Assembly (NCBI RefSeq): GCF_026239735.1
Contig: NZ_JAPIVT010000004.1
Location: forward strand, 124,001-188,000
Source of the DNA: Pedobacter sp. MC2016-05
GTDB lineage: Bacteria; Bacteroidota; Bacteroidia; Sphingobacteriales; Sphingobacteriaceae
Reading direction: 5' to 3'
DNA: 64,000 nucleotides
Shown: positions 1 to 64,000 of the stretch, piece after piece
Layout of the letters: each line of letters begins with the position of its first letter
How positions within the stretch are numbered: position 1 is the stretch's first letter
The notes under the pieces: generated by a model
The model's database searches: none
The model's input: the letters and a program-made list of their open reading frames with translations, nothing else
What the model was told of the DNA's origin: nothing
Made by a program: the position numbers and the translations under genes

Positions 1-711
1 CGCATAAAGCACATTTGGCTCTTGCTCAGAAAATGCAACAGGTCGGAAAGTGGTTTCAAAATTATTGCTGAAAACCGGCTGAAACGACTGATTTTCATTT
101 TCGCGATATAAAAGTGTTTCGTTTACACCATCACTGGCGATAGCAATTTTTAAAACACCCTTGTTATCCGTCATCCATTCGGTAATATTCCCTGGATTTT
201 TAGCCGCAATATCCATTTGACCATTTCTCACATTTAAACGATAAACATCAAACACTGTAGAATCTCTTTTATTGGATGCAACAATGATATATTTATCGTC
301 AATAAGCTGATCTTCGATAACCTTTAAACGTGTTTTTTCATTTGCACTAAGTTGTACCTGCTTGCTTCCATCTTTGTTAATTACAAAAATATCCGAACGC
401 CGGTCTTTAGATTCATCTTCGGTGTAATAGATCAATTCATTATTGCTTGTCCAGAAATGAAAACTGATTGTTTTTTCAGTTAAATGCGTCAGCTGAACAC
501 TATTTCCTGTAGCTAAATCTTCAACAAAAAGATCGAGTTTCTTATCCTGAAGTTTCAAGTACGATAAGCTTTTACCATCAGGAGAGATGTGATAATAAGC
601 TTTATCGAACGTTTTAAAGAAATCATCTACAGGTATAGTCTCCCCCTTTTGCGGATTCTTACATCCCCAAACTGAAGTTACTAAAACAAATAGAATAATT
701 CTTTTTAACAT
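1..711 (-). CDS. S9-type peptidase lipoprotein, N-terminal part (cut by window edge)
   Basis: This reading frame is open from an ATG at 711 down to base 1, giving the first 237 residues of a longer protein. Residues 1-17 form a lipoprotein signal ending in VWGC, so the product should be anchored in the envelope. The rest reads as repeated propeller blades (for example ISPDGKSLSYL and SDIFVINKDGSKQ), as in the N-terminal beta-propeller of prolyl-oligopeptidase (S9) or TolB-like proteins. The catalytic hydrolase domain, if present, lies outside the window, so the peptidase call is an inference from the propeller. It is transcribed away from the TPR gene at 979. Confidence 0.6.
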   Translation of the reverse strand, partial: MLKRIILFVLVTSVWGCKNPQKGETIPVDDFFKTFDKAYYHISPDGKSLSYLKLQDKKLDLFVEDLATGNSVQLTHLTEKTISFHFWTSNNELIYYTEDESKDRRSDIFVINKDGSKQVQLSANEKTRLKVIEDQLIDDKYIIVASNKRDSTVFDVYRLNVRNGQMDIAAKNPGNITEWMTDNKGVLKIAIASDGVNETLLYRENENQSFQPVFSNNFETTFRPVAFSEQEPNVLYA

Positions 712-978
712 AAATTAATTTCTCACGGGATGACAAAAATAAGGAACCCTGTTAGTTTACTATGCTTTACACCAACAATGTTACTTATCAAAATGAGATG
801 CCAACGGGCTCAATTTAGTATTTAAAAAATAGAGACAAAATAAATTGCAGGTAACATTATTATTGGAATTAATCGGTCTTTGCCTTAGCTTTCAACTAAA
901 TCCATTTAGTTAATGTTTACCAATCGGGTTTTTAGCTTTCAGCCTTTTTAATTACTTTTAAACCTTATAATTGGCATA
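712..978. promoter_or_regulatory. divergent intergenic region with an 18-bp palindrome (894-911)
   Basis: This spacer separates the divergent S9-like and TPR genes. It contains a perfect palindrome, AACTAAAT-cc-ATTTAGTT, at 894-911, 67 bases before the TPR start. The half-site AACTAAA also occurs in the palindrome upstream of the BlaI-like gene at 51301-51316. A regulator-binding role is inferred only from symmetry and position. No textbook -7 box was clear here. Confidence 0.35.
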
Positions 979-2802
979 ATGAATAGACTAATCGTATTTG
1001 TATCTTTCTTGTTAACATTAGGTGCTAATGCGCAAGTTTTACGTCTAAACCCACCTCTTTCAACCGATAATACGTCGTTAATTATTCAGTATTATCGTGA
1101 CGGAGAATATGAAAAAGCTGTCGTTTTATTAGAGAAAGTTTTTGCCAGTGCTAACAATGAAGGCTATTTTGATATCTATTTCAATTCTCTTTTAAAATTA
1201 AAACGTTACGATGTTGCCGAAAAAACGGTAAAGAAGCTCATGCGGCAAAGCCCAGAAAATGAAGCTTATCCTGTTGCATTAGGCAAGCTCTATCAAGAAA
1301 AGGGCGATATCCAGGCAGCTAATAAAATTTTCAATGAGGTAATCAGTAAACTACCAAAAGATGAGTTTAAAATCCGTAGTCTTGCCAATAGCTTTTATAG
1401 ATTTGAAAATTATGATTTCGCTGTTCAAACTTTTAAACAAGGCAGGAAAATATTAGGCAATGATGAGTTTTTTGTTTATGAGCTTTTAAACATTTACCGT
1501 TTTAAAAAGGATAAACCCATGCTAATGCAGGAATATTTAGATGCACTAGCCACACTCCCACAGTTACTGCCACAAGCGCAAGCCATCTTGCCTGTAATTT
1601 TTGATGACAAGGCCGATTATCAAACCTTTCAAATAGGCATTTTGAAAAAGATTCAAAAATTTCCGGATGCAGAGGTTTATATCCAGTTATTAACCTGGAA
1701 TTACATTCAACAGCAAGAATTTGACATGGCGTTGCGCCAGTTGATTGCTTTTGATAAACGCACTAAAGCCGATGGCGGTACTTTATTTAATGCTATATAT
1801 ACTTTCGTTGATAATAGCGCTTACGAAACTGCTATCAAAGCTTATGAGTACCTACTCACTAAAGGTAAAGATAATCCATACTATTTACCATCCAAAATTG
1901 AACTATTAAATACCAAATACAATATCCAAACTACTGGCAAACCAATTTTAGCAGACCTTAATTTATTAGCCAAAGATTATCAAACTCTGCTGGATGAAAA
2001 TGGAAAAAATAAAAACACTTTATTCGCGATTAAGAAATTATCCAATCTGCATGCATATTATTTATATCAGGCTGAGAAGGCCGAAAAAGGTTTGGAAGAA
2101 GCTTTACAAATGCCAGGATTAAGTAGCCAGGATCTTGGTCAGTTGAAACTGGATTTGGGTGATGTTTACATTCTTACCAACCAACCTTGGGAGGCCTTTT
2201 TGGTATATGAGCAAGTGAGCAAACAGTTTGAAGGGCAATCTATAGGTAATGAAGCTCGTTTTCGAAGCGCAAAGCTTTCCTTTTATCAGGGTAATTTTGA
2301 ATATAGTAATGGCCAATGTCAGGTATTAAAGGCTGCGACTTCACAACTAATCGCTAACGATGCTTTGAATTTAAGTCTTTTAATTTCTGATAATATTCAA
2401 ACCCCTACAGATAGTAATGCTTTGAAAATGTACGCTGATGCCGAAATGTTGATTTTTAGAAATTTACCGGCAAAAGCAATCAATAAGCTAGATAGTATAG
2501 CCGTTGCTTATCCGCAGAATGGCCTTGCTGATGCAGTAATGATGACCAAGGCAAAAATCCTTATTAAGTCAAACGAATTCCAAAAAGCTGCAGATATCCT
2601 AAAAAAATTAAGCGAAGATTTTAAAGATGGCATTTGGACTGATGATGCGCTGTTTAAACTTGGCGATTTGTACGAGAAAAAACTGAACGACATTGTACAG
2701 GCTAAACTTTACTTCCAAAAACTGATTACTGATTACCCCGGCAGTATGTTCAGTGCAGAAGCACGCAAAAGGTTTAGAAACTTACGGGGAGATGGGGTTT
2801 AA
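979..2802 (+). CDS. secreted tetratricopeptide-repeat protein
   Basis: The 607-residue product starts with a Sec signal peptide (about residues 1-19, ending GANAQ), so it is exported to the periplasm or outer membrane. The remainder is helical and shows TPR-type units across its length, for example YPVALGKLYQEKGDIQAAN near residue 96 and a C-terminal set around residues 480-600 (ALFKLGDLYEKKLND). TPR proteins act as scaffolds; no catalytic motif is seen and the partner is unknown. The last repeats resemble those of outer-membrane assembly or cell-division lipoproteins (YbgF/BamD style), which is a loose similarity only. The gene stands alone between a divergent promoter region and a GNAT gene. 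Confidence 0.75.
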   Translation: MNRLIVFVSFLLTLGANAQVLRLNPPLSTDNTSLIIQYYRDGEYEKAVVLLEKVFASANNEGYFDIYFNSLLKLKRYDVAEKTVKKLMRQSPENEAYPVALGKLYQEKGDIQAANKIFNEVISKLPKDEFKIRSLANSFYRFENYDFAVQTFKQGRKILGNDEFFVYELLNIYRFKKDKPMLMQEYLDALATLPQLLPQAQAILPVIFDDKADYQTFQIGILKKIQKFPDAEVYIQLLTWNYIQQQEFDMALRQLIAFDKRTKADGGTLFNAIYTFVDNSAYETAIKAYEYLLTKGKDNPYYLPSKIELLNTKYNIQTTGKPILADLNLLAKDYQTLLDENGKNKNTLFAIKKLSNLHAYYLYQAEKAEKGLEEALQMPGLSSQDLGQLKLDLGDVYILTNQPWEAFLVYEQVSKQFEGQSIGNEARFRSAKLSFYQGNFEYSNGQCQVLKAATSQLIANDALNLSLLISDNIQTPTDSNALKMYADAEMLIFRNLPAKAINKLDSIAVAYPQNGLADAVMMTKAKILIKSNEFQKAADILKKLSEDFKDGIWTDDALFKLGDLYEKKLNDIVQAKLYFQKLITDYPGSMFSAEARKRFRNLRGDGV

Positions 2803-2867
2803 TGCAGCATTAGTTCGAAAAAATAATTAACAAAAACTGTAAATTAGCTTCTGTTTAATGCTCTACC

Positions 2868-3374
2868 ATGATAGAAACCGATCGGCTTATTTTAAAACCA
2901 TTGCTTCATGATCAACTGCTAAAATATATTCGGGATGATCATTCTCTGGAAAAAGAATTCGGACTTTTACCTACCAAAAAAAATATTTCGAAATCGTTAC
3001 ATGATGCACTTCAGAAAACTATTCTGCCCATTGTTTTTGATAAAGATAAAGACTATCTCTATCACACCTTGTGGGTAGTTATCTCTAAACCAGACCAAAA
3101 AATGGTTGGCGATATTTGCTTTGTTGGTGAACCCGACGCTGATGGAGAAATTGAAATTGGTTACGGTACTTATGAAGAGTTTAGGGGCAAAGGCTTTATG
3201 ACCGAGGCAGTCGGTAGAATAACTGAATGGGCAAAAGAACAACCAAAGGTTAAATCAATTTATGCCGCTACTGAAAAAAATAATGTAGCATCATATTCCA
3301 TTCTGGAAAAAAACCATTTTGTAAATATTGGTGAAGTAGGTGATATGTTAAGTTGGAAAATCGAATTAAAATGA
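2868..3374 (+). CDS. GNAT N-acetyltransferase (RimJ/RimL-like)
   Basis: The 168-residue product opens with IETDRLILKPL, the usual start of the Acetyltransf_3 (RimJ/RimL-like) branch of GNAT enzymes. The acetyl-CoA pyrophosphate-binding motif is visible as FRGKGFMTEAV (about residues 104-114), and the C-terminal N-x-x-S-x-x-x-L-E-K-x-x-F motif (NNVASYSILEKNHF) closes the fold. These enzymes transfer acetyl from acetyl-CoA to an amine; the substrate cannot be told from the sequence. It ends 3 bases from the convergent GNAT gene at 3378. Confidence 0.85.
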   Translation: MIETDRLILKPLLHDQLLKYIRDDHSLEKEFGLLPTKKNISKSLHDALQKTILPIVFDKDKDYLYHTLWVVISKPDQKMVGDICFVGEPDADGEIEIGYGTYEEFRGKGFMTEAVGRITEWAKEQPKVKSIYAATEKNNVASYSILEKNHFVNIGEVGDMLSWKIELK

Positions 3375-3377
3375 TTG

Positions 3378-3887
3378 TTAAACAGCAATCTCAAAAAGGC
3401 TCAAACTGATACCCTCATAGTGTTTCGGCAAACCTTCCGATTTTTGGAGTGTAACTACGCCAACATAATCAAAACCGCAGCCAGTATAATAGGCTAAAAG
3501 TTTTTCATTATCAGCCCAAGTATCCATACGAATATATTTTATATCGTTTTTGGCTGCATAACCTTTAGCCCATTTGATAATTTCTTTTACGAATGAATAA
3601 CCGCGATAAGCAGGGTGCGTAACAATACGATGAATGTAAACTGAATCATGGTCGCGATCGCCCCAAATGAGTTGATCATTAAAGGTTACTGCAAATACAC
3701 AAGCTACTTCGCCATCAACTAAAATTTTATATTGGCGGTTATCTGTAATTTCCGTTTCTACTAATTCCCTGCTAAAGCCTTGCCAGTGTTTGTTAAATAC
3801 TTTCTTTTGATGAGCAATGGCCATATCGTAGAAATTAAAAATGGTATCTATATCTAAAAGCTGGCTGTTTTTTACCTCGATTTGCAT
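3378..3887 (-). CDS. GNAT N-acetyltransferase
   Basis: The 169-residue protein is a second GNAT enzyme, read toward the first one. The core motif is IHRIVTHPAYRGYSFVKEII (about residues 86-105), an R-G-Y-S variant of the usual R/Q-x-x-G-x-G/A acetyl-CoA loop, followed by YIRMDTWADNEKLLAYYTGCGF, which holds the typical N...L..YY...GF ending. The variant loop suggests a divergent member but the fold pattern is clear. The substrate is unknown. A terminator at 3972-4014 isolates it from der upstream. Confidence 0.8.
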   Translation of the reverse strand: MQIEVKNSQLLDIDTIFNFYDMAIAHQKKVFNKHWQGFSRELVETEITDNRQYKILVDGEVACVFAVTFNDQLIWGDRDHDSVYIHRIVTHPAYRGYSFVKEIIKWAKGYAAKNDIKYIRMDTWADNEKLLAYYTGCGFDYVGVVTLQKSEGLPKHYEGISLSLFEIAV

Positions 3888-3971
3888 GGCGTAAATGTAA
3901 AATTTGATTTTTGACTTGCAGTAATTTGATAAATATTCCTTTGTGATTTGTTTCTAAATTCACCATGACAG

Positions 3972-4014
3972 CAAAAAGCAGGGGTCGTTTTCCTATAGAA
4001 TGCGACCCCTGCTT
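3972..4014 (-). terminator. intrinsic terminator of the era-der unit
   Basis: A perfect 12-bp stem (arms 3976-3987 and 4003-4014, AAGCAGGGGTCG and complement) with a 15-nt loop is followed, on the minus strand, by a run of T (3973-3977). It lies about 50 bases past the der stop codon. Confidence 0.85.
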
Positions 4015-4062
4015 ATCTTATCATAATTTCGTTAGACTTCTGTTAACCTCATTCTTTGCTGC

Positions 4063-5364
4063 TTATTTCTGTCGGAAAAATATTTGAATTGGTGATCCTG
4101 AAAAATCAAAATTCTCTCTTAATTTATTCTCAATGAAACGTTTATATGGATCTTTAATATACTGAGGCAAATTACAGAAGAACGCAAACATTGGCGAAGT
4201 ACCGTTAATCTGCGTAATGTATTTTATTTTAATGTGTTTACCCTTCAATGCCGGAGGTGGAAACTTTTCGATCAACGGCAACATTACATCATTTAATTTC
4301 GATGTAGGAATTTTCTTGCCCCGGTTTTTGTAAACCTCTAAAGCAGCTTCAATGGCCTTGAAAATACGTTGCTTATTTAATACTGAAGTAAATACGATAG
4401 GCACATCGGTAAACGGACGAATACGCTCGTGAATTTGCTCCTCGAAAGCTTTCATTGTTTGCGTATTTTTCTCAATCAAATCCCATTTGTTGATTAAGAT
4501 TACGATACCTTTCTTATTTTTTTCAGCAAGGTGGAAAATATTAATATCCTGACTTTCGATACCTTCTACAGCATCGATCATCAATACCACCACATCAGCC
4601 TCTTCCAAAGCCTTGATGGTACGCATTACCGAGTAAAATTCTAAGTTTTCTTTAACCTTAGTTTTTTTACGCAATCCGGCAGTATCGATCAGCATAAATT
4701 CATGTCCAAATTGGTTATAATGAATTTTGATCGAATCGCGGGTGGTACCAGCATTTGCAGTTACAATATTGCGTTCTTTCCCAATTAAAGCATTAACCAA
4801 AGATGATTTACCTACATTTGGGCGACCAGCAATGGTGATTTTTGGAAGTTGATTTTCTTCTTCAGGGATATCTTCGAAAATTTTAACGATCTCATCTAAC
4901 AACTCACCCGTACCAGAACCAGTCATTGACGATAGTGGATACACTTCGCCCAAACCAAAGCCATAAAAAGTATGGATTTCATTGTACAGTGCAGTATTAT
5001 CTACTTTGTTTGCGCAAACAAAAACAGGTTTCTTACTTCTGCGTAAAACCTGGGCAATATCATCATCCAAATCGGTAATGCCTGTCGTTACATCAACCAT
5101 GAATACTAAAACGCTTGCTTCTTCAATAGCAATCATTACCTGTTCGCGGATAGCCGCTTCGTAAACATCTTCAGAATTAGCTACGTAACCACCAGTATCA
5201 ATTACGGTAAATTGCTTGTCCGTCCACTCGCCAACGCCGTAATGTCTGTCGCGGGTTACGCCGCTCATATCATCTACAATTGCCTTGCGACTTTCAGTTA
5301 ATCTATTAAAAAGGGTGCTTTTGCCTACGTTTGGCCTGCCTACGATGGCGATAATATTACTCAT
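4063..5364 (-). CDS. der: ribosome biogenesis GTPase Der (EngA)
   Basis: The 433-residue protein has the two tandem GTPase domains that define Der: the first with GRPNVGKST (residues 9-17), DTGG and NKVD, the second with [17 protein letters not shown] and NKWD. A KH-like domain fills the last 80 residues and ends in a basic IQIFFRQK tail. Length and order match the family. Der is an essential cytoplasmic factor in 50S subunit maturation. It is read downstream of era, 128 bases away, so the two 50S/30S assembly GTPases are likely cotranscribed, and an intrinsic terminator follows. Confidence 0.98.
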
Positions 5365-5492
5365 TTTGTATTTATGATTGTAAATTTACGATTGTAGATT
5401 TTCTATCACAAACGTAAAAATTGTTAAGTCTATATCAATTAGCCATTGATTATCAACTCCTAACCGATTTATTTCGGGCTGCAAAGGTACGG
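5365..5492. repeat. era-der spacer with reiterated short words
   Basis: The bases next to der (about 5368-5403) are built from near copies of the words ATTTATGATTGTA and ATTTACGATTGTAGA and include the palindrome TGTAAATTTACG. Similar low-complexity self-complementary spacers sit between other cotranscribed genes in this window (see findings). Confidence 0.4.
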
Positions 5493-6389
5493 TTAATTAT
5501 CGTAACCAAAGCTCTTTAGGTAATTCTTTTTGCTTCTCCAATCAGGAATTACTTTTACAAACAACTCTAAAAACACTTTCGAATCCAAAAATTTCTCGAC
5601 TTCCAAACGGGCTTCTGTACCTACTTTTTTAAGCATGCTGCCACCAGTACCAATTAAAATATTTTTTTGCGAGTCGCGTTCTACCACAATTTCAGCCATA
5701 ATCCGAACCATGCTACCTTTACCGTTTTTAAGTTCTTCTTCCTTGAAACTCTTTACAATTACCTCGGTACTGTAAGGAATTTCTTTTTGATAGTTCAAGA
5801 AAATCTTTTCGCGGATGATCTCCGAAACGAAGAAACGCTCCGAGCGGTCGGTCAATTCTTCCTTATCATAATAAGCCGGATGCTCAGGCAACAATTGCAG
5901 AACATGATCTAAAATTCCATCTACATTGTGGTTATGCAAGGCCGAAATTGCATAAATAGAAATGGGATTTAGCTTTTCTTGCCAATAAACAATCTTTTCA
6001 TCAACCTGTTCTTGCAATGCTTTGTCGATTTTATTAATCAACACAATCGTAGGAATATCGCGGTTTAGTATTTTCTCTAAAACATCATCTTCATCATGCG
6101 TTTCGTTGATATCTGTAACGAATAAAAGTACATCGGCATCGGTCAAAGATCCGTTAACAAAGCTCATCATACTCTCTTGCAAAGAGTATTTTGGCTTAAT
6201 AATACCCGGAGTATCAGAAAAAACGATCTGATAATCTTCCTCATTTACGATACCTAAAATACGATGTCTTGTGGTTTGCGCTTTAGGAGTTATGATGCTA
6301 AGTCGCTCGCCAACAAGCACATTCATTAGGGTAGATTTGCCAACATTGGGTTTACCTATTATACTAACAAAACCTGCTTTATGCGCCAT
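5493..6389 (-). CDS. era: GTPase Era
   Basis: The 298-residue protein carries one N-terminal GTPase domain (GKPNVGKST, DTPG, NKID) and a C-terminal KH domain with the GTGGSMLKKVGTEAR core. Era binds the 3' end of 16S rRNA and helps 30S maturation. The frame stays open upstream to 6422, but the ATG at 6389 (MAHKAGFVSIIG) is preferred: it gives the family's usual N-terminus, and the upstream extension overlaps the promoter elements of the divergent tRNA array (6411-6442). Der follows in the same direction. Confidence 0.97.
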   Translation of the reverse strand: MAHKAGFVSIIGKPNVGKSTLMNVLVGERLSIITPKAQTTRHRILGIVNEEDYQIVFSDTPGIIKPKYSLQESMMSFVNGSLTDADVLLFVTDINETHDEDDVLEKILNRDIPTIVLINKIDKALQEQVDEKIVYWQEKLNPISIYAISALHNHNVDGILDHVLQLLPEHPAYYDKEELTDRSERFFVSEIIREKIFLNYQKEIPYSTEVIVKSFKEEELKNGKGSMVRIMAEIVVERDSQKNILIGTGGSMLKKVGTEARLEVEKFLDSKVFLELFVKVIPDWRSKKNYLKSFGYDN

Positions 6390-6410
6390 AGAAATATTTT
6401 TAAAAAAAAA

Positions 6411-6442
6411 TTTGCAGCACAAAGAAACGAATTATATCTTTG
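6411..6442 (+). promoter_or_regulatory. promoter of the tRNA array
   Basis: TTTG at 6411-6414 and TATCTTTG at 6435-6442 are separated by exactly 20 bases, a full match to the Bacteroidota primary-sigma promoter (TTTG-N19-21-TAnnTTTG). It points at the first tRNA-fMet, 62 bases downstream, and overlaps the region just upstream of era. Confidence 0.8.
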
Positions 6443-6503
6443 CATTCCAATTCGGAAACAGAGTTAAGGATTTAATTCAAGTGAAAAAACGAGTTGTATA
6501 TAA

Positions 6504-6576
<73 letters not shown>

Positions 6577-6659
6577 CCAAGTAGTCTGAAGTCGTCAGTA
6601 CCAAGTCCGAAGTCTTATTGACTCAAGACTGAGAACTAAAAACTCAAGACTGATTTAAT

Positions 6660-6731
6660 GGCCCGTTCGTCTAGGGGTGAGGACGCCAGATTTTCATTCT
6701 GGAAACAGGGGTTCGATTCCCCTACGGGCTA
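6660..6731 (+). tRNA. tRNA-Glu (UUC), copy 1
   Basis: All four arms pair: acceptor GGCCCGT with ACGGGCT (G-T wobble at 1-72), anticodon loop TTTTCAT with anticodon TTC, and T arm AGGGG-TTCGATT-CCCCT. CCA is not encoded (CGA follows). A rho-independent terminator lies directly downstream. Confidence 0.96.
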
Positions 6732-6733
6732 CG

Positions 6734-6762
6734 AAACCGCTTAATTAGATGGCGGTTTTTTT
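6734..6762 (+). terminator. terminator after the first tRNA unit
   Basis: A 7-bp stem (AAACCGC 6734-6740 with GCGGTTT 6752-6758) runs into an eight-T tract (6755-6762), three bases after tRNA-Glu. Confidence 0.8.
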
Positions 6763-6817
6763 ATCAGTTTCAACACTGCAAAATTGAGGTTGGTAATACC
6801 GTAAAAATACAATGTAA

Positions 6818-6890
<73 letters not shown>

Positions 6891-6974
6891 CTAAGTAGTC
6901 TGAAGTCGTCAGTACCAGGTCCAAAGTCTTATTGACTCAAGACTGAGAACTAAAGACTCAAGACTGATTTTAAT

Positions 6975-7046
6975 GGCCCGTTCGTCTAGGGGTGAGGACG
7001 CCAGATTTTCATTCTGGAAACAGGGGTTCGATTCCCCTACGGGCTA
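6975..7046 (+). tRNA. tRNA-Glu (UUC), copy 2
   Basis: The 72 bases are identical to the copy at 6660-6731, with anticodon TTC. No CCA is encoded. A long hairpin terminator begins 41 bases later. Confidence 0.95.
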
Positions 7047-7087
7047 CATAAACTCTCGTCATGGGAACAACATGGGGATTATTCGAT

Positions 7088-7142
7088 AAAAATCAACAAA
7101 AAAGCCTTCAAAACCTGAAGGTTTTTTTGTTGATTTTTTTTT
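7088..7142 (+). terminator. strong terminator after the second tRNA unit
   Basis: Arms 7088-7109 and 7116-7138 pair over about 21 positions with one G-T wobble and a 7-nt loop, followed by a T-rich tract. The core is CCTTC/GAAGG within an A-tract/T-tract stem. Confidence 0.85.
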
Positions 7143-7168
7143 AGTGCAGTCTTTTTAAATGAAATTTA

Positions 7169-7202
7169 AACACGTATATTTGATTTACTCATCACACGTG
7201 TT
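7169..7202 (+). promoter_or_regulatory. promoter and probable autoregulatory operator of the toxin-antitoxin pair
   Basis: A TATATTTG box (7175-7182) fits the Bacteroidota -7 element. It lies inside an inverted repeat, AACACGT (7169-7175) and ACGTGTT (7196-7202), that ends at the ATG of the antitoxin. Binding by the antitoxin is inferred from the usual autoregulation of such pairs. Confidence 0.55.
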
Positions 7203-7448
7203 ATGAATACTAAACTCACATTAACGATAGAGGATACAGTAATTGATTCGGCTAAAAAATATGCCCGCCAAAAAGGAAAAAGTTTATCTGATATCGTAGA
7301 AAATTACCTGAAATCTATCAGTGTTTCAGAGGAATCTGTGCAGACATTATCGCCAAGGGTGGCCAAATTAATGGGATCAGTAAAACTTCCTGAGGATTTC
7401 GATTACAAAAAGGAGTTAGCCAAGGTTTTGAAAGAGAAACACGGGTAA
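7203..7448 (+). CDS. VapB-like antitoxin (DUF6364 type)
   Basis: The 81-residue protein begins KLTLTIEDTVIDSAKKYARQKGKSLSDIVENYL, a short strand followed by two helices as in ribbon-helix-helix antitoxins of the DUF6364 group. The C-terminal part (PRVAKLMGSVKLPEDFDY) is the kind of flexible segment that wraps the toxin. It should neutralise the PIN-domain toxin encoded 2 bases downstream and, as a dimer, bind the operator over its own start. The assignment rests on the pairing and the N-terminal pattern. Confidence 0.85.
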   Translation: MNTKLTLTIEDTVIDSAKKYARQKGKSLSDIVENYLKSISVSEESVQTLSPRVAKLMGSVKLPEDFDYKKELAKVLKEKHG

Positions 7449-7450
7449 GC

Positions 7451-7873
7451 ATGAAACAGGTTTTCATGGATACCAACATAGTTATTGATTTTCTGGCAAA
7501 CCGGCAGCCTTTTGCAATGGATGCTGCAAAACTTTTTGATCTAGCTGTTAATGGTAAAGTACGGATTTTTATAGCCGCTGTCTCTTACAATAACATATAT
7601 TACATTCTTCGTCAGTCTATGTCCGGAAATGCTACTTTGAGATTGCTGGAGGAACTGGCTGATATGACGGAAATAACAGACGTAACAGCTGCTGCTATTC
7701 GTCAGTCGCTTAAAACGGATTTTAAAGATTATGAAGATGCCATTCAATACCATAGTGCCCTAAGCATCCCCGATTTAGATTTTATTGTCACTCGAAATAC
7801 CAAAGATTTTAAAAAGAGCAAACTTGCCGTTCTCACACCGACTGAAGCATTGGCTAGCTTTAGTGGTACATAG
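7451..7873 (+). CDS. PIN-domain ribonuclease toxin (VapC-like)
   Basis: The 140-residue protein is a PIN domain: MDTNIVIDFLANRQPF gives the first acidic residues (D7 and the D14 region), DFKDYEDAIQYHSAL gives the central acidic cluster, and DFIVTRNTKDFKKS the last conserved D and the T-R-N-x-x-D-F ending. VapC toxins are Mg-dependent endoribonucleases that often cut tRNA, including initiator tRNA. It is translated right after the antitoxin (TA gap of 2 bases). A hairpin terminator follows at 7976-8006. Confidence 0.9.
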   Translation: MKQVFMDTNIVIDFLANRQPFAMDAAKLFDLAVNGKVRIFIAAVSYNNIYYILRQSMSGNATLRLLEELADMTEITDVTAAAIRQSLKTDFKDYEDAIQYHSALSIPDLDFIVTRNTKDFKKSKLAVLTPTEALASFSGT

Positions 7874-7975
7874 CGAATTTGTCTCATAGGCTGGTCAATA
7901 GATCACCTCCCATGTTCGCCAAAAGTATCAAATGGTCCTGAAAGGTGCTCGACAACTGTAACGCTTGGGCTACAG

Positions 7976-8006
7976 AAAGCGATTTGTTTATTCAAATCGC
8001 TTTTTT
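7976..8006 (+). terminator. terminator of the toxin-antitoxin operon
   Basis: An 11-bp stem, AAAGCGATTTG (7976-7986) with CAAATCGCTTT (7993-8003), has a 6-nt loop and runs into T's. It lies about 100 bases past the toxin stop and also faces the convergent gene at 8034. Confidence 0.75.
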
Positions 8007-8033
8007 CATTTAAGACTCTATTCTTCCTGACCT

Positions 8034-8273
8034 TTAAACCTTAGGATGCGCCCGATTACCAACAGACTTATCGTAACCTTTTGAGTTATCCTTAAAATAA
8101 AATCCGTAACTGATAATCAGAACTACGATGGCGATGCCTAATACTAACAAGGTAGCGCTGCTTTTTATTATTGTTTGCAGGCTCACCACTTCGATATTCC
8201 AAATTCTTAAACCCAATATACCTACAAAGGCGATAACAAGAATAACAATAAAAATTCCTATAATCTTTTTCAT
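8034..8273 (-). CDS. small two-helix membrane protein
   Basis: The 79-residue protein has two hydrophobic segments (about residues 4-22 and 38-60) joined by a short loop, then a polar tail with several Lys and Asp residues. No family was recognised. It is the last gene of a three-gene unit, 10 bases after the SPFH gene, so it probably works with that membrane-associated system. Confidence 0.65.
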   Translation of the reverse strand: MKKIIGIFIVILVIAFVGILGLRIWNIEVVSLQTIIKSSATLLVLGIAIVVLIISYGFYFKDNSKGYDKSVGNRAHPKV

Positions 8274-8283
8274 AACTGTTTCT

Positions 8284-9285
8284 TTAAAACTTATTTAGCC
8301 ATTCTGTTTTCTTTTGATCAAACTCCTGTTGCGTAATAATACCCTCATCTAAAAGAAGTTTCAGCTGTTGGAGTTTCGCAACCGGGTCGGAAGCAGAATT
8401 GTCACTCTGTTCGTTTCGTATGGTATCGAAAGTTTTTCCAATCTCCATACCTACCCCAAACTGTAAACCCGCTCCGGCCAAACCGCCTTCATTTCGGGCA
8501 GCATCTCTTAAGGCTCTTAACTTTTCAAGCTCTACATAAGTTAAACCACCTTCTCCAGCAGCCATAGCATCGGCAGTAATATCTGCAATCTTGCCAATTC
8601 GTTCTTTTGTGGCCTCGTCAAAAACTGTCCCGTTAAGTTTAAAATCCGTTAAAACGAAACCCAGGTTACTCACCTCATTATTAATCTGATCTTTAATATT
8701 TTGCGAAAGCAGTGGCAGTTGCGAATCAATGTTTTGATAAGACACGCCACCTTGTGCGAGCGAAGAGGCAATACCTTGCGGAAAACGACTTTGGAGCATT
8801 TGCCTTGCATCAAGAACAGTGTATTGATCTGACGAGCCAATTACATTACTGAATAAATGTTTTGCATCTGCTATTTTGAACGAAAACGAACCGTTAGCTC
8901 CAAGCTCAACTGGAATCTTATAAACGGGATCAATGTACTTAATCGCTTGAACGGTACCCCATCCCTGGTTTACATTTTCTGATGTACGGTAGAAATAAAT
9001 TTTCAGTTTGTGTTCACTTTCAAAAGCAGTACGCAATTTCAATAGCGTGGTGATGAAAGGATGGTTATCAGTTTCCAGATCATAAATGCCCTCTGCTGTA
9101 ATTTCATCGGTTAGATTCCCTTCGTAAACCAACAAGGCACCCTGCCCTGGCCCAACAATTAGTTTACTGGCATTTTTAAGTTCATCGTTACCAGATGGAA
9201 ACTTGTACACTAAAATCTCTGGGTTTTGATTATCCCACTCTATTACCTGAGATAGCTGGTTTTTGAAAAAGTTTATTATTCCCAT
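8284..9285 (-). CDS. SPFH-domain protein with C-terminal SHOCT domain
   Basis: The 333-residue protein reads as an SPFH/virion-core-like protein of the YdjI type: an N-terminal region beginning GIINFFKNQLSQVIEW, a central SPFH segment with helical repeats (about residues 150-260), a glycine-rich stretch (GGLAGAGLQFGVGMEIG) and a short C-terminal SHOCT domain (about 300-333, LLLDEGIITQQEFDQKK). SPFH proteins form membrane-associated oligomers; the B. subtilis relative works with a phage-shock protein. There is no N-terminal TM helix. It sits 3 bases downstream of a zinc-ribbon membrane protein and upstream of a small membrane protein. Confidence 0.85.
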   Translation of the reverse strand: MGIINFFKNQLSQVIEWDNQNPEILVYKFPSGNDELKNASKLIVGPGQGALLVYEGNLTDEITAEGIYDLETDNHPFITTLLKLRTAFESEHKLKIYFYRTSENVNQGWGTVQAIKYIDPVYKIPVELGANGSFSFKIADAKHLFSNVIGSSDQYTVLDARQMLQSRFPQGIASSLAQGGVSYQNIDSQLPLLSQNIKDQINNEVSNLGFVLTDFKLNGTVFDEATKERIGKIADITADAMAAGEGGLTYVELEKLRALRDAARNEGGLAGAGLQFGVGMEIGKTFDTIRNEQSDNSASDPVAKLQQLKLLLDEGIITQQEFDQKKTEWLNKF

Positions 9286-9288
9286 GGT

Positions 9289-10563
9289 TTACCTTAATTT
9301 AAATTCTTTAATTAATTTTCCATCCATCCCAATAGTGAGGAGGAAATTACCTGCTCTGACCACAAATCCATCTTTGTACCGAATGCCATCATGGAAATTT
9401 TCATGAGTTGGAACTGGGTAGCTAAAGATTAACTTACCGTTTTTTGCATCAATGCATTGAATATTAGTTGGTGATTTATCTGCCGGAGTTTTATCGGTAG
9501 CGATAACTACATAGTCGTTATCACTAAATAGAATTTTAGGATCAAAATACACCCTGCCTGGGGTGAGATCGGTGTAAGAACGGAGGACATCCCAAAGAAA
9601 ATAGTTGAGTATTTTTTTACCTCTATAATTCATCCAGCTTAAATGCACATAATAATCAGGTCCGCCCTCATTATCTTTCATGGTATATTTAAACAACTGT
9701 ATTTTCTCTTCAGGGTAATCATCACTATGCAACGAAAACCTATATTGTGTTTTTAGCTTTTCATTTATTTCTTTTTTCTCAAAAGCAGGTTGGCTGGCGC
9801 TCATTTCATCTTTGGTGTAAATTTTATCAATCAATGGGAAAAAGAAAACATTTATACCCTCGTTAGTCATTAAGTTAAAGGCTTCTCCGTTGCTATCGTA
9901 TGCAAACTCTGCATTTGCAATACCACTCGCCAGCGCTGTATGATTTTTAAATAAGCTTTGCGATACATCAATTGGTGAATAATTTTCTTTATCGATTTTA
10001 TAGATGGTTGTTTTATTGGCGATGGCATATAAATCGCCGTTGCTAAATTGTTTTAATTTAAAATCGTTACTATTCGAAATATTAAAAGTCCCTATTTTTT
10101 GTGTCTTAAGTTCTTTATCTGATATCAAATCGTAAAAACTAATATACGTACCTGTTTCATTTTCATTATCATTACCCGAATATCTGCGGGCGCCAAAAAC
10201 AACAACAATGGGCTGTCCATTTTTATCAGTATAAGCCAACTGCTCTTGAGAATACCAATTAAATTCTGGCCGAACATATTCGTTAACATTTTTGCTTTTT
10301 TTGCCTACAAAAAGTAGTGGAACTATCAATGCAACAACGAAAAATGCAACTACTACCGAGCCAATGATTAGACCGATTTTTTTACCTCCTCCTGTATTAA
10401 ATAGAGGAGTATTGTAATTTATATTGTGGTTAATGTTGATGTCGTCATTATCCAAAAAATATTCGGTGTTGCAACTGCTGCAAATAAAATGATCAGCCTT
10501 GATTTCTGTTTTACCTATGCTGCCACAGTGCGGACATTTAATTGCTTTAATTTGTTTTGCCAT
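9289..10563 (-). CDS. zinc-ribbon membrane protein with a propeller-like outer domain
   Basis: The 424-residue protein has a zinc ribbon at its N-terminus (C10-x-x-C13 and C28-x-x-C31), an Asn-rich linker, one TM helix (about residues 63-86) and a long C-terminal domain with repeated beta-strand motifs such as FDPKILFSDNDYVVIATD and KNGKLIFSYPVP that suggest a PQQ-like or WD-like propeller. The topology would place the ribbon in the cytoplasm and the propeller outside. It leads an operon with the SPFH/SHOCT protein. No function is known to me; a membrane-stress sensor is one guess. Confidence 0.7.
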   Translation of the reverse strand: MAKQIKAIKCPHCGSIGKTEIKADHFICSSCNTEYFLDNDDININHNINYNTPLFNTGGGKKIGLIIGSVVVAFFVVALIVPLLFVGKKSKNVNEYVRPEFNWYSQEQLAYTDKNGQPIVVVFGARRYSGNDNENETGTYISFYDLISDKELKTQKIGTFNISNSNDFKLKQFSNGDLYAIANKTTIYKIDKENYSPIDVSQSLFKNHTALASGIANAEFAYDSNGEAFNLMTNEGINVFFFPLIDKIYTKDEMSASQPAFEKKEINEKLKTQYRFSLHSDDYPEEKIQLFKYTMKDNEGGPDYYVHLSWMNYRGKKILNYFLWDVLRSYTDLTPGRVYFDPKILFSDNDYVVIATDKTPADKSPTNIQCIDAKNGKLIFSYPVPTHENFHDGIRYKDGFVVRAGNFLLTIGMDGKLIKEFKLR

Positions 10564-10793
10564 TTATGGTAAAATATTTAATTCGTTCCACATCAATGTT
10601 CAATATTAAAGCCATCATCGGTATGTTTGTTTTTAAAATGTATATGCGTTTATATCTGTTTATTATTTGTGAGGTATGTATTGATATTCGTTTCTGATGT
10701 TCAGCTTAATGGCTTGCGATTTATTAGAAATGCACTTTCCGATATCAATTTCGTCTGAAAATAACTACATTAACAATCCATCAACTACCTGGT

Positions 10794-11237
10794 ATGCGAC
10801 GAATTAATATCATCAAGGCAACCCAAAATGATTATGAAATATTGATCAAAGTATGGGAAGGATCCGTAAGAGCAACACATCATTTTTTAAGCGAGAGGGA
10901 TATTCTAACTTATAAGCAACTGATTTTATCCAAATATTTCGATCTAGTTGATCTATTTTGTTTCAAAGCGCATGATGTTATCTTGGGATTTTTAGGTTTA
11001 TCAAACGATAATATTCAAATGCTATTTATTGATCCAAGTGCAAGAGGCAAAGGAATTGGTAAAGAATTGATGAAATTTGCCATCGAAGAGATGAAGGCAA
11101 CAAAAGTGGATGTAAACGAGCAAAATGAACAAGCAGTAGGCTTTTACAAACATTTGGGCTTCGTTATAATGGAACGCTTTGAAAACGATGATGCGGGTAA
11201 ACCATTCCCTATTTTAGCTATGGAGTTAGCAAAATAA
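10794..11237 (+). CDS. GNAT N-acetyltransferase
   Basis: The 147-residue protein has the GNAT acetyl-CoA motif at about residues 78-95 (MLFIDPSARGKGIGKELMKF, with R-G-K-G-I-G) and the closing motif VNEQNEQAVGFYKHLGF. It resembles the YafP/PhnO-like small GNATs; the N-terminal SVRATHHFLSERDI matches a group often annotated as YjaB-like. The substrate is unknown. The following gene begins 9 bases later, so the two may share a transcript. Confidence 0.85.
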   Translation: MRRINIIKATQNDYEILIKVWEGSVRATHHFLSERDILTYKQLILSKYFDLVDLFCFKAHDVILGFLGLSNDNIQMLFIDPSARGKGIGKELMKFAIEEMKATKVDVNEQNEQAVGFYKHLGFVIMERFENDDAGKPFPILAMELAK

Positions 11238-11246
11238 AATAGTTTG

Positions 11247-13565
11247 ATGAGGAAAATTTACATTTGTGTAAGTTTAGATAAATTTTTACCAAACGCCCTC
11301 GTGAACAACCAATTAAAAACAGTTAGCTTACTTAGCTTGTTGATTCTTCTTACTGGAAAACTTGCTAATGCTCAAGCGCCCAACATAAGTTTTGTTTCAC
11401 CACAAATTTATTTTACCGGATCGCCGATATCTCCACTAATACCTGCTAATACTGGAGGAGCCATACCTGCAAACGTTTATCAACAGGTAATTACCTTTGC
11501 GGGAAGCGGAGGATCAACATCTTACAATGGCACCGGCACTGCATCTGGTTTTTATTTACCATCTGGTATAGGCGTAGATGCGCAAAGCAATATTTATGTT
11601 TGTGACTATGGTAGCGGATCTATCAGAAAGATAAGCCCCGCAGCACAAGTTACTTCAATAGGCAATGTCGGTACGCCAACCGGACTAACTGCCGATGCAG
11701 CTGGAAATGTTTATGTATCGAGTTTCGACAATAATAGCATTCACAAAATAACCCCCACTGGCACCAACTCCATTTTTGCAGGTGCATCGGGTAGTTTCAA
11801 TAGCCCAGGCGGACTTAATTTTGATTATGCCGGAGATTTGTATCTAGCGGATCAAAAAAACAATAAGATCAAAAAAATATCCAGCACCGGATTTGTAACC
11901 ACCATTGCAGGAACAGGAGCTACAGGAAACTTGGATGGCAATGCGGCAAACGCGACATTCAATAATCCAGATGGAGTTGCTGTTGATAGAGCAGGAAACG
12001 TTTATGTAGCCGATGCCGGAAACAATAAAATACGAAAAATAACTCCAGCAGGAATTGTTTCTAGTTTTGCAGGCAATGGCACAGCAGGAAGCAATGATGG
12101 ACCAGGAATAAATGCAAGCCTAAATTATCCAACTGGAATTACGATTGATCCGCTTGATAATTTATATGTTGCAGATTATCGAAATAACAAAATAAGGAAG
12201 ATCACACCTGCAGGCATTGTAAGCACTCTGGCAGGTAATGGAACGGTTGGCCGCATGGATGGAATTGGTACAAATAGTAGTTTTAATGGCCCCATTATGC
12301 TGGCATTTGATGTGATAGGAAATCTTTTTGTAACTGATTTCCAAAATAACTTAATTAGAAAGATAGCCTTAACTGGTTATACGATTGACAAAACCCTTCC
12401 GCCAGGACTAACCTTCGATGCTAAAACAGGGATTATTAGTGGTACACCTACCGCAACCTCGCCCCTTAATGATTATACGGTTACCGCTTATAACCTTTTT
12501 GGAAGCAGTAGTACCATAGTGAAAATTCAAGTTATTTCACCAAGTAGTATTGCATTTCCTGAGTTGTTAGCGAAAACTCCTTGCGATGCAGACTTTAATC
12601 CTGGCGCAACAAGCGGATTACCGATCACTTATTCCAGTAGCAATACACAAGTTGCAGAGATTGCTAATGGATTAATACATATTGTTGGCGAAGGAACAAG
12701 CGTTATTACTGCAACTAACGGAGTCGAATCGAAAGACCAAACACTAATTGTTTCTGGTTTCCAAACGCCTTTTGCGCTTATCCGAACAATTTCAAGCGTT
12801 GTTTGCGAAAATGCGCCCATCACTTTTAATGCGGCAACAGATAATATTGGAGATAACCCTAGCTACATTTGGATGGTTAATAACGAACAGGTTAATAACA
12901 GCAATCCAACATTTACCACAACTGAACTTAAAGATGGTGATGAAGTGACCCTCCAGATTATTAATAATGATTATTGTATTCCAGTTGCTTCTGGAAAATC
13001 AAACGCTATTAGGATGAGTATTTTACCAGCAGTTATACCAACGGTAAGTATTGAATCATCAGCTAATGAAGCGATATGTTTTGGAAAGCCGATTACTTTT
13101 ACGGCAACCATCGAAAGAGACGAAAATATTACCGCATATACCTGGTTTATTAATGGGCTGGACATTAAGCAAAACACCAAGACGATTGTATTGAGCAATC
13201 TGAATGATGGAGATGAAATAAGTTGTGTGGTAGCGAGCGAGGGGAATTGTATCACTAATCCAAATGCATATTCGAATGTGATTACCGCCCTTATTCGAAA
13301 CGACTGTGAAATTGTTGCGCCAAATTCTTTTAGTCCGAATGGCGATGGCATTAATGATTACTGGCAAGTAACGAGCGTGGGTAATAGCGATTTGGTGAAG
13401 GTATTTAACAGAAACGGCAGTATCGTTTTTAGTTCCGGTGGATATAAAAATCCTTGGGATGGAACTTTTAACGGAAAGCAATTACCTGTTGGCGTTTACT
13501 ATTACCAAATTATTGCTGAAGGAGGTGCTAAAAAATTATCGGGTAGTGTGCTTATTGTACGATAG
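11247..13565 (+). CDS. NHL-propeller secreted protein with T9SS type-B C-terminal domain
   Basis: The 772-residue protein starts at ATG 11247 (a TTG at 11244 is also in frame). A signal peptide of about 43 residues ends LANAQA. Six NHL blades follow, each with a D-x-x-G/S-N-x-Y-V-x-D-x-x-N-N-x-I-R-K-I core (such as NVYVADAGNNKIRKI), making a complete six-bladed propeller. Next come a putative Ig domain (LPPGLTFDAKTGIISGTP) and two Ig/PKD-like domains. The last 85 residues are the gliding-motility-associated CHU_C domain (NSFSPNGDGINDYW), the type IX secretion sorting signal. It should be exported through T9SS; the ligand is unknown. Confidence 0.85.
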   Translation: MRKIYICVSLDKFLPNALVNNQLKTVSLLSLLILLTGKLANAQAPNISFVSPQIYFTGSPISPLIPANTGGAIPANVYQQVITFAGSGGSTSYNGTGTASGFYLPSGIGVDAQSNIYVCDYGSGSIRKISPAAQVTSIGNVGTPTGLTADAAGNVYVSSFDNNSIHKITPTGTNSIFAGASGSFNSPGGLNFDYAGDLYLADQKNNKIKKISSTGFVTTIAGTGATGNLDGNAANATFNNPDGVAVDRAGNVYVADAGNNKIRKITPAGIVSSFAGNGTAGSNDGPGINASLNYPTGITIDPLDNLYVADYRNNKIRKITPAGIVSTLAGNGTVGRMDGIGTNSSFNGPIMLAFDVIGNLFVTDFQNNLIRKIALTGYTIDKTLPPGLTFDAKTGIISGTPTATSPLNDYTVTAYNLFGSSSTIVKIQVISPSSIAFPELLAKTPCDADFNPGATSGLPITYSSSNTQVAEIANGLIHIVGEGTSVITATNGVESKDQTLIVSGFQTPFALIRTISSVVCENAPITFNAATDNIGDNPSYIWMVNNEQVNNSNPTFTTTELKDGDEVTLQIINNDYCIPVASGKSNAIRMSILPAVIPTVSIESSANEAICFGKPITFTATIERDENITAYTWFINGLDIKQNTKTIVLSNLNDGDEISCVVASEGNCITNPNAYSNVITALIRNDCEIVAPNSFSPNGDGINDYWQVTSVGNSDLVKVFNRNGSIVFSSGGYKNPWDGTFNGKQLPVGVYYYQIIAEGGAKKLSGSVLIVR

Positions 13566-13794
13566 CTAGAAAGAAAAATCCTCAAAAGTTTATAACTCGA
13601 TTTAAAAACCATAAGCTTAATTGCGACGCAAAAGATAAAGTAAACCCTGGGGTCAATCTGAAAATCTGTGGCCAATTTTCTTTATTGTCGGGTCTCCCCA
13701 TTTACTTAAGCGTTATTTCATTGAAATTTAGTCAGCCTCTTAGAACTTTGAATCTTATAGAATGTTGTTACTCATATTCATTTAATAAGAAGAT

Positions 13795-14019
13795 ATGGCA
13801 AAGGAAAAGAAGAAAAAAGACAGTAAGAAAAAAGGCGGAAAGAAAAAAGACAAAAAAGCAAAGAAAAAAGGCCAGAAGAAGAATAAGCTTGGCGTAAAAA
13901 ATTCGTTGGTTAATAACATCAATGCCCGTAAAAAGAAGGGCAAATCCCGCTCAAAAAAGAAATCGAAGATTAGCAAGAAAGCTTATAAAAAAATGCAAAA
14001 AGGCTGGAAGAAAAAGTAA
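13795..14019 (+). CDS. lysine-rich basic microprotein
   Basis: The 74-residue product has 36 lysines and few acidic residues. It is low complexity in the first 30 residues but has a more defined second half (LGVKNSLVNNINARKKKG and SKKAYKKMQKGWKKK), which argues for a real conserved protein rather than chance. The charge suggests binding to nucleic acid or ribosomes, but no family was recognised. The ATG follows an A-rich segment. It is read as a single gene. Confidence 0.6.
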   Translation: MAKEKKKKDSKKKGGKKKDKKAKKKGQKKNKLGVKNSLVNNINARKKKGKSRSKKKSKISKKAYKKMQKGWKKK

Positions 14020-14094
14020 GCTAAAAGATTGTACCAAATGATTTTAATATAGCGCTGAAAAGGTGAAAATCTACTGTGATATCAAAAGGGTACT

Positions 14095-14130
14095 ACTTTC
14101 CCAAAGGATAGCAGTATCCTTTAGGAAAGT
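14095..14130 (+). promoter_or_regulatory. large palindromic operator upstream of the HxlR gene
   Basis: Two 16-base arms (14095-14110 and 14115-14130) are inverted copies of each other with a single mismatch and a 4-base spacer, GCAG. The core reads AAAGGATA-gcag-TATCCTTT. It ends 15 bases before the HxlR start, a position that fits autoregulation by a dimeric winged-helix repressor. Confidence 0.65.
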
Positions 14131-14145
14131 TATTAACTTTATACC

Positions 14146-14538
14146 ATGGCTTTTAACAGAGAAATTCACACCCTGGAAACTTGTAATACCAGTTTAAATG
14201 CAGTAAGAGATGCCCTTTATGTTTTAAACGGAAAATGGAAGTTGCCATTAATATTAACACTTCAGGATGGTCCGAAACGTTTTAATGAAATTCAAAAGTC
14301 GTTGGGTGATATTACCCCTAAAATTTTATCGAAAGAATTGAAGGAATTGGAACTGAACGAATTTGTACTGCGTAAAGTCTTCGCTACCACTCCTGTAACT
14401 GTTACTTACGAGCTCACTGAATACAGTGAATCTTTAGATAAAGTGATTGACGAACTTAGAAATTGGGGAATGCAACACCGGGAAAGATTAGTGGCAAGCA
14501 GAAAGACTGATGGTATTTTAGAAGAAGTTGAAGCTTAA
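14146..14538 (+). CDS. HxlR-family transcriptional regulator
   Basis: The 130-residue protein is a one-domain HxlR regulator: CNTSLNAVRDALYVLNGKWKLPLIL gives the family's N-terminal cysteine (C13) and K-W motif, GPKRFNEIQKSLGDITPKILSKELKELE is the recognition helix region, and YELTEYSESLDKVIDEL the wing and dimer helix. HxlR proteins bind palindromes as dimers and often respond to electrophiles or oxidants through the N-terminal cysteine. The 36-base palindrome just upstream is the probable operator. No divergent target gene is next to it, so the regulated function is unknown. Confidence 0.93.
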   Translation: MAFNREIHTLETCNTSLNAVRDALYVLNGKWKLPLILTLQDGPKRFNEIQKSLGDITPKILSKELKELELNEFVLRKVFATTPVTVTYELTEYSESLDKVIDELRNWGMQHRERLVASRKTDGILEEVEA

Positions 14539-14645
14539 ATGAGCAGAATAAGTTTCATACTCGCCACCCCACTAAAACTTTCCTTTTTTTTCGAACTTAT
14601 AAAAAGTTTAAATTTCCTATTTACATGATTATCTGTAATATCGGT

Positions 14646-14653
14646 TATCTTTG
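14646..14653 (+). promoter_or_regulatory. -7 promoter element of the basic-tail protein
   Basis: TATCTTTG matches the Bacteroidota -7 consensus and ends 15 bases before the ATG at 14669, leaving a very short leader. It rules out the in-frame TTG at 14651 as the start. No clear TTG was seen about 20 bases further upstream. Confidence 0.55.
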
Positions 14654-14668
14654 CCCAAAATAAAAGCG

Positions 14669-15256
14669 ATGGCGGTATTACATAAAAAAGAAGAAAAAAT
14701 TCAGGCAGTGCTGGGTAGGTTGCCTAAAAAATATACAGACGAGCAATTTGTAGAGATGTTTATCAGACTTTATTCGAAGGATTGGGGCAAAATTAAATCG
14801 GCTTACATTAAACAATCTCAGGATAAAGAACCTGGCCACATCATTAATATGCCAAAGCCAGAGGTTTATTTAAGACAAATTTTAGTTAACTACTTACAAA
14901 ATGTAGATGCTCCTAAAGCTACAGAAACCAAAGAGGAAGTGAAAGTTGACGCTCCTGCCGTTGAGCGTGAAGCACCAGCTAAGAGAAAAGAAGTGGCAGC
15001 CGAAGAAGCTATTGCTGAACCAAAAAAAGCTAAAGCACCTGTAAAAAAGAAAACAGAAGTTACTGATGAAGACGTTGCTGCAGCACCAAAGAAGGTTAAA
15101 GTACCAGCTAAGAAAAAAGAGGTTGCAGAAGAAACAGTTGCAGAAGTAAAAAAAACCAAAGCGCCAGCTAAGAAAAAAGTTGTGATTGAGGAAGAAATAG
15201 TGGCTACTGAAAAGAAACCTAAGGCGGCAGCAAAGAAGCCAGCAGCAAAAAAATAA
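14669..15256 (+). CDS. protein with conserved N-terminal domain and Lys/Ala-rich histone-like tail
   Basis: The 195-residue product begins MAVLHKKEEKIQ (start chosen from the promoter at 14646). Residues 1-80 form a folded-looking domain with aromatic anchors (YTDEQFVEMFIRLYSKDWGKI). Residues 85-195 are a repetitive tail of K-K-x-K-A-P-A-K-K-K blocks separated by acidic patches (EETVAEV, TDEDVAA), like histone H1 or H-NS-type bacterial tails. DNA or RNA binding is likely but the domain itself was not recognised. The last 22 codons are present again at 17032 because an IS duplicated its target. Confidence 0.7.
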   Translation: MAVLHKKEEKIQAVLGRLPKKYTDEQFVEMFIRLYSKDWGKIKSAYIKQSQDKEPGHIINMPKPEVYLRQILVNYLQNVDAPKATETKEEVKVDAPAVEREAPAKRKEVAAEEAIAEPKKAKAPVKKKTEVTDEDVAAAPKKVKVPAKKKEVAEETVAEVKKTKAPAKKKVVIEEEIVATEKKPKAAAKKPAAKK

Positions 15257-15378
15257 AATATTTTCTGCTCAATATAATAAATCGGCTTTTTAGCTGTTTA
15301 TATATTTGAGAGCGTTAATTTAGATGACGGGGATAGGTCGGTATGATTTATCCCCGTTCTTTTTAAACAGGGTTTTTT
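15188..15378. repeat. left copy of a long target-site duplication
   Basis: These 191 bases are identical to 17032-17222 (offset 1844). They contain the last codons of the basic-tail gene, its stop and its terminator, and abut the left end of the IS. One base at the right junction is ambiguous, so the true duplication is 190 or 191 bp. Confidence 0.95.
15327..15364 (+). terminator. terminator of the basic-tail gene (left copy)
   Basis: A 9-bp stem, ACGGGGATA (15327-15335) with TATCCCCGT (15349-15357), has a 13-nt loop and a following T tract. The same terminator is repeated at 17171-17208 inside the right copy of the duplicated target. Confidence 0.85.
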
Positions 15379-17032
15379 CCTGTTTTCGTCAATGGGTCAG
15401 TCTAAAATTGGTTTTACCTGAAATATGGCAAGGAGTTCCTTTTGAGCCTGTTCAGCAGCAAAGATTATTTCTTTATTGTTCTTAGAAAGTGGAAGTTGAA
15501 TGGTAATCTTAAATATTGTTTTCATCAGGTCTATTGCTTTTTCAACTGTGAGATTTGTGTTTTTTTCTTTGAGTTGCCTTTCAAGTTCCTTGTATAATTT
15601 GTAGGATGCAAAAGCAATTACCAAGTGGGCAGATATCCGAGCTGGGAGCCGATGATAAATTGGCCTGATTCTTAGGTCTGTCTTGGATATTCTAAATGCC
15701 TTTTCAATTTGCCATAGATGTTTGTAATTTTCAATTATCTCAACCTCTTTTAATCTACTATTGGTTACATAACCTTTCAGGCCATCCCATCTACCATCTC
15801 CTTTGAATTTGTCATAGTCTATTGAAATATCGATTTCACCGTCCATTTTAAGGTATTTATTGTAGCCTCGATTGTTGATATGGGTTTTGCTTAACTTTCC
15901 TGAACTTACCGATTTCTCGAGCTTATTAAGTCCCCTGATTCGATTATGCATATCTTTTTTTGCCCTCGCCGATGAATAGTTGACGATGAGCCTGGTATGC
16001 TCATCCCGTTGGATTATCAAACTTTCGCCCTCCTTGAATTTGTGGTCCAGGACCAGCTTTTTAATCTTATTGGACTCAGTCTTTATTTTTCCTCCAAGAA
16101 TGAACTCATAGTTGTTGTCAAGCAGCTGCTCCACATTACTCTTGGATAGCAGTCCGGCATCGGCAATGATCATCAATTGATCTAACTTGAATTTTACCTT
16201 GAATGCCTCTACCACAGGAAGCATCGTATGCCCCTCAAACTTATTCCCTTCAAAAATATCGAATGCAAGCGGATAGCCCTCCAGACTTACAAGTAGCCCC
16301 AAGACGATTTGAGGGTTCTGGTGCTTTCCATCCTTGGAAAACCCGGTCTTGCGCAAATCATCCTCATCGGAAGCCTCGAAATAAAGTGTTGTTACATCAT
16401 AAAATACAACTGAGAGCTTTCCATCAAATAGCTTGAGGGTATGCTCATAGCTGATTCTCTGGATTTCTTCTTTCTGCTTATTGACAAGCTTATCCAGATA
16501 GCGATAGATCTGACTGATGTCAACCGATATATGATGATACCTCAACAGGTATTCACTGGTCTTTAACTTACTCAGCGGAAATACTAGTCGACTAATCACC
16601 AAATGCCTAAATAAGCTATCCGGAATGTTATTAAAGCCTATCTCGTCAAAGAGTTTACCTAAAATAAGTTCCGGGCCAACCATTTGTATGTGTTGGATGC
16701 CATCTGTTAAAGAAGAAAAAAAATGTTGATCCTCATCATAGGGTAAATTGAGCTTCTGCTGGCCATGATATCTATCAATGAATAGTTGACCTTTCTTACA
16801 AAGATTATCTATCTCAAAATTATCTGTGCTGGAGCCGATCGTTTTTACCAGCCGATCCTTAGCGCCTGTAGTGTCGATAATCTGAACACTGGTACTGCCA
16901 CTTTTATTCTTCTTTCTTCTAACAAACACATAATAAAGATACGTGGGTCAGTCAATTTTACAAAAAAAAACAGCCAAACAAGGCCAAATTCGCAGATTTT
17001 TAAGGTTTTAAAATCTGTGTGACGAAGACAGG
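15379..17032 (-). mobile_element. IS1634-like insertion sequence (IS4 superfamily)
   Basis: The element is about 1.65 kb. Its ends are 13-base inverted repeats, CCTGTTTTCGTCA (15379-15391) and TGACGAAGACAGG (17020-17032), with 12 of 13 matching. It holds one transposase gene. The direct repeats on both sides are about 190 bp long, far longer than the usual few bases. Long variable target duplications are known for the IS1634/IS1549 group, and the transposase fits that group. A 10-base word TGGGTCAGTC is repeated in direct orientation near each end (15393, 16944). Confidence 0.92.
15397..16929 (-). CDS. IS1634-family DDE transposase
   Basis: The 510-residue protein is intact and almost fills the IS. 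DDE-type landmarks are visible: VVFYDVTTLYFEA with the first Asp (about residue 178), MIIADAGLLSKSNVE with the second (about 258), and the C-terminal E block YKHLWQIEKAFRISKTDLRIRP, like the Y-R-E-K signature of IS4-type enzymes. An RNase-H-like fold is expected. Length and motif order agree with IS1634/IS1549 transposases. It is probably still functional given the perfect flanking duplication, which implies a recent insertion. Confidence 0.92.
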   Translation of the reverse strand: MFVRRKKNKSGSTSVQIIDTTGAKDRLVKTIGSSTDNFEIDNLCKKGQLFIDRYHGQQKLNLPYDEDQHFFSSLTDGIQHIQMVGPELILGKLFDEIGFNNIPDSLFRHLVISRLVFPLSKLKTSEYLLRYHHISVDISQIYRYLDKLVNKQKEEIQRISYEHTLKLFDGKLSVVFYDVTTLYFEASDEDDLRKTGFSKDGKHQNPQIVLGLLVSLEGYPLAFDIFEGNKFEGHTMLPVVEAFKVKFKLDQLMIIADAGLLSKSNVEQLLDNNYEFILGGKIKTESNKIKKLVLDHKFKEGESLIIQRDEHTRLIVNYSSARAKKDMHNRIRGLNKLEKSVSSGKLSKTHINNRGYNKYLKMDGEIDISIDYDKFKGDGRWDGLKGYVTNSRLKEVEIIENYKHLWQIEKAFRISKTDLRIRPIYHRLPARISAHLVIAFASYKLYKELERQLKEKNTNLTVEKAIDLMKTIFKITIQLPLSKNNKEIIFAAEQAQKELLAIFQVKPILD

Positions 17033-17222
17033 AGGAAGAAATAGTGGCTACTGAAAAGAAACCTAAGGCGGCAGCAAAGAAGCCAGCAGCAAAAAAATAA
17101 AATATTTTCTGCTCAATATAATAAATCGGCTTTTTAGCTGTTTATATATTTGAGAGCGTTAATTTAGATGACGGGGATAGGTCGGTATGATTTATCCCCG
17201 TTCTTTTTAAACAGGGTTTTTT
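17032..17222. repeat. right copy of the long target-site duplication, with a gene fragment
   Basis: This is the second copy of the 191-base duplicated target. It starts inside the reading frame of the basic-tail gene and carries its last 22 codons and stop (17100) without a start, so this fragment is not a gene. The terminator copy at 17171-17208 follows. Confidence 0.95.
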
Positions 17223-17301
17223 TAGTCGTTCCGCTGAATTTTTTTCAGCTTCTTAATAGTATGAAAAATGCTAAAACACATTCTAATTGATGACTAAACA
17301 C

Positions 17302-17329
17302 AAAAAAAGCCGTCCCGAATGGAACGACT
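17302..17329 (-). terminator. terminator of the PUL operon
   Basis: On the minus strand a 9-bp stem with two G-T wobbles (17321-17329 with 17308-17316), a 4-nt loop and a run of seven T's (17302-17308) lies 25 bases past the GH16 stop. Confidence 0.75.
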
Positions 17330-17353
17330 TCAACAATTAAACTAACCTGCAAA

Positions 17354-18241
17354 TTACTTATCAATCATTTTGTAATAACGAACATAATCTACTTCCATTT
17401 TTTGTGGCCAGATAGAAGCATCTACACCTTGAGCTCCTCCCCAATCGCCACCAACAGCAATGTTTAAAAGCAAATGGAATTTTTTATCGAAAGGCCAGGC
17501 CTTATATCCCGTACCTTCGTTAGCAAACTCGAAAACTTTAACATCATCAAAGTAGCCTCGAATGGCATAGGGCGTCCAGTCTACGCGGTATAAATGAAAG
17601 GCAGTGCCCACGCCATCAATTTTCTTAGTACTCGATTTTTGTGTGTTTATTTTAAAATAATAAGCTTCAGTATGCGTAGTAAAATGAACCATATCCTGGT
17701 CGTAACCTACATGCTCCATGATGTCAATTTCTCCTGATTTTGGCCAATCACCATAGAAGCGATCGGTGGGTAACATCCAGATGGCCGGCCATGTTCCATT
17801 TCCAAAAGGCAGCTTCGCTTTTATTTCGAAACGCCCATATAAGGCATCCAGCTTATTTCTCGTTACCATTCTAGCTGACGAATAATCTCTTCCACCCATA
17901 CTTTCTTTCTTCGCTGTGATAGTTAAAAGCCCGCCCGCCACATTGGCATTATTGGTAGTGTTGGTGTAAAACTGGAGTTCGTTATTGCCCCAGCCACTTC
18001 CACCGGTATCGTAATCCCAATTGCTTGTTAACGGTGCTCCGGTATTCGTAAATTCATCGGCCCAGGTTGGTGAAGTTTCAAACGTCCATCCTTTATCTAC
18101 CGGTGGCCCGGCAGGTGTTGGCGGAACATATACCAAACCATCATCATCAGTGCCTTTAGAACATGAACTTAACCCAATTACAGCAAGAGCAAATGCAGCA
18201 AAAATTTGTTTCGTGAAATATTTTCTTGTCTTGATCATCAT
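17354..18241 (-). CDS. GH16 family beta-glucanase lipoprotein
   Basis: The 295-residue protein has a lipoprotein signal (LSSC, Cys27) and then a single GH16 domain. The catalytic motif E-x-D-x-x-E is present as SGEIDIMEH (E171, D173, E176), and GNGTWPAIWML and the C-terminal VDYVRYYK are typical of bacterial laminarinases/lichenases. It should hydrolyse beta-1,3 or beta-1,3-1,4 glucan at the cell surface. It is the last gene of the PUL, 52 bases after the PKD lipoprotein, and a terminator follows. The exact glucan is not certain from sequence. Confidence 0.92.
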   Translation of the reverse strand: MMIKTRKYFTKQIFAAFALAVIGLSSCSKGTDDDGLVYVPPTPAGPPVDKGWTFETSPTWADEFTNTGAPLTSNWDYDTGGSGWGNNELQFYTNTTNNANVAGGLLTITAKKESMGGRDYSSARMVTRNKLDALYGRFEIKAKLPFGNGTWPAIWMLPTDRFYGDWPKSGEIDIMEHVGYDQDMVHFTTHTEAYYFKINTQKSSTKKIDGVGTAFHLYRVDWTPYAIRGYFDDVKVFEFANEGTGYKAWPFDKKFHLLLNIAVGGDWGGAQGVDASIWPQKMEVDYVRYYKMIDK

Positions 18242-18293
18242 ATCGATATATAAAGATCAGCTGGCCTTAAAATCCAACTGATCTAGCACAATT

Positions 18294-19697
18294 TTATTTG
18301 AATTCGAAGTCATCTATGTAAAAGAGCCCTGGGTTTGGATGCCCTTCTCCACCAAGCTGAACTACAATTTTATCGTAGAGCGTTTGCCCGCTGATACCTG
18401 AAAAATCGAACTCTAGTTGCGTCCATGTATTATATTGAACAGCCGTTAAAGTTTTCACAATTTCGGTTTGAGTCTGCCAGGCATTGCCACCCAGCAAAGA
18501 GTTTTGTAGTTTTACTGAAACGGTTGCTGGGGTTTTAGTGAAATCATTTCCGCCAGGGAAGAAAACTTTTAACCTCACCTTATTTGTAGTGGCTAAGTTA
18601 AATCGATATGGCAGGGTTACGTTTAAATTCCCATACTGACCGTCGCCTCCAGCTTTTTTCTCGTAATAACCAGCTTTTGCAGAGGTATTTACTGGAAACT
18701 TGGCAGGATTATCATAAGGCCTAACAAAATCTACATTCTCTGCAGTCCAGCTAAAAGTTGCAGTAGCCTGGAAATCATCACTTAAATTTGCCGCTTGCAA
18801 TGGTTTTTGAATTACAGGCCGTACATAACCTTTTTTAACCAGTTTCAAATACCAGGCATTTCCAGCATTTGCTTTATCTAAACAACGCAGCCACATTTCG
18901 TTCTCGTTTAACGATAAAATTTGATATTGAGATACACCCAAATAATAACTGATGAACCCTCCGCCAGAAATAGTTAAGTATTTTACACCATTGGTTTCTG
19001 TTACTAACCAGGTTAAGTTAGTTGCCGGCGTATAGTTTACCGTTGGATCATTTGATCCAGCCGGGCCACCAATTCCAGGCGCATTTGCGGCATTGGCAAA
19101 GGTTGTTCCTTTATTATCGTAGGTATATTTTAAGGCATTCATGTTAAAGGTCATCTCGTCATCGTAAAAACCCTGTCCGTTTTTTTCATCTGCCGCAGCC
19201 TGATACCAATCGGGTGCTTGTGAGGTAATTGGACCCACACCCAAATGACCTGCAGATTTTTGATCAATAACCCAGGTGAAACCTGCTGCATTAGATAAGC
19301 CACCAGATAATGTGGTAAATGCTGGATCAGTTAACATGGCAGGATTTGTTGCTGCAATGACTACCGTTTTGGTGCTTGAAACAGAACCTCCAGCAGTTGC
19401 AATCGTTAATTTTACGGTGTAAGTTCCGGCGAGAGGATAAGAAGCTGTCACGTTATTTCCATCAGCTGTAGCGCCATTACCAAGATCCCATAGTGCCTTG
19501 AAACCCGGAGATTGATTGACTAACGTAACTACATTGGCATTTGTTGCGGTTGGCGTAACCGTAAACTTCACTTGATCCGCTGTTGGTGCAGCATCCAGCT
19601 CTTTATCGTTGTTTTCTTTTTTGCAAGCGCTAAAGCTTAGCACAAACAGCAGGCTTAAAAACCCGGCTGTTTGTTTAATGATATAATTTAATTTCAT
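18294..19697 (-). CDS. PKD-domain surface glycan-binding lipoprotein
   Basis: The 467-residue protein has a lipobox (FSAC, Cys25), a PKD domain at about residues 40-115 (VNQSPGFKALWDLGNGAT then YPLAGTYTVKLTI), and a C-terminal jelly-roll-like region ending FYIDDFEF. No catalytic site is visible. This arrangement, placed between SusD and GH16, matches surface glycan-binding proteins of laminarin-type PULs. The C-terminal half probably contacts the glycan. It is 11 bases from the SusD stop. Confidence 0.8.
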   Translation of the reverse strand: MKLNYIIKQTAGFLSLLFVLSFSACKKENNDKELDAAPTADQVKFTVTPTATNANVVTLVNQSPGFKALWDLGNGATADGNNVTASYPLAGTYTVKLTIATAGGSVSSTKTVVIAATNPAMLTDPAFTTLSGGLSNAAGFTWVIDQKSAGHLGVGPITSQAPDWYQAAADEKNGQGFYDDEMTFNMNALKYTYDNKGTTFANAANAPGIGGPAGSNDPTVNYTPATNLTWLVTETNGVKYLTISGGGFISYYLGVSQYQILSLNENEMWLRCLDKANAGNAWYLKLVKKGYVRPVIQKPLQAANLSDDFQATATFSWTAENVDFVRPYDNPAKFPVNTSAKAGYYEKKAGGDGQYGNLNVTLPYRFNLATTNKVRLKVFFPGGNDFTKTPATVSVKLQNSLLGGNAWQTQTEIVKTLTAVQYNTWTQLEFDFSGISGQTLYDKIVVQLGGEGHPNPGLFYIDDFEFK

Positions 19698-19708
19698 GAT
19701 ATATCTAA

Positions 19709-21217
19709 TTAATTATAACCTGGATTTTGTTTAATTACGCCTTTTGTCAAGTCGATTTCTTGTTGAGGAACTGGCAGTAATTCGCTTTTTCCTGCTTTGA
19801 AACCCAATGGACCCAACACGGCAACAGCTCTGTTAGTACGTACCAAATCGAAAAAACGATGTCCTTCAAAAGCCAACTCAAGTCTGCGCTCATTGTAAAT
19901 ATTATCAAGTGTTGCTGGTACCGGGGCTAAACCCACCCTGGCCCGAACGGCAGTTAATAATTCCAAAGCTCTCGTTGCATTGCCTCCTGATCTTACTAAA
20001 GCTTCTGCTTCCATTAAGTACGTATCGGCTAAACGCATTTCAATCTCATCTATTGGCCAGTTTAATTCGGCAACCCCGCTATTTGAGCGATATGCCTTTA
20101 ATGGCGCATATTTTTTAATAAAATAATTGGTATTCTGATAACGAGCGGTATAAGTAGCACCAGCAGCTTTTAGTGCAGCACCGTCTATAATAGAAGTTGC
20201 AAAACGTGGATCAGCTTTCATGGCGTTTACTAAATCGAGCGTTACAGGGCAAAAACCCCATCCTGCAGAGTAAGTATCGCCATTGTAGCTATCCATGCCA
20301 ATAAATTGGGGTGCAACATTTCCTTCGCCACCATTTACCCAACCCCAATCGCCCCAGGCAGATAAGGTAGAGTGAGGAATCTCTAAAATTACTTCTGAAT
20401 TAAATTTATTATCAGGCCTGAAAATATCAGCATAATTTGGAAGCAAGGCATAACCATATTCATTTCCGGTTTTATTCACATCATTAAATAGCGTTGCGGC
20501 TTCTGCCAATTTACTATTGTCATTTTGGAAAAGTAACACCTTACCTAATAGTGCTTTTGCCGTTCCTCTAGAAATTCTACCTTTTTCATTTGCCGCTACC
20601 GTTGGTGGCAAGCTAGGAAAGGCTTCTCTCAAATCTTTCTCTATTTGTGCATAAATCGCTGTAGGCGCCGATTGTGTTTGTGTGTAAAGATCGGCCGTTG
20701 GTATTTGTTTGGTAATTAACGGAACATTACCAAAAAACCGAACTAAATCAAAATAAAAGTAGGCACGTAAAAATTTAGCTTCTGCTGTTATTCTAGATTT
20801 AAAACCAGCACTTAAATTTGTGGCTTTCTCAATTTTATCTAAAATGATATTCGCCCTGTTTATTCCGGTGAAATTTTTAGACCATAAACCCACCTGTGGA
20901 CCCAACCTCGAATCCATATTGAAGTTATCGTATGCTACCCAGCCTGGCTGATCGGAAGCATTACCTCCTCCTGCCCAGCAATCATCAGATGCAGCACTTA
21001 ATAAGGGCTGCTTCATGGTGTAGCCTCCACTTGTGCCCCATTGCATTACATCGTAAACGGCAACCAGGCCTTGATAAACTTCTGTTTCATTGCGATAAAA
21101 ATTTTCTTCTGTCGCGGTTCCTTTTGGCGTTAACTCCAAAAAGTCTTTCTTGCAGGAAACCATTAACTGCATGATGGCCAAAATGGCTATCGAATATTTT
21201 ATATGTTTAGTTTTCAT
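19709..21217 (-). CDS. SusD/RagB-family glycan-binding lipoprotein
   Basis: The 502-residue protein (start at ATG 21217; the frame is open 8 codons further) has a lipobox (MVSC, Cys22) and the KKDFLELTPKGTATEENFY opening of SusD proteins. TPR-like helices and the C-terminal block YNERRLELAFEGHRFFDLVR are hallmarks of the family, which forms the hinged lid over the SusC transporter. It is encoded directly after SusC with a 10-base gap. Substrate is inferred from GH16. Confidence 0.95.
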   Translation of the reverse strand: MKTKHIKYSIAILAIMQLMVSCKKDFLELTPKGTATEENFYRNETEVYQGLVAVYDVMQWGTSGGYTMKQPLLSAASDDCWAGGGNASDQPGWVAYDNFNMDSRLGPQVGLWSKNFTGINRANIILDKIEKATNLSAGFKSRITAEAKFLRAYFYFDLVRFFGNVPLITKQIPTADLYTQTQSAPTAIYAQIEKDLREAFPSLPPTVAANEKGRISRGTAKALLGKVLLFQNDNSKLAEAATLFNDVNKTGNEYGYALLPNYADIFRPDNKFNSEVILEIPHSTLSAWGDWGWVNGGEGNVAPQFIGMDSYNGDTYSAGWGFCPVTLDLVNAMKADPRFATSIIDGAALKAAGATYTARYQNTNYFIKKYAPLKAYRSNSGVAELNWPIDEIEMRLADTYLMEAEALVRSGGNATRALELLTAVRARVGLAPVPATLDNIYNERRLELAFEGHRFFDLVRTNRAVAVLGPLGFKAGKSELLPVPQQEIDLTKGVIKQNPGYN

Positions 21218-21227
21218 CTCTATATTA

Positions 21228-24200
21228 TTAAAATCCAACATTTACACCTACGAAGAATGATCTCGCCTGTGGATAGAAACCGCGATCGACACCTAAACTA
21301 CCCCCACCAATTTCCGGATCGTAACCATTGTATTTAGTTAGCGTAAATAGGTTATTTGCCATTACATAAAATTTAAGGTTATCTAAGCCCACCTTATTCA
21401 CAAGTGTTTTTGGCAAAGTGTATCCAAGCTGAACGTTTTTCAATCTGAAATAAGCACCACTCTCTAAAAACAAATTGGAAACACGGCTATAATTTTTATT
21501 ATCATCGGCCAATGTAGCCCGAGGAACTGTATTGCTTGTTCCCTCACCTGTCCAACGGTTTAAAATGTTAGTGGTATAGTTTGATGGACTTAAATCGAAC
21601 CTTCTTAAACCATTAAATATCATGTTTCCAGAAACACCCTGGCCAAAAATGGAAACATCGAAGCCTTTGTATTTGGCTGAAAATGTTAATCCATAAGTAA
21701 AGTTGGGGTTAGATCTTCCCAAGAAAGTTCTATCCGCATCACTAATTACACCGTCGCCATTTAAATCCAAAAATTTAATATCACCAGGTTTTGCATTTGG
21801 CTGAATTAATGTGCCAGCACCATTTTTGTAATTATTAATTTCTGCCTGATTTTGAAACAAGCCAGCAGTTTGGTAACCGAAAAATGAATCGACAGACTGG
21901 CCAACCGCAACACGGGTAACCTCTAAACTTTGCGGCGTAATCGTTTGCCTGCTTGGTATGTAATCTTTATCGGCTCCTAACAGCGTTACTTCATTTTTGA
22001 TGAACGCTGCGTTACCTGCTATACGAAAACTTACCTCACCAACTCTTTTGTTCCAACCCAATTCGATCTCGAAACCGCGGTTGTATAAATCGGCTGTATT
22101 GGCATACGGACCAGAGTTGCCCACATAAGATGGAACCACTTGCTGCAACAACATGCCATAAGTTTTCTTATTGAAATAGCTGGTTGATAAAGTAATGCCT
22201 TCAAACAAAGTGGCATCGAAACCAAGATCGAAAGATGAGGTTTCTTCCCACTTTAAATCAGGATTGGAAAGCGCATTCGGACTTACTCCATTGGTTAACG
22301 TCTGTCCAGATGCTGTTCCTAATGAGTAATTTCTTCCTCCGCTTACGGTTGCTAAGTAGCTAAAATCAGGAATGTTATCATTACCGTTAACACCGTAAGA
22401 ACCACGGAATTTTAAAAAGGTTACGATGTTGTTTTTTGGCCAGAAATCTTCTCTCGAAGCTACCCAACCAGCAGATCCTGAAGGGAAATAACCGTATTTA
22501 TTGTTTGGACCGAAGCGTGATGATCCATCTCTACGGATGATACCTGTGAACAAATATTTCTCATCATAATTATAAATAAGCCTTCCAAAAATAGAGTTTA
22601 AGGTGTTTTGATATTCTCCGCCATAAAAATCCGAATTCGTTCTGGCTACCGGAAACTGCAATGAAGCATCCCGAATGTTATCAACCGGAATACCCTCTTT
22701 AATACCACCATTTGTTTCGCCTTTGTTTTTTTGCGCCGAGTAACCCACTAAGGCGGTAATTACATGCTTTCCAATAGTTTTATCATAACTCAAAGTATTC
22801 TCTAATGACCAAAATAAACCGCGGTTACTATCTCTGGTGTAAGCGGTTAAAGTAGATTGATTGATTGAATTGAGGTAATAAATCGGACGGAATGATTGTC
22901 CACCCCAGAAAGCTAAATCCACACCACCTGTACTTCTCAGCTTCAACCCTTTTAAAAATTCAACTTCAACAAAGGCATTTCCAACCACTTTATCGCTCCA
23001 AGAGTTACCTTGAGCAACCTGCAAAGCTGCTACCGGATTCAAAATTTCCGATTGCGCATAGTCAGATATCCCATAAGGAAAACCTGCATCATTTCTAACG
23101 ACCAGATTATTGAGATACTTTGGTAAACCATATTTTGCAGGATCAGTTTCTACAATTGGTGTAATTGGATCCATATTGATGGCACGGCTTAATGGCGAAC
23201 CATACTCGGTATTGGTACTTACACCAATTGAATTGATTCGGGTATAACCGATTGAGTTTCCAAATTTGATATTCTTGGTGATTTTATGCTCGAAATTAAA
23301 TCTGGCTGTAAATCTTTTAAACTTCGAATTTTGCGTGGCCACGATACCATCCTGATCGAAATAACTGAACGAGCCGTAATAAACTGATTTATCATTACCC
23401 CCGCTCATGTTTAAATCGTGGTTTTGAATCATCGCTTTGTTGTTAAAAACAGCTTCCTGCCAATTCGTTCCTTCACCATACTGCGCCGGATTTGGGAAAC
23501 GAACTCCTGTAACACCATCTGCCAATTGCGATTCATTATAAATGGTGGCATACTGTGTGGCATTTAATAAATTTAACTTGGTAGAAGGAGCTTGCGTACC
23601 AATGTAATTATTGTATTCTACACGAATACGACCAGTATTTGAGCCTTTTTTCGTCGATACAATGATAACGCCATTTGCTGCACGGGTACCATAAATAGCT
23701 GCCGAAGCGGCGTCTTTTAAAACCTCAATCGATTCTATATCCGATTGATTTAAAAATTCTATCCCACCGTTAATCACTACTCCATCAACTACATATAAAG
23801 GATTGGCATTATTAATATTCGCAATACCTCGAATTCTAACTACCCCGCCATCTCCAGGCTGACCAGAGCTCGTGGTAACCGTTACGCCCGAAGCTCTACC
23901 CTGTAAAGATTGTTCAATACGCACCACAGGCATATCTTTCAAATCAGTAGCTTTTACTGATGCAATGGCACCCGTTACTACGCTTTTCTTTTGCGTTCCG
24001 TAGCCGATAACAACCGCATCAGCCAGTAAACCTGCTTGTGGAGTAAGCGTTATCGTTAATCCATTTGATGCCGTAACTTCCTTGTTTTCGTAGCCTATGT
24101 ACGACACTACTAAAGTCGCACCTTCAGTTACATCTTTTAAGGAAAACGCACCAGTTACATCCGTTACTGCACCAAGGTTAGAACCCTTTACTTTTACGCT

Positions 24201-24647
24201 GGCTCCTGCCATAGGCTGGCCGTTTTCATCCACTACCTTTCCTCGTATATCAACAAAAGATCGAATAATTAATGGCATGCCTTCAACAGGCTTACGGTGA
24301 ATAATGATGGTGTTATTTTTTATCGTGTAACCCAAAGGTTGTTCGCTAAAAATGCGTCTTAAAGCTTCTTTAATATCGGTATTTTTAATTTCGATTGTTA
24401 CCGGTTTTGCTTCTTTCAACACATCGAGATCATAGAGAAAGTTATAACCTACGCTTTTGTTAAGCTTACGAAAAACATTCAAGAGCGAGGTATTTTTTTC
24501 TGATAGGGTTACGTTTTGTGCATTGGCAGCTCCATAACTAAGCTGTAAAAAGGAAGTGATTAGTACGACAAAAGTCAATTTCATAATCAGCAGAAATTTA
24601 AACAGGCGCCCTTTAGGTTGGGGCAGCCATTCAGTATAAAAATTCAT
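21228..24647 (-). CDS. SusC/RagA TonB-dependent transporter with STN signalling domain
   Basis: The 1139-residue protein has a signal peptide to about residue 44, an STN domain (45-118, with VTIEIKNTDIKEALRRIF), a carboxypeptidase-like domain (133-210), a plug with the SusC motif SIEVLKDAASAAIYGT (306-321) and a long beta-barrel ending in a terminal Phe. The STN domain marks it as a transducer: glycan binding is passed to the inner-membrane FecR protein encoded just upstream. Together with SusD it imports oligosaccharide across the outer membrane using TonB energy. Confidence 0.95.
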   Translation of the reverse strand: MNFYTEWLPQPKGRLFKFLLIMKLTFVVLITSFLQLSYGAANAQNVTLSEKNTSLLNVFRKLNKSVGYNFLYDLDVLKEAKPVTIEIKNTDIKEALRRIFSEQPLGYTIKNNTIIIHRKPVEGMPLIIRSFVDIRGKVVDENGQPMAGASVKVKGSNLGAVTDVTGAFSLKDVTEGATLVVSYIGYENKEVTASNGLTITLTPQAGLLADAVVIGYGTQKKSVVTGAIASVKATDLKDMPVVRIEQSLQGRASGVTVTTSSGQPGDGGVVRIRGIANINNANPLYVVDGVVINGGIEFLNQSDIESIEVLKDAASAAIYGTRAANGVIIVSTKKGSNTGRIRVEYNNYIGTQAPSTKLNLLNATQYATIYNESQLADGVTGVRFPNPAQYGEGTNWQEAVFNNKAMIQNHDLNMSGGNDKSVYYGSFSYFDQDGIVATQNSKFKRFTARFNFEHKITKNIKFGNSIGYTRINSIGVSTNTEYGSPLSRAINMDPITPIVETDPAKYGLPKYLNNLVVRNDAGFPYGISDYAQSEILNPVAALQVAQGNSWSDKVVGNAFVEVEFLKGLKLRSTGGVDLAFWGGQSFRPIYYLNSINQSTLTAYTRDSNRGLFWSLENTLSYDKTIGKHVITALVGYSAQKNKGETNGGIKEGIPVDNIRDASLQFPVARTNSDFYGGEYQNTLNSIFGRLIYNYDEKYLFTGIIRRDGSSRFGPNNKYGYFPSGSAGWVASREDFWPKNNIVTFLKFRGSYGVNGNDNIPDFSYLATVSGGRNYSLGTASGQTLTNGVSPNALSNPDLKWEETSSFDLGFDATLFEGITLSTSYFNKKTYGMLLQQVVPSYVGNSGPYANTADLYNRGFEIELGWNKRVGEVSFRIAGNAAFIKNEVTLLGADKDYIPSRQTITPQSLEVTRVAVGQSVDSFFGYQTAGLFQNQAEINNYKNGAGTLIQPNAKPGDIKFLDLNGDGVISDADRTFLGRSNPNFTYGLTFSAKYKGFDVSIFGQGVSGNMIFNGLRRFDLSPSNYTTNILNRWTGEGTSNTVPRATLADDNKNYSRVSNLFLESGAYFRLKNVQLGYTLPKTLVNKVGLDNLKFYVMANNLFTLTKYNGYDPEIGGGSLGVDRGFYPQARSFFVGVNVGF

Positions 24648-24717
24648 ATATTTGGTTATTAGGTTTAGAATAGTTGTATCTCACAATTTTACGATTAGAA
24701 TAAGGCCTTTATTATAG

Positions 24718-24741
24718 CTGGGAGCGTTGCCGCGCTTCCAG
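24718..24741. promoter_or_regulatory. hairpin between fecR and susC
   Basis: CTGGGAGCG (24718-24726) pairs with CGCTTCCAG (24733-24741) with one G-T wobble and a 6-nt loop. The T run lies on the plus-strand side, so it would not terminate the fecR-susC transcript. It may mark an mRNA processing or stability point between regulator and transporter. Confidence 0.35.
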
Positions 24742-24796
24742 TTTTTTAGTTAAGCTGTACTCTAAAAACCATCAAAGATGATGAAAAGTGTATAGG

Positions 24797-25969
24797 TTAT
24801 GGCATAACTAAAATCCTCCTTCCGTCAATTTTAAAATGTACCGCATCAGTTGTTTGAAGCATATCCAACACTTCATTTACGCTGTTGAAACGAGAAATCC
24901 GTCCGCCGAAAGTCTTGTTGATTTTTTTACCCCGATAGTCAATTTCCACATTGTACCAACGGGCAATTTTATTCATAATCGTTTCTATATTCTCTTCATT
25001 AAAGCTAAAGAAACCATCTTTCCAGGCTATCGCTTCTTCGGCGTCAACTGCCGAAACCACTATTGATGGCGATGAAAGGCTGATAAGCGACTGCTGTCCC
25101 GGCTTAAGTAATGCTGATCTAGTGGATTGAAGATTTTTGATTTTCACGCTACCTTCCAACAAAGTTGTTTTATTGCCTGGTTCATTGGTATAAGCGTTGA
25201 TATTAAAATGCGTTCCCAATACCTCTACTTCCTGGTTTCTCCCAGAAGCTAACTCCGTTTTAACTGTAAAGGGAATTCTCTTGCTGTTTTTATCCAAACG
25301 TTTGGCCACTTCAAAATAAGCCTCTCCTTTTAATTCAACCAACCTTTTTGTCTGATCAAAAGCCGTAGGATATCTTAATGATGATTCTGCGTTTAACCAC
25401 ACTTTTGTACCATCAGGAAGATTAATTTGATACTGCCCGCCACGAGGCGTTTCGATGGTGTTATATAAATCTTTTTTTGCGCTTGAAGTCGAAGCCACCG
25501 TATAAATTAATTCGCCATTTTTGGTTTTGGTAATATTTATTCCAGCTTGATTTGCAATTATGCCATTTGAAGCATCGGTGAGTGAAATTTTTGAGCCATC
25601 GGCTAGCGTTAGTGTTGCTTTATTCCCTCCTGGCTTAATAATTTTCTGTTCCGTTTTGTTTAAGGCTTGCTTGGTTTCCGTATTTTTCTGAACCTCCCGA
25701 TTAACGACTACACCAATAAAGAAAAGTACTACGGCAGCAGCAGCAAGCTTTAGCCAAAGCTTTTTACTGTGCCCGGTTTTAATTTGGGTTTCCTCTTGAA
25801 TGGCAGCCCACATTTGGTTGCGGGCATCTGCCAATTCTGAATGGCTTACATCAGCGTGTTTACCCGATAGCTCATTTAAGTGCCACGATTCTACCAAAGC
25901 TTTTTCTTCTTCAGTACAAAGGCCGGCGCTGTATTTTTTTAAAAGTTTTTCAACTTCCTCTTTACTCAT
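24797..25969 (-). CDS. FecR-type anti-sigma factor
   Basis: The 390-residue protein (ATG at 25969, one codon after an in-frame GTG) has a cytoplasmic N-terminal region of about 80 residues, one TM helix (about 85-105, LAAAAVVLFFIGVVV), a periplasmic FecR domain (IETPRGGQYQINLPDGTKVW and LKGEAYFEVAK) and a C-terminal DUF4974 domain (FGGRISRFNSVNEVLDML) that meets the STN domain of SusC. It should hold the ECF sigma factor until the transporter signals. It lies between the sigma gene and susC. Confidence 0.95.
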   Translation of the reverse strand: MSKEEVEKLLKKYSAGLCTEEEKALVESWHLNELSGKHADVSHSELADARNQMWAAIQEETQIKTGHSKKLWLKLAAAAVVLFFIGVVVNREVQKNTETKQALNKTEQKIIKPGGNKATLTLADGSKISLTDASNGIIANQAGINITKTKNGELIYTVASTSSAKKDLYNTIETPRGGQYQINLPDGTKVWLNAESSLRYPTAFDQTKRLVELKGEAYFEVAKRLDKNSKRIPFTVKTELASGRNQEVEVLGTHFNINAYTNEPGNKTTLLEGSVKIKNLQSTRSALLKPGQQSLISLSSPSIVVSAVDAEEAIAWKDGFFSFNEENIETIMNKIARWYNVEIDYRGKKINKTFGGRISRFNSVNEVLDMLQTTDAVHFKIDGRRILVMP

Positions 25970-26313
25970 CACTTCAATATATTTGGCTAATTAAATACAT
26001 GTAGGTTGAGGAAACCCTAGGTAGTAGATGAAATGAATTTTTTTTTTATTTTAGAAAAGCAAGGACTGCATTTCATTTTCGCGTTTGTTCCTACCACATG
26101 CTCATACGCCTTCAGGCCTTAGCCACAAGGCCGGTATCCGCCATGCCAGGTTTAGAAATGAAGTGATGTGCACAAACTCAGGTTTCCTAAACCCGAGTGT
26201 TGCGATAATACTTTTTGTTGCAATAGCGTTAACGAAGTATCAACTTTAACAAAAAGATTAAAGCAAAAGCGGGACTGAAGAAACCGATAAGCAGAAATTT
26301 GCTTTCCAAAAAT
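25970..26313. other. noncoding spacer between sigma and FecR genes
   Basis: This 344-base stretch has no plausible gene. It contains two small hairpins: GGCCTT-agccac-AAGGCC near 26115-26132, and CTCAGGTTT-cct-AAACCCGAG near 26178-26198 (one mismatch). A 14-base word, GCCAGGTTTAGAAA (26145-26158), recurs at 62080-62093. Neither a promoter nor an RNA family was recognised. Confidence 0.4.
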
Positions 26314-26892
26314 TTATTTGATTAATAAGATGGTTGCCAATAACAAAAATGAAGTTAATTTCAAGCGTAAGACTTTGAGCGCATTGCTCATTTGCTTTTT
26401 AACGGTTTTATCTGATAAATGAAGAATTTCTGCTATTTGCTTTTGACTCAAATGCTGTTGGCGACTCATTTCAAATATCAACCGCATTTTTGGAGGCAGT
26501 AATGAAACCTCCTTTTCTATTAAAGAAGCAAATTCCTTTTCACGAATATAATCATCAGTTACATAATCTCCCTTTAAAGAAAAATCTTCCAGCGATTGTA
26601 AATAATTCGAACGTGATTTATTTTTATCCAACCAATCGAAAACTTTATAACGTATTGCGGTGTACAAATAGTTAGAGAGTTGAGATTTGATTTGAATATT
26701 TGGATTGCTCCACAGGTAAACAAAAATTTCCTGAACAATATCTCGGGCATCTTCCCTGTCTGGCAACATTTTACAGGCATAGATATACAACAAACCATTA
26801 AAGCGTTCGTAAATTTCCTCAAAAGCAAATTTATTTCCATCCTGCATGAGGATGAAAAGTTCATGATCAGTTAATGATTTATAAGCAGGCAT
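26314..26892 (-). CDS. ECF RNA polymerase sigma factor
   Basis: The 192-residue protein (ATG at 26892; the open frame extends 24 codons upstream without a family-like start) has sigma region 2 (FEEIYERFNGLLYIYACKM and REDARDIVQEIFVYLW) and region 4 with its helix-turn-helix (HLSQKQIAEILHLSDKTVKKQ). It is the FecI-like partner of the FecR protein encoded after it and should drive the SusCD/GH16 genes when the glycan is present. A C-terminal hydrophobic run (LTSFLLLATILLI) is unusual but seen in this group. Confidence 0.95.
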   Translation of the reverse strand: MPAYKSLTDHELFILMQDGNKFAFEEIYERFNGLLYIYACKMLPDREDARDIVQEIFVYLWSNPNIQIKSQLSNYLYTAIRYKVFDWLDKNKSRSNYLQSLEDFSLKGDYVTDDYIREKEFASLIEKEVSLLPPKMRLIFEMSRQQHLSQKQIAEILHLSDKTVKKQMSNALKVLRLKLTSFLLLATILLIK

Positions 26893-27032
26893 TTGGTTAG
26901 AATGATTAAACGAATGTAAGAAATAGTTTGGCTTAAATCCTAAATAAAACTGAACAATCACCAATTAACTTAAACGTTTTATTAACGCTTATTTGGTTAT
27001 TATACACACTATTGTAAACTTCAAAGTTTTAA

Positions 27033-27064
27033 TTGGTATATCGGGAAAAGTCGATATACATTTG
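27033..27064 (+). promoter_or_regulatory. promoter of the ArsR-OYE operon
   Basis: TTG (27033-27035) and TACATTTG (27057-27064) are 21 bases apart, a good Bacteroidota promoter. It ends 4 bases before the ATG at 27069, so the leader is nearly absent, and it excludes the in-frame start at 27033. Confidence 0.65.
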
Positions 27065-27068
27065 CATC

Positions 27069-27371
27069 ATGGATCAGGTAGAAATTTTCAAAGCTTTATC
27101 AAACAAAACCCGTTTACAAATTCTAAACTGGCTAAAAAGTCCTGCCGAATACTTTCCAGAGCAACCAAATGCCGATTTTGAAAACGTTGGCGTGTGCGTA
27201 GGGCAAATTCAAAATAAAGCCGGTTTATCACAAAGTACCATTTCCGAATACCTCTCTATTTTACAGCGGGCAGACCTAGTTTGCGCCACAAGGGTTGGCC
27301 AATGGACCTACTACAAACGTAACCATGAAGGCATTGAAAAATTAAGCAAAATCATCAATACAGAATTATAA
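27069..27371 (+). CDS. ArsR-family winged-helix regulator
   Basis: The 100-residue protein opens MDQVEIFKALSNKTRLQILNWL, the classical ArsR start, and its recognition helix is NKAGLSQSTISEYLSILQRADLV. A 20-residue insertion near residues 30-48 (FPEQPNADFENVGVC) precedes the helix-turn-helix. The cysteine pattern of metal-sensing ArsR (CxCxxC) is absent; C44 stands alone, so a non-metal signal is more likely. It is 11 bases before an Old Yellow Enzyme gene, which it probably controls. Confidence 0.9.
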   Translation: MDQVEIFKALSNKTRLQILNWLKSPAEYFPEQPNADFENVGVCVGQIQNKAGLSQSTISEYLSILQRADLVCATRVGQWTYYKRNHEGIEKLSKIINTEL

Positions 27372-27382
27372 AAATTAATAAT

Positions 27383-28483
27383 ATGAACACAGATAGTTTA
27401 TTTAAGCCATTTAGCTTAAAATCATTAAACATAAAAAATAGAATTGTAATGGCTCCAATGACGAGGTCGTTTTCTCCGAATGGAATTCCGACTGATGCCG
27501 TTGCCGAATATTATGCAAAGAGAGCTGCCGGCCAGGTTGGTTTAATTCTTTCAGAAGGAACAGTGATTAACCGCCCATCATCTTCTTCCGATCCTAACAT
27601 TCCTCACTTTTATGGCGAAAAAGCTTTAGCAGGATGGGAAAAAGTGATTAACGAAGTTCATACCGCTGGCGGACAAATGGGGCCACAAATCTGGCACCAG
27701 GGCGTCCATGCAAATCATGCTTCGGGCTGGTTGCCAAGTGCTCCTTTTGAAGGACCATCGAGCTTAAATAGTCCGGGTTTTGAAAACGGTGTACCAATGA
27801 CTGACGCTGCAATTGCAGATACGATTGCAGCTTTTGGTCAGGCTGCTGCAGATGCCAAAGCATTAGGCTTTGACACAGTAGAAATTCATGGTGCTCACCA
27901 ATACTTAATTGATCAGTTTTTCTGGGATGCAACAAATAACCGCACCGACATTTATGGTGGAAAAACTTTAGCTGAACGCACACGATTCGCTGTTGAAGTA
28001 ATTAAAGAAGTGCGTAAACGTGTAGGTGAAGATTTTGCTTTAATTATTCGCTTGTCACAATTTAAACCTTCAGCATATGATTTTAAATTAGCCAAGAATG
28101 AATCAGAAATGGAACAATGGTTAACGCCAATGGCTGATGCAGGAATTGATATTTTCCACTGCTCACAACGCCGTTTCTGGGAAACTGAATTTGAAGGTTC
28201 TGATTTGAACTTTGCAGGCTGGGCAAAAAAATTAACCGGAAAAACAACCATCTCGGTGGGTTCTGTTGGTTTAAGTGGTGATTTCTTCGGCGCTTTCGCT
28301 GGCCAAAGCTCAGAGCCAAGCTCATTGGATGAGTTGGTGCGAAGAATGGAGCGTGGAGACTTTGATTTGGTAGCTGTTGGTCGCCCATTATTGGCTGATC
28401 CAAACTGGGTTGAAAAAATCAAAAACAACCAAATGGATGAGCTGAAAGGTTTCAGCAAAGAAGCGTTAGCAGAATTAGTATAG
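27383..28483 (+). CDS. Old Yellow Enzyme family alkene reductase
   Basis: The 366-residue protein is an FMN-dependent TIM-barrel enzyme of the OYE group: LKSLNIKNRIVMAPMTRS at the N-terminus, HGAHQYLIDQFFWDATNNRTD in the middle (active-site H-x-x-H is HGAH) and VGRPLLADPNWVEK at the C-terminus. Such enzymes reduce activated C=C bonds of electrophiles such as N-ethylmaleimide with NAD(P)H. Cotranscription with an ArsR-type repressor suggests induction by reactive compounds. A terminator follows. Confidence 0.93.
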   Translation: MNTDSLFKPFSLKSLNIKNRIVMAPMTRSFSPNGIPTDAVAEYYAKRAAGQVGLILSEGTVINRPSSSSDPNIPHFYGEKALAGWEKVINEVHTAGGQMGPQIWHQGVHANHASGWLPSAPFEGPSSLNSPGFENGVPMTDAAIADTIAAFGQAAADAKALGFDTVEIHGAHQYLIDQFFWDATNNRTDIYGGKTLAERTRFAVEVIKEVRKRVGEDFALIIRLSQFKPSAYDFKLAKNESEMEQWLTPMADAGIDIFHCSQRRFWETEFEGSDLNFAGWAKKLTGKTTISVGSVGLSGDFFGAFAGQSSEPSSLDELVRRMERGDFDLVAVGRPLLADPNWVEKIKNNQMDELKGFSKEALAELV

Positions 28484-28507
28484 TTTTTCTTTCTAAGTAT
28501 ATAATGG

Positions 28508-28538
28508 AAAACACCTTATCAATGAGGTGTTTTTTTTT
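28508..28538 (+). terminator. terminator of the ArsR-OYE operon
   Basis: A 9-bp stem, AAAACACCT (28508-28516) with AGGTGTTTT (28525-28533), is followed by further T's, 25 bases past the OYE stop. Confidence 0.85.
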
Positions 28539-28557
28539 ACCATGATTTTTCTTGAGC

Positions 28558-28605
28558 TTGCGCTCGTTTCGAACGAGTGCAAAATAGCTTAGCGATTACA
28601 ATCGC
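28558..28605. repeat. REP-like pair of palindromes
   Basis: TTGCGCTCGTT (28558-28568) and AACGAGTGCAA (28572-28582) form an 11-bp hairpin with one wobble and a TCG loop. A second palindrome, GCGATT-ac-AATCGC, follows at 28592-28605. Two hairpins at this spacing in an intergenic region resemble a REP doublet; they differ from those beside the transposase at 41083. Confidence 0.5.
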
Positions 28606-28717
28606 GTTTAAATAAAAACCAAATCCAAAATTCATCCGCTATGGTCGAAAGGACGATGAGATTTTGTCTCGACAAATAAAATTTTCTTAATTTCACGTTA
28701 TAAACAAAGGAACTCCC

Positions 28718-29608
28718 ATGTCAAACATATCCCTTATTATCGAAGAAAGACCAGCGAACATCGGCAATTTTATGGTAGGTAGACTACTCCCTTTCCGTGA
28801 AAAACGAATGGTTGGTCCATTTGCGTTTATCGATCACATGGGGCCTGCAGCAATGAGCGGCCATGAAAATCTGGACGTTCCTCCGCATCCACACATCGGT
28901 TTATCTACACTTACCTTTTTGTTCGAAGGAGAAATAGAACATCGCGATAGTTTAGCAACGGATGTAATTATTAAACCAGGGCAGGTAAACTGGATGACAG
29001 CCGGTAGTGGAATTGCTCACTCAGAAAGAACGCCGAAACATCTGCGACAAACCGATAAAATGCTCCATGGCCTTCAAATTTGGGTGGCTTTGCCTAAAGC
29101 CCTGGAACAAATGGCGCCAGAGTTTTTTCATGTAGACGAAAAAGATATCCCGAGTTGGGAGCAAGATGGCGTTAACATTAAACTTATTGCAGGCGAAGCT
29201 TTTGGTAAAAAATCTCCGGTTCCGGTTTATTGCCCACTTTACTTTATCGAAATTAAAAGCACAACGAGGCAAAAACTAAGTATTGGAAACGATCTTTTTG
29301 GCGAAAGTGCATTGTATATTTTAGAGGGTGGGATTGAAAGTGAAGGACATCTTTTCGAACCGCGATTAATTTTAATTGCAAACGATGCCAAGTTATGTGA
29401 ATTTACGATGCTCGAAAATACAACTGTTTATATTTTTGGAGGAGAACCTTTCCCTGAGGAAAGATTTATTTATTGGAATTTTGTAGCATCAGAGAGAGAA
29501 TTGATTGAGCAAGCCAAACAAGATTGGTTAGAACAAAAATTTAAACCCGTACCAGGCGAAACCGACTTTGTTCCTTTGCCCAATCAAAACCCTTATCAAA
29601 AGAAATAA
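28718..29608 (+). CDS. pirin family protein
   Basis: The 296-residue protein has the two cupin halves of pirins: FAFIDHMGP, then the metal-site block PPHPHIGLSTLTFLFEGEIEHRDS with the conserved histidines, and GSGIAHSERTP in the first cupin. The C-terminal pirin domain follows (about 170-285). Pirins bind Fe(II) and many act as quercetinase-like dioxygenases or redox sensors; the role here is open. An acetyltransferase-like gene starts 1 base after its stop codon. Confidence 0.93.
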   Translation: MSNISLIIEERPANIGNFMVGRLLPFREKRMVGPFAFIDHMGPAAMSGHENLDVPPHPHIGLSTLTFLFEGEIEHRDSLATDVIIKPGQVNWMTAGSGIAHSERTPKHLRQTDKMLHGLQIWVALPKALEQMAPEFFHVDEKDIPSWEQDGVNIKLIAGEAFGKKSPVPVYCPLYFIEIKSTTRQKLSIGNDLFGESALYILEGGIESEGHLFEPRLILIANDAKLCEFTMLENTTVYIFGGEPFPEERFIYWNFVASERELIEQAKQDWLEQKFKPVPGETDFVPLPNQNPYQKK

Positions 29609-29609
29609 T

Positions 29610-29891
29610 ATGGAGATTAATCAGGTAAACAACGAAAAAAATGGCTATTTCGAAGCTATAGAAAATAATGTGCAGGCAGGCAAAATGAGTTACGTTTGGG
29701 CTGGCGAAACCAAAATTATAATCGATCACACAGAAGTTAATCCAGAGTTTTCGGGCAAAGGGATTGGCAAACAGCTGTTAATGGCTGTAGTTGAAAATGC
29801 CCGCGAAAATAAGATTAAAATACTTCCCCTTTGTCCTTTCGCTAAAGGTGTGTTCGACAAAGACGAAACGATACGCGATGTTTTGTTTTAG
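29610..29891 (+). CDS. GNAT-like acetyltransferase (Acetyltransf_CG type)
   Basis: The 93-residue protein (ATG at 29610; the frame extends upstream inside pirin but without reason) matches the short YjdJ-like group: MSYVWAGETKIIIDHTEVNPEFSGKGIGKQLLMAV, with G-K-G-I-G as acetyl-CoA loop, then KILPLCPFAKGVFDKDE. It is a minimal GNAT of about 90 residues, and the P-x-C-x-[FY] cysteine is typical. It is coupled to the pirin gene with 1 base between them. Confidence 0.88.
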   Translation: MEINQVNNEKNGYFEAIENNVQAGKMSYVWAGETKIIIDHTEVNPEFSGKGIGKQLLMAVVENARENKIKILPLCPFAKGVFDKDETIRDVLF

Positions 29892-29896
29892 CGAAT

Positions 29897-30295
29897 TTAT
29901 TCCGCTAACAAAGCCTGCTTAATTTTCTCAGCCGCTTCGGCCAGCTCTTCCTGGGTTGGCCTTAGCTTCTCCTTGGCAAAGTTCATATCGGCTACACTAT
30001 TCATCGGTATTAAGTGAATATGAGCATGCGGAACTTCTAACCCAATAACCGAAACGCCAACTTTTTTGCAAGGAAAGGCGGTCTTCACTCCTTTTGACAC
30101 AATTTTGGCAAACATCCAAAGGCCAACATATAAATCTTCATCCATATCGAAAATATAATCTACTTCGATTTTAGGAATAACTAAAACGTGGCCAGCGGTT
30201 AAGGGCTGAGCATCTAAAAAGGCTAAATACTCAACAGTTTCTGCAACAACATGCGCTGGTATTTCTCCTGCAACAATTTTTGAAAAGATAGTCAT
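29897..30295 (-). CDS. HIT family hydrolase
   Basis: The 132-residue protein opens with TIFSKIVAGEIPAHVVAE and carries the histidine triad HAHIHLIP (H-A-H-I-H, near residue 98). HIT proteins hydrolyse or transfer nucleotide monophosphates (Hint-like AMP-lysine hydrolases). It lies downstream of greA in the same direction, separated by a hairpin-forming spacer, an arrangement often seen in this phylum. Confidence 0.95.
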   Translation of the reverse strand: MTIFSKIVAGEIPAHVVAETVEYLAFLDAQPLTAGHVLVIPKIEVDYIFDMDEDLYVGLWMFAKIVSKGVKTAFPCKKVGVSVIGLEVPHAHIHLIPMNSVADMNFAKEKLRPTQEELAEAAEKIKQALLAE

Positions 30296-30315
30296 AAGTC
30301 AGTTGTGGGTTATCA

Positions 30316-30358
30316 GTTATGAGTTACAGGTTTGGGCTTACAACCTGTAACCCATAAC
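30316..30358. repeat. hairpin spacer between greA and the HIT gene
   Basis: Arms 30316-30332 and 30342-30358 are 17 bases long with one mismatch (GTTATGAGTTACAGGTT and its complement) and a 9-nt loop. The arms are built from the words GTTATGAG and GTTACAGG. No T tract follows, so it is unlikely to terminate. Confidence 0.6.
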
Positions 30359-30370
30359 TCTCAACTTCTT

Positions 30371-30844
30371 TTATCTAGAGATTTCTAAAACTTCGAATTG
30401 CATTTTACCTGCAGGCACTTCAATTTCGGCAAATTCGCCAACAGATTTTCCTAACAAACCTTGCGCAATAGGAGATTTTACAGAAATTTTTCCTGTTTTT
30501 AAATCGGCCTCAGTTTCGGCTACCAATTGGTAAGTCATGGTTGCGCCGTTTTTAACATTTTTAATTTTAACAATTGATAATGCCAATACCTTTGATAAAT
30601 CCAATTTCGACTCATCAATCAGGCGGGCATTTGCCAATGTATTCTTTAATTTTGAGATTTTGGCCTCATGCAAACCCTGTGCTTCTTTGGCAGCGTCATA
30701 CTCTGCATTTTCCGATAAATCACCCTTATCTCTCGCCTCAGCAATTGCTTTAGATATTAGCTGACGGCCGGTGGTAGTTAAATAATGAACTTCTTCTTTC
30801 AGCTTATCTAACCCCTCTTGTGTGTAATACGTTACCTCTGTCAT
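30371..30844 (-). CDS. greA: transcription elongation factor GreA
   Basis: The 157-residue protein has the N-terminal coiled coil with the conserved acidic tip (ARDKGDLSENAEYDAAKEAQ, D and E residues near 41-44) and the C-terminal FKBP-like domain (SPIAQGLLGKSVGEFAEI). GreA stimulates cleavage of backtracked RNA by RNA polymerase. The ATG at 30844 gives the usual length; the frame is open 7 codons further. Its leader holds a hairpin with a T-rich tract just after the promoter. Confidence 0.97.
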   Translation of the reverse strand: MTEVTYYTQEGLDKLKEEVHYLTTTGRQLISKAIAEARDKGDLSENAEYDAAKEAQGLHEAKISKLKNTLANARLIDESKLDLSKVLALSIVKIKNVKNGATMTYQLVAETEADLKTGKISVKSPIAQGLLGKSVGEFAEIEVPAGKMQFEVLEISR

Positions 30845-30870
30845 TGCTCTATTAATTTTATTCAAACGCT

Positions 30871-30960
30871 ATAAAAAACAAACAAGACTACATAGTTGGT
30901 TTGCTACATAGTCTTGCTTCAATTATAACGAAGATAAATTGTGGAAATTACAAAAGCAAA
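30871..30960 (-). promoter_or_regulatory. greA promoter and attenuator-like leader
   Basis: On the minus strand, TTTG (30957-30960) and TATCTTCG (30929-30936) are 20 bases apart. Just downstream, CAAGACTA (30909-30916) and TAGTCTTG (30883-30890) can pair in an 8-bp stem with an 18-nt loop, followed by TTTGTTTTTT (30873-30882) before the greA start. This is the layout of an intrinsic terminator inside a leader, which would yield an RNA of about 50 nt. Function is inferred. Confidence 0.5.
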
Positions 30961-31131
30961 TAAAAGATCAGGATTTTTAGATTTTAACATTGAGTTGCCA
31001 CTAATCACCACATTAATAAACCTTCATTCCCCATACCATTCTTCTTTCGCTTGAAATAAAAAAGTAACATTCAAACAGACACTCATTTAAAATTCATTCA
31101 ATTATGATATTTTAGTCGAAATTATTCAAAA

Positions 31132-33012
31132 ATGAAAAAGTTATTTTCTTTATTCCTCTTTGTCGGACTAGGAAGTTATACGCTTTCGGCGCAAGAGCTA
31201 TATATGCCACGAAATTTGAAGGCAGCTTACGATAAAGGAACCCGCTCTATGAACGGTAATCCTGGTGCCAACTATTGGCAAAATCATGGCAAATACACCA
31301 TGGATATTAAAGTAGATGCCGCTACGAAAATGGTTAGCGGCCAAGAAGAAATTTTGTATAGCAATAACAGCAACGATACGCTAAAAACATTGGCTATTCG
31401 TTTTGTGAACAATTTACACAAGCCGACTTCTCCACGTGGAGGTGCTGTAAGCGAAGATTTTTTAACAACAGGGCTAAACATATCTTCGTTTTCTGTTGAT
31501 GGAGAAACGTATAAAGTAGATTCAAAAAACTGGGGAACGGTTGGCAATGTGCGTTTGAAAAAGCCGTTAAACCCAAAGTCGAAAGTATCTGTTAAAATAG
31601 GATGGGATTATCCTTTATCAAAAGAAAGCGGTCGCGAAGGACAGATTGATCCAAACTCTTTCTTTGTGGCTTACAGCTATCCTCGTATTTCTGTTTATGA
31701 TGATTACAATGGTTGGGATAGAATTCCACATACCGATAGAGCGGAATTTTACAATGATTTTAACGATTATGTTTTCTCAGTAACAGCGCCAAAAGATTAC
31801 GTGGTTTACGCTACCGGTGATTTCTTAAATCCTGATGAAGTATTGCAGCCAGAAATTTCCGCCCGATTGAAAAAGTCATACGATACAGATGGAGTAATTA
31901 ATATTGCCACTGCTGATGAATTGAAAAATGGTAAAGTAACGGTTCAAAAAGATTGGAATACCTGGAGATTTAAGGCCAATCATATTCCTGATGTTACGTT
32001 TGCCATGAGCGATCATTACGTTTGGGATGGTGGAAGTGTTGTGGTAGATTCAAAAAGCGGTCGCAGGGCAAGTGCACAGGCAGCCTATAACCCAACCACA
32101 GGAAAAGATTTTTTAAATTCGGTAAAATACAACATTAATGCACTGGCCTGGTTCTCGAATAACTGGCCTGGCATTCCTTATCCTTACGCTAAAAGCGTTG
32201 CTTTTCAAGGCTTTGCAGATATGGAATATCCGATGATGGTTAATGATTCTAACTTCGGCGATCCGGTTTTCGCTCAACTGGTTCAAGACCATGAAGTGGC
32301 GCATACCTATTTTCCTTTCTTTATGGGGACAAATGAAACGCGTTATGCTTATATGGATGAAGGTTGGGCAACTACTTTCGAATATTTAATCGGCATTGCC
32401 GAACATGGCCAAAAAGCTGCTGATGATTTCTACAAAAAATTTAGGGTTAACAGCTACATCAACGATAAATCTGCAGAAGAAGATCAGCCCGTAATTTCGA
32501 TGTCTGACCAAGTTTCTGGTGCCGGGTACGGAAATAATTCGTACGGAAAGGCTTCGTTAAGTTATCTGGCATTGAAAGATATGTTGGGCGATGATTTATT
32601 TAAAAAAGCACTTCATCATTACATGAACACCTGGAATGGTAAACATCCCATCCCATGGGACTATTTTAATTCGATGAATACAGGATCAAGACAGAATTTA
32701 AACTGGTTCTTTCAGAACTGGTTTTTCACAAATCACTACCTCGATTTGGCCCTAAGTAACCCGCAAATTTCATCAGGAAAAGTAACGTTTGTAATTAAAA
32801 ATGTTGGCGGTTTTGCTATCCCATTTGATATTTTGGTTACCGATACGGAAGGTAAAACAGAAACCATCCATAAAACACCAGCGGTTTGGAAAGTGAATCA
32901 GAAAGAATTTGCCATGACGATTAATACTAACCGTAAAATAAAGTCGATTACTTTGGATAATGGTATTTATGTAGATGCTACTCCAAATGATAACGTTTTT
33001 GTTGTAAAATAA
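31132..33012 (+). CDS. M1-family metallopeptidase, secreted
   Basis: The 626-residue protein has a signal peptide (about residues 1-20, ending LSAQ). The zinc site is HEVAH (387-391) with the third ligand E410, giving the M1 spacing HExxH-18-E. The N-terminal domain (WQNHGKYTMDIKVDAATKM) matches the beta-sandwich of M1 aminopeptidases and is followed by the catalytic domain and a C-terminal extension. It should act as a periplasmic or outer-membrane aminopeptidase. A terminator hairpin follows. Confidence 0.93.
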   Translation: MKKLFSLFLFVGLGSYTLSAQELYMPRNLKAAYDKGTRSMNGNPGANYWQNHGKYTMDIKVDAATKMVSGQEEILYSNNSNDTLKTLAIRFVNNLHKPTSPRGGAVSEDFLTTGLNISSFSVDGETYKVDSKNWGTVGNVRLKKPLNPKSKVSVKIGWDYPLSKESGREGQIDPNSFFVAYSYPRISVYDDYNGWDRIPHTDRAEFYNDFNDYVFSVTAPKDYVVYATGDFLNPDEVLQPEISARLKKSYDTDGVINIATADELKNGKVTVQKDWNTWRFKANHIPDVTFAMSDHYVWDGGSVVVDSKSGRRASAQAAYNPTTGKDFLNSVKYNINALAWFSNNWPGIPYPYAKSVAFQGFADMEYPMMVNDSNFGDPVFAQLVQDHEVAHTYFPFFMGTNETRYAYMDEGWATTFEYLIGIAEHGQKAADDFYKKFRVNSYINDKSAEEDQPVISMSDQVSGAGYGNNSYGKASLSYLALKDMLGDDLFKKALHHYMNTWNGKHPIPWDYFNSMNTGSRQNLNWFFQNWFFTNHYLDLALSNPQISSGKVTFVIKNVGGFAIPFDILVTDTEGKTETIHKTPAVWKVNQKEFAMTINTNRKIKSITLDNGIYVDATPNDNVFVVK

Positions 33013-33016
33013 CAGC

Positions 33017-33066
33017 AGTTTAAAGTTGGCCGTTTAGGAGTGTAAATGACCAACTTTAAACTTTTT
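33017..33066 (+). terminator. terminator after the M1 peptidase
   Basis: Arms AGTTTAAAGTTGG (33017-33029) and CCAACTTTAAACT (33050-33062) pair perfectly over 13 bases with a 20-nt loop and run into T's. The sequence after it repeats the words ACTTTAAAC and TTTTTACT up to about 33090. Confidence 0.65.
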
Positions 33067-33095
33067 ACTTTCTACTTTAAACTTTTTACTCGATA

Positions 33096-33572
33096 CTAGC
33101 TATTCTCCGCTTTACAAACAGGCTGGTGTTTAACAGGAAAATTTAAAGAGTTGGCGATAAAACACATTTTGTTCGCTTCCACATGCAACGATTCAGCTAA
33201 TTCAAAATGTGCATTATCTGCTATTAAAACCTGTGGATGTAGGGTCACTTCCTTAAACTTACCACTTCCATCTGCCGATTCTTCCATTGTGCCAACAGCC
33301 TGATCTTTATAATCGATAACTACTATTTCGTTTTTAGAACACAAGTGCAAATACCAAAGCATATGGCAACTGGAAATAGAAGCCAATAACAAATCTTCGG
33401 GGTTATATTTAGATTTATCGCCAAGAAAGGCAGAATCTGATGAACCAGAAATATCGCTTTTTCCTTGGACAGAAATAACGTAGTCGCGATCGTAAGAGCG
33501 GTAATCCATTGTTCCGGAGCCTTTATTGCCCGTCCAGGTTACAGTGGTAGTGTATAAATGATCTTTCGGCAT
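33096..33572 (-). CDS. OsmC family peroxiredoxin-like protein
   Basis: The 158-residue protein carries both OsmC cysteines: SISSCHMLWYLHLC (first reactive Cys) and KHQPVCKAEN near the C-terminus (second). The N-terminal TVTWTGNKGSGTMDYRSY and the KYNPEDLLLASISSC stretch define the family. OsmC/Ohr proteins reduce organic hydroperoxides in the cytoplasm. It is a single gene with its promoter in the 33573-33716 gap. Confidence 0.92.
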   Translation of the reverse strand: MPKDHLYTTTVTWTGNKGSGTMDYRSYDRDYVISVQGKSDISGSSDSAFLGDKSKYNPEDLLLASISSCHMLWYLHLCSKNEIVVIDYKDQAVGTMEESADGSGKFKEVTLHPQVLIADNAHFELAESLHVEANKMCFIANSLNFPVKHQPVCKAENS

Positions 33573-33716
33573 GATATAATTTAGTTAGAAATGTATTCCA
33601 ATTTAGGAAATAAGGGTGGAAACTAAGAGAAGAAATCGCAATTGTTTCTTAATTTAGAATCAAAATGAAAAAATTTCCCGCCCAAAATTAGAAATTGAAT
33701 AGACTTAATCACAGCC

Positions 33717-34148
33717 ATGACCAAAACTCACACCACTAACTATTTCGATACTTTTATTGAGGTAGCAGAAGATTGTCCGGTTAGCCACGGAGAAATACCA
33801 AAACCAAAAGGAAACAATAAAACGGTTGCTGAATTACAGTTTGAAATGATCTCAAAAAAGCCATACGAATACTCATCTGATGATGTGTTATTTCAAGTTT
33901 TCGCAGAAAGAAACGATAGCAGCGAAGCAGAAAAAGATGAAGCCAAGAAAAGCTTTTTCTCGAAAGGACAACCTTGTTTTCGTGCTTCACCTTTAACAAA
34001 ACGATATGGCTTTGGCGTTCACTCCAACCACGAAGGCAAAATTGCTATTTATGGAATGGAAACAGAAGAATACACAAAGCTATCTTCCGATTCTGGAATT
34101 AAAACAGTGAAAGCCATGCGTACCTCAAAAAATAATTCAAGAGTCTAA
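33717..34148 (+). CDS. DUF6157 family protein
   Basis: The 143-residue protein matches the DUF6157 pattern: THTTNYFDTFIEVAEDCPVS at the N-terminus, VAELQFEMISKKPYEYSSDDVLF in the middle and FRASPLTKRYGFGVHSNHEGKIA near the C-terminus. The family is widespread but has no assigned function that I know. Its last 4 bases overlap the end of the convergent dehydrogenase gene. Confidence 0.85.
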   Translation: MTKTHTTNYFDTFIEVAEDCPVSHGEIPKPKGNNKTVAELQFEMISKKPYEYSSDDVLFQVFAERNDSSEAEKDEAKKSFFSKGQPCFRASPLTKRYGFGVHSNHEGKIAIYGMETEEYTKLSSDSGIKTVKAMRTSKNNSRV

Positions 34149-35071
34149 AAAGAAAGTCCCTCCAGTTTTTGAGCCAAAACTTCCGATATCTTGCGATAAG
34201 AATCGAAGGTCCAACCGCCAACATGCGGTGTCAAAATCACTTTTTCATTTTTGGCCAGTTCTTTATACCAATCTTGCTCACCCAGGGCCGGAAATTTTTC
34301 AGTTTGTAATACATCTAGTCCTGCACTTAAAATTTTACCTGATGAGATGGCATTTAAAACGGCTTTTGTGTTTACAATTTCGCCTCTGGCGGTATTGATA
34401 AAGAAAATGGGCTTTTTAAAATGGAAAAAATATTCATCATCAACCATCTGTTTGGTTTCGGCGGTGAGTGGAATGTGCAAACTGAGCACATCGCTGTGCT
34501 TTACAATTTCTTCCATACTTACTTCCCGGGCGAACGCATCAGAAAAGCCAGTTTTATATTTATCGTAAGCCATTACATCAACCTCAAAGCCAGCTAGTTT
34601 TTTCGCGAAACTTTGTCCCATAAAGCCATAACCAATAATGCCTACTTTTTTTCCTTTTAATTCATACCCTCGGTTTCCTTCGCGATCCCAAACCCCGTTT
34701 CTGATCTCCATATCAGCCCTTCGGAAATTATTCATCAGCGATAAAAGCAAACCTGTGGCGTGTTCGCCCACCGCATCGCAATTACCTTCTGGGGCGTTAA
34801 TTAACTCGATACCTCGTTCAAAAGCAATTTTATCATCGATATTATCTAAACCAGCACCGGCACGGGCTACAAATTTCAGGTTTGCAGCCGCCGCGAAAAG
34901 CTCAGCATCAATCCTGAATTTGGTACGAACAGCAATACCGACGTAGTCTTTTATTTTTTCTAACGTCTGCTGTCTGGTAATTTCAGGTTCATCATCAACC
35001 TGATAGCCCAACGCCACCGCCTGCTCTTTAAAAGCGGGATGTAAATCATCAACGATTAATATTTTTTCCAT
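34145..35071 (-). CDS. D-2-hydroxyacid dehydrogenase (phosphoglycerate dehydrogenase-like)
   Basis: The 308-residue protein (ATG at 35071) is of the D-isomer 2-hydroxyacid dehydrogenase family: KKVGIIGYGFMGQSFAKKL binds NAD, INTARGEIVN holds the catalytic Arg, and ILTPHVGGWTFDS the catalytic His. It resembles the catalytic part of SerA without an ACT domain. The substrate is not fixed by the sequence. It is convergent with and overlaps the DUF6157 gene by 4 bases. Confidence 0.93.
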   Translation of the reverse strand: MEKILIVDDLHPAFKEQAVALGYQVDDEPEITRQQTLEKIKDYVGIAVRTKFRIDAELFAAAANLKFVARAGAGLDNIDDKIAFERGIELINAPEGNCDAVGEHATGLLLSLMNNFRRADMEIRNGVWDREGNRGYELKGKKVGIIGYGFMGQSFAKKLAGFEVDVMAYDKYKTGFSDAFAREVSMEEIVKHSDVLSLHIPLTAETKQMVDDEYFFHFKKPIFFINTARGEIVNTKAVLNAISSGKILSAGLDVLQTEKFPALGEQDWYKELAKNEKVILTPHVGGWTFDSYRKISEVLAQKLEGLSF

Positions 35072-35297
35072 TTCGAACAAAAGTAACAATTTAGATATTG
35101 GCCATTTATAATATTGTTCAATTGTTTTCCTGTTTCACTAACAGAAATAGGCCTGGCTATTTAAATTTGAACAAAAATTGCTCACAAAAATATTACTATA
35201 AAATGGCTGTAATAAAATAGTTACGCCTGCTTAATTAAACTTAGTTGCCGTTACTTTGTCTCCCTTTACAAAAACACACAACAAATAATATATTTTA

Positions 35298-37790
35298 ATG
35301 AGAATTTTTAAATCAAGGACGATACAAATTACCCTTCTATTCTTAAGTTTATCCTTTAACCTTTTCGCCCAAACTGGAGGCAAGGCAAAAATAATCGGTG
35401 TACTAAAAGATGCCAAAACACAAGAGACCATCCCATTTGCAACGGCTGTTTTAATTGATAAAGCTACCGCTAAAAATGCTAAAATAGCACAAACTGATGC
35501 AAACGGTGCTTTTGTAATGGCCGATTTACCTACAGGAACTTTTACTTTTAAAATAAGTTTTGTTGGCTACCAAACCATGGTACGCGATAACGTAAACATT
35601 ACCTCAGCCACCGGAACTTTAAACTTCGGCGATATTAAAATGAATACTGCCAAAGGAAATATTTTAAGCGAAGTTACGGTAACCGGACAAAAACAAGGTA
35701 TGCAAATGGGTATCGATAAAAAGATTTTTGCTGTAGATCAAAGCGTAATTAGCGAAGGTGGTTCTGCCGGCGATTTACTACAAAATGTTCCTTCTGTTTC
35801 TACAGATATGGACGGAAATGTGAGCCTACGTGGATCGAGCGGCGTTAGGGTTTTAATTGATGGCAAACCTTCACTTATTGCCGGTGGTAACGTGGCGCAA
35901 ATTCTCCAGTCTATCCCAGCAAGTTCTATTGAAAGTGTAGAGGTAATTACCAACCCGTCATCTAAATATGATGCGGAAGGCCAATCTGGCATCATCAATA
36001 TTGTGCTAAAGAAAAATACTAAACTTGGTTTTAACGGTTCGGTGGCTTTAACTGCCGGTAACCGCGACAACTACAATGGCAATACCAATTTAAGTTTTCA
36101 AAATAGTAAAGTAAACCTTTACGGAAACTACAGCTATCGTTACGGCAATAGAATTGGTGGTGGCTTCCAGGATATTACTTATAAAAGCCCAACCACTTCA
36201 ACTGCTTTTGCAAACCAAAATACTTCATCAACTTCGTTGGATAAGGGACATAATGCTAAAGCAGGTTTAGATTATTACATCACTCCTAAAAGCATTGTAA
36301 GTTTATCTGGTGGTTTTAACTCAAGAGAAAATGACCGCGATGAATTTGTTGACATCAGACAATTGCGCTCTAATTTAAGTCCGGTTTTACTAAGCAATAG
36401 AAGCAATACCAATAAAGGTGATGGAAGCAGTTATGATTTAAATTTGGATTACGTTCAAAAATTTAAAAAACCGAAAGAGGAACTTACTTTTAATTTTGGT
36501 TATTCTTACGGAACGAATAATAATGATCAGGCGTACAGCACCACTTTTACCAACCAAAATGGAAATGCGGTAAACATCAATCCAAGTTTACAGCGTATTT
36601 TTAATACTGGCGATAACACAAATTATAACATCCAGGCTGATTACACTTTGCCAGTTGGTAAAGCAGGTAAAATTGAAACCGGCTACCGCAGCCAAATTCG
36701 TTTAGGAGATAACGATCAATATGCAGATTCGATTTTAACCAATACTGAAATTTACATTCGTAATAACAAATTGATTAATGATTTTAACAGCAAAGATCAG
36801 GTTCATGCGCTTTACCTAAACTATCAAAATCAGATAAAAGATTTTGGTTACCAAATCGGCTTAAGAGCTGAAGATGCCCGTTTAGATACCCATCTGGAAG
36901 GATATAACGGTAATAACCTGGTAGCAAGTGAAGGAAACATCCATTACAAAAGGTTATACCCAAGTGTATTTTTAACGCAAAAATTAAAAGGTGAGCAAAC
37001 GGTTCAGCTAAGCTATACACGCCGTGTAAATCGTCCTCGCCCATGGGATACCAATCCATTTTTAGATGTATCCGATCCGTTGAATTACAGAGCAGGTAAT
37101 CCGAATTTATATCCGGAAGATGTACACTCTTTTGAATTGGGTTACAGCAAATATTTCAAAAAGGTAACCTTAACATCTAGCTTATATTTCCGCCAAACCA
37201 ATGATGTAATTCAAAGGGTAAGAAGTGTGCCTGATGCAAATGGAATTATCACCACAACACCACAAAACTTAACCCGCCAACAAAATAGTGGTTTAGAATT
37301 AATTGGTCGTTTCGATTTAATTAAAGCGTTAAACTTTACTACTAACGTAAATTTATATCAACAGAAATTTGAAGGTGATGAAAGATTCAACATTGCCAGC
37401 AGAAGTGGTTTTAGCTGGAATGGAAATATCACTGGAAATTTAACTGTAGCAAAAAACGTATCTATTCAGGTTCGTGCCGATTACAGGGCACCAGAAGTAA
37501 TGGCGCAAGGTAAACGTAACGCCATGTACGGTATTGATGGCGGAGCCAAATACGATTTCCCTAACAAAAAAGCCTCACTTAGTTTCAACATTAGAGATGT
37601 GTTTAATACCCGCAGATGGAGCATGACTACTGATGATAACTTTACGTATATCGATTTTGCCCGACGCATGCAAGGAACAATGGGTAACCTAACGTTTTCT
37701 TACCGCTTCGGAAAAACCACATTCAATTTAAATAAAACCAAGAAGAAGGACGATCAGCAAGACAATCGTCCTGATGAAGGCTCATTTTAA
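35298..37790 (+). CDS. outer-membrane beta-barrel receptor (OMP_b-brl_3 type), paralog 1
   Basis: The 830-residue protein has a signal peptide (about residues 1-26, ending FAQ), a carboxypeptidase-like domain (30-115, PFATAVLIDKATAKN), a plug with ASSIESVEVITNPSSKYDAEG and GIINIVLKK (about 205-240), and a large beta-barrel ending in a terminal Phe. The family is related to TonB-dependent receptors; ligands are unknown. It lies immediately before a close paralog, and a perfect 17-bp terminator follows the stop by 4 bases. Confidence 0.92.
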   Translation: MRIFKSRTIQITLLFLSLSFNLFAQTGGKAKIIGVLKDAKTQETIPFATAVLIDKATAKNAKIAQTDANGAFVMADLPTGTFTFKISFVGYQTMVRDNVNITSATGTLNFGDIKMNTAKGNILSEVTVTGQKQGMQMGIDKKIFAVDQSVISEGGSAGDLLQNVPSVSTDMDGNVSLRGSSGVRVLIDGKPSLIAGGNVAQILQSIPASSIESVEVITNPSSKYDAEGQSGIINIVLKKNTKLGFNGSVALTAGNRDNYNGNTNLSFQNSKVNLYGNYSYRYGNRIGGGFQDITYKSPTTSTAFANQNTSSTSLDKGHNAKAGLDYYITPKSIVSLSGGFNSRENDRDEFVDIRQLRSNLSPVLLSNRSNTNKGDGSSYDLNLDYVQKFKKPKEELTFNFGYSYGTNNNDQAYSTTFTNQNGNAVNINPSLQRIFNTGDNTNYNIQADYTLPVGKAGKIETGYRSQIRLGDNDQYADSILTNTEIYIRNNKLINDFNSKDQVHALYLNYQNQIKDFGYQIGLRAEDARLDTHLEGYNGNNLVASEGNIHYKRLYPSVFLTQKLKGEQTVQLSYTRRVNRPRPWDTNPFLDVSDPLNYRAGNPNLYPEDVHSFELGYSKYFKKVTLTSSLYFRQTNDVIQRVRSVPDANGIITTTPQNLTRQQNSGLELIGRFDLIKALNFTTNVNLYQQKFEGDERFNIASRSGFSWNGNITGNLTVAKNVSIQVRADYRAPEVMAQGKRNAMYGIDGGAKYDFPNKKASLSFNIRDVFNTRRWSMTTDDNFTYIDFARRMQGTMGNLTFSYRFGKTTFNLNKTKKKDDQQDNRPDEGSF

Positions 37791-37794
37791 TTTG

Positions 37795-37835
37795 AAAAAG
37801 GCGTTTAAAAAGATATTTTTAAACGCCTTTTTTAT
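37795..37835. terminator. perfect bidirectional terminator after paralog 1
   Basis: Arms 37795-37811 and 37816-37832 match perfectly over 17 bases (AAAAAGGCGTTTAAAAA and complement) with a 4-nt loop GATA and a T tract. The stop codon of paralog 1 ends at 37790. The hairpin would lie inside the coding region if paralog 2 began at the ATG at 37774. Confidence 0.9.
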
Positions 37836-37851
37836 AAATGCTAACCAAACA

Positions 37852-40272
37852 TTGAAAAAACGTCTCCCTAAATTTTGTCTTACTTTCTTGATTCTATTTT
37901 CAGGAGTCATGGCTTTTGCCGCCGAAAAAGGAACGATTAGTGGCAAAGTGGTAGAGGAAGTTGGCGGTTTATCTATTCCCTCAGCTATTATTTCGGTATA
38001 TCTTGGAGATGCAGAACAACCTTTGATTACTTCTACAAGTGATGATGACGGTTTTTTTAGCATCAAAAATCTGAAAAGCGGAAACTATCGCATTAAAATT
38101 AGTTTTGTTGGTTATGCACCTTTGGTGGTAAACGGAATCATCCTTACTGACAAAGATTTTGATAAAAACTTAGGATCATTAAAACTCAGCTCAGAGCAAA
38201 ATGCGCTGCAGGAAGTAACCATTACCGTACAGAAACCTGCAATAGAATTTGGTGCCGATGGTGTAACCTATAACGTCGGGTCCACTTTGCTAGCGGAAGG
38301 CAGCACCGCAACAGATGTTTTAAAAAATGTACCCATGGTACAGGTTGATATCGATGGGAATGCAACTATTGCGGGCAAAAAAAGCACCCGTGTTTTTATT
38401 GATGGAAAGCCATCTGATTATATGACATCGAACATTGCCGATCTTTTGAATGTGCTTCCATCGGATGCAATTGAAAAAATCGCAGTGCTCACCAACCCAC
38501 CTGCAAAATACAGCGGCGACGGGGAAGGAATCATTAATATTGTGATGAAAAAAGGGTTTAAGGTAGGGTTTAATGGTAATATCGGCATAGCAGTTGGTGT
38601 GCAAGGAAATGGAAATGCCAATACGAATGCTTCCTACCGTGGAAAAAATTATGCTATTAATGGAAGTGCGGCCTATCGCTATAACGTGGGCAAGGGTGAA
38701 AATAATAGTTATAGAGAAAACTTCTTTCCTGACACCACATTTTATTACGATCAAAGCGGTGCCAACAAAAGCAAAAGCAGAGGTGCCAATTTTAGGTTGG
38801 GTTTTGATTGGGACATCACGCCAAAGCAAAACATTCGCCTATCAACCAATTACAACGATAATACATCTTCTTCCAATTCAGCAAACGATCTTCGCTATTT
38901 AAGCGAGCAACTCATTGAAAAACGATTGCGCAACCAAGCCAATACAGGCGATGGGAACAGCAACAACGTCGTAATTAATGCCGATTACAAGCTACAGACT
39001 GATACGAGTGGCGGAAACCTATCGATTGGGTTAACATTTAATAACAATGGGAGTTCAGATCTTCGAGCCTATAATACCTCCTATTTACCCATTGGTATTT
39101 CGCGAGCAACCTTGCAAAAAAACAATAATGATATTGGAAATAATGGCATCACTTTTAACCTGGACTATGATAAACCAGTATTTAAAAAGAGAGATCGTGT
39201 TGAGTTAGGTCTTGCTTATAACTACAGAAAAAATGACAACGACTTATTGGTCGAAAATTTCAATTTTCAAACGCAGCAATTTGTAACGAATGATAGGTTG
39301 AGTAATCAATTTTTATACAGTGAAAACATTCTGGCGGGATATGCATCATACAATTATCGCAATGCAGGTTGGGGCGTAAAAACAGGGGTTAGAACCGAAT
39401 TAACAGACGTGGCTTTCGATCTTTCGACAGGAGAAAACTATAATGTAAAGCCTTATCTAAGTATTTTCCCCAACTTTTCGGTTAATAAATTTTTCCGCAA
39501 ACGTTATAATTTTGGCGCAACATACAGCGTTCGTATCAACAGACCAAGAGAAAACACCTTGAATCCACAGGTTAATAATGTAGATACGTTAAATATTTCT
39601 TATGGTAATCCGAACCTTTCGCCCTCATACACGCACCAAATGGATATTAGTTTTGGGGCATTTGGGCAGAAATGGTCTTTTACGCCCCGCCTTTCTTATT
39701 CCACTAGTCAGGGCGTAATTGAAAGATTTAGAACAGTTACCTTAATTCCAGGTTCCACCTCCGCTCGATCGGAAAGCACTTTCGATAACGTTGGAACAAA
39801 CAATTCTCTGGCTTTGATTCTAATTGGAAATTATCGTCCTACGAATAAAATATCAGCCAATGGGAATTTCAGTGTGATTCAGAGTAATTACACTTCAAAA
39901 TTGAATTCAGCCTTGAATAGAGATGGATTAAGCATTAGGGGAACTTTTGGCTTTTCTATGCAACTTCCACAGAAAACTGCTTTCGAATCAAATTTAAATT
40001 ATGCCAATAACGTAAGTGCCCAAGGAAGAAACAAGGGTTCGGTAACTTCGAGTTTCTCTGCGAGAAAAATGTTTTTTAGCAACAGATTAAATTTCAGGGT
40101 TACACTAAACGATATTTTTGGAAATCGAAGTAACACCATTTATAACGAAGGTGAAAACTTTAGATTGCAAAGTTTTTCTACGAATAATACGCAAAATTTC
40201 ATATTCAGCTTAAACTACAGGTTTACAAAGATCGCAAAAAAAATTCTACCACCGCCCCCAGCAACACCATGA
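37852..40272 (+). CDS. outer-membrane beta-barrel receptor (OMP_b-brl_3 type), paralog 2
   Basis: The protein is 806 residues when started at TTG 37852, which gives a clean signal peptide (KKRLPKFCLTFLILFSGVMAFAA) and places the start after the terminator at 37795-37835. An ATG at 37774 is in frame but overlaps paralog 1 and would translate through the hairpin. Domains match paralog 1: carboxypeptidase-like (about 25-115), plug (AIEKIAVLTNPPAKYSGDGEG) and beta-barrel. No ligand can be assigned. The C-terminus ends in a Pro-rich tail instead of the usual terminal Phe. Confidence 0.85.
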   Translation: MKKRLPKFCLTFLILFSGVMAFAAEKGTISGKVVEEVGGLSIPSAIISVYLGDAEQPLITSTSDDDGFFSIKNLKSGNYRIKISFVGYAPLVVNGIILTDKDFDKNLGSLKLSSEQNALQEVTITVQKPAIEFGADGVTYNVGSTLLAEGSTATDVLKNVPMVQVDIDGNATIAGKKSTRVFIDGKPSDYMTSNIADLLNVLPSDAIEKIAVLTNPPAKYSGDGEGIINIVMKKGFKVGFNGNIGIAVGVQGNGNANTNASYRGKNYAINGSAAYRYNVGKGENNSYRENFFPDTTFYYDQSGANKSKSRGANFRLGFDWDITPKQNIRLSTNYNDNTSSSNSANDLRYLSEQLIEKRLRNQANTGDGNSNNVVINADYKLQTDTSGGNLSIGLTFNNNGSSDLRAYNTSYLPIGISRATLQKNNNDIGNNGITFNLDYDKPVFKKRDRVELGLAYNYRKNDNDLLVENFNFQTQQFVTNDRLSNQFLYSENILAGYASYNYRNAGWGVKTGVRTELTDVAFDLSTGENYNVKPYLSIFPNFSVNKFFRKRYNFGATYSVRINRPRENTLNPQVNNVDTLNISYGNPNLSPSYTHQMDISFGAFGQKWSFTPRLSYSTSQGVIERFRTVTLIPGSTSARSESTFDNVGTNNSLALILIGNYRPTNKISANGNFSVIQSNYTSKLNSALNRDGLSIRGTFGFSMQLPQKTAFESNLNYANNVSAQGRNKGSVTSSFSARKMFFSNRLNFRVTLNDIFGNRSNTIYNEGENFRLQSFSTNNTQNFIFSLNYRFTKIAKKILPPPPATP

Positions 40273-40310
40273 TAAATTTTATTTAGGATAGGATATTTGT
40301 AATTTGCGTA

Positions 40311-40865
40311 ATGGAAGAAAAAAACCCCTGGAAAACACTAGAAAGTGACTTGAAATATGACAACTACTGGATTAGTGTCACCGAACATCAGGTGATCAAT
40401 CCATCTGGTGGGAAAGGAATTTACGGTGAAGTACACTTTAAAAACTTAGCCATTGGCATTTTGCCACTCGATGAAGATTACAATACCTGGTTAGTGGGAC
40501 AATATCGCTTTCCGTTAAAAGCTTATAGCTGGGAGATTCCCGAAGGTGGCGGACCATTGGGTGAGGATCCATTAGAAAGTGCCCGAAGAGAATTGCTGGA
40601 AGAAACAGGCATGAGCGCAAGCAACTGGAAAGAAATTCAACGCATGCATTTGTCAAATTCAGTGAGCGATGAATTAAGCATCATTTACGTAGCCACCGGA
40701 TTAATTCAAGGCATTGCAATGCCAGAAGAAACCGAAGAATTAATGGTTAAAAAAGTCTCGTTTGATGAGGCTTTCGAAATGGTGATGAAAAATGAAATTA
40801 CCGATTCAATGAGCGTGGCTGCAATTTTAAAAGCGAAGCTGATGATTATGGAAAACCTGATTTGA
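40311..40865 (+). CDS. Nudix hydrolase (ADP-ribose pyrophosphatase-like)
   Basis: The 184-residue protein has a full Nudix box, GEDPLESARRELLEETGM (about residues 84-101), matching G-x5-E-x7-R-E-L-x-E-E-x-G. The preceding SWEIPEGGGPLG is typical of ADP-ribose or sugar-nucleotide pyrophosphatases. It should cleave NDP-x compounds in the cytoplasm. It follows the receptor gene by 38 bases but is read independently in function. Confidence 0.92.
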   Translation: MEEKNPWKTLESDLKYDNYWISVTEHQVINPSGGKGIYGEVHFKNLAIGILPLDEDYNTWLVGQYRFPLKAYSWEIPEGGGPLGEDPLESARRELLEETGMSASNWKEIQRMHLSNSVSDELSIIYVATGLIQGIAMPEETEELMVKKVSFDEAFEMVMKNEITDSMSVAAILKAKLMIMENLI

Positions 40866-40883
40866 TGTCTATTTTATCATGAA

Positions 40884-41047
40884 ATGTTCCTAACGGAACA
40901 TGAAAAACCAGGAATTCTTTCTAGCCAGGAGATATCCCTACGGGATATTTGGGCGCTTAAAAAATGAAATTTATGCCTCAATTTTAATGATATATACCAA
41001 AGCCGGGTGTCACATGTTCCGTAGGAACATTTCCTCGGTAGAAACGT
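40884..41047. repeat. cluster of REP-like palindromes beside the transposase
   Basis: Three short hairpins precede the RAYT gene: ATGTTCC-taac-GGAACAT (40884-40901), ATATCCC-tac-GGGATAT (40932-40948) and, in opposite orientation, ATGTTCC-gta-GGAACAT (41014-41030). A fourth palindrome, GAAACGTTTC, lies near 41041. The shared CC-TAC-GG core suggests one family. Confidence 0.65.
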
Positions 41048-41082
41048 TTCATAAAAATTAGTTATATTCATTAAAAAATGAT

Positions 41083-41536
41083 ATGATAAACACCTACACC
41101 CAAATACACATCCAATTTGTTTTTGCGGTGAAATATCGAGCGGCATTAATTGAGGCAGAATGGGAGGATAATTTGCAAAAATACATCACCGGAATCTTCC
41201 AAAACAACAACCACCAAATGATTCAGATCAATAACATGCCGGATCATATCCATATTTTGGTTGGGATACGTCCACATCAATCAATTTCGAGTTTAATTCA
41301 AAACCGAAAGTTCAAAATGGATTAACGATCAAAATTTATCTAAATCGAAATTTTCATGGCGAGAGGGTTATGGTGCATTCTCTTATTCAAAACGTCTCCT
41401 ACCAAACGTAATTCAATATATCTACAATCAAAAAGAGCATCACAAAAAAGAAAGCTTTCTAAGCGAGTACGCTAAATCTTTAAAAGATTTTGAAATTGAA
41501 TTCGAGGATAAATACATCTTCAAGGAACCAGAATAA
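41083..41536 (+). pseudogene. frameshifted REP-associated tyrosine transposase (IS200-like)
   Basis: Frame 1 encodes 80 residues typical of Y1 transposases: TYTQIHIQFVFAVKYRAALI and NNMPDHIHILVGI with the H-x-H (HIH) metal motif. It then meets a stop (41323-41325). The rest continues in another frame from about 41310: ESSKWINDQNL, WREGYGAFSYSKRL and QKEHHKKESFLSEYAK, ending at 41536. The shift is +1 (one inserted base or two deleted) near 41307-41315. The gene is therefore inactive, unless the sequence is in error. REP-like palindromes lie just upstream. Confidence 0.9.
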
Positions 41537-41571
41537 TTTATATTATCTTTGTTGCTTTATTTTAAAACCAG

Positions 41572-42318
41572 ATGAGCAAATTTTTCGGCTATATACTTAC
41601 CCCAATATTTTACATTTTCTTTGGTTTAATACTGTGCATCTTCCATCCCATTCAATGGATTTGCTATAAATTATTTGGCTATAAAGCGCACAAAACGTCG
41701 GTTGATATGCTAAATTTCTTCTTAACCTATTGCCAGATATTTTTATTTAATTCCATTAGTTTCAAGAATGAATATGATCTCCCAACCGATCGGCCAATCA
41801 TATTTGCAGCTAACCATCAAAGCATGTACGATATCCCATCGTTGATTTGGTTTTTAAGAAAATACAGTGCAAAATTTATCTCCAAAATTGAACTCACAAA
41901 GGGGATTCCCTCTATTTCTATTAACTTACGCTTAGGGGGCGGAGCCAATATCAACAGAAAAGACAATAAACAAGCCATTTCCGAAATTATCAAACTTGGC
42001 CGTAGAATGAAAGAAAATAACTGGAGCACGGTTATTTTTCCTGAAGGTACCAGGGCTAAAGATGGAATGGTGAAGCAATTTCAATTCGGAGGAATCGCAA
42101 CCATTTTGAAAGCAGTTCCAAACGCATTAGTGGTGCCAATAGCCATCGAAAACTCGTGGAAGATCGTTCGCTTCGGAATGTTTCCTTTAACTACCGGCCA
42201 TGCGTTAAAATGGACGGTTTTGAAACCGATAGAACCAGGGCTTAAAACGCCAAACGAAATTACGCTGGAAGCCGAGACAGAAATTAGAAAAGTTTTGGAG
42301 CAAGAAATAACTTTATAA
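41572..42318 (+). CDS. plsC: 1-acyl-sn-glycerol-3-phosphate acyltransferase
   Basis: The 248-residue protein has an N-terminal membrane segment (about residues 5-27), the catalytic motif NHQSMYD (NH-x4-D) and FPEGTRAKDG as the second substrate motif. PlsC-type enzymes make phosphatidic acid at the inner membrane. Several acyltransferases share these motifs, so the precise acceptor is inferred. It converges on the LytTR response regulator gene. Confidence 0.9.
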   Translation: MSKFFGYILTPIFYIFFGLILCIFHPIQWICYKLFGYKAHKTSVDMLNFFLTYCQIFLFNSISFKNEYDLPTDRPIIFAANHQSMYDIPSLIWFLRKYSAKFISKIELTKGIPSISINLRLGGGANINRKDNKQAISEIIKLGRRMKENNWSTVIFPEGTRAKDGMVKQFQFGGIATILKAVPNALVVPIAIENSWKIVRFGMFPLTTGHALKWTVLKPIEPGLKTPNEITLEAETEIRKVLEQEITL

Positions 42319-42343
42319 TAAAAAATTAGTTCGAGAGTGGCAA

Positions 42344-43093
42344 TTAAATATTCTTATTGCCAATAACTCTGAAAAATTCATCGCGATAAGTGTCTCCTAC
42401 CGGAATTATTTTGGTGTTAATGGTAATCCTACTGCGCTCAATACTTTCAATTTTATCAACAGCCACAATGTACGATTTATGTACGCGAATGAACTGACTC
42501 TGTGGTAAAGCCTCTTCCATTTTCTTCATGCTTTGGAGCGTAATAATGCGTTCATCCTTGGTAAAGATCGAAATGTAATCTTTCAACCCTTCGATATACA
42601 AAATATCGTGAAGGTAGATTTTCTGAATTTTATGTTCTGTTTTTACAAAAATATAATCCTGAACGGGATTGGCCGGAGCAGAGAAAGCTGCCGGGGTAAT
42701 AATTGGCTGTGCTACACCGGCAGGCGCTTCTACTGGTTTATGCTGTTTGTGAACCTTCTCTACTGCTTTGTAAAAGCGATCGAAAGCAATAGGTTTCAGC
42801 AAATAGTCAGACACATTTAAATCGTAGCTTTCTAAGGCGTACTGTGGGTATGCTGTCGTTAAAATATAATTGCATTTAGTCCCCGCAATTTTTAAGAATT
42901 GAATCCCCGTTAGCTCTGGCATTTGAATATCTAAAAACACCAGATCAATACCCCCACCCTGAACAACCTGTAATGCTTCAATTGGATTCTCGCATCGCTT
43001 CACCATCGTTAAAAACGGAACTTTGGAGATATAATCTTCCAAAATATCAAGCGCTAATGGCTCATCATCAACAACAATACAGTTTAAGTTCAT
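42344..43093 (-). CDS. LytTR-family response regulator
   Basis: The 249-residue protein has a receiver domain with the phospho-acceptor D55 (LVFLDIQMPELTG) and a C-terminal LytTR DNA-binding domain (about 145-245, DYIFVKTEHKIQKIYLHDILYIEGLKD). It is the second gene of a kinase-regulator pair. LytTR proteins bind direct repeats about 21 bp apart; exactly such repeats lie upstream of the divergent ABC-transporter operon, its likely target. Confidence 0.95.
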   Translation of the reverse strand: MNLNCIVVDDEPLALDILEDYISKVPFLTMVKRCENPIEALQVVQGGGIDLVFLDIQMPELTGIQFLKIAGTKCNYILTTAYPQYALESYDLNVSDYLLKPIAFDRFYKAVEKVHKQHKPVEAPAGVAQPIITPAAFSAPANPVQDYIFVKTEHKIQKIYLHDILYIEGLKDYISIFTKDERIITLQSMKKMEEALPQSQFIRVHKSYIVAVDKIESIERSRITINTKIIPVGDTYRDEFFRVIGNKNI

Positions 43094-43156
43094 TTTTAGG
43101 TTTAATTTTAATTCAAGGATTCAAAAATGGTCAATTCGTCAAAGCCAGTTGGCAAA

Positions 43157-44188
43157 TTAAATATCGATCATTAGTTCACAGGTGTAATGAGTAGCCGAAT
43201 TTACAACATTTAATTTATATCTATCTGGGTATACCAGCTGTAATCGTCTTTCTACGTTAGGTAAACCAATTCCACCTTGAGCATCTTTATTCTGCTGATT
43301 TTTCTTATTGATCACGCTAAAGTGTAGGATCTTTTGGTTCGCAATGATATTAATTTTAACCGGGTTTTCCGGATCATTCACCACGCCATGTTTAAACGCA
43401 TTCTCTACAAATGAAATCAGCATCAATGGCACTATTTTTTGATCGTCAATTTCCCCATTTAAGGTAAGTTCTATGAAAGCACCATCTTTAAATCTTATTT
43501 TTTGCAGTTCTACATAGTTAATTAAATAATCAACCTCCTTGCTTAAAGCTACCGTTGGGGTATTGCTTTCATAAATCATGTAACGCATAATCTCCGAAAG
43601 TTTCATAATCGCATCTGCTGTTTTATCTGATTTTTGATAGGCCAGCGAATAGATGTTATTTAGGGAGTTGAAAAGAAAATGCGGATTAAGCTGCGATTTC
43701 AAAAACTGCAGCTCCATTTCCCGACGCTCACTTTCCAGGTTACGTTGAATGCGTTCGTTAGAAAACCAATCAGCAGCAAATTTAATCAGGCAACTTGAGA
43801 CTAAAAAGAATCCACACAAAAACAATTGTACGAAAAAGTATTGATCTGCCTGCAGTGTTTTCGGCTTTCCTTCCATGATGTAATCCATCATATCTTTAGG
43901 ATTTAAAACCGCTACAACAGTTTTAATTAATGCCGCAGCGCCTAGCAAAAGAACAAACGCCAACATGTATAGAAAATATTTCTTCCTTTTCTTAATGAGC
44001 TGGGGAATAAGGATTAAATAGTTAATATAAAAGAGGGAAATATTTATTATACCAAATAGCACAAGAGAGAGTAAAAAATGTTTAACACTTTTTACCTGAG
44101 AATCAAAAAAGACATCCAACGAAATTATTAATATTATCAACGCCCAGAAAATTCCGTGAAGTATTAATGGTCCTTTGCTTTTTTTCAT
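43157..44188 (-). CDS. LytS-like sensor histidine kinase
   Basis: The 343-residue protein has four TM helices in about residues 10-135, then a His_kinase domain with H in QLNPHFLFNSLNNIY and an ATPase domain (VPLMLISFVENAFKHGV and GGIGLPNVERRL). This is the LytS/YehU group of kinases that pairs with LytTR regulators. The regulator gene follows by 63 bases on the same transcript. Confidence 0.93.
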   Translation of the reverse strand: MKKSKGPLILHGIFWALIILIISLDVFFDSQVKSVKHFLLSLVLFGIINISLFYINYLILIPQLIKKRKKYFLYMLAFVLLLGAAALIKTVVAVLNPKDMMDYIMEGKPKTLQADQYFFVQLFLCGFFLVSSCLIKFAADWFSNERIQRNLESERREMELQFLKSQLNPHFLFNSLNNIYSLAYQKSDKTADAIMKLSEIMRYMIYESNTPTVALSKEVDYLINYVELQKIRFKDGAFIELTLNGEIDDQKIVPLMLISFVENAFKHGVVNDPENPVKINIIANQKILHFSVINKKNQQNKDAQGGIGLPNVERRLQLVYPDRYKLNVVNSATHYTCELMIDI

Positions 44189-44273
44189 TTAATATACTTT
44201 GGAAGAGGAAGCAGCTTATTGCTAATCTTTCCGCATCCAAAATAAATAAACTTTCTTTTTAAACCGCACACAA

Positions 44274-44372
44274 TCTACCAACAGGCATTTTTTTTCTACC
44301 AACAGGCAAACAGCCATATTTTATCGACAAACTCCAAATCTCATCGATAAACGCCAAAAATGCCAGTTTATC
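44274..44372. promoter_or_regulatory. candidate LytTR operators between the kinase and ABC operons
   Basis: Two identical 14-base direct repeats, TCTACCAACAGGCA, lie at 44274-44287 and 44295-44308, exactly 21 bases apart. A second pair, ATCGACAAACTCCA (44323-44336) and ATCGATAAACGCCA (44343-44356), is 20 bases apart, and an inverted copy follows at 44361-44372 (TGCCAGTTTATC). The spacing is what LytTR dimers use. The region is between divergently read genes. Confidence 0.65.
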
Positions 44373-44453
44373 TAGAATCTTGAACACTTGGTATAATACA
44401 TTTTAGCAAGCAATTCGAATGCTGTTCCTTTGAATCATCAAAACGAAAACAAA

Positions 44454-44624
44454 ATGAAAAAGTTAGTAAACACATCGCCATTTTTACTTTTATTAGTTCC
44501 AGTATTCATGATGATTATTTTAACGCTTACGGTAAATACAAATCAAAATGATGCTGAAGTTGTGGTAAGACCTACATCAAGCACTAATACTATCGCAAAA
44601 CAAGTATCAGCGGTTTTCAAATAA
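44454..44624 (+). CDS. single-pass membrane microprotein
   Basis: The 56-residue product (ATG at 44454; an in-frame TTG 24 bases upstream is less likely) has one TM helix (about residues 8-27, FLLLLVPVFMMIILTLTV) and a polar tail of about 28 residues rich in N, T and V. No family was recognised. It is 4 bases before the ABC ATPase start and shares its promoter region, so it may be a subunit, sensor or immunity peptide of that exporter. Confidence 0.6.
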   Translation: MKKLVNTSPFLLLLVPVFMMIILTLTVNTNQNDAEVVVRPTSSTNTIAKQVSAVFK

Positions 44625-44628
44625 GGTA

Positions 44629-45537
44629 ATGAGTAATTATGCAATCGAAACTGTAGGCTTAAACTTTAGCTTTGGCAACCAAACCATTGTAAAAGATTTA
44701 TCCTTACAAGTATCAAAGGGTAGTATTTATGGTTTTTTAGGCCCTAATGGCGCTGGTAAAACCACTACAATAAAAATCCTGCTTAATTTATTGAAATCGC
44801 CGGCAGATCAGGTTTTTATTTTCGGGAAAGAAATCAACAGTAATCGCATTGCCGCACTCAAAAAAATTGGAGCCTTGGTAGAGCAACCTGCTATCTATGG
44901 CCATCTTTCTGGTAAAGAAAACTTAATTAATCGCTGCCTCCTGCTCAGGATTCCAAAAAGCAAAGTCGCCAAAATGCTGGCTTTGGTAGGCTTAACCGAT
45001 GCAGGAGATAAAAAAGCTGGTAAATATTCTCTAGGAATGAAACAACGTTTGGGCATTGCCTTGGCCCTGGTTTCCGATCCAGAATTACTACTCCTTGACG
45101 AACCAACTAATGGCTTAGATCCTAACGGGATTATCGAAATCAGAAACTTGATGATAGAATTAGCCACCAAACACAACAAAACTATTTTAGTGTCTAGCCA
45201 TTTATTGGCTGAGATTGAAAGAACTGCTACTCATGTAGGCATCATTAACAAAGGCCAATTATTATTTCAAGGCACCATTGATGAACTTCATTTGCTAAGC
45301 AAACCGATGGTCGAAATAGAAGTAGATCAAATTGAAAATGCAAGCGCTTTTTTGGTTACCGCAGGCTATGAAATCGCTTCCAAAACAGACAGCAAAATAA
45401 CCGTTCCTTTTTCTTCATCTGCTGATAGCGGAAAGCTGAATACACTACTCATCCAAAATGGATTCACAGTAAGCAGCCTCTCCAAACAACGCAAGGATTT
45501 GGAAAACCTTTTTCTTGATATTACCAAAAACAACTAA
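44629..45537 (+). CDS. ABC transporter ATP-binding protein
   Basis: The 302-residue protein has Walker A (GPNGAGKTT), Walker B (LLLLDEPTNGLDPNG), the signature YSLGMKQRLGIA and the H-loop (VSSHLLAE). A C-terminal extension of about 80 residues is like that of BcrA/NatA-type ATPases. With the permease that follows directly it forms an exporter of the lantibiotic/bacitracin-resistance type. The LytTR site upstream suggests signal-controlled expression. Confidence 0.95.
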   Translation: MSNYAIETVGLNFSFGNQTIVKDLSLQVSKGSIYGFLGPNGAGKTTTIKILLNLLKSPADQVFIFGKEINSNRIAALKKIGALVEQPAIYGHLSGKENLINRCLLLRIPKSKVAKMLALVGLTDAGDKKAGKYSLGMKQRLGIALALVSDPELLLLDEPTNGLDPNGIIEIRNLMIELATKHNKTILVSSHLLAEIERTATHVGIINKGQLLFQGTIDELHLLSKPMVEIEVDQIENASAFLVTAGYEIASKTDSKITVPFSSSADSGKLNTLLIQNGFTVSSLSKQRKDLENLFLDITKNN

Positions 45538-45538
45538 A

Positions 45539-46336
45539 ATGCGCTCCATCTACATTTCATTAGTTTCCGAGTTTTATAAATCCAGGAAAACCCTTGCCTT
45601 TTGGGCCGCAATTTTACTTCCGGTTGTAATATGCAGCTTGGTAAGTTTTGGTTTTTATTCAGGTGCTGATAAAATTCTGAAATTAAACGCACCCGGTATG
45701 ATGCTTTGGATAAAATACGCTGGTGCTACCCTGAACGTTATGGGCATATTGGTGATGCCTTTTTATGTAATGTTTATGGCTTTCTCTGTTAATAATATTG
45801 AGCACAAAAACGATACATGGAAAAGCCTTTTCGCCCAACCGTTAAATAAATTCTCTATCTATACAGCTAAATACCTATTTGCTGTTACGCTGATATTCAT
45901 TTGTCTGTTTCTTTTTGCTACGCTAACCTATGGTTTCGGCCATCTATTGCAAGTTTTGGTTCCAAAATATACGTTTAGTCAATACAACCCATCCAACTTC
46001 CTCATTAACTCTTACAGCAAGTTATTTTTATCATCCCTGGGCATTTTGTCTCTTCAATTTATTTTTAGCTTAATCTGGGGCGATTTTCTTAAACCAATCG
46101 GCATCGGTTTCGTAGGCACTATTATGGGCATTGTAGCAGGCATGGTTAACTGGACATACGCCTATCTTATTCCATACAGTCTGCCTGCATTGGCTTTGCA
46201 AATTACACAGGTAAAAAAAGGAAAAGATCCATTAGATTTTGAAATTTTCGCTAGAGAAATCTGGGTAAGTCTAATTTATGCAGGGGTATTATTTATAGCA
46301 GGTTACTTTATTGTAACCAGAAAAAGTATCAAATGA
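45539..46336 (+). CDS. ABC transporter permease (ABC-2 type)
   Basis: The 265-residue protein (ATG at 45539, 1 base after the ATPase stop) has about six TM helices. The N-terminal segment SLVSEFYKSRKTLAFWAAILLPV and later MAFSVNNIEHKNDTWKSLFAQPL are typical of BcrB/LanG-like permeases. It should form the membrane pore for the ATPase encoded just upstream. The substrate is unknown; antimicrobial peptides or lipid intermediates are plausible. Confidence 0.88.
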   Translation: MRSIYISLVSEFYKSRKTLAFWAAILLPVVICSLVSFGFYSGADKILKLNAPGMMLWIKYAGATLNVMGILVMPFYVMFMAFSVNNIEHKNDTWKSLFAQPLNKFSIYTAKYLFAVTLIFICLFLFATLTYGFGHLLQVLVPKYTFSQYNPSNFLINSYSKLFLSSLGILSLQFIFSLIWGDFLKPIGIGFVGTIMGIVAGMVNWTYAYLIPYSLPALALQITQVKKGKDPLDFEIFAREIWVSLIYAGVLFIAGYFIVTRKSIK

Positions 46337-46622
46337 TTTTTTGAAAAGCAATAGCTGCATTTCATCTTAATGTTAGTCCTTCTTTACACTACAAGTCCGC
46401 TTCAAAAGTTTTGTGCTTAGGTAAAGCATATGCATCGAAACCTCTATTTGTTCTCAATTGGAATACGGGCTTTTCGTTTCAATAAGGTTTAGATAATTTA
46501 GGCTTTTACTATCAAGTTTGGCAACTGTTCTTCGGCAAAAACGCTTTGTAAAAATATCAGGAGATTCTAATTCTAGAAAAGCTAAAATGTAATTTAGCAC
46601 TTAAACCAACCTACTTCTTAAA

Positions 46623-48191
46623 ATGATCAAAAGATTTACAATCACAGCAATGGCTTTTAGCCTTTGCTTTTCTGCGTTTGCGCAAGATGCACCAGATGCC
46701 GCGATAGTAGAAAAGATACGCAAGGCTGGCCTGGATAATTCAAAAGTGATGGATATTGCCTTCAACTTAACTGATGTTTCCGGTCCTCGTTTGTCTAATT
46801 CTCCTGGTTTAAAACGAGCGCAAGACTGGGCGGTAAAACAACTTACAGAGTGGGGTTTGAAAAATGCACATCTCGAAGCCTGGGGAACATTTGGCAAAGG
46901 CTGGCAAGTAGATAAATATTACGCTGCAACCACCGCTCCATTTTATCACCCGATTATTGCGTCTCCAAAAGCATGGACACCAGGAACCAATGGGCCAATA
47001 AAATCAGAAGTAGTTTTAATCAAAGCAGATAGTGTTGCCGATTTAGCGAAATATAAAGGTAAACTCGCTGGCAAAATTGTAATGATGGATCAAGGTGTTC
47101 CACTTGCGAGCGGATTGAAGCCAGATTTTTCACGCTATGCTGATTCTACGCTGGCACAGATGGCAGCGGCAAAACCTGCAGCTGGCGCTCCTCGTCAACG
47201 TACTGCCACCGGGCCAATGGCCGATCGTATCGCGCAAATGATGAAAGTGCGTGAAGTGCGTGCCGCCATGAGCGCCATGTTAGTCGAAGAAAAAGTGGCT
47301 CTGATTTTAACTTATGCCCGCGGCGGACAAGGAACATTCTTCACCAGCAATGGCGCCTCTTATGCCTTAGATGCTAAACCAGTTTCTCCTGAACTTGAAG
47401 TTGCTGCTGAAGATTTCTTACATATTTTACGTTTGCTTCGTGCTGGCAAACCGGTAGAGGTAGAAGCTGATATCAAAACTTCATTTTATGCTCAAGATCC
47501 TCAGGGCTACAACGTAATAGCTGAAATTCCGGGAACCGATAAAAAATTAAAGGATGAAGTGATTATGATTGGAGGCCACTTCGATTCGTGGCATGCTGCA
47601 ACTGGCGCTACCGATAATGCAGCAGGTTCTGCCGTAATGATGGAAGCCATGCGCATTTTAAAAGCCATTGATTTTAAACCTAAGCGCACCATCCGCATCG
47701 CACTTTGGAGTTCTGAAGAGCAAGGACTATTTGGTTCAAGAGGGTATGTAGCTAAACATTTTGGCGATCCAAAAACGATGGTTTTAACACCAGATCAAAA
47801 GAAAATTTCAGCATATTATAATTTAGATAACGGTACGGGCAAAATTCGCGGTATTTATTTACAAGGAAACGCAGCAGCCGGCCCTATATTCCAAAGTTGG
47901 CTAAGCCCATTTAACGATCTTGGAGCTACAACGGTAACGATTAACAACACTGGCGGAACCGATCACCAGGCCTTTGATGCAGTAGGCATTCCGGGCTTCC
48001 AATTTATACAAGACCCCGCCGATTACAATACCCGTACGCACCACAGCAACATGGATACTTATGATCGATTGGTGGAAGATGATTTGAAACAATCGGCAAC
48101 TATTGTCGCTTCTTTCGTTTACAATACTTCCCAACGTGATGCACAAATTCCAAGAAAAGAACTACCAGCAACACAAGCCGCAAGACCATAA
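46623..48191 (+). CDS. M28-family zinc metallopeptidase, secreted
   Basis: The 522-residue protein has a signal peptide (about residues 1-20, ending AFAQ). The catalytic domain carries zinc ligands in IGGHFDSWHAATGATDNAAG (H and D), SSEEQGLFGS (E pair) and GGTDHQAFD (final H). A PA-type insert (about 115-290) lies between. M28 enzymes are aminopeptidases or carboxypeptidases of the periplasm; a C-terminal domain is short. A terminator follows. Confidence 0.93.
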   Translation: MIKRFTITAMAFSLCFSAFAQDAPDAAIVEKIRKAGLDNSKVMDIAFNLTDVSGPRLSNSPGLKRAQDWAVKQLTEWGLKNAHLEAWGTFGKGWQVDKYYAATTAPFYHPIIASPKAWTPGTNGPIKSEVVLIKADSVADLAKYKGKLAGKIVMMDQGVPLASGLKPDFSRYADSTLAQMAAAKPAAGAPRQRTATGPMADRIAQMMKVREVRAAMSAMLVEEKVALILTYARGGQGTFFTSNGASYALDAKPVSPELEVAAEDFLHILRLLRAGKPVEVEADIKTSFYAQDPQGYNVIAEIPGTDKKLKDEVIMIGGHFDSWHAATGATDNAAGSAVMMEAMRILKAIDFKPKRTIRIALWSSEEQGLFGSRGYVAKHFGDPKTMVLTPDQKKISAYYNLDNGTGKIRGIYLQGNAAAGPIFQSWLSPFNDLGATTVTINNTGGTDHQAFDAVGIPGFQFIQDPADYNTRTHHSNMDTYDRLVEDDLKQSATIVASFVYNTSQRDAQIPRKELPATQAARP

Positions 48192-48205
48192 TTAATTAAA
48201 AATGC

Positions 48206-48254
48206 AAAAGCCTGCTAATTTGACCATAAAGTCAAACGGCAGGCTTTGCTTTTT
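48206..48254 (+). terminator. terminator after the M28 peptidase
   Basis: A bulged stem (AAAGCCTGC 48207-48215 with GCAGGCTTT 48239-48247, plus an inner TTTGAC/GTCAAA) is followed by GCTTTTT, 16 bases past the stop. Confidence 0.75.
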
Positions 48255-48290
48255 AGAGAGAGGGTGCGTTAAATATGTATATTTTAATCT

Positions 48291-48521
48291 TTAGTAAGAT
48301 AATATCCGCTGCTTAAATGCCCACACAATAAGCTGATACGAGTTTCGTAAATCTAGCTTTCTAACCATGTTCCGCCTGTGTGTATTTACGGTATGCTCGC
48401 TAATAAAAAGCATATCGCCTATTTCTTTGCTGTTGTAACCTTTTGATAATAGCCTTACTATTTCAATTTCTCTTTCCGTTATCAAGTTACTGTTTTCTTG
48501 AAGATGGACGTTGTTTGTCAT
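48291..48521 (-). CDS. orphan LuxR-type helix-turn-helix protein
   Basis: The 76-residue protein is essentially one GerE domain: LITEREIEIVRLLSKGYNSKEIGDMLFISEHTVNTHRRNMVRKL. There is no receiver or ligand domain. It lies divergent to a four-gene operon that ends in a NarL-type two-component pair, and the 18-bp near-palindrome at 48664-48681 lies between them. Confidence 0.9.
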   Translation of the reverse strand: MTNNVHLQENSNLITEREIEIVRLLSKGYNSKEIGDMLFISEHTVNTHRRNMVRKLDLRNSYQLIVWAFKQRILSY

Positions 48522-48663
48522 TGTAAATTAAATTGTAGGGTGATCATTAATTCATCACAAAGAAGACTCCTGGTTACCCAGCAAAAATTCGGGATCTTTT
48601 GATTATGGGATAGACAACTTTGGGATGTGTAACACTAAATTCTCATTCCTTATTGCATTTCAA

Positions 48664-48681
48664 AAGTATGTCGACGTACTT
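48664..48681. promoter_or_regulatory. near-perfect palindrome between divergent genes
   Basis: AAGTATGTCGACGTACTT is symmetric at 16 of 18 positions with a GTCGAC core. LuxR/NarL regulators bind such dyads. It lies about 145 bases from each of the divergent starts. Confidence 0.4.
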
Positions 48682-48807
48682 ATATATGAGTAGTATGTTT
48701 TACCCTAAATAAAAAGGTGTTTTTACGGTATTAAAATTCATAGTGGCTATTGCCAGAAACTATCTAAATCACGACTTTAGAAGACCAAAATCAAACATAC
48801 TATAATA

Positions 48808-49194
48808 ATGAGCAAAAATTCGAATTTTCAACCTATTGATAAGAAGGTTGCACAAGAAATGGTTAAATCGTATGCCGAACAGGCTAGCAAAGATCCAAAA
48901 TCTTACACCAAAGCAATCTGGTTTCCTGCAGCACAAATTTTAGAAATGGCCAAAACAATTGCAGATGGAAAACACGATGGTTTGCGAATTTATAATGCTC
49001 AGTACACAGCCAACTCCATAGAAGGATTGCCAAAAGAATACGAAGGAAGAAATACGGTATTACTAGTGCCAACCTTTGCTGCCGGCTACAGCAACCCACT
49101 TGGCGAATTGACCGAAGAACATGAAGATGATTTGGAAGACATTGAAAACAGAGGGGAACTTTGTCCTAGCGTATGCCAGGGAACCGGACTTTAA
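48808..49194 (+). CDS. hypothetical cytoplasmic protein, first gene of a four-gene operon
   Basis: The 128-residue protein has no signal or TM helix. It contains the motifs VAQEMVKSYAEQASKDPKSYT and DGLRIYNAQYT, then an acidic stretch (LTEEHEDDLEDIEN) and a C-terminal C-P-S-V-C pair (two Cys, four apart). No family was recognised. The next gene begins 4 bases after its stop, and the operon continues with a membrane protein and a sensor kinase/regulator pair, so it may be a sensor partner. Confidence 0.7.
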   Translation: MSKNSNFQPIDKKVAQEMVKSYAEQASKDPKSYTKAIWFPAAQILEMAKTIADGKHDGLRIYNAQYTANSIEGLPKEYEGRNTVLLVPTFAAGYSNPLGELTEEHEDDLEDIENRGELCPSVCQGTGL

Positions 49195-49197
49195 AGA

Positions 49198-49845
49198 ATG
49201 AATTTCACATCACCGATAGTTATAGCCGAAATAATGTGCCTTATAGGTGCAATTATATTTCTAAGAAATAATAAAAGCATTTTCTGGAAACTAAATATTG
49301 CCTATCTTCTTTTGGCGTTATTAACGGAGGCTGCAGGAAGTTATATGTCCTCTAAAAGAGAAAACAATCTTTGGTTATTTAACTCCTTTGTATTTTTCGA
49401 AATTAGCTTCATTTTTATTGGCATCTGGCATTGCCTGAAAAATTATTTAATCCCTAAGCCCATTATATATGTAGGTTTAGGGATCGTTTATTCGATTTAT
49501 TTTGGCTTTATTGCTAAAGATTCGATTATGGTTTTTAACTCGACTGCTGTAACAGTAATGTCGGTGGTTTTTAGCCTCTACTGTCTTTATTATTATTATC
49601 TCTTGTTAAATGACGAAAAATTTATTGAAATCAAATATCATCCAGAATTTTGGTGGATAACGGGTGTATTGTTTTATTATTTTGGTGGAACGGTTTGTAA
49701 CTTGTTAAGTGATGTATTTGATGTTCGTTTCGGCAAAAGTTTCACCCTCAGGTACGCTATTACCATAGCATTGAATTTTATTTTATATAGCGTTTGGACC
49801 TATTCTTACTTATGCAGAGCGAAACAACAAAAATTGCAATCTTAG
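49198..49845 (+). CDS. multi-pass membrane protein
   Basis: The 215-residue protein shows about seven hydrophobic segments (residues 5-22, 30-50, 58-80, 85-105, 115-140, 152-175, 185-205). No family was recognised. Its position in front of a kinase with a single TM anchor suggests a sensing or signal-modulating partner. Its last 34 bases overlap the kinase start. Confidence 0.75.
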   Translation: MNFTSPIVIAEIMCLIGAIIFLRNNKSIFWKLNIAYLLLALLTEAAGSYMSSKRENNLWLFNSFVFFEISFIFIGIWHCLKNYLIPKPIIYVGLGIVYSIYFGFIAKDSIMVFNSTAVTVMSVVFSLYCLYYYYLLLNDEKFIEIKYHPEFWWITGVLFYYFGGTVCNLLSDVFDVRFGKSFTLRYAITIALNFILYSVWTYSYLCRAKQQKLQS

Positions 49846-50603
49846 TTGTTATTGCAACTTTGATTTTCTTACTAATGCCTGTTTTTTTGATTATGTACAT
49901 CCGTTCGTATAACCGGCATAAAAAAAACCACATATTAGAGAAACAACACATGCAACAGCAGTTTGAGGCAGAGATGCTTCAAGCCAGAGTTGAAGTGCAA
50001 GATAATACCATGCAAGCTATTGCAACAGAACTGCATGATAATGTAGGGCAACTTTTAAGTTTAACTACTTTAACATTAAATTCAATTAATCTTGATCATA
50101 GCGACAAAGCCACTGTCAAAATAGAAAATTCCTTATCGCTGGTCAACAAATCTATCAAAGAGTTAAGAGAACTTGCCAAACTTTTACATGGTGAGCAAAT
50201 AGTAGAAAATGGATTAGGCAATGCGTTACAACAAGAAATTAACTGGCTGGAAAAAACAGGTAGTTATGAATTGGAGGTTACCAATCAACTTCATAATCTG
50301 CAGGAAAACTCCCCAGATAAAGACTTAATTATTTTACGCATGCTACAGGAAATCATCAACAACATCATCAAACATGCAAACGCTACTTCAATCAGTTTTA
50401 ATGCATACTACGAGGATAAAAAATTATATTTAAATGTTGAAGAAAATGGAGTAGGTTTCAATTACGAAAAGGCTAAAGCAAATAAAGCAGGTTTGGGATT
50501 AAGTTCCATTTCAAAGCGCATTGAAATGATAAATGGTAAAATGGCTTTAAATTCAACTCCAAATAAAGGCACTAACATCCTAATCGAAATCCCATATCCC
50601 TAA
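49812..50603 (+). CDS. NarL-type sensor histidine kinase
   Basis: The 263-residue protein (ATG at 49812, overlapping the gene before it) has one TM helix (about residues 8-30), a coiled-coil linker, a HisKA_3 dimerization helix with H in ATELHDNVGQLLSLTTL, and an ATPase domain (EIINNIIKHANATSIS and GLGLSSISKRIEMING). No periplasmic sensor is present, so the signal may come from the membrane protein encoded just before. It pairs with the response regulator 4 bases downstream. Confidence 0.93.
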   Translation: MQSETTKIAILVVIATLIFLLMPVFLIMYIRSYNRHKKNHILEKQHMQQQFEAEMLQARVEVQDNTMQAIATELHDNVGQLLSLTTLTLNSINLDHSDKATVKIENSLSLVNKSIKELRELAKLLHGEQIVENGLGNALQQEINWLEKTGSYELEVTNQLHNLQENSPDKDLIILRMLQEIINNIIKHANATSISFNAYYEDKKLYLNVEENGVGFNYEKAKANKAGLGLSSISKRIEMINGKMALNSTPNKGTNILIEIPYP

Positions 50604-50606
50604 ATC

Positions 50607-51248
50607 ATGTTACCTCAACCCATATCTATTGCCATAGTTGATGATCATACCTTATTCCGTTCTGGATTAGCCAGCTTATTAGACGAATTTGACGAAATTA
50701 AGGTGTTATTTGAAGGCAAAAATGGCCAGGATTTACAACATAAGATTGTGAATCATCCAGATGTTCAACTCTTATTAATGGATATTAATATGCCAGTAAT
50801 GGATGGATTTGCAGCTACTAAGTGGGTAAAGGAGCACCATACCAATGTAAATGTATTAGCATTGAGCATGCTTGAAGATGAAAAAGCCATTATTGGAATG
50901 CTAAGGGCTGGCGCAAGCGGATATATGCTTAAAGAGTCTACACCTAACGACCTTCTCTTGGCCATTAAGGCTGTTGTTGAAAAAGGGTTTTACATAAACG
51001 ACCTGGTATCGGGCAGGCTTTTGATTGCTTTAAAAAATGGCGATTCAGGCCCAATCTTCAGTACAAGGGAACTTGCATTTTTGCAGCATTGCAGTACCGA
51101 ACATACCTACAAAGAAATTGCCGACATGATGAATGTAAGCCCGCGAACTGTTGACAATTACAGGGAATCATTATTTGCCAAACTCAATATCCGATCTCGT
51201 ACAGGATTGGTGGTTTATGCGATCAAGAATAACCTAATTACCATATAA
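50607..51248 (+). CDS. NarL/LuxR-family response regulator
   Basis: The 213-residue protein has a receiver domain with D59 (LLLMDINMPVMDG) and a GerE helix-turn-helix (STEHTYKEIADMMNVSPRTVDNYRESLFAKL). It is the partner of the kinase encoded just before. The palindrome at 48664 in front of the operon is a candidate target. Confidence 0.95.
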   Translation: MLPQPISIAIVDDHTLFRSGLASLLDEFDEIKVLFEGKNGQDLQHKIVNHPDVQLLLMDINMPVMDGFAATKWVKEHHTNVNVLALSMLEDEKAIIGMLRAGASGYMLKESTPNDLLLAIKAVVEKGFYINDLVSGRLLIALKNGDSGPIFSTRELAFLQHCSTEHTYKEIADMMNVSPRTVDNYRESLFAKLNIRSRTGLVVYAIKNNLITI

Positions 51249-51300
51249 TCAGCACCGCTGAAAATCTTTACCTATTAAAAACTTGATAAAAAATTTGCAT

Positions 51301-51328
51301 AACTAAATAATTAGTTTTAACTTTAGTT
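51301..51328 (+). promoter_or_regulatory. probable operator of the BlaI-like regulator
   Basis: AACTAAATAATTAGTT (51301-51316) is a near palindrome, and a second half-site pair, AACTTTAGTT (51319-51328), overlaps a TAnnTTT-type -7 box. The sites lie 40-67 bases before the ATG at 51368. BlaI/MecI proteins bind such dyads over their own promoters. Confidence 0.5.
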
Positions 51329-51367
51329 AAGGCATTGCCTAAAGCTTATCTCTATTTATTAAATATT

Positions 51368-51745
51368 ATGGAAATTAAAGATCTAACCAAAGCAGAAGAA
51401 CAGCTTATGCAGGTATTGTGGCAGTTGGAAAAAGCATTTGTAAAAGATGTTATCGATGAACTTCCCTTGCCAAAACCCGCTTATAATACCGTTTCAACGA
51501 TTATCAGAATTTTAGAGACAAAAGGTTTTATTGGCCATGAGGCCTTTGGAAAAGCCCATCAGTATTTCCCGCTCATCAGCAAAGAAGAATATAAACGCCA
51601 CGCCACCGAAAAGTTACTCGGCAACTATTTCGAGAATTCAGTAGAAAGTATGTTTTCTTTCTTCGTGAAAGAAGAGAAGTTAGATTTAAGTGATGTGGAT
51701 GAAATTTTAAAAATGATTGATAAAATTAAACATAAGCCAAAATGA
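51368..51745 (+). CDS. BlaI/MecI-family repressor
   Basis: The 125-residue protein begins MEIKDLTKAEEQLMQVLWQLEKAF, the BlaI signature, with winged-helix motif KPAYNTVSTIIRILETKGFIGHE and the C-terminal dimer helix (SVESMFSFFVKEEKLDLSDVDEIL). In this family the repressor is cut by, or released through, the M56 peptidase encoded next. The two genes overlap by 4 bases (ATGA). Confidence 0.95.
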   Translation: MEIKDLTKAEEQLMQVLWQLEKAFVKDVIDELPLPKPAYNTVSTIIRILETKGFIGHEAFGKAHQYFPLISKEEYKRHATEKLLGNYFENSVESMFSFFVKEEKLDLSDVDEILKMIDKIKHKPK

Positions 51746-53718
51746 GTTTTGCCCATTACCTACTTCAGGTAAACTTATATTTAATTGTTTTTTATGGCTT
51801 TTATAAATTACTTTTAGATAAGGAAACCTACTTTTTACTCAACCGCGTTTACCTGGTAAGTGCTGGTGTATTATCATTATTTATTCCATTTATCCGACTG
51901 GAATGGCTCACTGAGCAAAAGGCTGCACAGCAGGTTTATACATCGGTAAATTGGGAAGCCGTATTAGAAAAAGCTACTATTGTAAGCGATAATAGCCATG
52001 GCCTTAATTGGGGTAATGCGTTTGTGTATATCTATTTTGCAGGCATAATCTTCTGCTTAGGCAAGCTTGCTTACAATTTACTCTCAGTACATAAGCTGAT
52101 AAAAAATGCGAAATCGGGTTCTGCGTTTTCTTTTTTTAGTAAAAAAGTCGTCGATCAGGATTTGCCACTAATGGCGGTGATTGATGTACATGAAGAAGCC
52201 CACATTAAACAATGCCATACTGCAGATATTTTGTTTTTTGAGATTATTGGAGTTTTTACCTGGATAAATCCAATCATTTACTTCTACAAAAAATCCATTA
52301 AAAATATTCACGAATTTTTAGCAGATGAGCATGCTGCAGCATTTCAAGGTGACAAAGCTGAATATGCTATGCTCATCTTGAGTCAGTCGTTTGGAATTTC
52401 CCCTAATCGCCTAACCAATGGTTTCTTTGATAAATCACTCATCAAGAAACGGATCTTTATGTTGCAAAAAGAAAGATCAAAGAAAATAGCCATTTTGAAG
52501 TATGGCTTCTTTATTCCGCTTTTTGCAGTTCTCATTATTTTCTCCTCAGCAACGGTAAGAAAAAATGAAAAGCTGATTTCGATTACCAACCAAATACCAC
52601 TGGATAAACCTATTGAAATGGTTCAGGAAATTATTATTCCTGAGCCAGGATTTGCTCCAGAAAAGTCATCTACCACTGAGATCATTCCTACAGCAGAAAA
52701 AGTAGCCGGAAATTGGAACAACTTTTATGCTTTCATGGCCAGATCTATAAAATATCCATCCGAAGCTCAGAAAAACAACCTTCAGGGCAATACTCAGATA
52801 AAATTCACCCTTCAAAACAATAAGGTAACAAACGTAAGCAGTGTTGTGAATTTGGGCGACGGCTGCGATGAGGAAGTGAGGAAAGCCATATTGTCGTACA
52901 GAAAATTTGAAAATCTGCCTAATGGTAAATACACGTTGAAAGTAGGTTTCACACTTTCCGGAAATAAGGCCGCCCCGCTTAAAAATAAGGAGACGATTAA
53001 ACTGGCTACTTACCAAAAACTTTCTGATATTAATATTATTGGTTATTCTTCGCCTGTAGAAAGTGGCAGTGAGGAGGATAAGTTAGACAAAGTTTTTGAC
53101 TTCGTTTCAATAGAGAAACAGCCGGAGTTTCCCGGAGGGATATCTAAGTTTTATGAGTATTTAAGCAAGACCATAAAGTATCCAAAACCAGCACAAGAAA
53201 ATAATGTGCAGGGAAAAGTTTTTCTATCCTTCATCGTCGAGAAAGATGGTTCGCTTAGCGATGCTTTGATAACCCGCGGCCTGGGCAGTGGGTTAGATGA
53301 GGAAGCCTTAAGGGTAATAAAAAGTTCGCCAAGATGGAATCCTGGGATAACGGATGGTAAATCCGTTAGGGTAAAATACAACATCAACGTGAATTTCACA
53401 CTAAATGTTGATGATGAGGTGAAGAAAGCAACTCGGATTAAAGGCCTTTCTACGAGCGACGTTTTTAACAACTCGAAATTTGATGGTGTTGTTGTGCTAA
53501 ATGGAAAGGTAAGCCAAAGTGGCTTCGATTTTACAAAAATTGATAGTCGCGATATTCAATCAGTTTCGGTACTAAAAGATGCTGCAGCAACAAGTTTATA
53601 CGGAGATAAGGGAAAAAACGGCGTGCTCATCATTACCACAAAAAATAACGATTTTAGAAAAGCAAGTGACACGGAACTTAGGTTAGATACCAACACACCG
53701 ATTCTCAAAATAAGATAA
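51742..53718 (+). CDS. M56 (BlaR1-like) membrane peptidase fused to TonB C-terminal domains and a plug motif
   Basis: The 658-residue protein has N-terminal TM helices (about 5-25, 33-52, 93-115), the zinc site HEEAH (150-154), a further TM helix (252-271), then an extracytoplasmic part. This holds two TonB C-terminal domains: a degenerate one (about 315-405, IKYPSEAQKNNLQGNTQIKF) and a good one (450-555, YPKPAQENNVQGKVFLSFIV). The last 90 residues end in the SusC plug motif SVSVLKDAAATSLYGDKG. M56 plus BlaI is a known sensor pair; the fusion to a TonB-type domain and a plug motif is unusual. Confidence 0.9.
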   Translation: MSFAHYLLQVNLYLIVFYGFYKLLLDKETYFLLNRVYLVSAGVLSLFIPFIRLEWLTEQKAAQQVYTSVNWEAVLEKATIVSDNSHGLNWGNAFVYIYFAGIIFCLGKLAYNLLSVHKLIKNAKSGSAFSFFSKKVVDQDLPLMAVIDVHEEAHIKQCHTADILFFEIIGVFTWINPIIYFYKKSIKNIHEFLADEHAAAFQGDKAEYAMLILSQSFGISPNRLTNGFFDKSLIKKRIFMLQKERSKKIAILKYGFFIPLFAVLIIFSSATVRKNEKLISITNQIPLDKPIEMVQEIIIPEPGFAPEKSSTTEIIPTAEKVAGNWNNFYAFMARSIKYPSEAQKNNLQGNTQIKFTLQNNKVTNVSSVVNLGDGCDEEVRKAILSYRKFENLPNGKYTLKVGFTLSGNKAAPLKNKETIKLATYQKLSDINIIGYSSPVESGSEEDKLDKVFDFVSIEKQPEFPGGISKFYEYLSKTIKYPKPAQENNVQGKVFLSFIVEKDGSLSDALITRGLGSGLDEEALRVIKSSPRWNPGITDGKSVRVKYNINVNFTLNVDDEVKKATRIKGLSTSDVFNNSKFDGVVVLNGKVSQSGFDFTKIDSRDIQSVSVLKDAAATSLYGDKGKNGVLIITTKNNDFRKASDTELRLDTNTPILKIR

Positions 53719-53733
53719 TTAAGATCAACGAAT

Positions 53734-54393
53734 ATGAAAAGAATATTAACGATTGTTATAGCGCTAGGTATGGCCTATAGCGTAAAAGCACAAACGAAAC
53801 CAGATAGTACCAAAACGCCGAGCATTACTTTACGCGGTACAGCTACATCTGTTACGGAGCCCCTTATCGTAATTGACGGAAATAAGCAATATCAGCGAGG
53901 AACGGCGTCTATGGCTGGTGTGGATCCAAATAATATCGAATCAATAAACATTTTGAAAGATGCTGCATCAACCACTAAATATGGCCCTGACGGATTTGCG
54001 GGTGTTATTGAAATCAAAACTAAAAACGGTTTAGCAGGAATTTATAATAAGAACATAGATTCAAATAGTATCGGACTTAGTGGAAAAATTACCGGACTTA
54101 GTGTTCGCCCAAATGCTACAGGTGTGATCAGGAATTACAAGAGAAAAGATTCTGACCAAAAAGTGATTATCAGAAATCTCCTGCAAAAAGATTCCGATCC
54201 AAAAGCTAATCCAATTTATGTAGTTGATGGCAAGCAAGTAGATAATATAGAAACGCTTGATCCAAATACAATTGAATCAATTAATGTGCTGAAAGATGCT
54301 GCTGGAAAATCACAGTATGGTGAATCAGGCGCAAATGGAGTAGTTATTATTACTACAAAAGTTCCTAAAAAAGAATATCAAAAGAAAAACTAA
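53734..54393 (+). CDS. secreted protein with two SusC-like plug motifs
   Basis: The 219-residue protein has a signal peptide (about 1-19, ending VKAQ). It has two copies of the plug core: SINILKDAASTTKYGPDGF (about 71-90) and SINVLKDAAGKSQYGESGA (about 184-202), each followed by G-V-I/V-x-I-x-T-K. There is no beta-barrel, so it is not a transporter. It resembles a free plug domain. It lies 15 bases after the M56 fusion gene. Confidence 0.8.
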   Translation: MKRILTIVIALGMAYSVKAQTKPDSTKTPSITLRGTATSVTEPLIVIDGNKQYQRGTASMAGVDPNNIESINILKDAASTTKYGPDGFAGVIEIKTKNGLAGIYNKNIDSNSIGLSGKITGLSVRPNATGVIRNYKRKDSDQKVIIRNLLQKDSDPKANPIYVVDGKQVDNIETLDPNTIESINVLKDAAGKSQYGESGANGVVIITTKVPKKEYQKKN

Positions 54394-54419
54394 ATAAAAA
54401 ACTTTAATACTATTTAACC

Positions 54420-55139
54420 ATGAGAAAGCTAATGATTTTAGCCCTAACGGGCATTGCCATGCTTACCAATTCGGTAAAAGCACAAAAAATTTACGATTTT
54501 GTATCAGTGGAAAAGCAGCCAGCTTACCCTGGTGGAATTGTTAAATTCTATCAGTACATGAAAAACGAAATTAAATATCCTGAAGTAGCGAAGAATAATA
54601 AAATACAGGGAAAGGTATTTTTAAGCTTTATAGTGGAAAAAAATGGCAAGCTAACTGATGTGATTGTTGTTAGAAGCCTATCAAAAGAAACGGATGCAGA
54701 GGCCGTAAGAGTAATTAAAAATTCTCCGAACTGGAATCCTGGTGTACTTGACGGAATGCCAGTAAGAGTGAAGTATAACATTGCTGTTAACTTCAATTTT
54801 TCTGGAGATAAAACGAGTCAAAAAACAAGCAATAAACCAGGGTTAACACCTGAATTTCCTGGGGGAACAGAGAAGCTTTATAGCTATTTGGCTAAAAACA
54901 TTAAATACCCAAAAGAAGCACAGAAAAATAATGTCCAAGGAAAAGTTTTTCTTGAATTTAATGTAGAAAAAAATGGAACCTTAACAGATATTGTTGTAAC
55001 CAGAGGGCTATCCAAAGAAACTGATGCAGAAGCTATGAGGGTAATGAGAGCTGCACCAAGGTGGAATCCGGCAATTGGCACAGATGGCCATCCTGTAAAA
55101 ACTAAATACCGCATGACGGTGAATTTCACGTTGTCTTAA
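54420..55139 (+). CDS. secreted protein with two TonB C-terminal domains, no membrane anchor
   Basis: The 239-residue protein has a cleavable signal peptide (about 1-20, ending VKAQ) rather than the usual N-terminal TM anchor of TonB. Two TonB C-terminal domains follow (about 25-125 and 135-239), each with YP..A..NN.(I/V)QGKVFL.F.VEK.G.L.D and WNP. Such a soluble tandem cannot transmit energy from ExbBD in the standard way. It lies 26 bases after the plug-motif gene. Confidence 0.85.
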   Translation: MRKLMILALTGIAMLTNSVKAQKIYDFVSVEKQPAYPGGIVKFYQYMKNEIKYPEVAKNNKIQGKVFLSFIVEKNGKLTDVIVVRSLSKETDAEAVRVIKNSPNWNPGVLDGMPVRVKYNIAVNFNFSGDKTSQKTSNKPGLTPEFPGGTEKLYSYLAKNIKYPKEAQKNNVQGKVFLEFNVEKNGTLTDIVVTRGLSKETDAEAMRVMRAAPRWNPAIGTDGHPVKTKYRMTVNFTLS

Positions 55140-55200
55140 CATTTTGTAACGCCGTCAACATCGCAAAGTCTTAATTTCAACATAAGATTTTGCGATTTCA

Positions 55201-55230
55201 TTGTACAATTCAAAGCGCATTGTATATTTG
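55201..55230 (+). promoter_or_regulatory. promoter of the last TonB-domain gene
   Basis: TTG (55201-55203) and TATATTTG (55223-55230) are 19 bases apart, fitting the Bacteroidota consensus. The ATG of the next gene is at 55234, so transcripts are nearly leaderless. Confidence 0.6.
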
Positions 55231-55233
55231 AGA

Positions 55234-55659
55234 ATGATAAGTCAGCTCTTTAAATTTAGTATTTTGTCAATAGCGCTACTGTTTGCCTTAGAAAGTAAGA
55301 TCAAGGCACAAAAAGTGATGATTCCGTTAGACTCGATCAAAAATTTCGATTTTTATGCTATAGAAAAGCCACCAGAATACCCCGGAGGATTACAAAAGTT
55401 CTATCAATATTTAGGCAGAAATACTAAATACCCAAAGCAAGCTTGGAAAGATAGAATAGGTGGAGCTGTAACGCTATCATTTGTTGTTGAGAGAAGTGGA
55501 GATTTAACGGAAGTAATGGTAGTTAGCGGCGTGAGGAAAGATATTGACGATGAAGCGATAAGAGTGGTAAGCAAATCGCCAAAATGGAATCCAGGAATAC
55601 AAGATGGTAAACCAGTTAGGGTGAAATACAATATCAAGGTTAACTTTTCGCCCATTTAA
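55234..55659 (+). CDS. secreted single TonB C-terminal-domain protein
   Basis: The 141-residue protein (ATG at 55234, behind its own promoter) has a signal peptide (about 1-25, ending KIKAQ) and one TonB C-terminal domain (AIEKPPEYPGGLQKFYQYL and PKWNPGIQDGKPVRVKY). It resembles the repeats in the two proteins encoded just upstream and probably works with them, but a separate promoter allows independent expression. An intrinsic terminator ends the locus. Confidence 0.85.
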   Translation: MISQLFKFSILSIALLFALESKIKAQKVMIPLDSIKNFDFYAIEKPPEYPGGLQKFYQYLGRNTKYPKQAWKDRIGGAVTLSFVVERSGDLTEVMVVSGVRKDIDDEAIRVVSKSPKWNPGIQDGKPVRVKYNIKVNFSPI

Positions 55660-55676
55660 GTACTATAGTTAACCAC

Positions 55677-55706
55677 AAAACCCCAGCTAATAATAGTCGG
55701 GGTTTT
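55677..55706 (+). terminator. terminator of the M56/TonB locus
   Basis: AAAACCCC (55677-55684) pairs with GGGGTTTT (55699-55706) over 8 bases with a 14-nt loop, 18 bases past the stop codon. Confidence 0.75.
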
Positions 55707-55960
55707 ATGTTTTCTCTCCTGTCTCGGAACACTAAATTTATAAAATATTTAATGTATATACAAATAATACAAAATAAAATTTCTAATTAGATATTTTTTT
55801 AATATGCTAACATAGAATATTTGCAACTTTCGCAAACTTTTATTTTGATGATCACATCAAGTTTAAGAACTCACCTGTTCAATTTTTTTACTTCTGCACC
55901 GCAGCACACCAAAAATAATCGAATCTGGTCAAGTTCTATCTTGGCAAGATTTACAAAATA
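55707..55960. other. noncoding AT-rich spacer
   Basis: About 250 bases without a plausible gene. A short hairpin TTTGC-aactttc-GCAAA lies near 55821-55837 and a near-palindrome TTGATGATCACATCAA near 55845. No promoter or RNA family was recognised. The SDH terminator begins just after it. Confidence 0.4.
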
Positions 55961-55986
55961 AAAAGCCCCCATAAATATGGAGGCTT
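55955..55986 (-). terminator. terminator of the sdhCAB operon
   Basis: On the minus strand a 10-bp stem (55977-55986 with 55963-55972, one G-T pair) has a 4-nt loop and runs into T's, 38 bases past the sdhB stop. Confidence 0.85.
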
Positions 55987-56023
55987 AAGAATCCGGTAAC
56001 TAAACCGAACGCACAGTATAGTT

Positions 56024-56794
56024 TTAAACCGTTTCTTCTGAAACAAACTTTGCAGATGCAAAATCACGGTTCATCAAAGCAATATTTTCTAAAGAGATTC
56101 CTTTAGGGCATTCCGCTTCACATGCACCTGTATTGGTACAATTACCGAAACCTTCAGCATCCATTTGCGCTACCATGCTTTGCACACGACGATAACGCTC
56201 TGGCTGGCCTTGTGGTAATAACGCCAGCTGAGAAATTTTTGCAGAAACGAACAACATTGCCGAAGCATTTTTACATGTAGCCACACAAGCGCCGCAACCT
56301 ATACAAGCTGCCGCTTCGAAAGCAGCATCTGCTTTCATTTTTGGAATTGGTAAGTTGTTAGCATCTTGTGCGTTTCCTGTGTTTACAGAAATAAAGCCAC
56401 CAGCTGCAATCACTCTATCAAATGCAGAGCGATCTACAGTCAAATCTTTTACCACTGGAAAAGCTGCTGCTCTCCAAGGCTCCACAACGATAGTATCACC
56501 ATCTTTGAATGAACGCATGTGCAATTGACAGGTGGTAACCAAGTCTTTCGGACCATGCGGACGACCGTTGATGAACATCGAACACATTCCGCAGATACCC
56601 TCACGGCAATCATGGTCGAATACCACCGGCTCTTCACCTTTAGTAATCAGATCTTCGTTTAACACATCGAACATCTCCAAGAAAGACATATCCGGAGAAA
56701 TACCAGACAATTTATAATCGACCAAAGCACCTTTGGTTTTGTTATTTTTTTGACGCCAAACTTTTAGCGTTAAGTTCATATTTCCTGTACTCAT
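56024..56794 (-). CDS. sdhB: succinate dehydrogenase/fumarate reductase iron-sulfur subunit
   Basis: The 256-residue protein has the [2Fe-2S] cysteines in [18 protein letters not shown], a [4Fe-4S] set in [13 protein letters not shown], and the third cluster set in [14 protein letters not shown]. It passes electrons between the flavoprotein and the quinone. Length fits the Bacteroidota (non-classical, single membrane subunit) type. It is the last gene of sdhCAB. Confidence 0.97.
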
Positions 56795-56878
56795 GATATT
56801 GAGATTTTAGGTAGTTAGTACTTAGTAGTTAGTATTTAGAAGGAAGTTATCTAAGTACTAAATACTAATTTCTAAATA
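56795..56878. repeat. hairpin spacer between sdhA and sdhB
   Basis: Two perfect inverted repeats interlock: TTAGTACTTAG (56815-56825) with 56851-56861, and TAGTATTTAGAA (56830-56841) with 56870-56881. All arms are variants of the word TTAGTA(C/T)TTAG. It resembles the greA-HIT spacer in design. Confidence 0.55.
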
Positions 56879-58858
56879 CTATTTATAACTTCTTTGTGCT
56901 ACTTTAATATTTTCAAACTTTAATTCTTCTTTATGAAGTTCAAAGTTTACACCTTCTTTAAATTCCCAGGCTGCTACGTAAGCAAAGTTTTCATCGTCAC
57001 GTAAAGCCTCGCCCTCTTCTGTTTGGTACTCTTCACGGAAGTGACCACCACAACTTTCGTTACGGTTTAAAGCATCAATACACATTAGTTCGCCCAATTC
57101 GATGAAATCAGCAACACGGCCTGCTTTCTCCAACTCCGGATTTAATTCTTCTGCTAAACCAGGTACACGAACATTACTCCAGAATTCAGCACGTAAAGCT
57201 CTGATTTCCTCAATAGCTTCTTTAAGGCCTTTTTCATTACGAGCCATACCACATTTTTCCCACATGATATGGCCCAAACGTTTGTGGAAATGATCTACAG
57301 ATTTAGTTCCTTTAATGTTGATAAGCTTGTTAAGAATCCCTTTCGCTCTCTCTTCTGCCTCTACGAATGCCGGGTGATCTGTCGGGATAGCCTTTACAGA
57401 AATCTCTTTGGATAAATAAGCACCAATAGTGTATGGAAGCACGAAATATCCATCAGCCAAACCTTGCATTAAAGCAGAAGCACCTAAACGGTTTGCTCCA
57501 TGATCGGAGAAGTTAGCTTCACCAGTACAATATAAACCAGGTACAGAAGTCATTAAGTTATAATCAACCCAAAGGCCGCCCATTGTGTAGTGAACCGCTG
57601 GATAGATACGCATTGGCGTTTCGTAAGGATTCTCACCGGTAATCTGAGCATACATATCAAATAAGTTTCCGTATTTCTCTTTGATAACTGCTGTTCCCAA
57701 ACGCATACAGGTTTCTTTATCAGGATTATGAATACCTGATTTAGAAGCTTCTATTCTACCGTAGCGTTCTGTATTAGCTTTAAAATCTAAATAAACCGCC
57801 AATTTTGAAGCACCTACACCGTAACCTGCATCACAACGCTCTTTTGCTGCCCTAGAGGCCACATCACGAGGCACAAGGTTACCAAAAGCAGGGTAACGAC
57901 GCTCTAAATAATAATCTCTTTCATCTTCAGGAATTTCAGAAGCTTTACGGTTATCATCTTTCTTCTTAGGAACCCAGATACGTCCATCATTACGTAATGA
58001 TTCAGACATCAGAGTTAATTTAGATTGGTGATCACCAGAAACTGGAATACAAGTTGGGTGAATTTGAGTGTAACACGGATTGGCGAAGTAAGCACCTTGT
58101 TTATGTGCTTTCCATGCTGCCGTAACGTTACTGCCCATTGCGTTTGTAGAAAGGTAAAATACGTTACCGTAACCACCTGTTCCTAAAACAACCGCATGAC
58201 CAAAGTGACGCTCAATTTCGCCAGTGATTAGGTTACGGGCGATAATACCACGAGCCTTGCCATCAATTTTAACCACTTCAAGCATTTCATGGCGGGTATA
58301 CATTTCTACTTTGCCCATACCAATCTGGCGTTCTAAAGCAGAATAAGCACCTAATAATAATTGCTGACCAGTTTGACCGGCTGCATAAAATGTACGTTGA
58401 ACTTGCGTACCACCGAATGAACGGTTATCTAACAACCCACCATATTCGCGAGCTAAGGGAACACCCTGAGCCACACATTGATCTATAATGTTAGCACTTA
58501 CCTCAGCCAGGCGATGCACATTCGCTTCGCGGGCTCTGTAATCGCCACCTTTAATTGTATCATAAAATAAACGATAAGTACTATCGCCATCATTCTGGTA
58601 ATTTTTTGCTGCGTTAATACCACCTTGAGCAGCAATAGAGTGCGCTCTGCGTGGTGAATCCTGAAAGCAAAAACACTTTACCTTGTAACCCATTTCAGCT
58701 AAAGTTGCAGCTGCCGAAGCACCCGCTAAACCAGAACCTACAATAATTACTTCAATAGTTCTTTTGTTCGATGGGTTAACCAAAGGCACAGAAGACTTAT
58801 ACTTGGTCCATTTGGAGGTTAATTCGCCTTCTGGAATATTTGAGTTAATATCTGACAT
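56879..58858 (-). CDS. sdhA: succinate dehydrogenase/fumarate reductase flavoprotein subunit
   Basis: The 659-residue protein starts with the FAD-binding motif [21 protein letters not shown] and the FAD-linking His region [15 protein letters not shown]. The substrate site is in the [10 protein letters not shown] and [14 protein letters not shown] blocks. It oxidises succinate (or reduces fumarate) in the membrane-bound complex with SdhB and SdhC. It sits between the cytochrome b gene and the Fe-S gene. Confidence 0.97.
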
Positions 58859-58878
58859 ATCTCTTTTGTGCTAAAAAC

Positions 58879-59559
58879 TTAATCAATTAAATGAGTATAT
58901 ACGGCAATCGGCATCAAAGCGAAAACAAGCGATATAATAATCGAATACCAAACACTTGTGCTTTTAATAATGCCATTGTATTTTGAATGATTCCATCCCA
59001 TAGTTTGAAATGCCGAAGCAAAACCATGAAGTAGGTGATAGCACAATGAAATCATTAACAAAACATAGGCAACTACACGTACAGGATCCTGAAATTTCTC
59101 TCTCATTACCGCATAAAGATCTTCGTGACCGTTAGCATCTACCGTTGGAATACCAGTAAAGCGAGAAACCACCCAGAAATCTTTAAGGTGAATTACAAGG
59201 AAAATCAACAACAAAGTACCTAGCAAGCCCATAGAGCGGCTATACCATTTACTGTTGGCGCTTCCATTATAAACAGCATAGTTTTCTGGTCTTGCTTTTC
59301 TGTTTTGAATAGTCAAGTTTACCGCCTGGTAAATGTGAACCAGTAAACCTATAAACAATATGTACTCCCCAGCTCTGATAATCCAGTTTGTTGCCATAAA
59401 ATGGGCTCCAATATTGAAAGTCAAACCATTATCGTCAAGAAATATCAACGAATTAATACCAGCATGTACAATTAAAAAGAGTATCAGGAATATTCCTGTA
59501 ACACCCATAACGTATTTTCTTCCTATTGATGAAGAAAGCGCATTTCCGAAACCACTCAT
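58879..59559 (-). CDS. sdhC: succinate dehydrogenase cytochrome b subunit
   Basis: The 226-residue protein has about five TM helices, with His residues in helices at FLIVHAGI, HIYQAVN and YHLLHGFASAFQTMGW that likely bind two haems. It matches the di-haem, single-subunit type (TIGR02046-like family) of Bacteroidota and epsilon-group enzymes. It begins MSGFGNALSSSIGRKY, the usual start, and is first in the operon. Confidence 0.95.
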   Translation of the reverse strand: MSGFGNALSSSIGRKYVMGVTGIFLILFLIVHAGINSLIFLDDNGLTFNIGAHFMATNWIIRAGEYILFIGLLVHIYQAVNLTIQNRKARPENYAVYNGSANSKWYSRSMGLLGTLLLIFLVIHLKDFWVVSRFTGIPTVDANGHEDLYAVMREKFQDPVRVVAYVLLMISLCYHLLHGFASAFQTMGWNHSKYNGIIKSTSVWYSIIISLVFALMPIAVYTHLID

Positions 59560-59588
59560 TTGATTAGGATTTATATCTAAATTTCTTG

Positions 59589-59596
59589 CAAAAGTA
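59589..59596 (-). promoter_or_regulatory. -7 element of the sdhCAB operon
   Basis: On the minus strand TACTTTTG matches TAnnTTTG and lies 30 bases before the sdhC start. No clear TTG was found at the ideal distance upstream. Confidence 0.5.
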
Positions 59597-59871
59597 TCTA
59601 ATTATGAGTTTAATTTATAAACGATTATGACAAAACGCCGATAAAACATTTATTTAGAAACATTCTAAAAGCATTATAGATTTTTCTACAGAAATTCAAT
59701 AACAACTATCCTCACATCATTATCTGATAAGCAAAATTAATCCATCATGTAATTTAACAAAATCTACAGGAACTAATCAGATCATCATTTAAAAGAAACG
59801 TTAATGATTTTCCATCGAGAATCATTTTTTACAGCTAGATTCTTATATTCATTCATAAAATGTTTTTTTTT

Positions 59872-60867
59872 ATGAAACGTAACGCCATCTTGTTAGCTCC
59901 AATTTCTTTGATTCTATTTTCATGCGGAAGCATTAGGAAGTAAACAACGAATCCTCAGGCATTTAAATACAATTATTGTACTCCTACGCGTCCGTACATT
60001 AATTCCACTGGATTTTTCAAGGAAAAAACGGCCACTGATCTATCTGCTATAGATGCACTTTCTAAACACGATCAATTGCTGTGTCATTTGCTTGGCTTAA
60101 GTAATGAGATAAATGCGCTTTCACGCCTGAAAAAAGAAGGGACAAATAATACCGATTATTTAAGGTTAAAACAAAAAATAAATAGCCGCGTTGGTTTAGC
60201 GCAAGCGCAACTAACGGCGGTTACTGCAGAATTTGATTGTGAAGGGGAACGATCTGATATGGCCGCAGACTATCTGAATGGACTAAATAGCAAACGAAAT
60301 CGGCAGCTCACCGTCGGTTCGGTGGTTATAGGTGCCCTCACTACGGTTGTAAGTGCAGTAGCAAAGAATAATACGCAAACTATTGTGGGCATAGGTGGTG
60401 GCTTGGTTAGCGCTGGTCTTGGTGAAATGACAATTAACCCCAAAGGGAAAAAGGTGGGATTTTACCATGGACACAACCCTTTAAGAACCATTTGGCGGGA
60501 TGGAGAAAAGAATACCCATTACCCGGATTTTGTATGGAAGATGCTCAATGAAAAGCAATTCAGCTCAAGCGGTAACGTGACTTTGATTAATAGTATTAAA
60601 AACCGCTGGCTAAAGTTCGAGTTTAATGGGGGCGTAGATATCGATGAAGAAAAATTGCTGTTTGGGGATGGTGGGCTTTACGGAGCTGATGATTTACACA
60701 CACGCTCAGCGATGATTAACCAATTGCAATCTACCATAAGATCAATCCATCAAGATTTTATCAGCCTAATGAGTTGGTCGATTCGATATAAAAACAATAA
60801 GAAAACAATTAATCCTCAAAGATCAACCTACCTTAAGGCAAATTATTTTGCACAAAAAAAGTCCTGA
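59872..60867 (+). pseudogene. lipoprotein gene interrupted by an in-frame stop codon
   Basis: An ATG at 59872 begins a perfect lipoprotein signal (KRNAILLAPISLILFSCGS, lipobox FSCG) but a TAA at 59941-59943 ends it after codon 23. The same frame then stays open, without any further stop, to 60867, giving about 308 more codons (for example YCTPTRPYINSTGFFKEK, LCHLLGLSNEINALSRL). The open remainder has no ATG near its front (the first usable start is a TTG at 60076). A single change (CAA or AAA to TAA) restores a 331-codon gene. No family was recognised; a middle segment (VVIGALTTVVSAVA) is hydrophobic. Confidence 0.75.
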
Positions 60868-60885
60868 TTTTCATCAGGACTTTTT
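60861..60885. terminator. shared terminator between the broken lipoprotein gene and the cold-shock gene
   Basis: GTCCTGAT (60861-60868) pairs with ATCAGGAC (60873-60880) over 8 bases, with T's on the plus side and A's before it, so it works in both directions. It overlaps the stop codon at 60865-60867. Confidence 0.85.
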
Positions 60886-60908
60886 ACGATTTATGTGTTC
60901 GAGTTTTC

Positions 60909-61100
60909 TTAAGCTACTTTTACATTTACCGCGTTTAGGCCTTTTCTACCTTCTTCTACATCGTAGTTTACGGTATCATTCTCACGAATGTTGTCAATTA
61001 AGCCTGAAGCATGAACAAAAATTTCGGCATCGCCATTAGATGGAGTGATAAATCCGAAACCTTTAGTTTCATTAAAAAATTTTACTGTTCCTTGTTGCAT
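60909..61100 (-). CDS. cold-shock domain protein
   Basis: The 63-residue protein is a complete CSD: RNP1 is KGFGFITP (about residues 13-20) and RNP2 IFVHAS (about 27-32). Such CspA-like proteins bind single-stranded RNA and DNA and melt RNA structure at low temperature. A good promoter lies at 61123-61152, and a leader of about 20 bases precedes the ATG. It stands alone. Confidence 0.97.
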   Translation of the reverse strand: MQQGTVKFFNETKGFGFITPSNGDAEIFVHASGLIDNIRENDTVNYDVEEGRKGLNAVNVKVA

Positions 61101-61122
61101 TATATTGTATTTTAATTTGTTT

Positions 61123-61152
61123 CAAAGATAATGTTAATTACCTATAAATCAA
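61123..61152 (-). promoter_or_regulatory. promoter of the cold-shock gene
   Basis: On the minus strand TTG (61150-61152) and TATCTTTG (61123-61130) are 19 bases apart, a full match to the Bacteroidota consensus, 23 bases before the start codon. Confidence 0.75.
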
Positions 61153-61311
61153 TTTTTTATTTTTATTTATTCAAATGAAGCTAATTATATTGATTCATTG
61201 CTATTTAAACCCCTATTTAGATGCATTAGGCAATTCAATCATCTCTGAAATTTTCCATTTTCAACATCCATGTCAACTAAAATAGCCTTTCAAATAATCA
61301 AATAGTTTGTG

Positions 61312-61821
61312 CTAACTGTATACCAGTTCATGCTTTTGGATGTATTCAATCCTTACCTTTTCAGTCATTTTGATCTTAAATATAGAATTGGATTTGCCTC
61401 CAGTTTCTTCACTCAAAACCAATAGTTCCTTATCAATCTCATGCAATAACATTTTTGGGCTAGTATAAGTTAATGAAACCACGTGAGCAGCCTTGTTTAA
61501 CAAATCTGAATCTATTATTTCAAGTTCAGCCCATTCAAATTTGATTGCATTTCCATTTTCGTCCTTTAAAATTGGGATTTGATGTCCTAATTTTTCAATA
61601 ACCTCCATGACCGAATAATGGAGCTTCTGATGCAAATCTTTGGCTTTTTTATTAGCCAAGATCATTTGAGAAAACGTATTTAACCGCTCGCCAGAAGTAT
61701 ATGGTTTAGATTTTTCTTGAAATTCCTTATAGGTATCATGAAAAATTCGTCGTTCGAAATCCGATCGGCACATAAAATTAAAATACTGTTTAGCACTAAT
61801 GTTGATATAAGCCAAAGCCAT
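61312..61821 (-). CDS. hypothetical protein
   Basis: The 169-residue protein has no signal or TM segment. It shows helical, charged sequence (LANKKAKDLHQKLHYSVMEVIEKLG) followed by a strand-rich part (NAIKFEWAELEIIDSDLL and KIKMTEKVRIEYIQ). No family was recognised. A single gene with a 430-base gap upstream that holds its promoter region. Confidence 0.6.
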   Translation of the reverse strand: MALAYINISAKQYFNFMCRSDFERRIFHDTYKEFQEKSKPYTSGERLNTFSQMILANKKAKDLHQKLHYSVMEVIEKLGHQIPILKDENGNAIKFEWAELEIIDSDLLNKAAHVVSLTYTSPKMLLHEIDKELLVLSEETGGKSNSIFKIKMTEKVRIEYIQKHELVYS

Positions 61822-62252
61822 AATTATTCGGTTTTAATTCTGGTCAAATGTGAAATCATAAAAATCTGGTTGCTACAAAGAATCCTTAGTGATCGGTACA
61901 AGCGAATTAAATAGCAAAAATGAATTTAAAATGAACTGTCATTAGCTAAAACGAGTAATCGTTACTATTCGCTTCAATTATAAAAATAAATATTCGAAAA
62001 GCAGGTTTCTATGCCTATCGGTAAGGATAGTTCTGCCATCCGCTTTACTCACCGAAAAAACGGGTTCGTGTTCGCTATTGCCAGGTTTAGAAAACATAAA
62101 ACAAAGCAAGAAACAAAAAATATAAGTTACAGATTGGCACTTTCACCACTGCTGGAGCGAATAGACATCCCGTTCTGCTAATCCCAATTTTTATTAAAAC
62201 TCTTTATATACTCAGGGGTTAATTACATACAATAATAGCTAACCAAAAAAAT
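61822..62252. other. noncoding spacer
   Basis: This 431-base stretch has no convincing reading frame. It contains small dyads (CTATCggtaaGGATAG near 62013) and the word GCCAGGTTTAGAAA (62080-62093) shared with 26145-26158. Nothing recognisable as an RNA gene was seen. Confidence 0.4.
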
Positions 62253-62600
62253 ATGGAAACGAGAAACAACCACGCATTAATTCAGGCCTTATTAGATTGC
62301 GCTATGGCATGCGAACATTGCGGTTCTTCAAGCCTGAAGGAAGAGCAAGATATTGCAATGATGGTAGATTGTATTAAATTGAATAGAGATTGTGCAGACA
62401 TTTGTACTCAGGCAGCAAGATTGCTGCAACGCGATTCAGTTATCGGAAGACAATACCTTTTGTTATGTGAAGAAATTTGTCGTTTATGCGCAGAAGAATG
62501 TAGTAACCATGATCATGAACATTGCAGACAATGTGCGGTTGCCTGCGAAGAATGTGCCGATGCCTGTCATGCTAACCACCAACCTATTGAGCAAGATTAA
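62253..62600 (+). CDS. Cys-rich four-helix copper-binding protein (DUF326 type)
   Basis: The 115-residue protein has 15 cysteines in C-x2-4-C spacing along predicted helices (DCAMACEHC, RDCADIC, LLCEEICRLCAEEC, HCRQCAVACEECADAC). This matches the DUF326 / copper storage protein (Csp) pattern, where cysteines line the inside of a four-helix bundle and hold Cu(I). No signal peptide is present, so it is likely cytosolic. It stands alone, with no copper regulator nearby. Confidence 0.9.
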   Translation: METRNNHALIQALLDCAMACEHCGSSSLKEEQDIAMMVDCIKLNRDCADICTQAARLLQRDSVIGRQYLLLCEEICRLCAEECSNHDHEHCRQCAVACEECADACHANHQPIEQD

Positions 62601-62822
62601 TCCCAAAAAAATGTCCCGATGATTAAAGAGGGCACTGAAAAAGTAGACTTAAAATGGTCTATAGAAAAATTAGCGGATGAGTAGATTATAAGATCTCCAT
62701 CCGCTATTTCCTTTTTGAGTATTTTATATTTTTTACTGATTCCAATTCATCAAGTTCTCTCGACCAATTTTAGTGTTTTATGGCCCTTTTGGCATGTTTT
62801 TTTTGTTAATAATGATCCCGAT

Positions 62823-64000
62823 TTAGAATTTTAGTATTCTTTTTAGATTTACTACGAATATCGCAAGTGCACCTTGCATTCTCATGCTTTCAAGGCCATA
62901 GGAATTTGCTCTTTCATATCCATGCACATTTTTCAATTCACTATTTTCCGCCTCAATTTATATCTGTGTTTTGACTTTTCTCTGAAGTAATCGCTTTGTT
63001 GGAAGATCTCCTGCTCTTTGTGCTCATCTGGTTTTATTACAACCGAGTACGTTCTGCTTTTGGCTTCTGCTTTGTAACAGCCATCCTTTAGTGGGCATAC
63101 TTTGCATTTTTCGATATCGAAATAATAGGTCATTACCTGATTGCTCTTATCTACCTTTTTGCCCTGCACCCGTTTATACATAGCCGGGTGCCCTGCAGGG
63201 CATACGAACATATCAGCGTCTTTGTTGTAATCAAACTTTTCTTCCTCTTTCCTGGTGCCATGGGTAATAGCAGGGTTCATCCTGGCAACGATCTTAATCT
63301 TATTTCCGTTCAAATCCTTAAGCTTGAGGTTGTTCTTGCCGGCATAAGCTGCATCACCTATGATGGTGTCAACCTCCATTCCGTTTGACTGTGTCTGTCC
63401 AATAATTTTGGCAACTCAGGACCATCGCCTTTCTCCCCGGAAGTAACAACAGTGGCCGTTATGATACGTTCCTCTGTCATTGCCAAATGAGTTTTGTAAC
63501 CAAAAAAAACTGCTGTCAGCTGTTTTGTGGCCAACATTGGCATCCATATCTTTGGATATTGCATAGTTCTCCCGGGTATCTTCCACTGTTTCCTTTAAGA
63601 GGTTTAGCTCTCTTTCACAGCAGGGATTTCACTTAATGCTTCATCAGACTCGATAAGTTTTTGTAACTCCTTGCAGTATTCTATTTCTTTAAGGATATCA
63701 TTTGACTCATTTTTCTCAGCCATCTGCCCCTTCAAGCCATCATCCAATAGATACACTGCCTTTCGAAGCAGTTTCGAGCGTTGCCTGAGTACTTCAATAG
63801 AGGAATATGGATTGGATCTGGAAAGTGAATGCGTCGCATCGGCAATGATGGACCTGGATTTAATAATGCCTTTTTCCAAGGCCAGGGAAACGGTTTGCCA
63901 ATTAGAAGGTTTAAAAAATCCATATCCTTAAGGCGGAGCTTTCTGAACTTGGTCAATGAGCTTGAATTGATCACATCTTCTTCTGGGGATATCTCCAGGA
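62823..64000 (-). pseudogene. decayed IS1182-type transposase, continuing beyond the window
   Basis: Reading on the minus strand from the window end, IS1182 transposase segments appear in order but in different frames: VINSSSLTKFRKLRLKDMDF, KGIIKSRSIIADATHSLSRS, SEIPAVKE, FGYKTHLAMTEERIITAT, TSGEKGDGPELPKL, EVDTIIGDAAYAGK, KCKVCPLKDGCYK and, at the end, ENSELKNVHGYERA with LKRILKF and a stop at 62823-62825. At least four frameshifts separate them (near 63900, 63603, 63510-63520, 63380 and 62965), so it cannot be active. The N-terminal part is outside the window. Confidence 0.9.

Follow-up and report, generated by a model that had tools for sequence, protein, structure and literature searches.

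A BlaI-M56 locus of Pedobacter with a TonB look-alike, which may gauge outer-membrane transport

What could a BlaI-type repressor be responding to when the M56 membrane peptidase encoded beside it carries TonB C-terminal domains (TonB_C) and part of a SusC-type plug? A locus of this kind lies in the window analysed here (the whole stretch of 64,000 nucleotides from Pedobacter sp. MC2016-05), and its features suggest that the cell gauges its own outer-membrane transport with a look-alike of TonB. A sequence-only reading had described a BlaI gene (P0001) overlapping an M56 fusion (P0002), followed by three secreted plug-like or TonB_C products (P0003-P0005). This layout was borne out: all the listed parts were found by Pfam and NCBIfam profiles and by reading of the sequence, the tally of five TonB_C domains and three plug motifs across the locus proteins is correct, and the gene overlap amounts to 4 bases (51368-51745 and 51742-53718). 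Two descriptions were refined, as the plug motifs are present but match half-plugs only, and the first of the two TonB_C domains in the M56 protein is divergent (about 30% to TonB). The features are as follows.

51294-51325, + strand: putative operon promoter, TTTG (51294-51297), a 20-base spacer and TAACTTTA (51318-51325), similar in relatives
51301-51316, + strand: likely BlaI operator AACTAAATAATTAGTT inside the promoter spacer, judged from sequence only
51368-51745, + strand: BlaI/MecI-type repressor (P0001; Penicillinase_R, E 3e-32)
51742-53718, + strand: membrane metallopeptidase of the M56 family (P0002), whose membrane part is followed by two TonB_C domains and a half-plug
52189-52203, + strand: M56 zinc motif HEEAH at residues 150-154
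52741-52956, + strand: divergent TonB_C-like domain 1, residues 334-405 (own HMM; pLDDT mostly 85-91)
53167-53403, + strand: TonB_C domain 2, residues 476-554, last strand 540-552, a near-copy of the housekeeping TonB C-terminal domain (CTD)
53428-53646, + strand: SusC-type plug, C-terminal half only, spanning roughly residues 563-635 (Pfam Plug, TIGR04057)
53734-54393, + strand: secreted protein with two half-plugs and without a barrel (P0003; Plug, E 1e-19, two stretches)
54420-55139, + strand: P0004, a secreted product in which TonB_C occurs twice (E 9.3e-38)
55234-55659, + strand: P0005, a secreted product with a single TonB_C domain (E 5.3e-19)
55677-55706, + strand: terminator-like inverted repeat AAAACCCC...GGGGTTTT 3' of the last gene, read by eye from the sequence

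The composite nature of P0002 is evident from profile matches to Peptidase_M56 (34.7 bits, cut-off 31), to TonB_C (92.4 bits summed over two stretches, cut-off 24.6), to the SusC signature TIGR04057 (52.0 bits, cut-off 46.2) and to the C-terminal part of Plug (profile positions 47-107; 24.1 bits, barely above the cut-off of 23.9), and the motif SVLKDAAATSLYG is present as well. Residues H150, E151, H154 and E191 are invariant in all 38 aligned M56 sequences, the window's own included. In the structure model, the membrane part forms a multi-helix protease domain, and the protein resembles BlaR1 over residues 3-232 (Z 14.2), a TonB CTD over residues 458-556 (Z 10.1) and SusC plugs over residues 568-634 (Z 5.3, weak by itself). 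Profile searches gave half-plugs only, with no barrel match, in P0002 (658 aa) and P0003 (219 aa). The model of whole P0002 has no fixed packing between TonB_C and plug (pTM 0.40), so that it speaks neither for nor against a stable arrangement of one on the other.

An indication of what the sensor might recognize comes from TonB_C domain 2, which is 82-83% identical to the TonB of its own genome. Over 29 of 30 genomes (G185 was dropped, its M56 ORF being cut short), the last M56 TonB_C has an identity of 0.754 to the CTD of its own TonB, compared with 0.582 after permutation and a maximum of 0.638 in 10,000 permutations; the own TonB is the closest one in 21 of the 29, and a 7-residue strand is identical between the two proteins in 14 (permuted 2.2, maximum 8). 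Judged by sequence, this strand corresponds to the Ton-box-binding strand of the TonB CTD, and passages of PMC11658791 describe the Ton box as pairing with strand beta3 of that domain. No tracking was seen for a second TonB paralogue (0.483 own versus 0.484 other; 19 of 20 genomes), and TonB_C domain 1, used as a control, showed a small shift (0.300 versus 0.281, with no permutation reaching 0.300) that is ascribed to relatedness. The M56 domains of three genomes (G100, G113 and G179) are merely 47-63% like their own TonB. Beyond the family, M56-TonB_C fusions with BlaI nearby also occur in nine genomes of four other families, selected for M56 and TonB_C matches in one ORF or close together; for eight of eight genomes selected in the same way from three other families, the closest of nine TonB CTDs compared belonged to the same family. 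Within this set, the M56 domain of G304, a genome with two 227-aa TonB ORFs of which the script used one, is 54% like the chosen TonB and 70% like those of its relatives.

Such matching could also arise neutrally, if gene conversion homogenised the DNA of the M56 TonB_C and of TonB with no shared ligand implied. In a tree of 104 columns with many open forks, M56 and TonB labels mix as repeated copying predicts (19 label changes versus 19.7 when shuffled), and a single clade is rejected (p 2e-6; tested without the three long M56 rows G100, G113 and G179); in addition, the end branches of TonB are often short and those of M56 long, as with TonB as the donor. However, fourfold sites are 35% identical within and 31% between genomes (the highest value being 16 of 30 sites, in G150), so recent gene conversion is not visible there, and if TonB was copied repeatedly and the copies were retained in most of the genomes tested, this in itself would point to selection. 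Neutral concerted evolution is considered unlikely.

The locus was compared with the best 80 of at least 536 relatives, and close relatives therefore dominate the set. Among these best 80, BlaI adjoins M56 in every locus, TonB_C is fused to M56 in 79 and a plug is on M56 in 73. Companion genes follow M56 in 51 of the same 80, with the same domains in shuffled combinations; the secreted TonB_C or plug genes thus do stay beside BlaI/M56, as one conserved system would have it, and it is not the case that the parts never occur together in homologous loci. Within 3.5 kb, companions are missing in 29 of the best 80 (one of which ends at a contig end), all retaining M56, the palindrome and BlaI. BlaI and the fused M56 make up the core, and the secreted proteins are the variable part; the 29 loci with none of them inside 3.5 kb indicate that the core circuit probably does not depend on them. 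Visual inspection and a crude hydrophobicity score gave signal-peptide-like starts for P0003, P0004 and P0005, and no Pro-rich spacer of the TonB type was seen by eye in the secreted proteins. Each half of P0003 can be aligned, albeit weakly (best Z 5.0), to the C-terminal region of plugs from transporters. The idea that the secreted proteins derive from the M56 ectodomain was rejected: their TonB_C domains are mostly equally close or closer to housekeeping TonB, and in two of them (L062 and L064) the first domain shows no greater similarity to M56 domain 1.

These counts also bear on the earlier proposal in which the soluble TonB-like and plug-like proteins act as ligands or competitors of the M56 ectodomain. 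Their presence after M56 in 51 of the best 80 loci favors such a role, but the companions are lacking within 3.5 kb in the other 29, where M56, palindrome and BlaI persist, and we regard this proposal as quite unlikely.

How the repressor might act is indicated by the palindrome inside the promoter, a promoter that we take to resemble the -33/-7 elements of Bacteroidota. The palindrome at 51301-51316, at the start of the stretch covered by the sequence-only reading, is not mentioned there. AACTAAATAATTAGTT is the sole perfect copy in the 64-kb window, in which two sites with at most one mismatch were observed versus 0.48 expected, and AACTAANNNNTTAGTT occurs near the BlaI start with at most one mismatch in all of the best 80 of at least 536 relatives (77 perfect). 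Four other BlaI loci read in the own genome are without it at up to one mismatch, and two of them have one at two mismatches. An independent promoter had been assigned to P0005; a search for operators gave it no confirmation, with no operator-like site at up to one mismatch in the 94-bp gap. Genome-wide counts were of little help: the own genome has 4 matches versus 6 for the reversed pattern at one mismatch and 33 versus 60 at two, and the totals at one mismatch over 40 genomes of the genus are 121 versus 85. A regulon based on motif counts alone was dropped in view of these numbers, and the analysis was restricted to sites conserved in front of one and the same gene. The PPK2 promoter sites (L167 and L168), which have two mismatches in the core, are not claimed as operators.

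One gene stood out by this standard. A palindrome with at most one mismatch is located within 150 bp upstream of a gene for an OMP_b-brl_3 barrel protein in 29 of 38 orthologues (18 perfect; from 40 genomes, G216 with no close orthologue and G229 with a fragment being omitted), and begins 37-63 bp before the ATG. The script found no such site in 9 of the 38, including one case (L177) in which it took a wrong start and a perfect core was seen by eye, which would give 30 of 38. A GLPGLI gene follows the barrel gene. In 10 of 40 genomes, the barrel gene shares the strand of the locus and is situated 9-12 kb downstream of it; seven of these ten have the site, and two (G221 and G224) are without any. 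In the own genome the barrel gene is unlinked to the locus and retains a site, AACTAAAATATTAGTT, that fits the consensus of the window's BlaI perfectly. Sites with at most one mismatch also precede 3 of 12 barrel paralogues, beginning 74-145 bp before the start, and these may belong to the regulon as well. As a control, 13 of 886 other nearby ORFs (at least 150 aa, blaI surroundings excluded) have a site within 120 bp, 11 of the 13 being one lipoprotein family; a first control, with 38 sites at up to one mismatch at 495 ORFs (at least 200 aa, 150 bp), includes the barrel genes themselves, blaI-divergent genes sharing the site and loci picked for the site. These data suggest that the barrel and GLPGLI genes are predicted targets of the window's BlaI. 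The TonB link drawn in the sequence-only reading is thereby extended on two sides, by an M56 TonB_C that follows the TonB of its own genome and by an outer-membrane barrel gene that shares the predicted operator.

OMP_b-brl_3 was matched in 11 of 11 members of the barrel family, and no solved structure matches the protein by sequence. Neither Plug (up to E 1) nor TonB-dependent receptor models matched it (L156 family), which lowers the odds of a TonB-dependent receptor, and it is not taken as a proven one. A plug-like stretch was seen in it by eye only.

Control of the barrel gene might instead belong to another BlaI paralogue, the two operators being merely similar. The own genome encodes six M56 proteins, and sites that differ at two positions, AACTGAAAAATAAGTT and AACTAAGTCTTTTCTT, accompany two further BlaI genes (L080 and L081); nevertheless, the barrel-gene site is perfect for the window's BlaI and the gene is linked to the BlaI/M56 locus in 10 of 40 genomes, which makes this alternative rather improbable. 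A further possibility is an ordinary envelope-stress relative of BlaR1, sensing the cell wall or beta-lactams with TonB_C as a peptidoglycan-binding or spacing domain. In its favor, BlaI/M56 pairs are best known, according to passages of PMC7593790, from beta-lactam sensing. Peptidoglycan binding by TonB CTDs also speaks for it. On the other hand, Pfam and NCBIfam profiles detected no penicillin-binding or beta-lactamase domain in P0002, none of the sites read stands before a gene recognised as a beta-lactamase, and a last TonB_C strand that follows the TonB of each lineage is not readily explained by peptidoglycan. A cell-wall sensor is seen as improbable.

The reading that we prefer is a regulated-proteolysis circuit of the BlaR1 type in which a TonB look-alike serves as the sensor and Ton boxes are sensed; we consider it plausible, though somewhat short of probable. 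The M56 TonB_C would dock on Ton boxes that are exposed by loaded or surplus transporters and left free by TonB, and docking, tuned by the half-plug, would switch on the protease. Active M56 would then cleave BlaI, and the operon and the outer-membrane barrel gene would be derepressed. That the protease destroys the repressor is probable, and the direction of activation is a guess by analogy with BlaR1. Built from the same domain types, the secreted TonB_C and half-plug proteins could buffer Ton boxes or the sensor and so provide feedback. In a broader form, which we advance more tentatively, such BlaI-M56 circuits of Bacteroidota may sense TonB demand: a protease carrying a continually matched mimic of the TonB tip, with which TonB grips nutrient transporters, would weigh exposed Ton boxes against available TonB and adjust outer-membrane gene expression, with the secreted TonB and plug mimics feeding back.

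We know of no settled answer to how a cell matches the number of its transporters to the supply of TonB. If the proposal is true, a TonB-mimic sensor makes this matching directly testable and the uncharacterised M56-TonB_C fusion gains a function; the locus offers a defined predicted operator and target gene as a starting point. In the literature searched, we found neither a paper on nor a described function for the M56-TonB_C fusion, and no description of regulation by TonB demand of this kind; PMC12578637, as far as its passages go, is not about a BlaI-M56-TonB_C type of system. According to parts of PMC11658791, the TonB-dependent transporters encoded by Bacteroides far outnumber the TonB and ExbB-ExbD proteins, and a portion of PMC10470040 places a BlaI-family gene of P. 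gingivalis, which an M56 gene adjoins, among genes with hemin-dependent expression and methylation.

Among known systems, BlaR1/MecR1-BlaI/MecI of staphylococci, which senses beta-lactams, is alike in repressor family, M56 fold (Z 14.2), gene adjacency and a likely operator inside its own promoter, the operator here being a prediction from sequence. Its sensor is a penicillin-binding domain and its target a beta-lactamase, whereas here they would be TonB_C with a half-plug and, as predicted, an outer-membrane barrel protein. TonB-dependent transporters (SusC/RagA) combine the plug with a beta-barrel, unlike the half-plugs found here with no barrel match. TonB energy transducers share the CTD (82-83% identical to TonB_C domain 2 within the genome) but have a single N-terminal TM helix and a Pro-rich spacer to ExbB/ExbD, while here the domain sits on a protease. 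FecA-FecR and FpvA-FpvR are alike in that regulation is tied to TonB-dependent transport and proteolysis (passages of PMC7593790 and PMC11658791). Their signalling domain is part of the transporter and an anti-sigma/sigma pair forms their output, and Pfam and NCBIfam gave no match to an anti-sigma/ECF sigma pair or a transporter signalling domain in the five locus proteins; unlike in FecA-FecR, it is the regulator that would bear the TonB-like domain here, and the output would be a repressor.

The locus lies entirely on the forward strand and is organized as follows.

begins at 51294, +, promoter-like stretch upstream of blaI (putative, read from the sequence)
51301-51316, +, palindrome AACTAAATAATTAGTT, the likely BlaI operator on sequence grounds, within the promoter spacer
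51368-51745, +, blaI
51742-53718, +, M56 peptidase gene
53734-54393, +, secreted protein with two half-plugs (P0003)
54420-55139, +, secreted protein with two TonB C-terminal (TonB_C) domains (P0004)
55234-55659, +, secreted protein with a single TonB_C (P0005)
55677-55706, +, terminator-like repeat after the last gene

Domain matches in these proteins bear out the sequence-only reading, which had counted five TonB_C domains and three plug motifs. The plug part of M56 corresponds to the C-terminal half of Plug (profile positions 47-107 of 107), and the plug parts of the M56 and P0003 models align with the C-terminal half of the plugs of SusC-type and other transporters with modest scores (Z approximately 5). 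The predicted structure of M56 also resembles Staphylococcus aureus BlaR1 (Z 14.2 over 198 residues, rmsd 4.1) and the TonB C-terminal domain (CTD; Z 10.1 over 89 residues, rmsd 2.0). Among the matches listed, its closest named relative is from Pedobacter sp. Leaf41 (95% identity). Directly 5′ of blaI, sensor-kinase-like and response-regulator-like genes (49794-51248, labelled by eye) have same-length equivalents in many close relatives and are replaced by other genes elsewhere. Also by eye, a Cys-rich 115-aa protein (62253-62600) and transposase-like pieces (62933-63998) were observed towards the window's end.

Conservation was examined in the best 80 of 536 named relatives, mostly Pedobacter with some Mucilaginibacter and others. 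BlaI is encoded directly upstream of M56 in all 80, the palindrome is found at no more than one mismatch in all 80 (77 perfect; searched from 250 bp before to 80 bp past the called start of blaI), and M56 is fused to TonB_C in 79 and to a plug in 73. Secreted TonB_C or plug genes follow M56 within 3.5 kb at 51 of the 80 loci and in many orders (Plug-Plug, TonBC-TonBC, Plug-TonBC, TonBC-Plug, TonBC-Plug-Plug, and others); the pair of BlaI and the fused M56 is therefore the core of the system, to which the secreted proteins are accessories. A separate genome set, with the window included, contains 61 M56 ORFs of all kinds; BlaI immediately precedes 60 of them, and the exception is the second member of a tandem pair. 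A BlaI ORF is also present in the fetched stretch of all nine M56-TonB_C loci from four further families within the phylum (f4, f5, f8, and f10), which were selected rather than random. At three loci (L056, L274, and L293) the M56 ORF is truncated, with its TonB_C/plug remainder forming a separate ORF, through either a natural split or a frameshift. Approximately 95 kb away on the window's contig, another locus (L080, G000:C34:71510-84418) has two tandem M56 paralogues, neither with TonB_C, a single BlaI, and a site resembling the operator at two mismatches (AACTGAAAAATAAGTT).

The last TonB_C domain of M56 shares 82-83% identity with the CTD of the 273-aa TonB encoded in the window's genome. 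Of 30 genomes fetched, 29 were kept; in these, identity to the own-genome TonB averages 0.754 versus 0.582 after permutation (maximum 0.638 in 10,000), and the own TonB is the nearest one in 21 of 29. A tree of 30 TonB and 29 M56 domains, built from 104 columns and with many of its forks open, intermixes the two labels along lineages: 19 changes were counted versus a shuffled mean of 19.7, at least 11 of them forced by strong branches. A single M56 clade was rejected in a test that omitted three long rows (p 2e-6). In 19 genomes a second TonB paralogue showed no such tracking (0.483 own versus 0.484 other), whereas M56 in the same genomes gave 0.788 versus 0.630. In eight of eight selected genomes from three other families, the nearest of nine compared TonB CTDs was that of the same family. 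Identity at fourfold sites is near background (0.35 within versus 0.31 between genomes), and recent gene conversion is therefore not the reason for the match, which may instead stem from earlier copying with subsequent selection or from co-selection.

A seven-residue stretch of the last strand (KYNINVN in the window) is identical between M56 and the own TonB in 14 of 29 genomes, compared to 2.2 expected by permutation (maximum 8 in 5,000). Judging from the fold match and from how the strands are ordered in the model, this strand probably corresponds to TonB β3, the strand that pairs with the Ton box in FhuA-TonB (PMC11658791). The simplest explanation for the tracking of TonB by M56 would be that both bind the same ligand, namely the Ton boxes of transporters in that lineage.

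In the window's genome, the operator pattern, promoter tail included, occurs once perfectly (before blaI) and three times at one mismatch, counts that by themselves are not above a reversed-pattern control; 40 genomes of the genus contain 121 matches versus 85 for the reversed pattern, a modest excess, with at least one match in 36. One of the three one-mismatch copies precedes a gene whose 931-aa product is an outer-membrane barrel protein (145.8 bits to OMP_b-brl_3); the next gene encodes a 260-aa GLPGLI protein. The palindrome is present at no more than one mismatch within 150 bp of the start in 29 of 38 barrel-gene orthologues (18 perfect), beginning 37-63 bp before the ATG, with constant arms and a variable centre; three of 12 paralogues have it. 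As a control, 886 other ORFs from around the locus in relatives were scanned over 120 bp, and 13 have the palindrome; 11 of these belong to one lipoprotein family, a further candidate for the regulon. The barrel gene is linked to M56 in 10 of 40 genomes, approximately 9-12 kb downstream and in the same orientation, and seven of these ten have the site; the window's genome carries the gene on a different contig, with the site retained. At the sequence level, this is a strong case for one regulator acting on both the blaI operon and the barrel gene. Proteins of the OMP_b-brl_3 family are often annotated as TonB-dependent receptors; the barrel protein and its ten orthologues gave no match to Plug or receptor models or to solved structures.

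Operator-like sites were also observed elsewhere. At L281 (14956-16080) and ten similar loci of the 886-ORF control, a site begins 40-43 bp before a lipoprotein-like gene (349-374 aa) downstream of sdh genes; most of these sites have a single mismatch, at the same position. Perfect operator cores begin 42-45 bp before genes for secreted 223-229-aa proteins in four genomes (L169 1071-1760 and 3132-3806, and L170-L172, loci chosen for having the site); two of these proteins were tested and matched nothing in Pfam or NCBIfam. At L167 and L168 an operator-like site separates a gene for a PPK2-like kinase from a divergently oriented transglycosylase-like gene, and a similar one precedes the PPK2 gene (by Pfam) of the window's genome (L100).

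BlaI is predicted to bind the palindrome. By analogy with BlaR1 (PMC7593790), activation of M56 by an outside signal would lead to BlaI cleavage and removal. The signal might be a Ton box docking onto the TonB-like domain of M56, which would report exposed Ton boxes unserved by TonB, and the output would be the BlaI/M56 operon and the barrel gene, the direction of regulation being presumed. The secreted TonB_C domains might cover Ton boxes; half-plugs might sit on the sensor or keep TonB away.

No description of the M56-TonB_C/BlaI system was found in the literature searched, which covers few subscription journals and gives weak evidence of novelty. By the criteria compared, the system was neither a TonB energy transducer nor a TonB-dependent transporter, and it fell outside FecA-type signalling. 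Its protease-repressor pair is of the same kind as BlaR1/BlaI, but its sensor and target are different.
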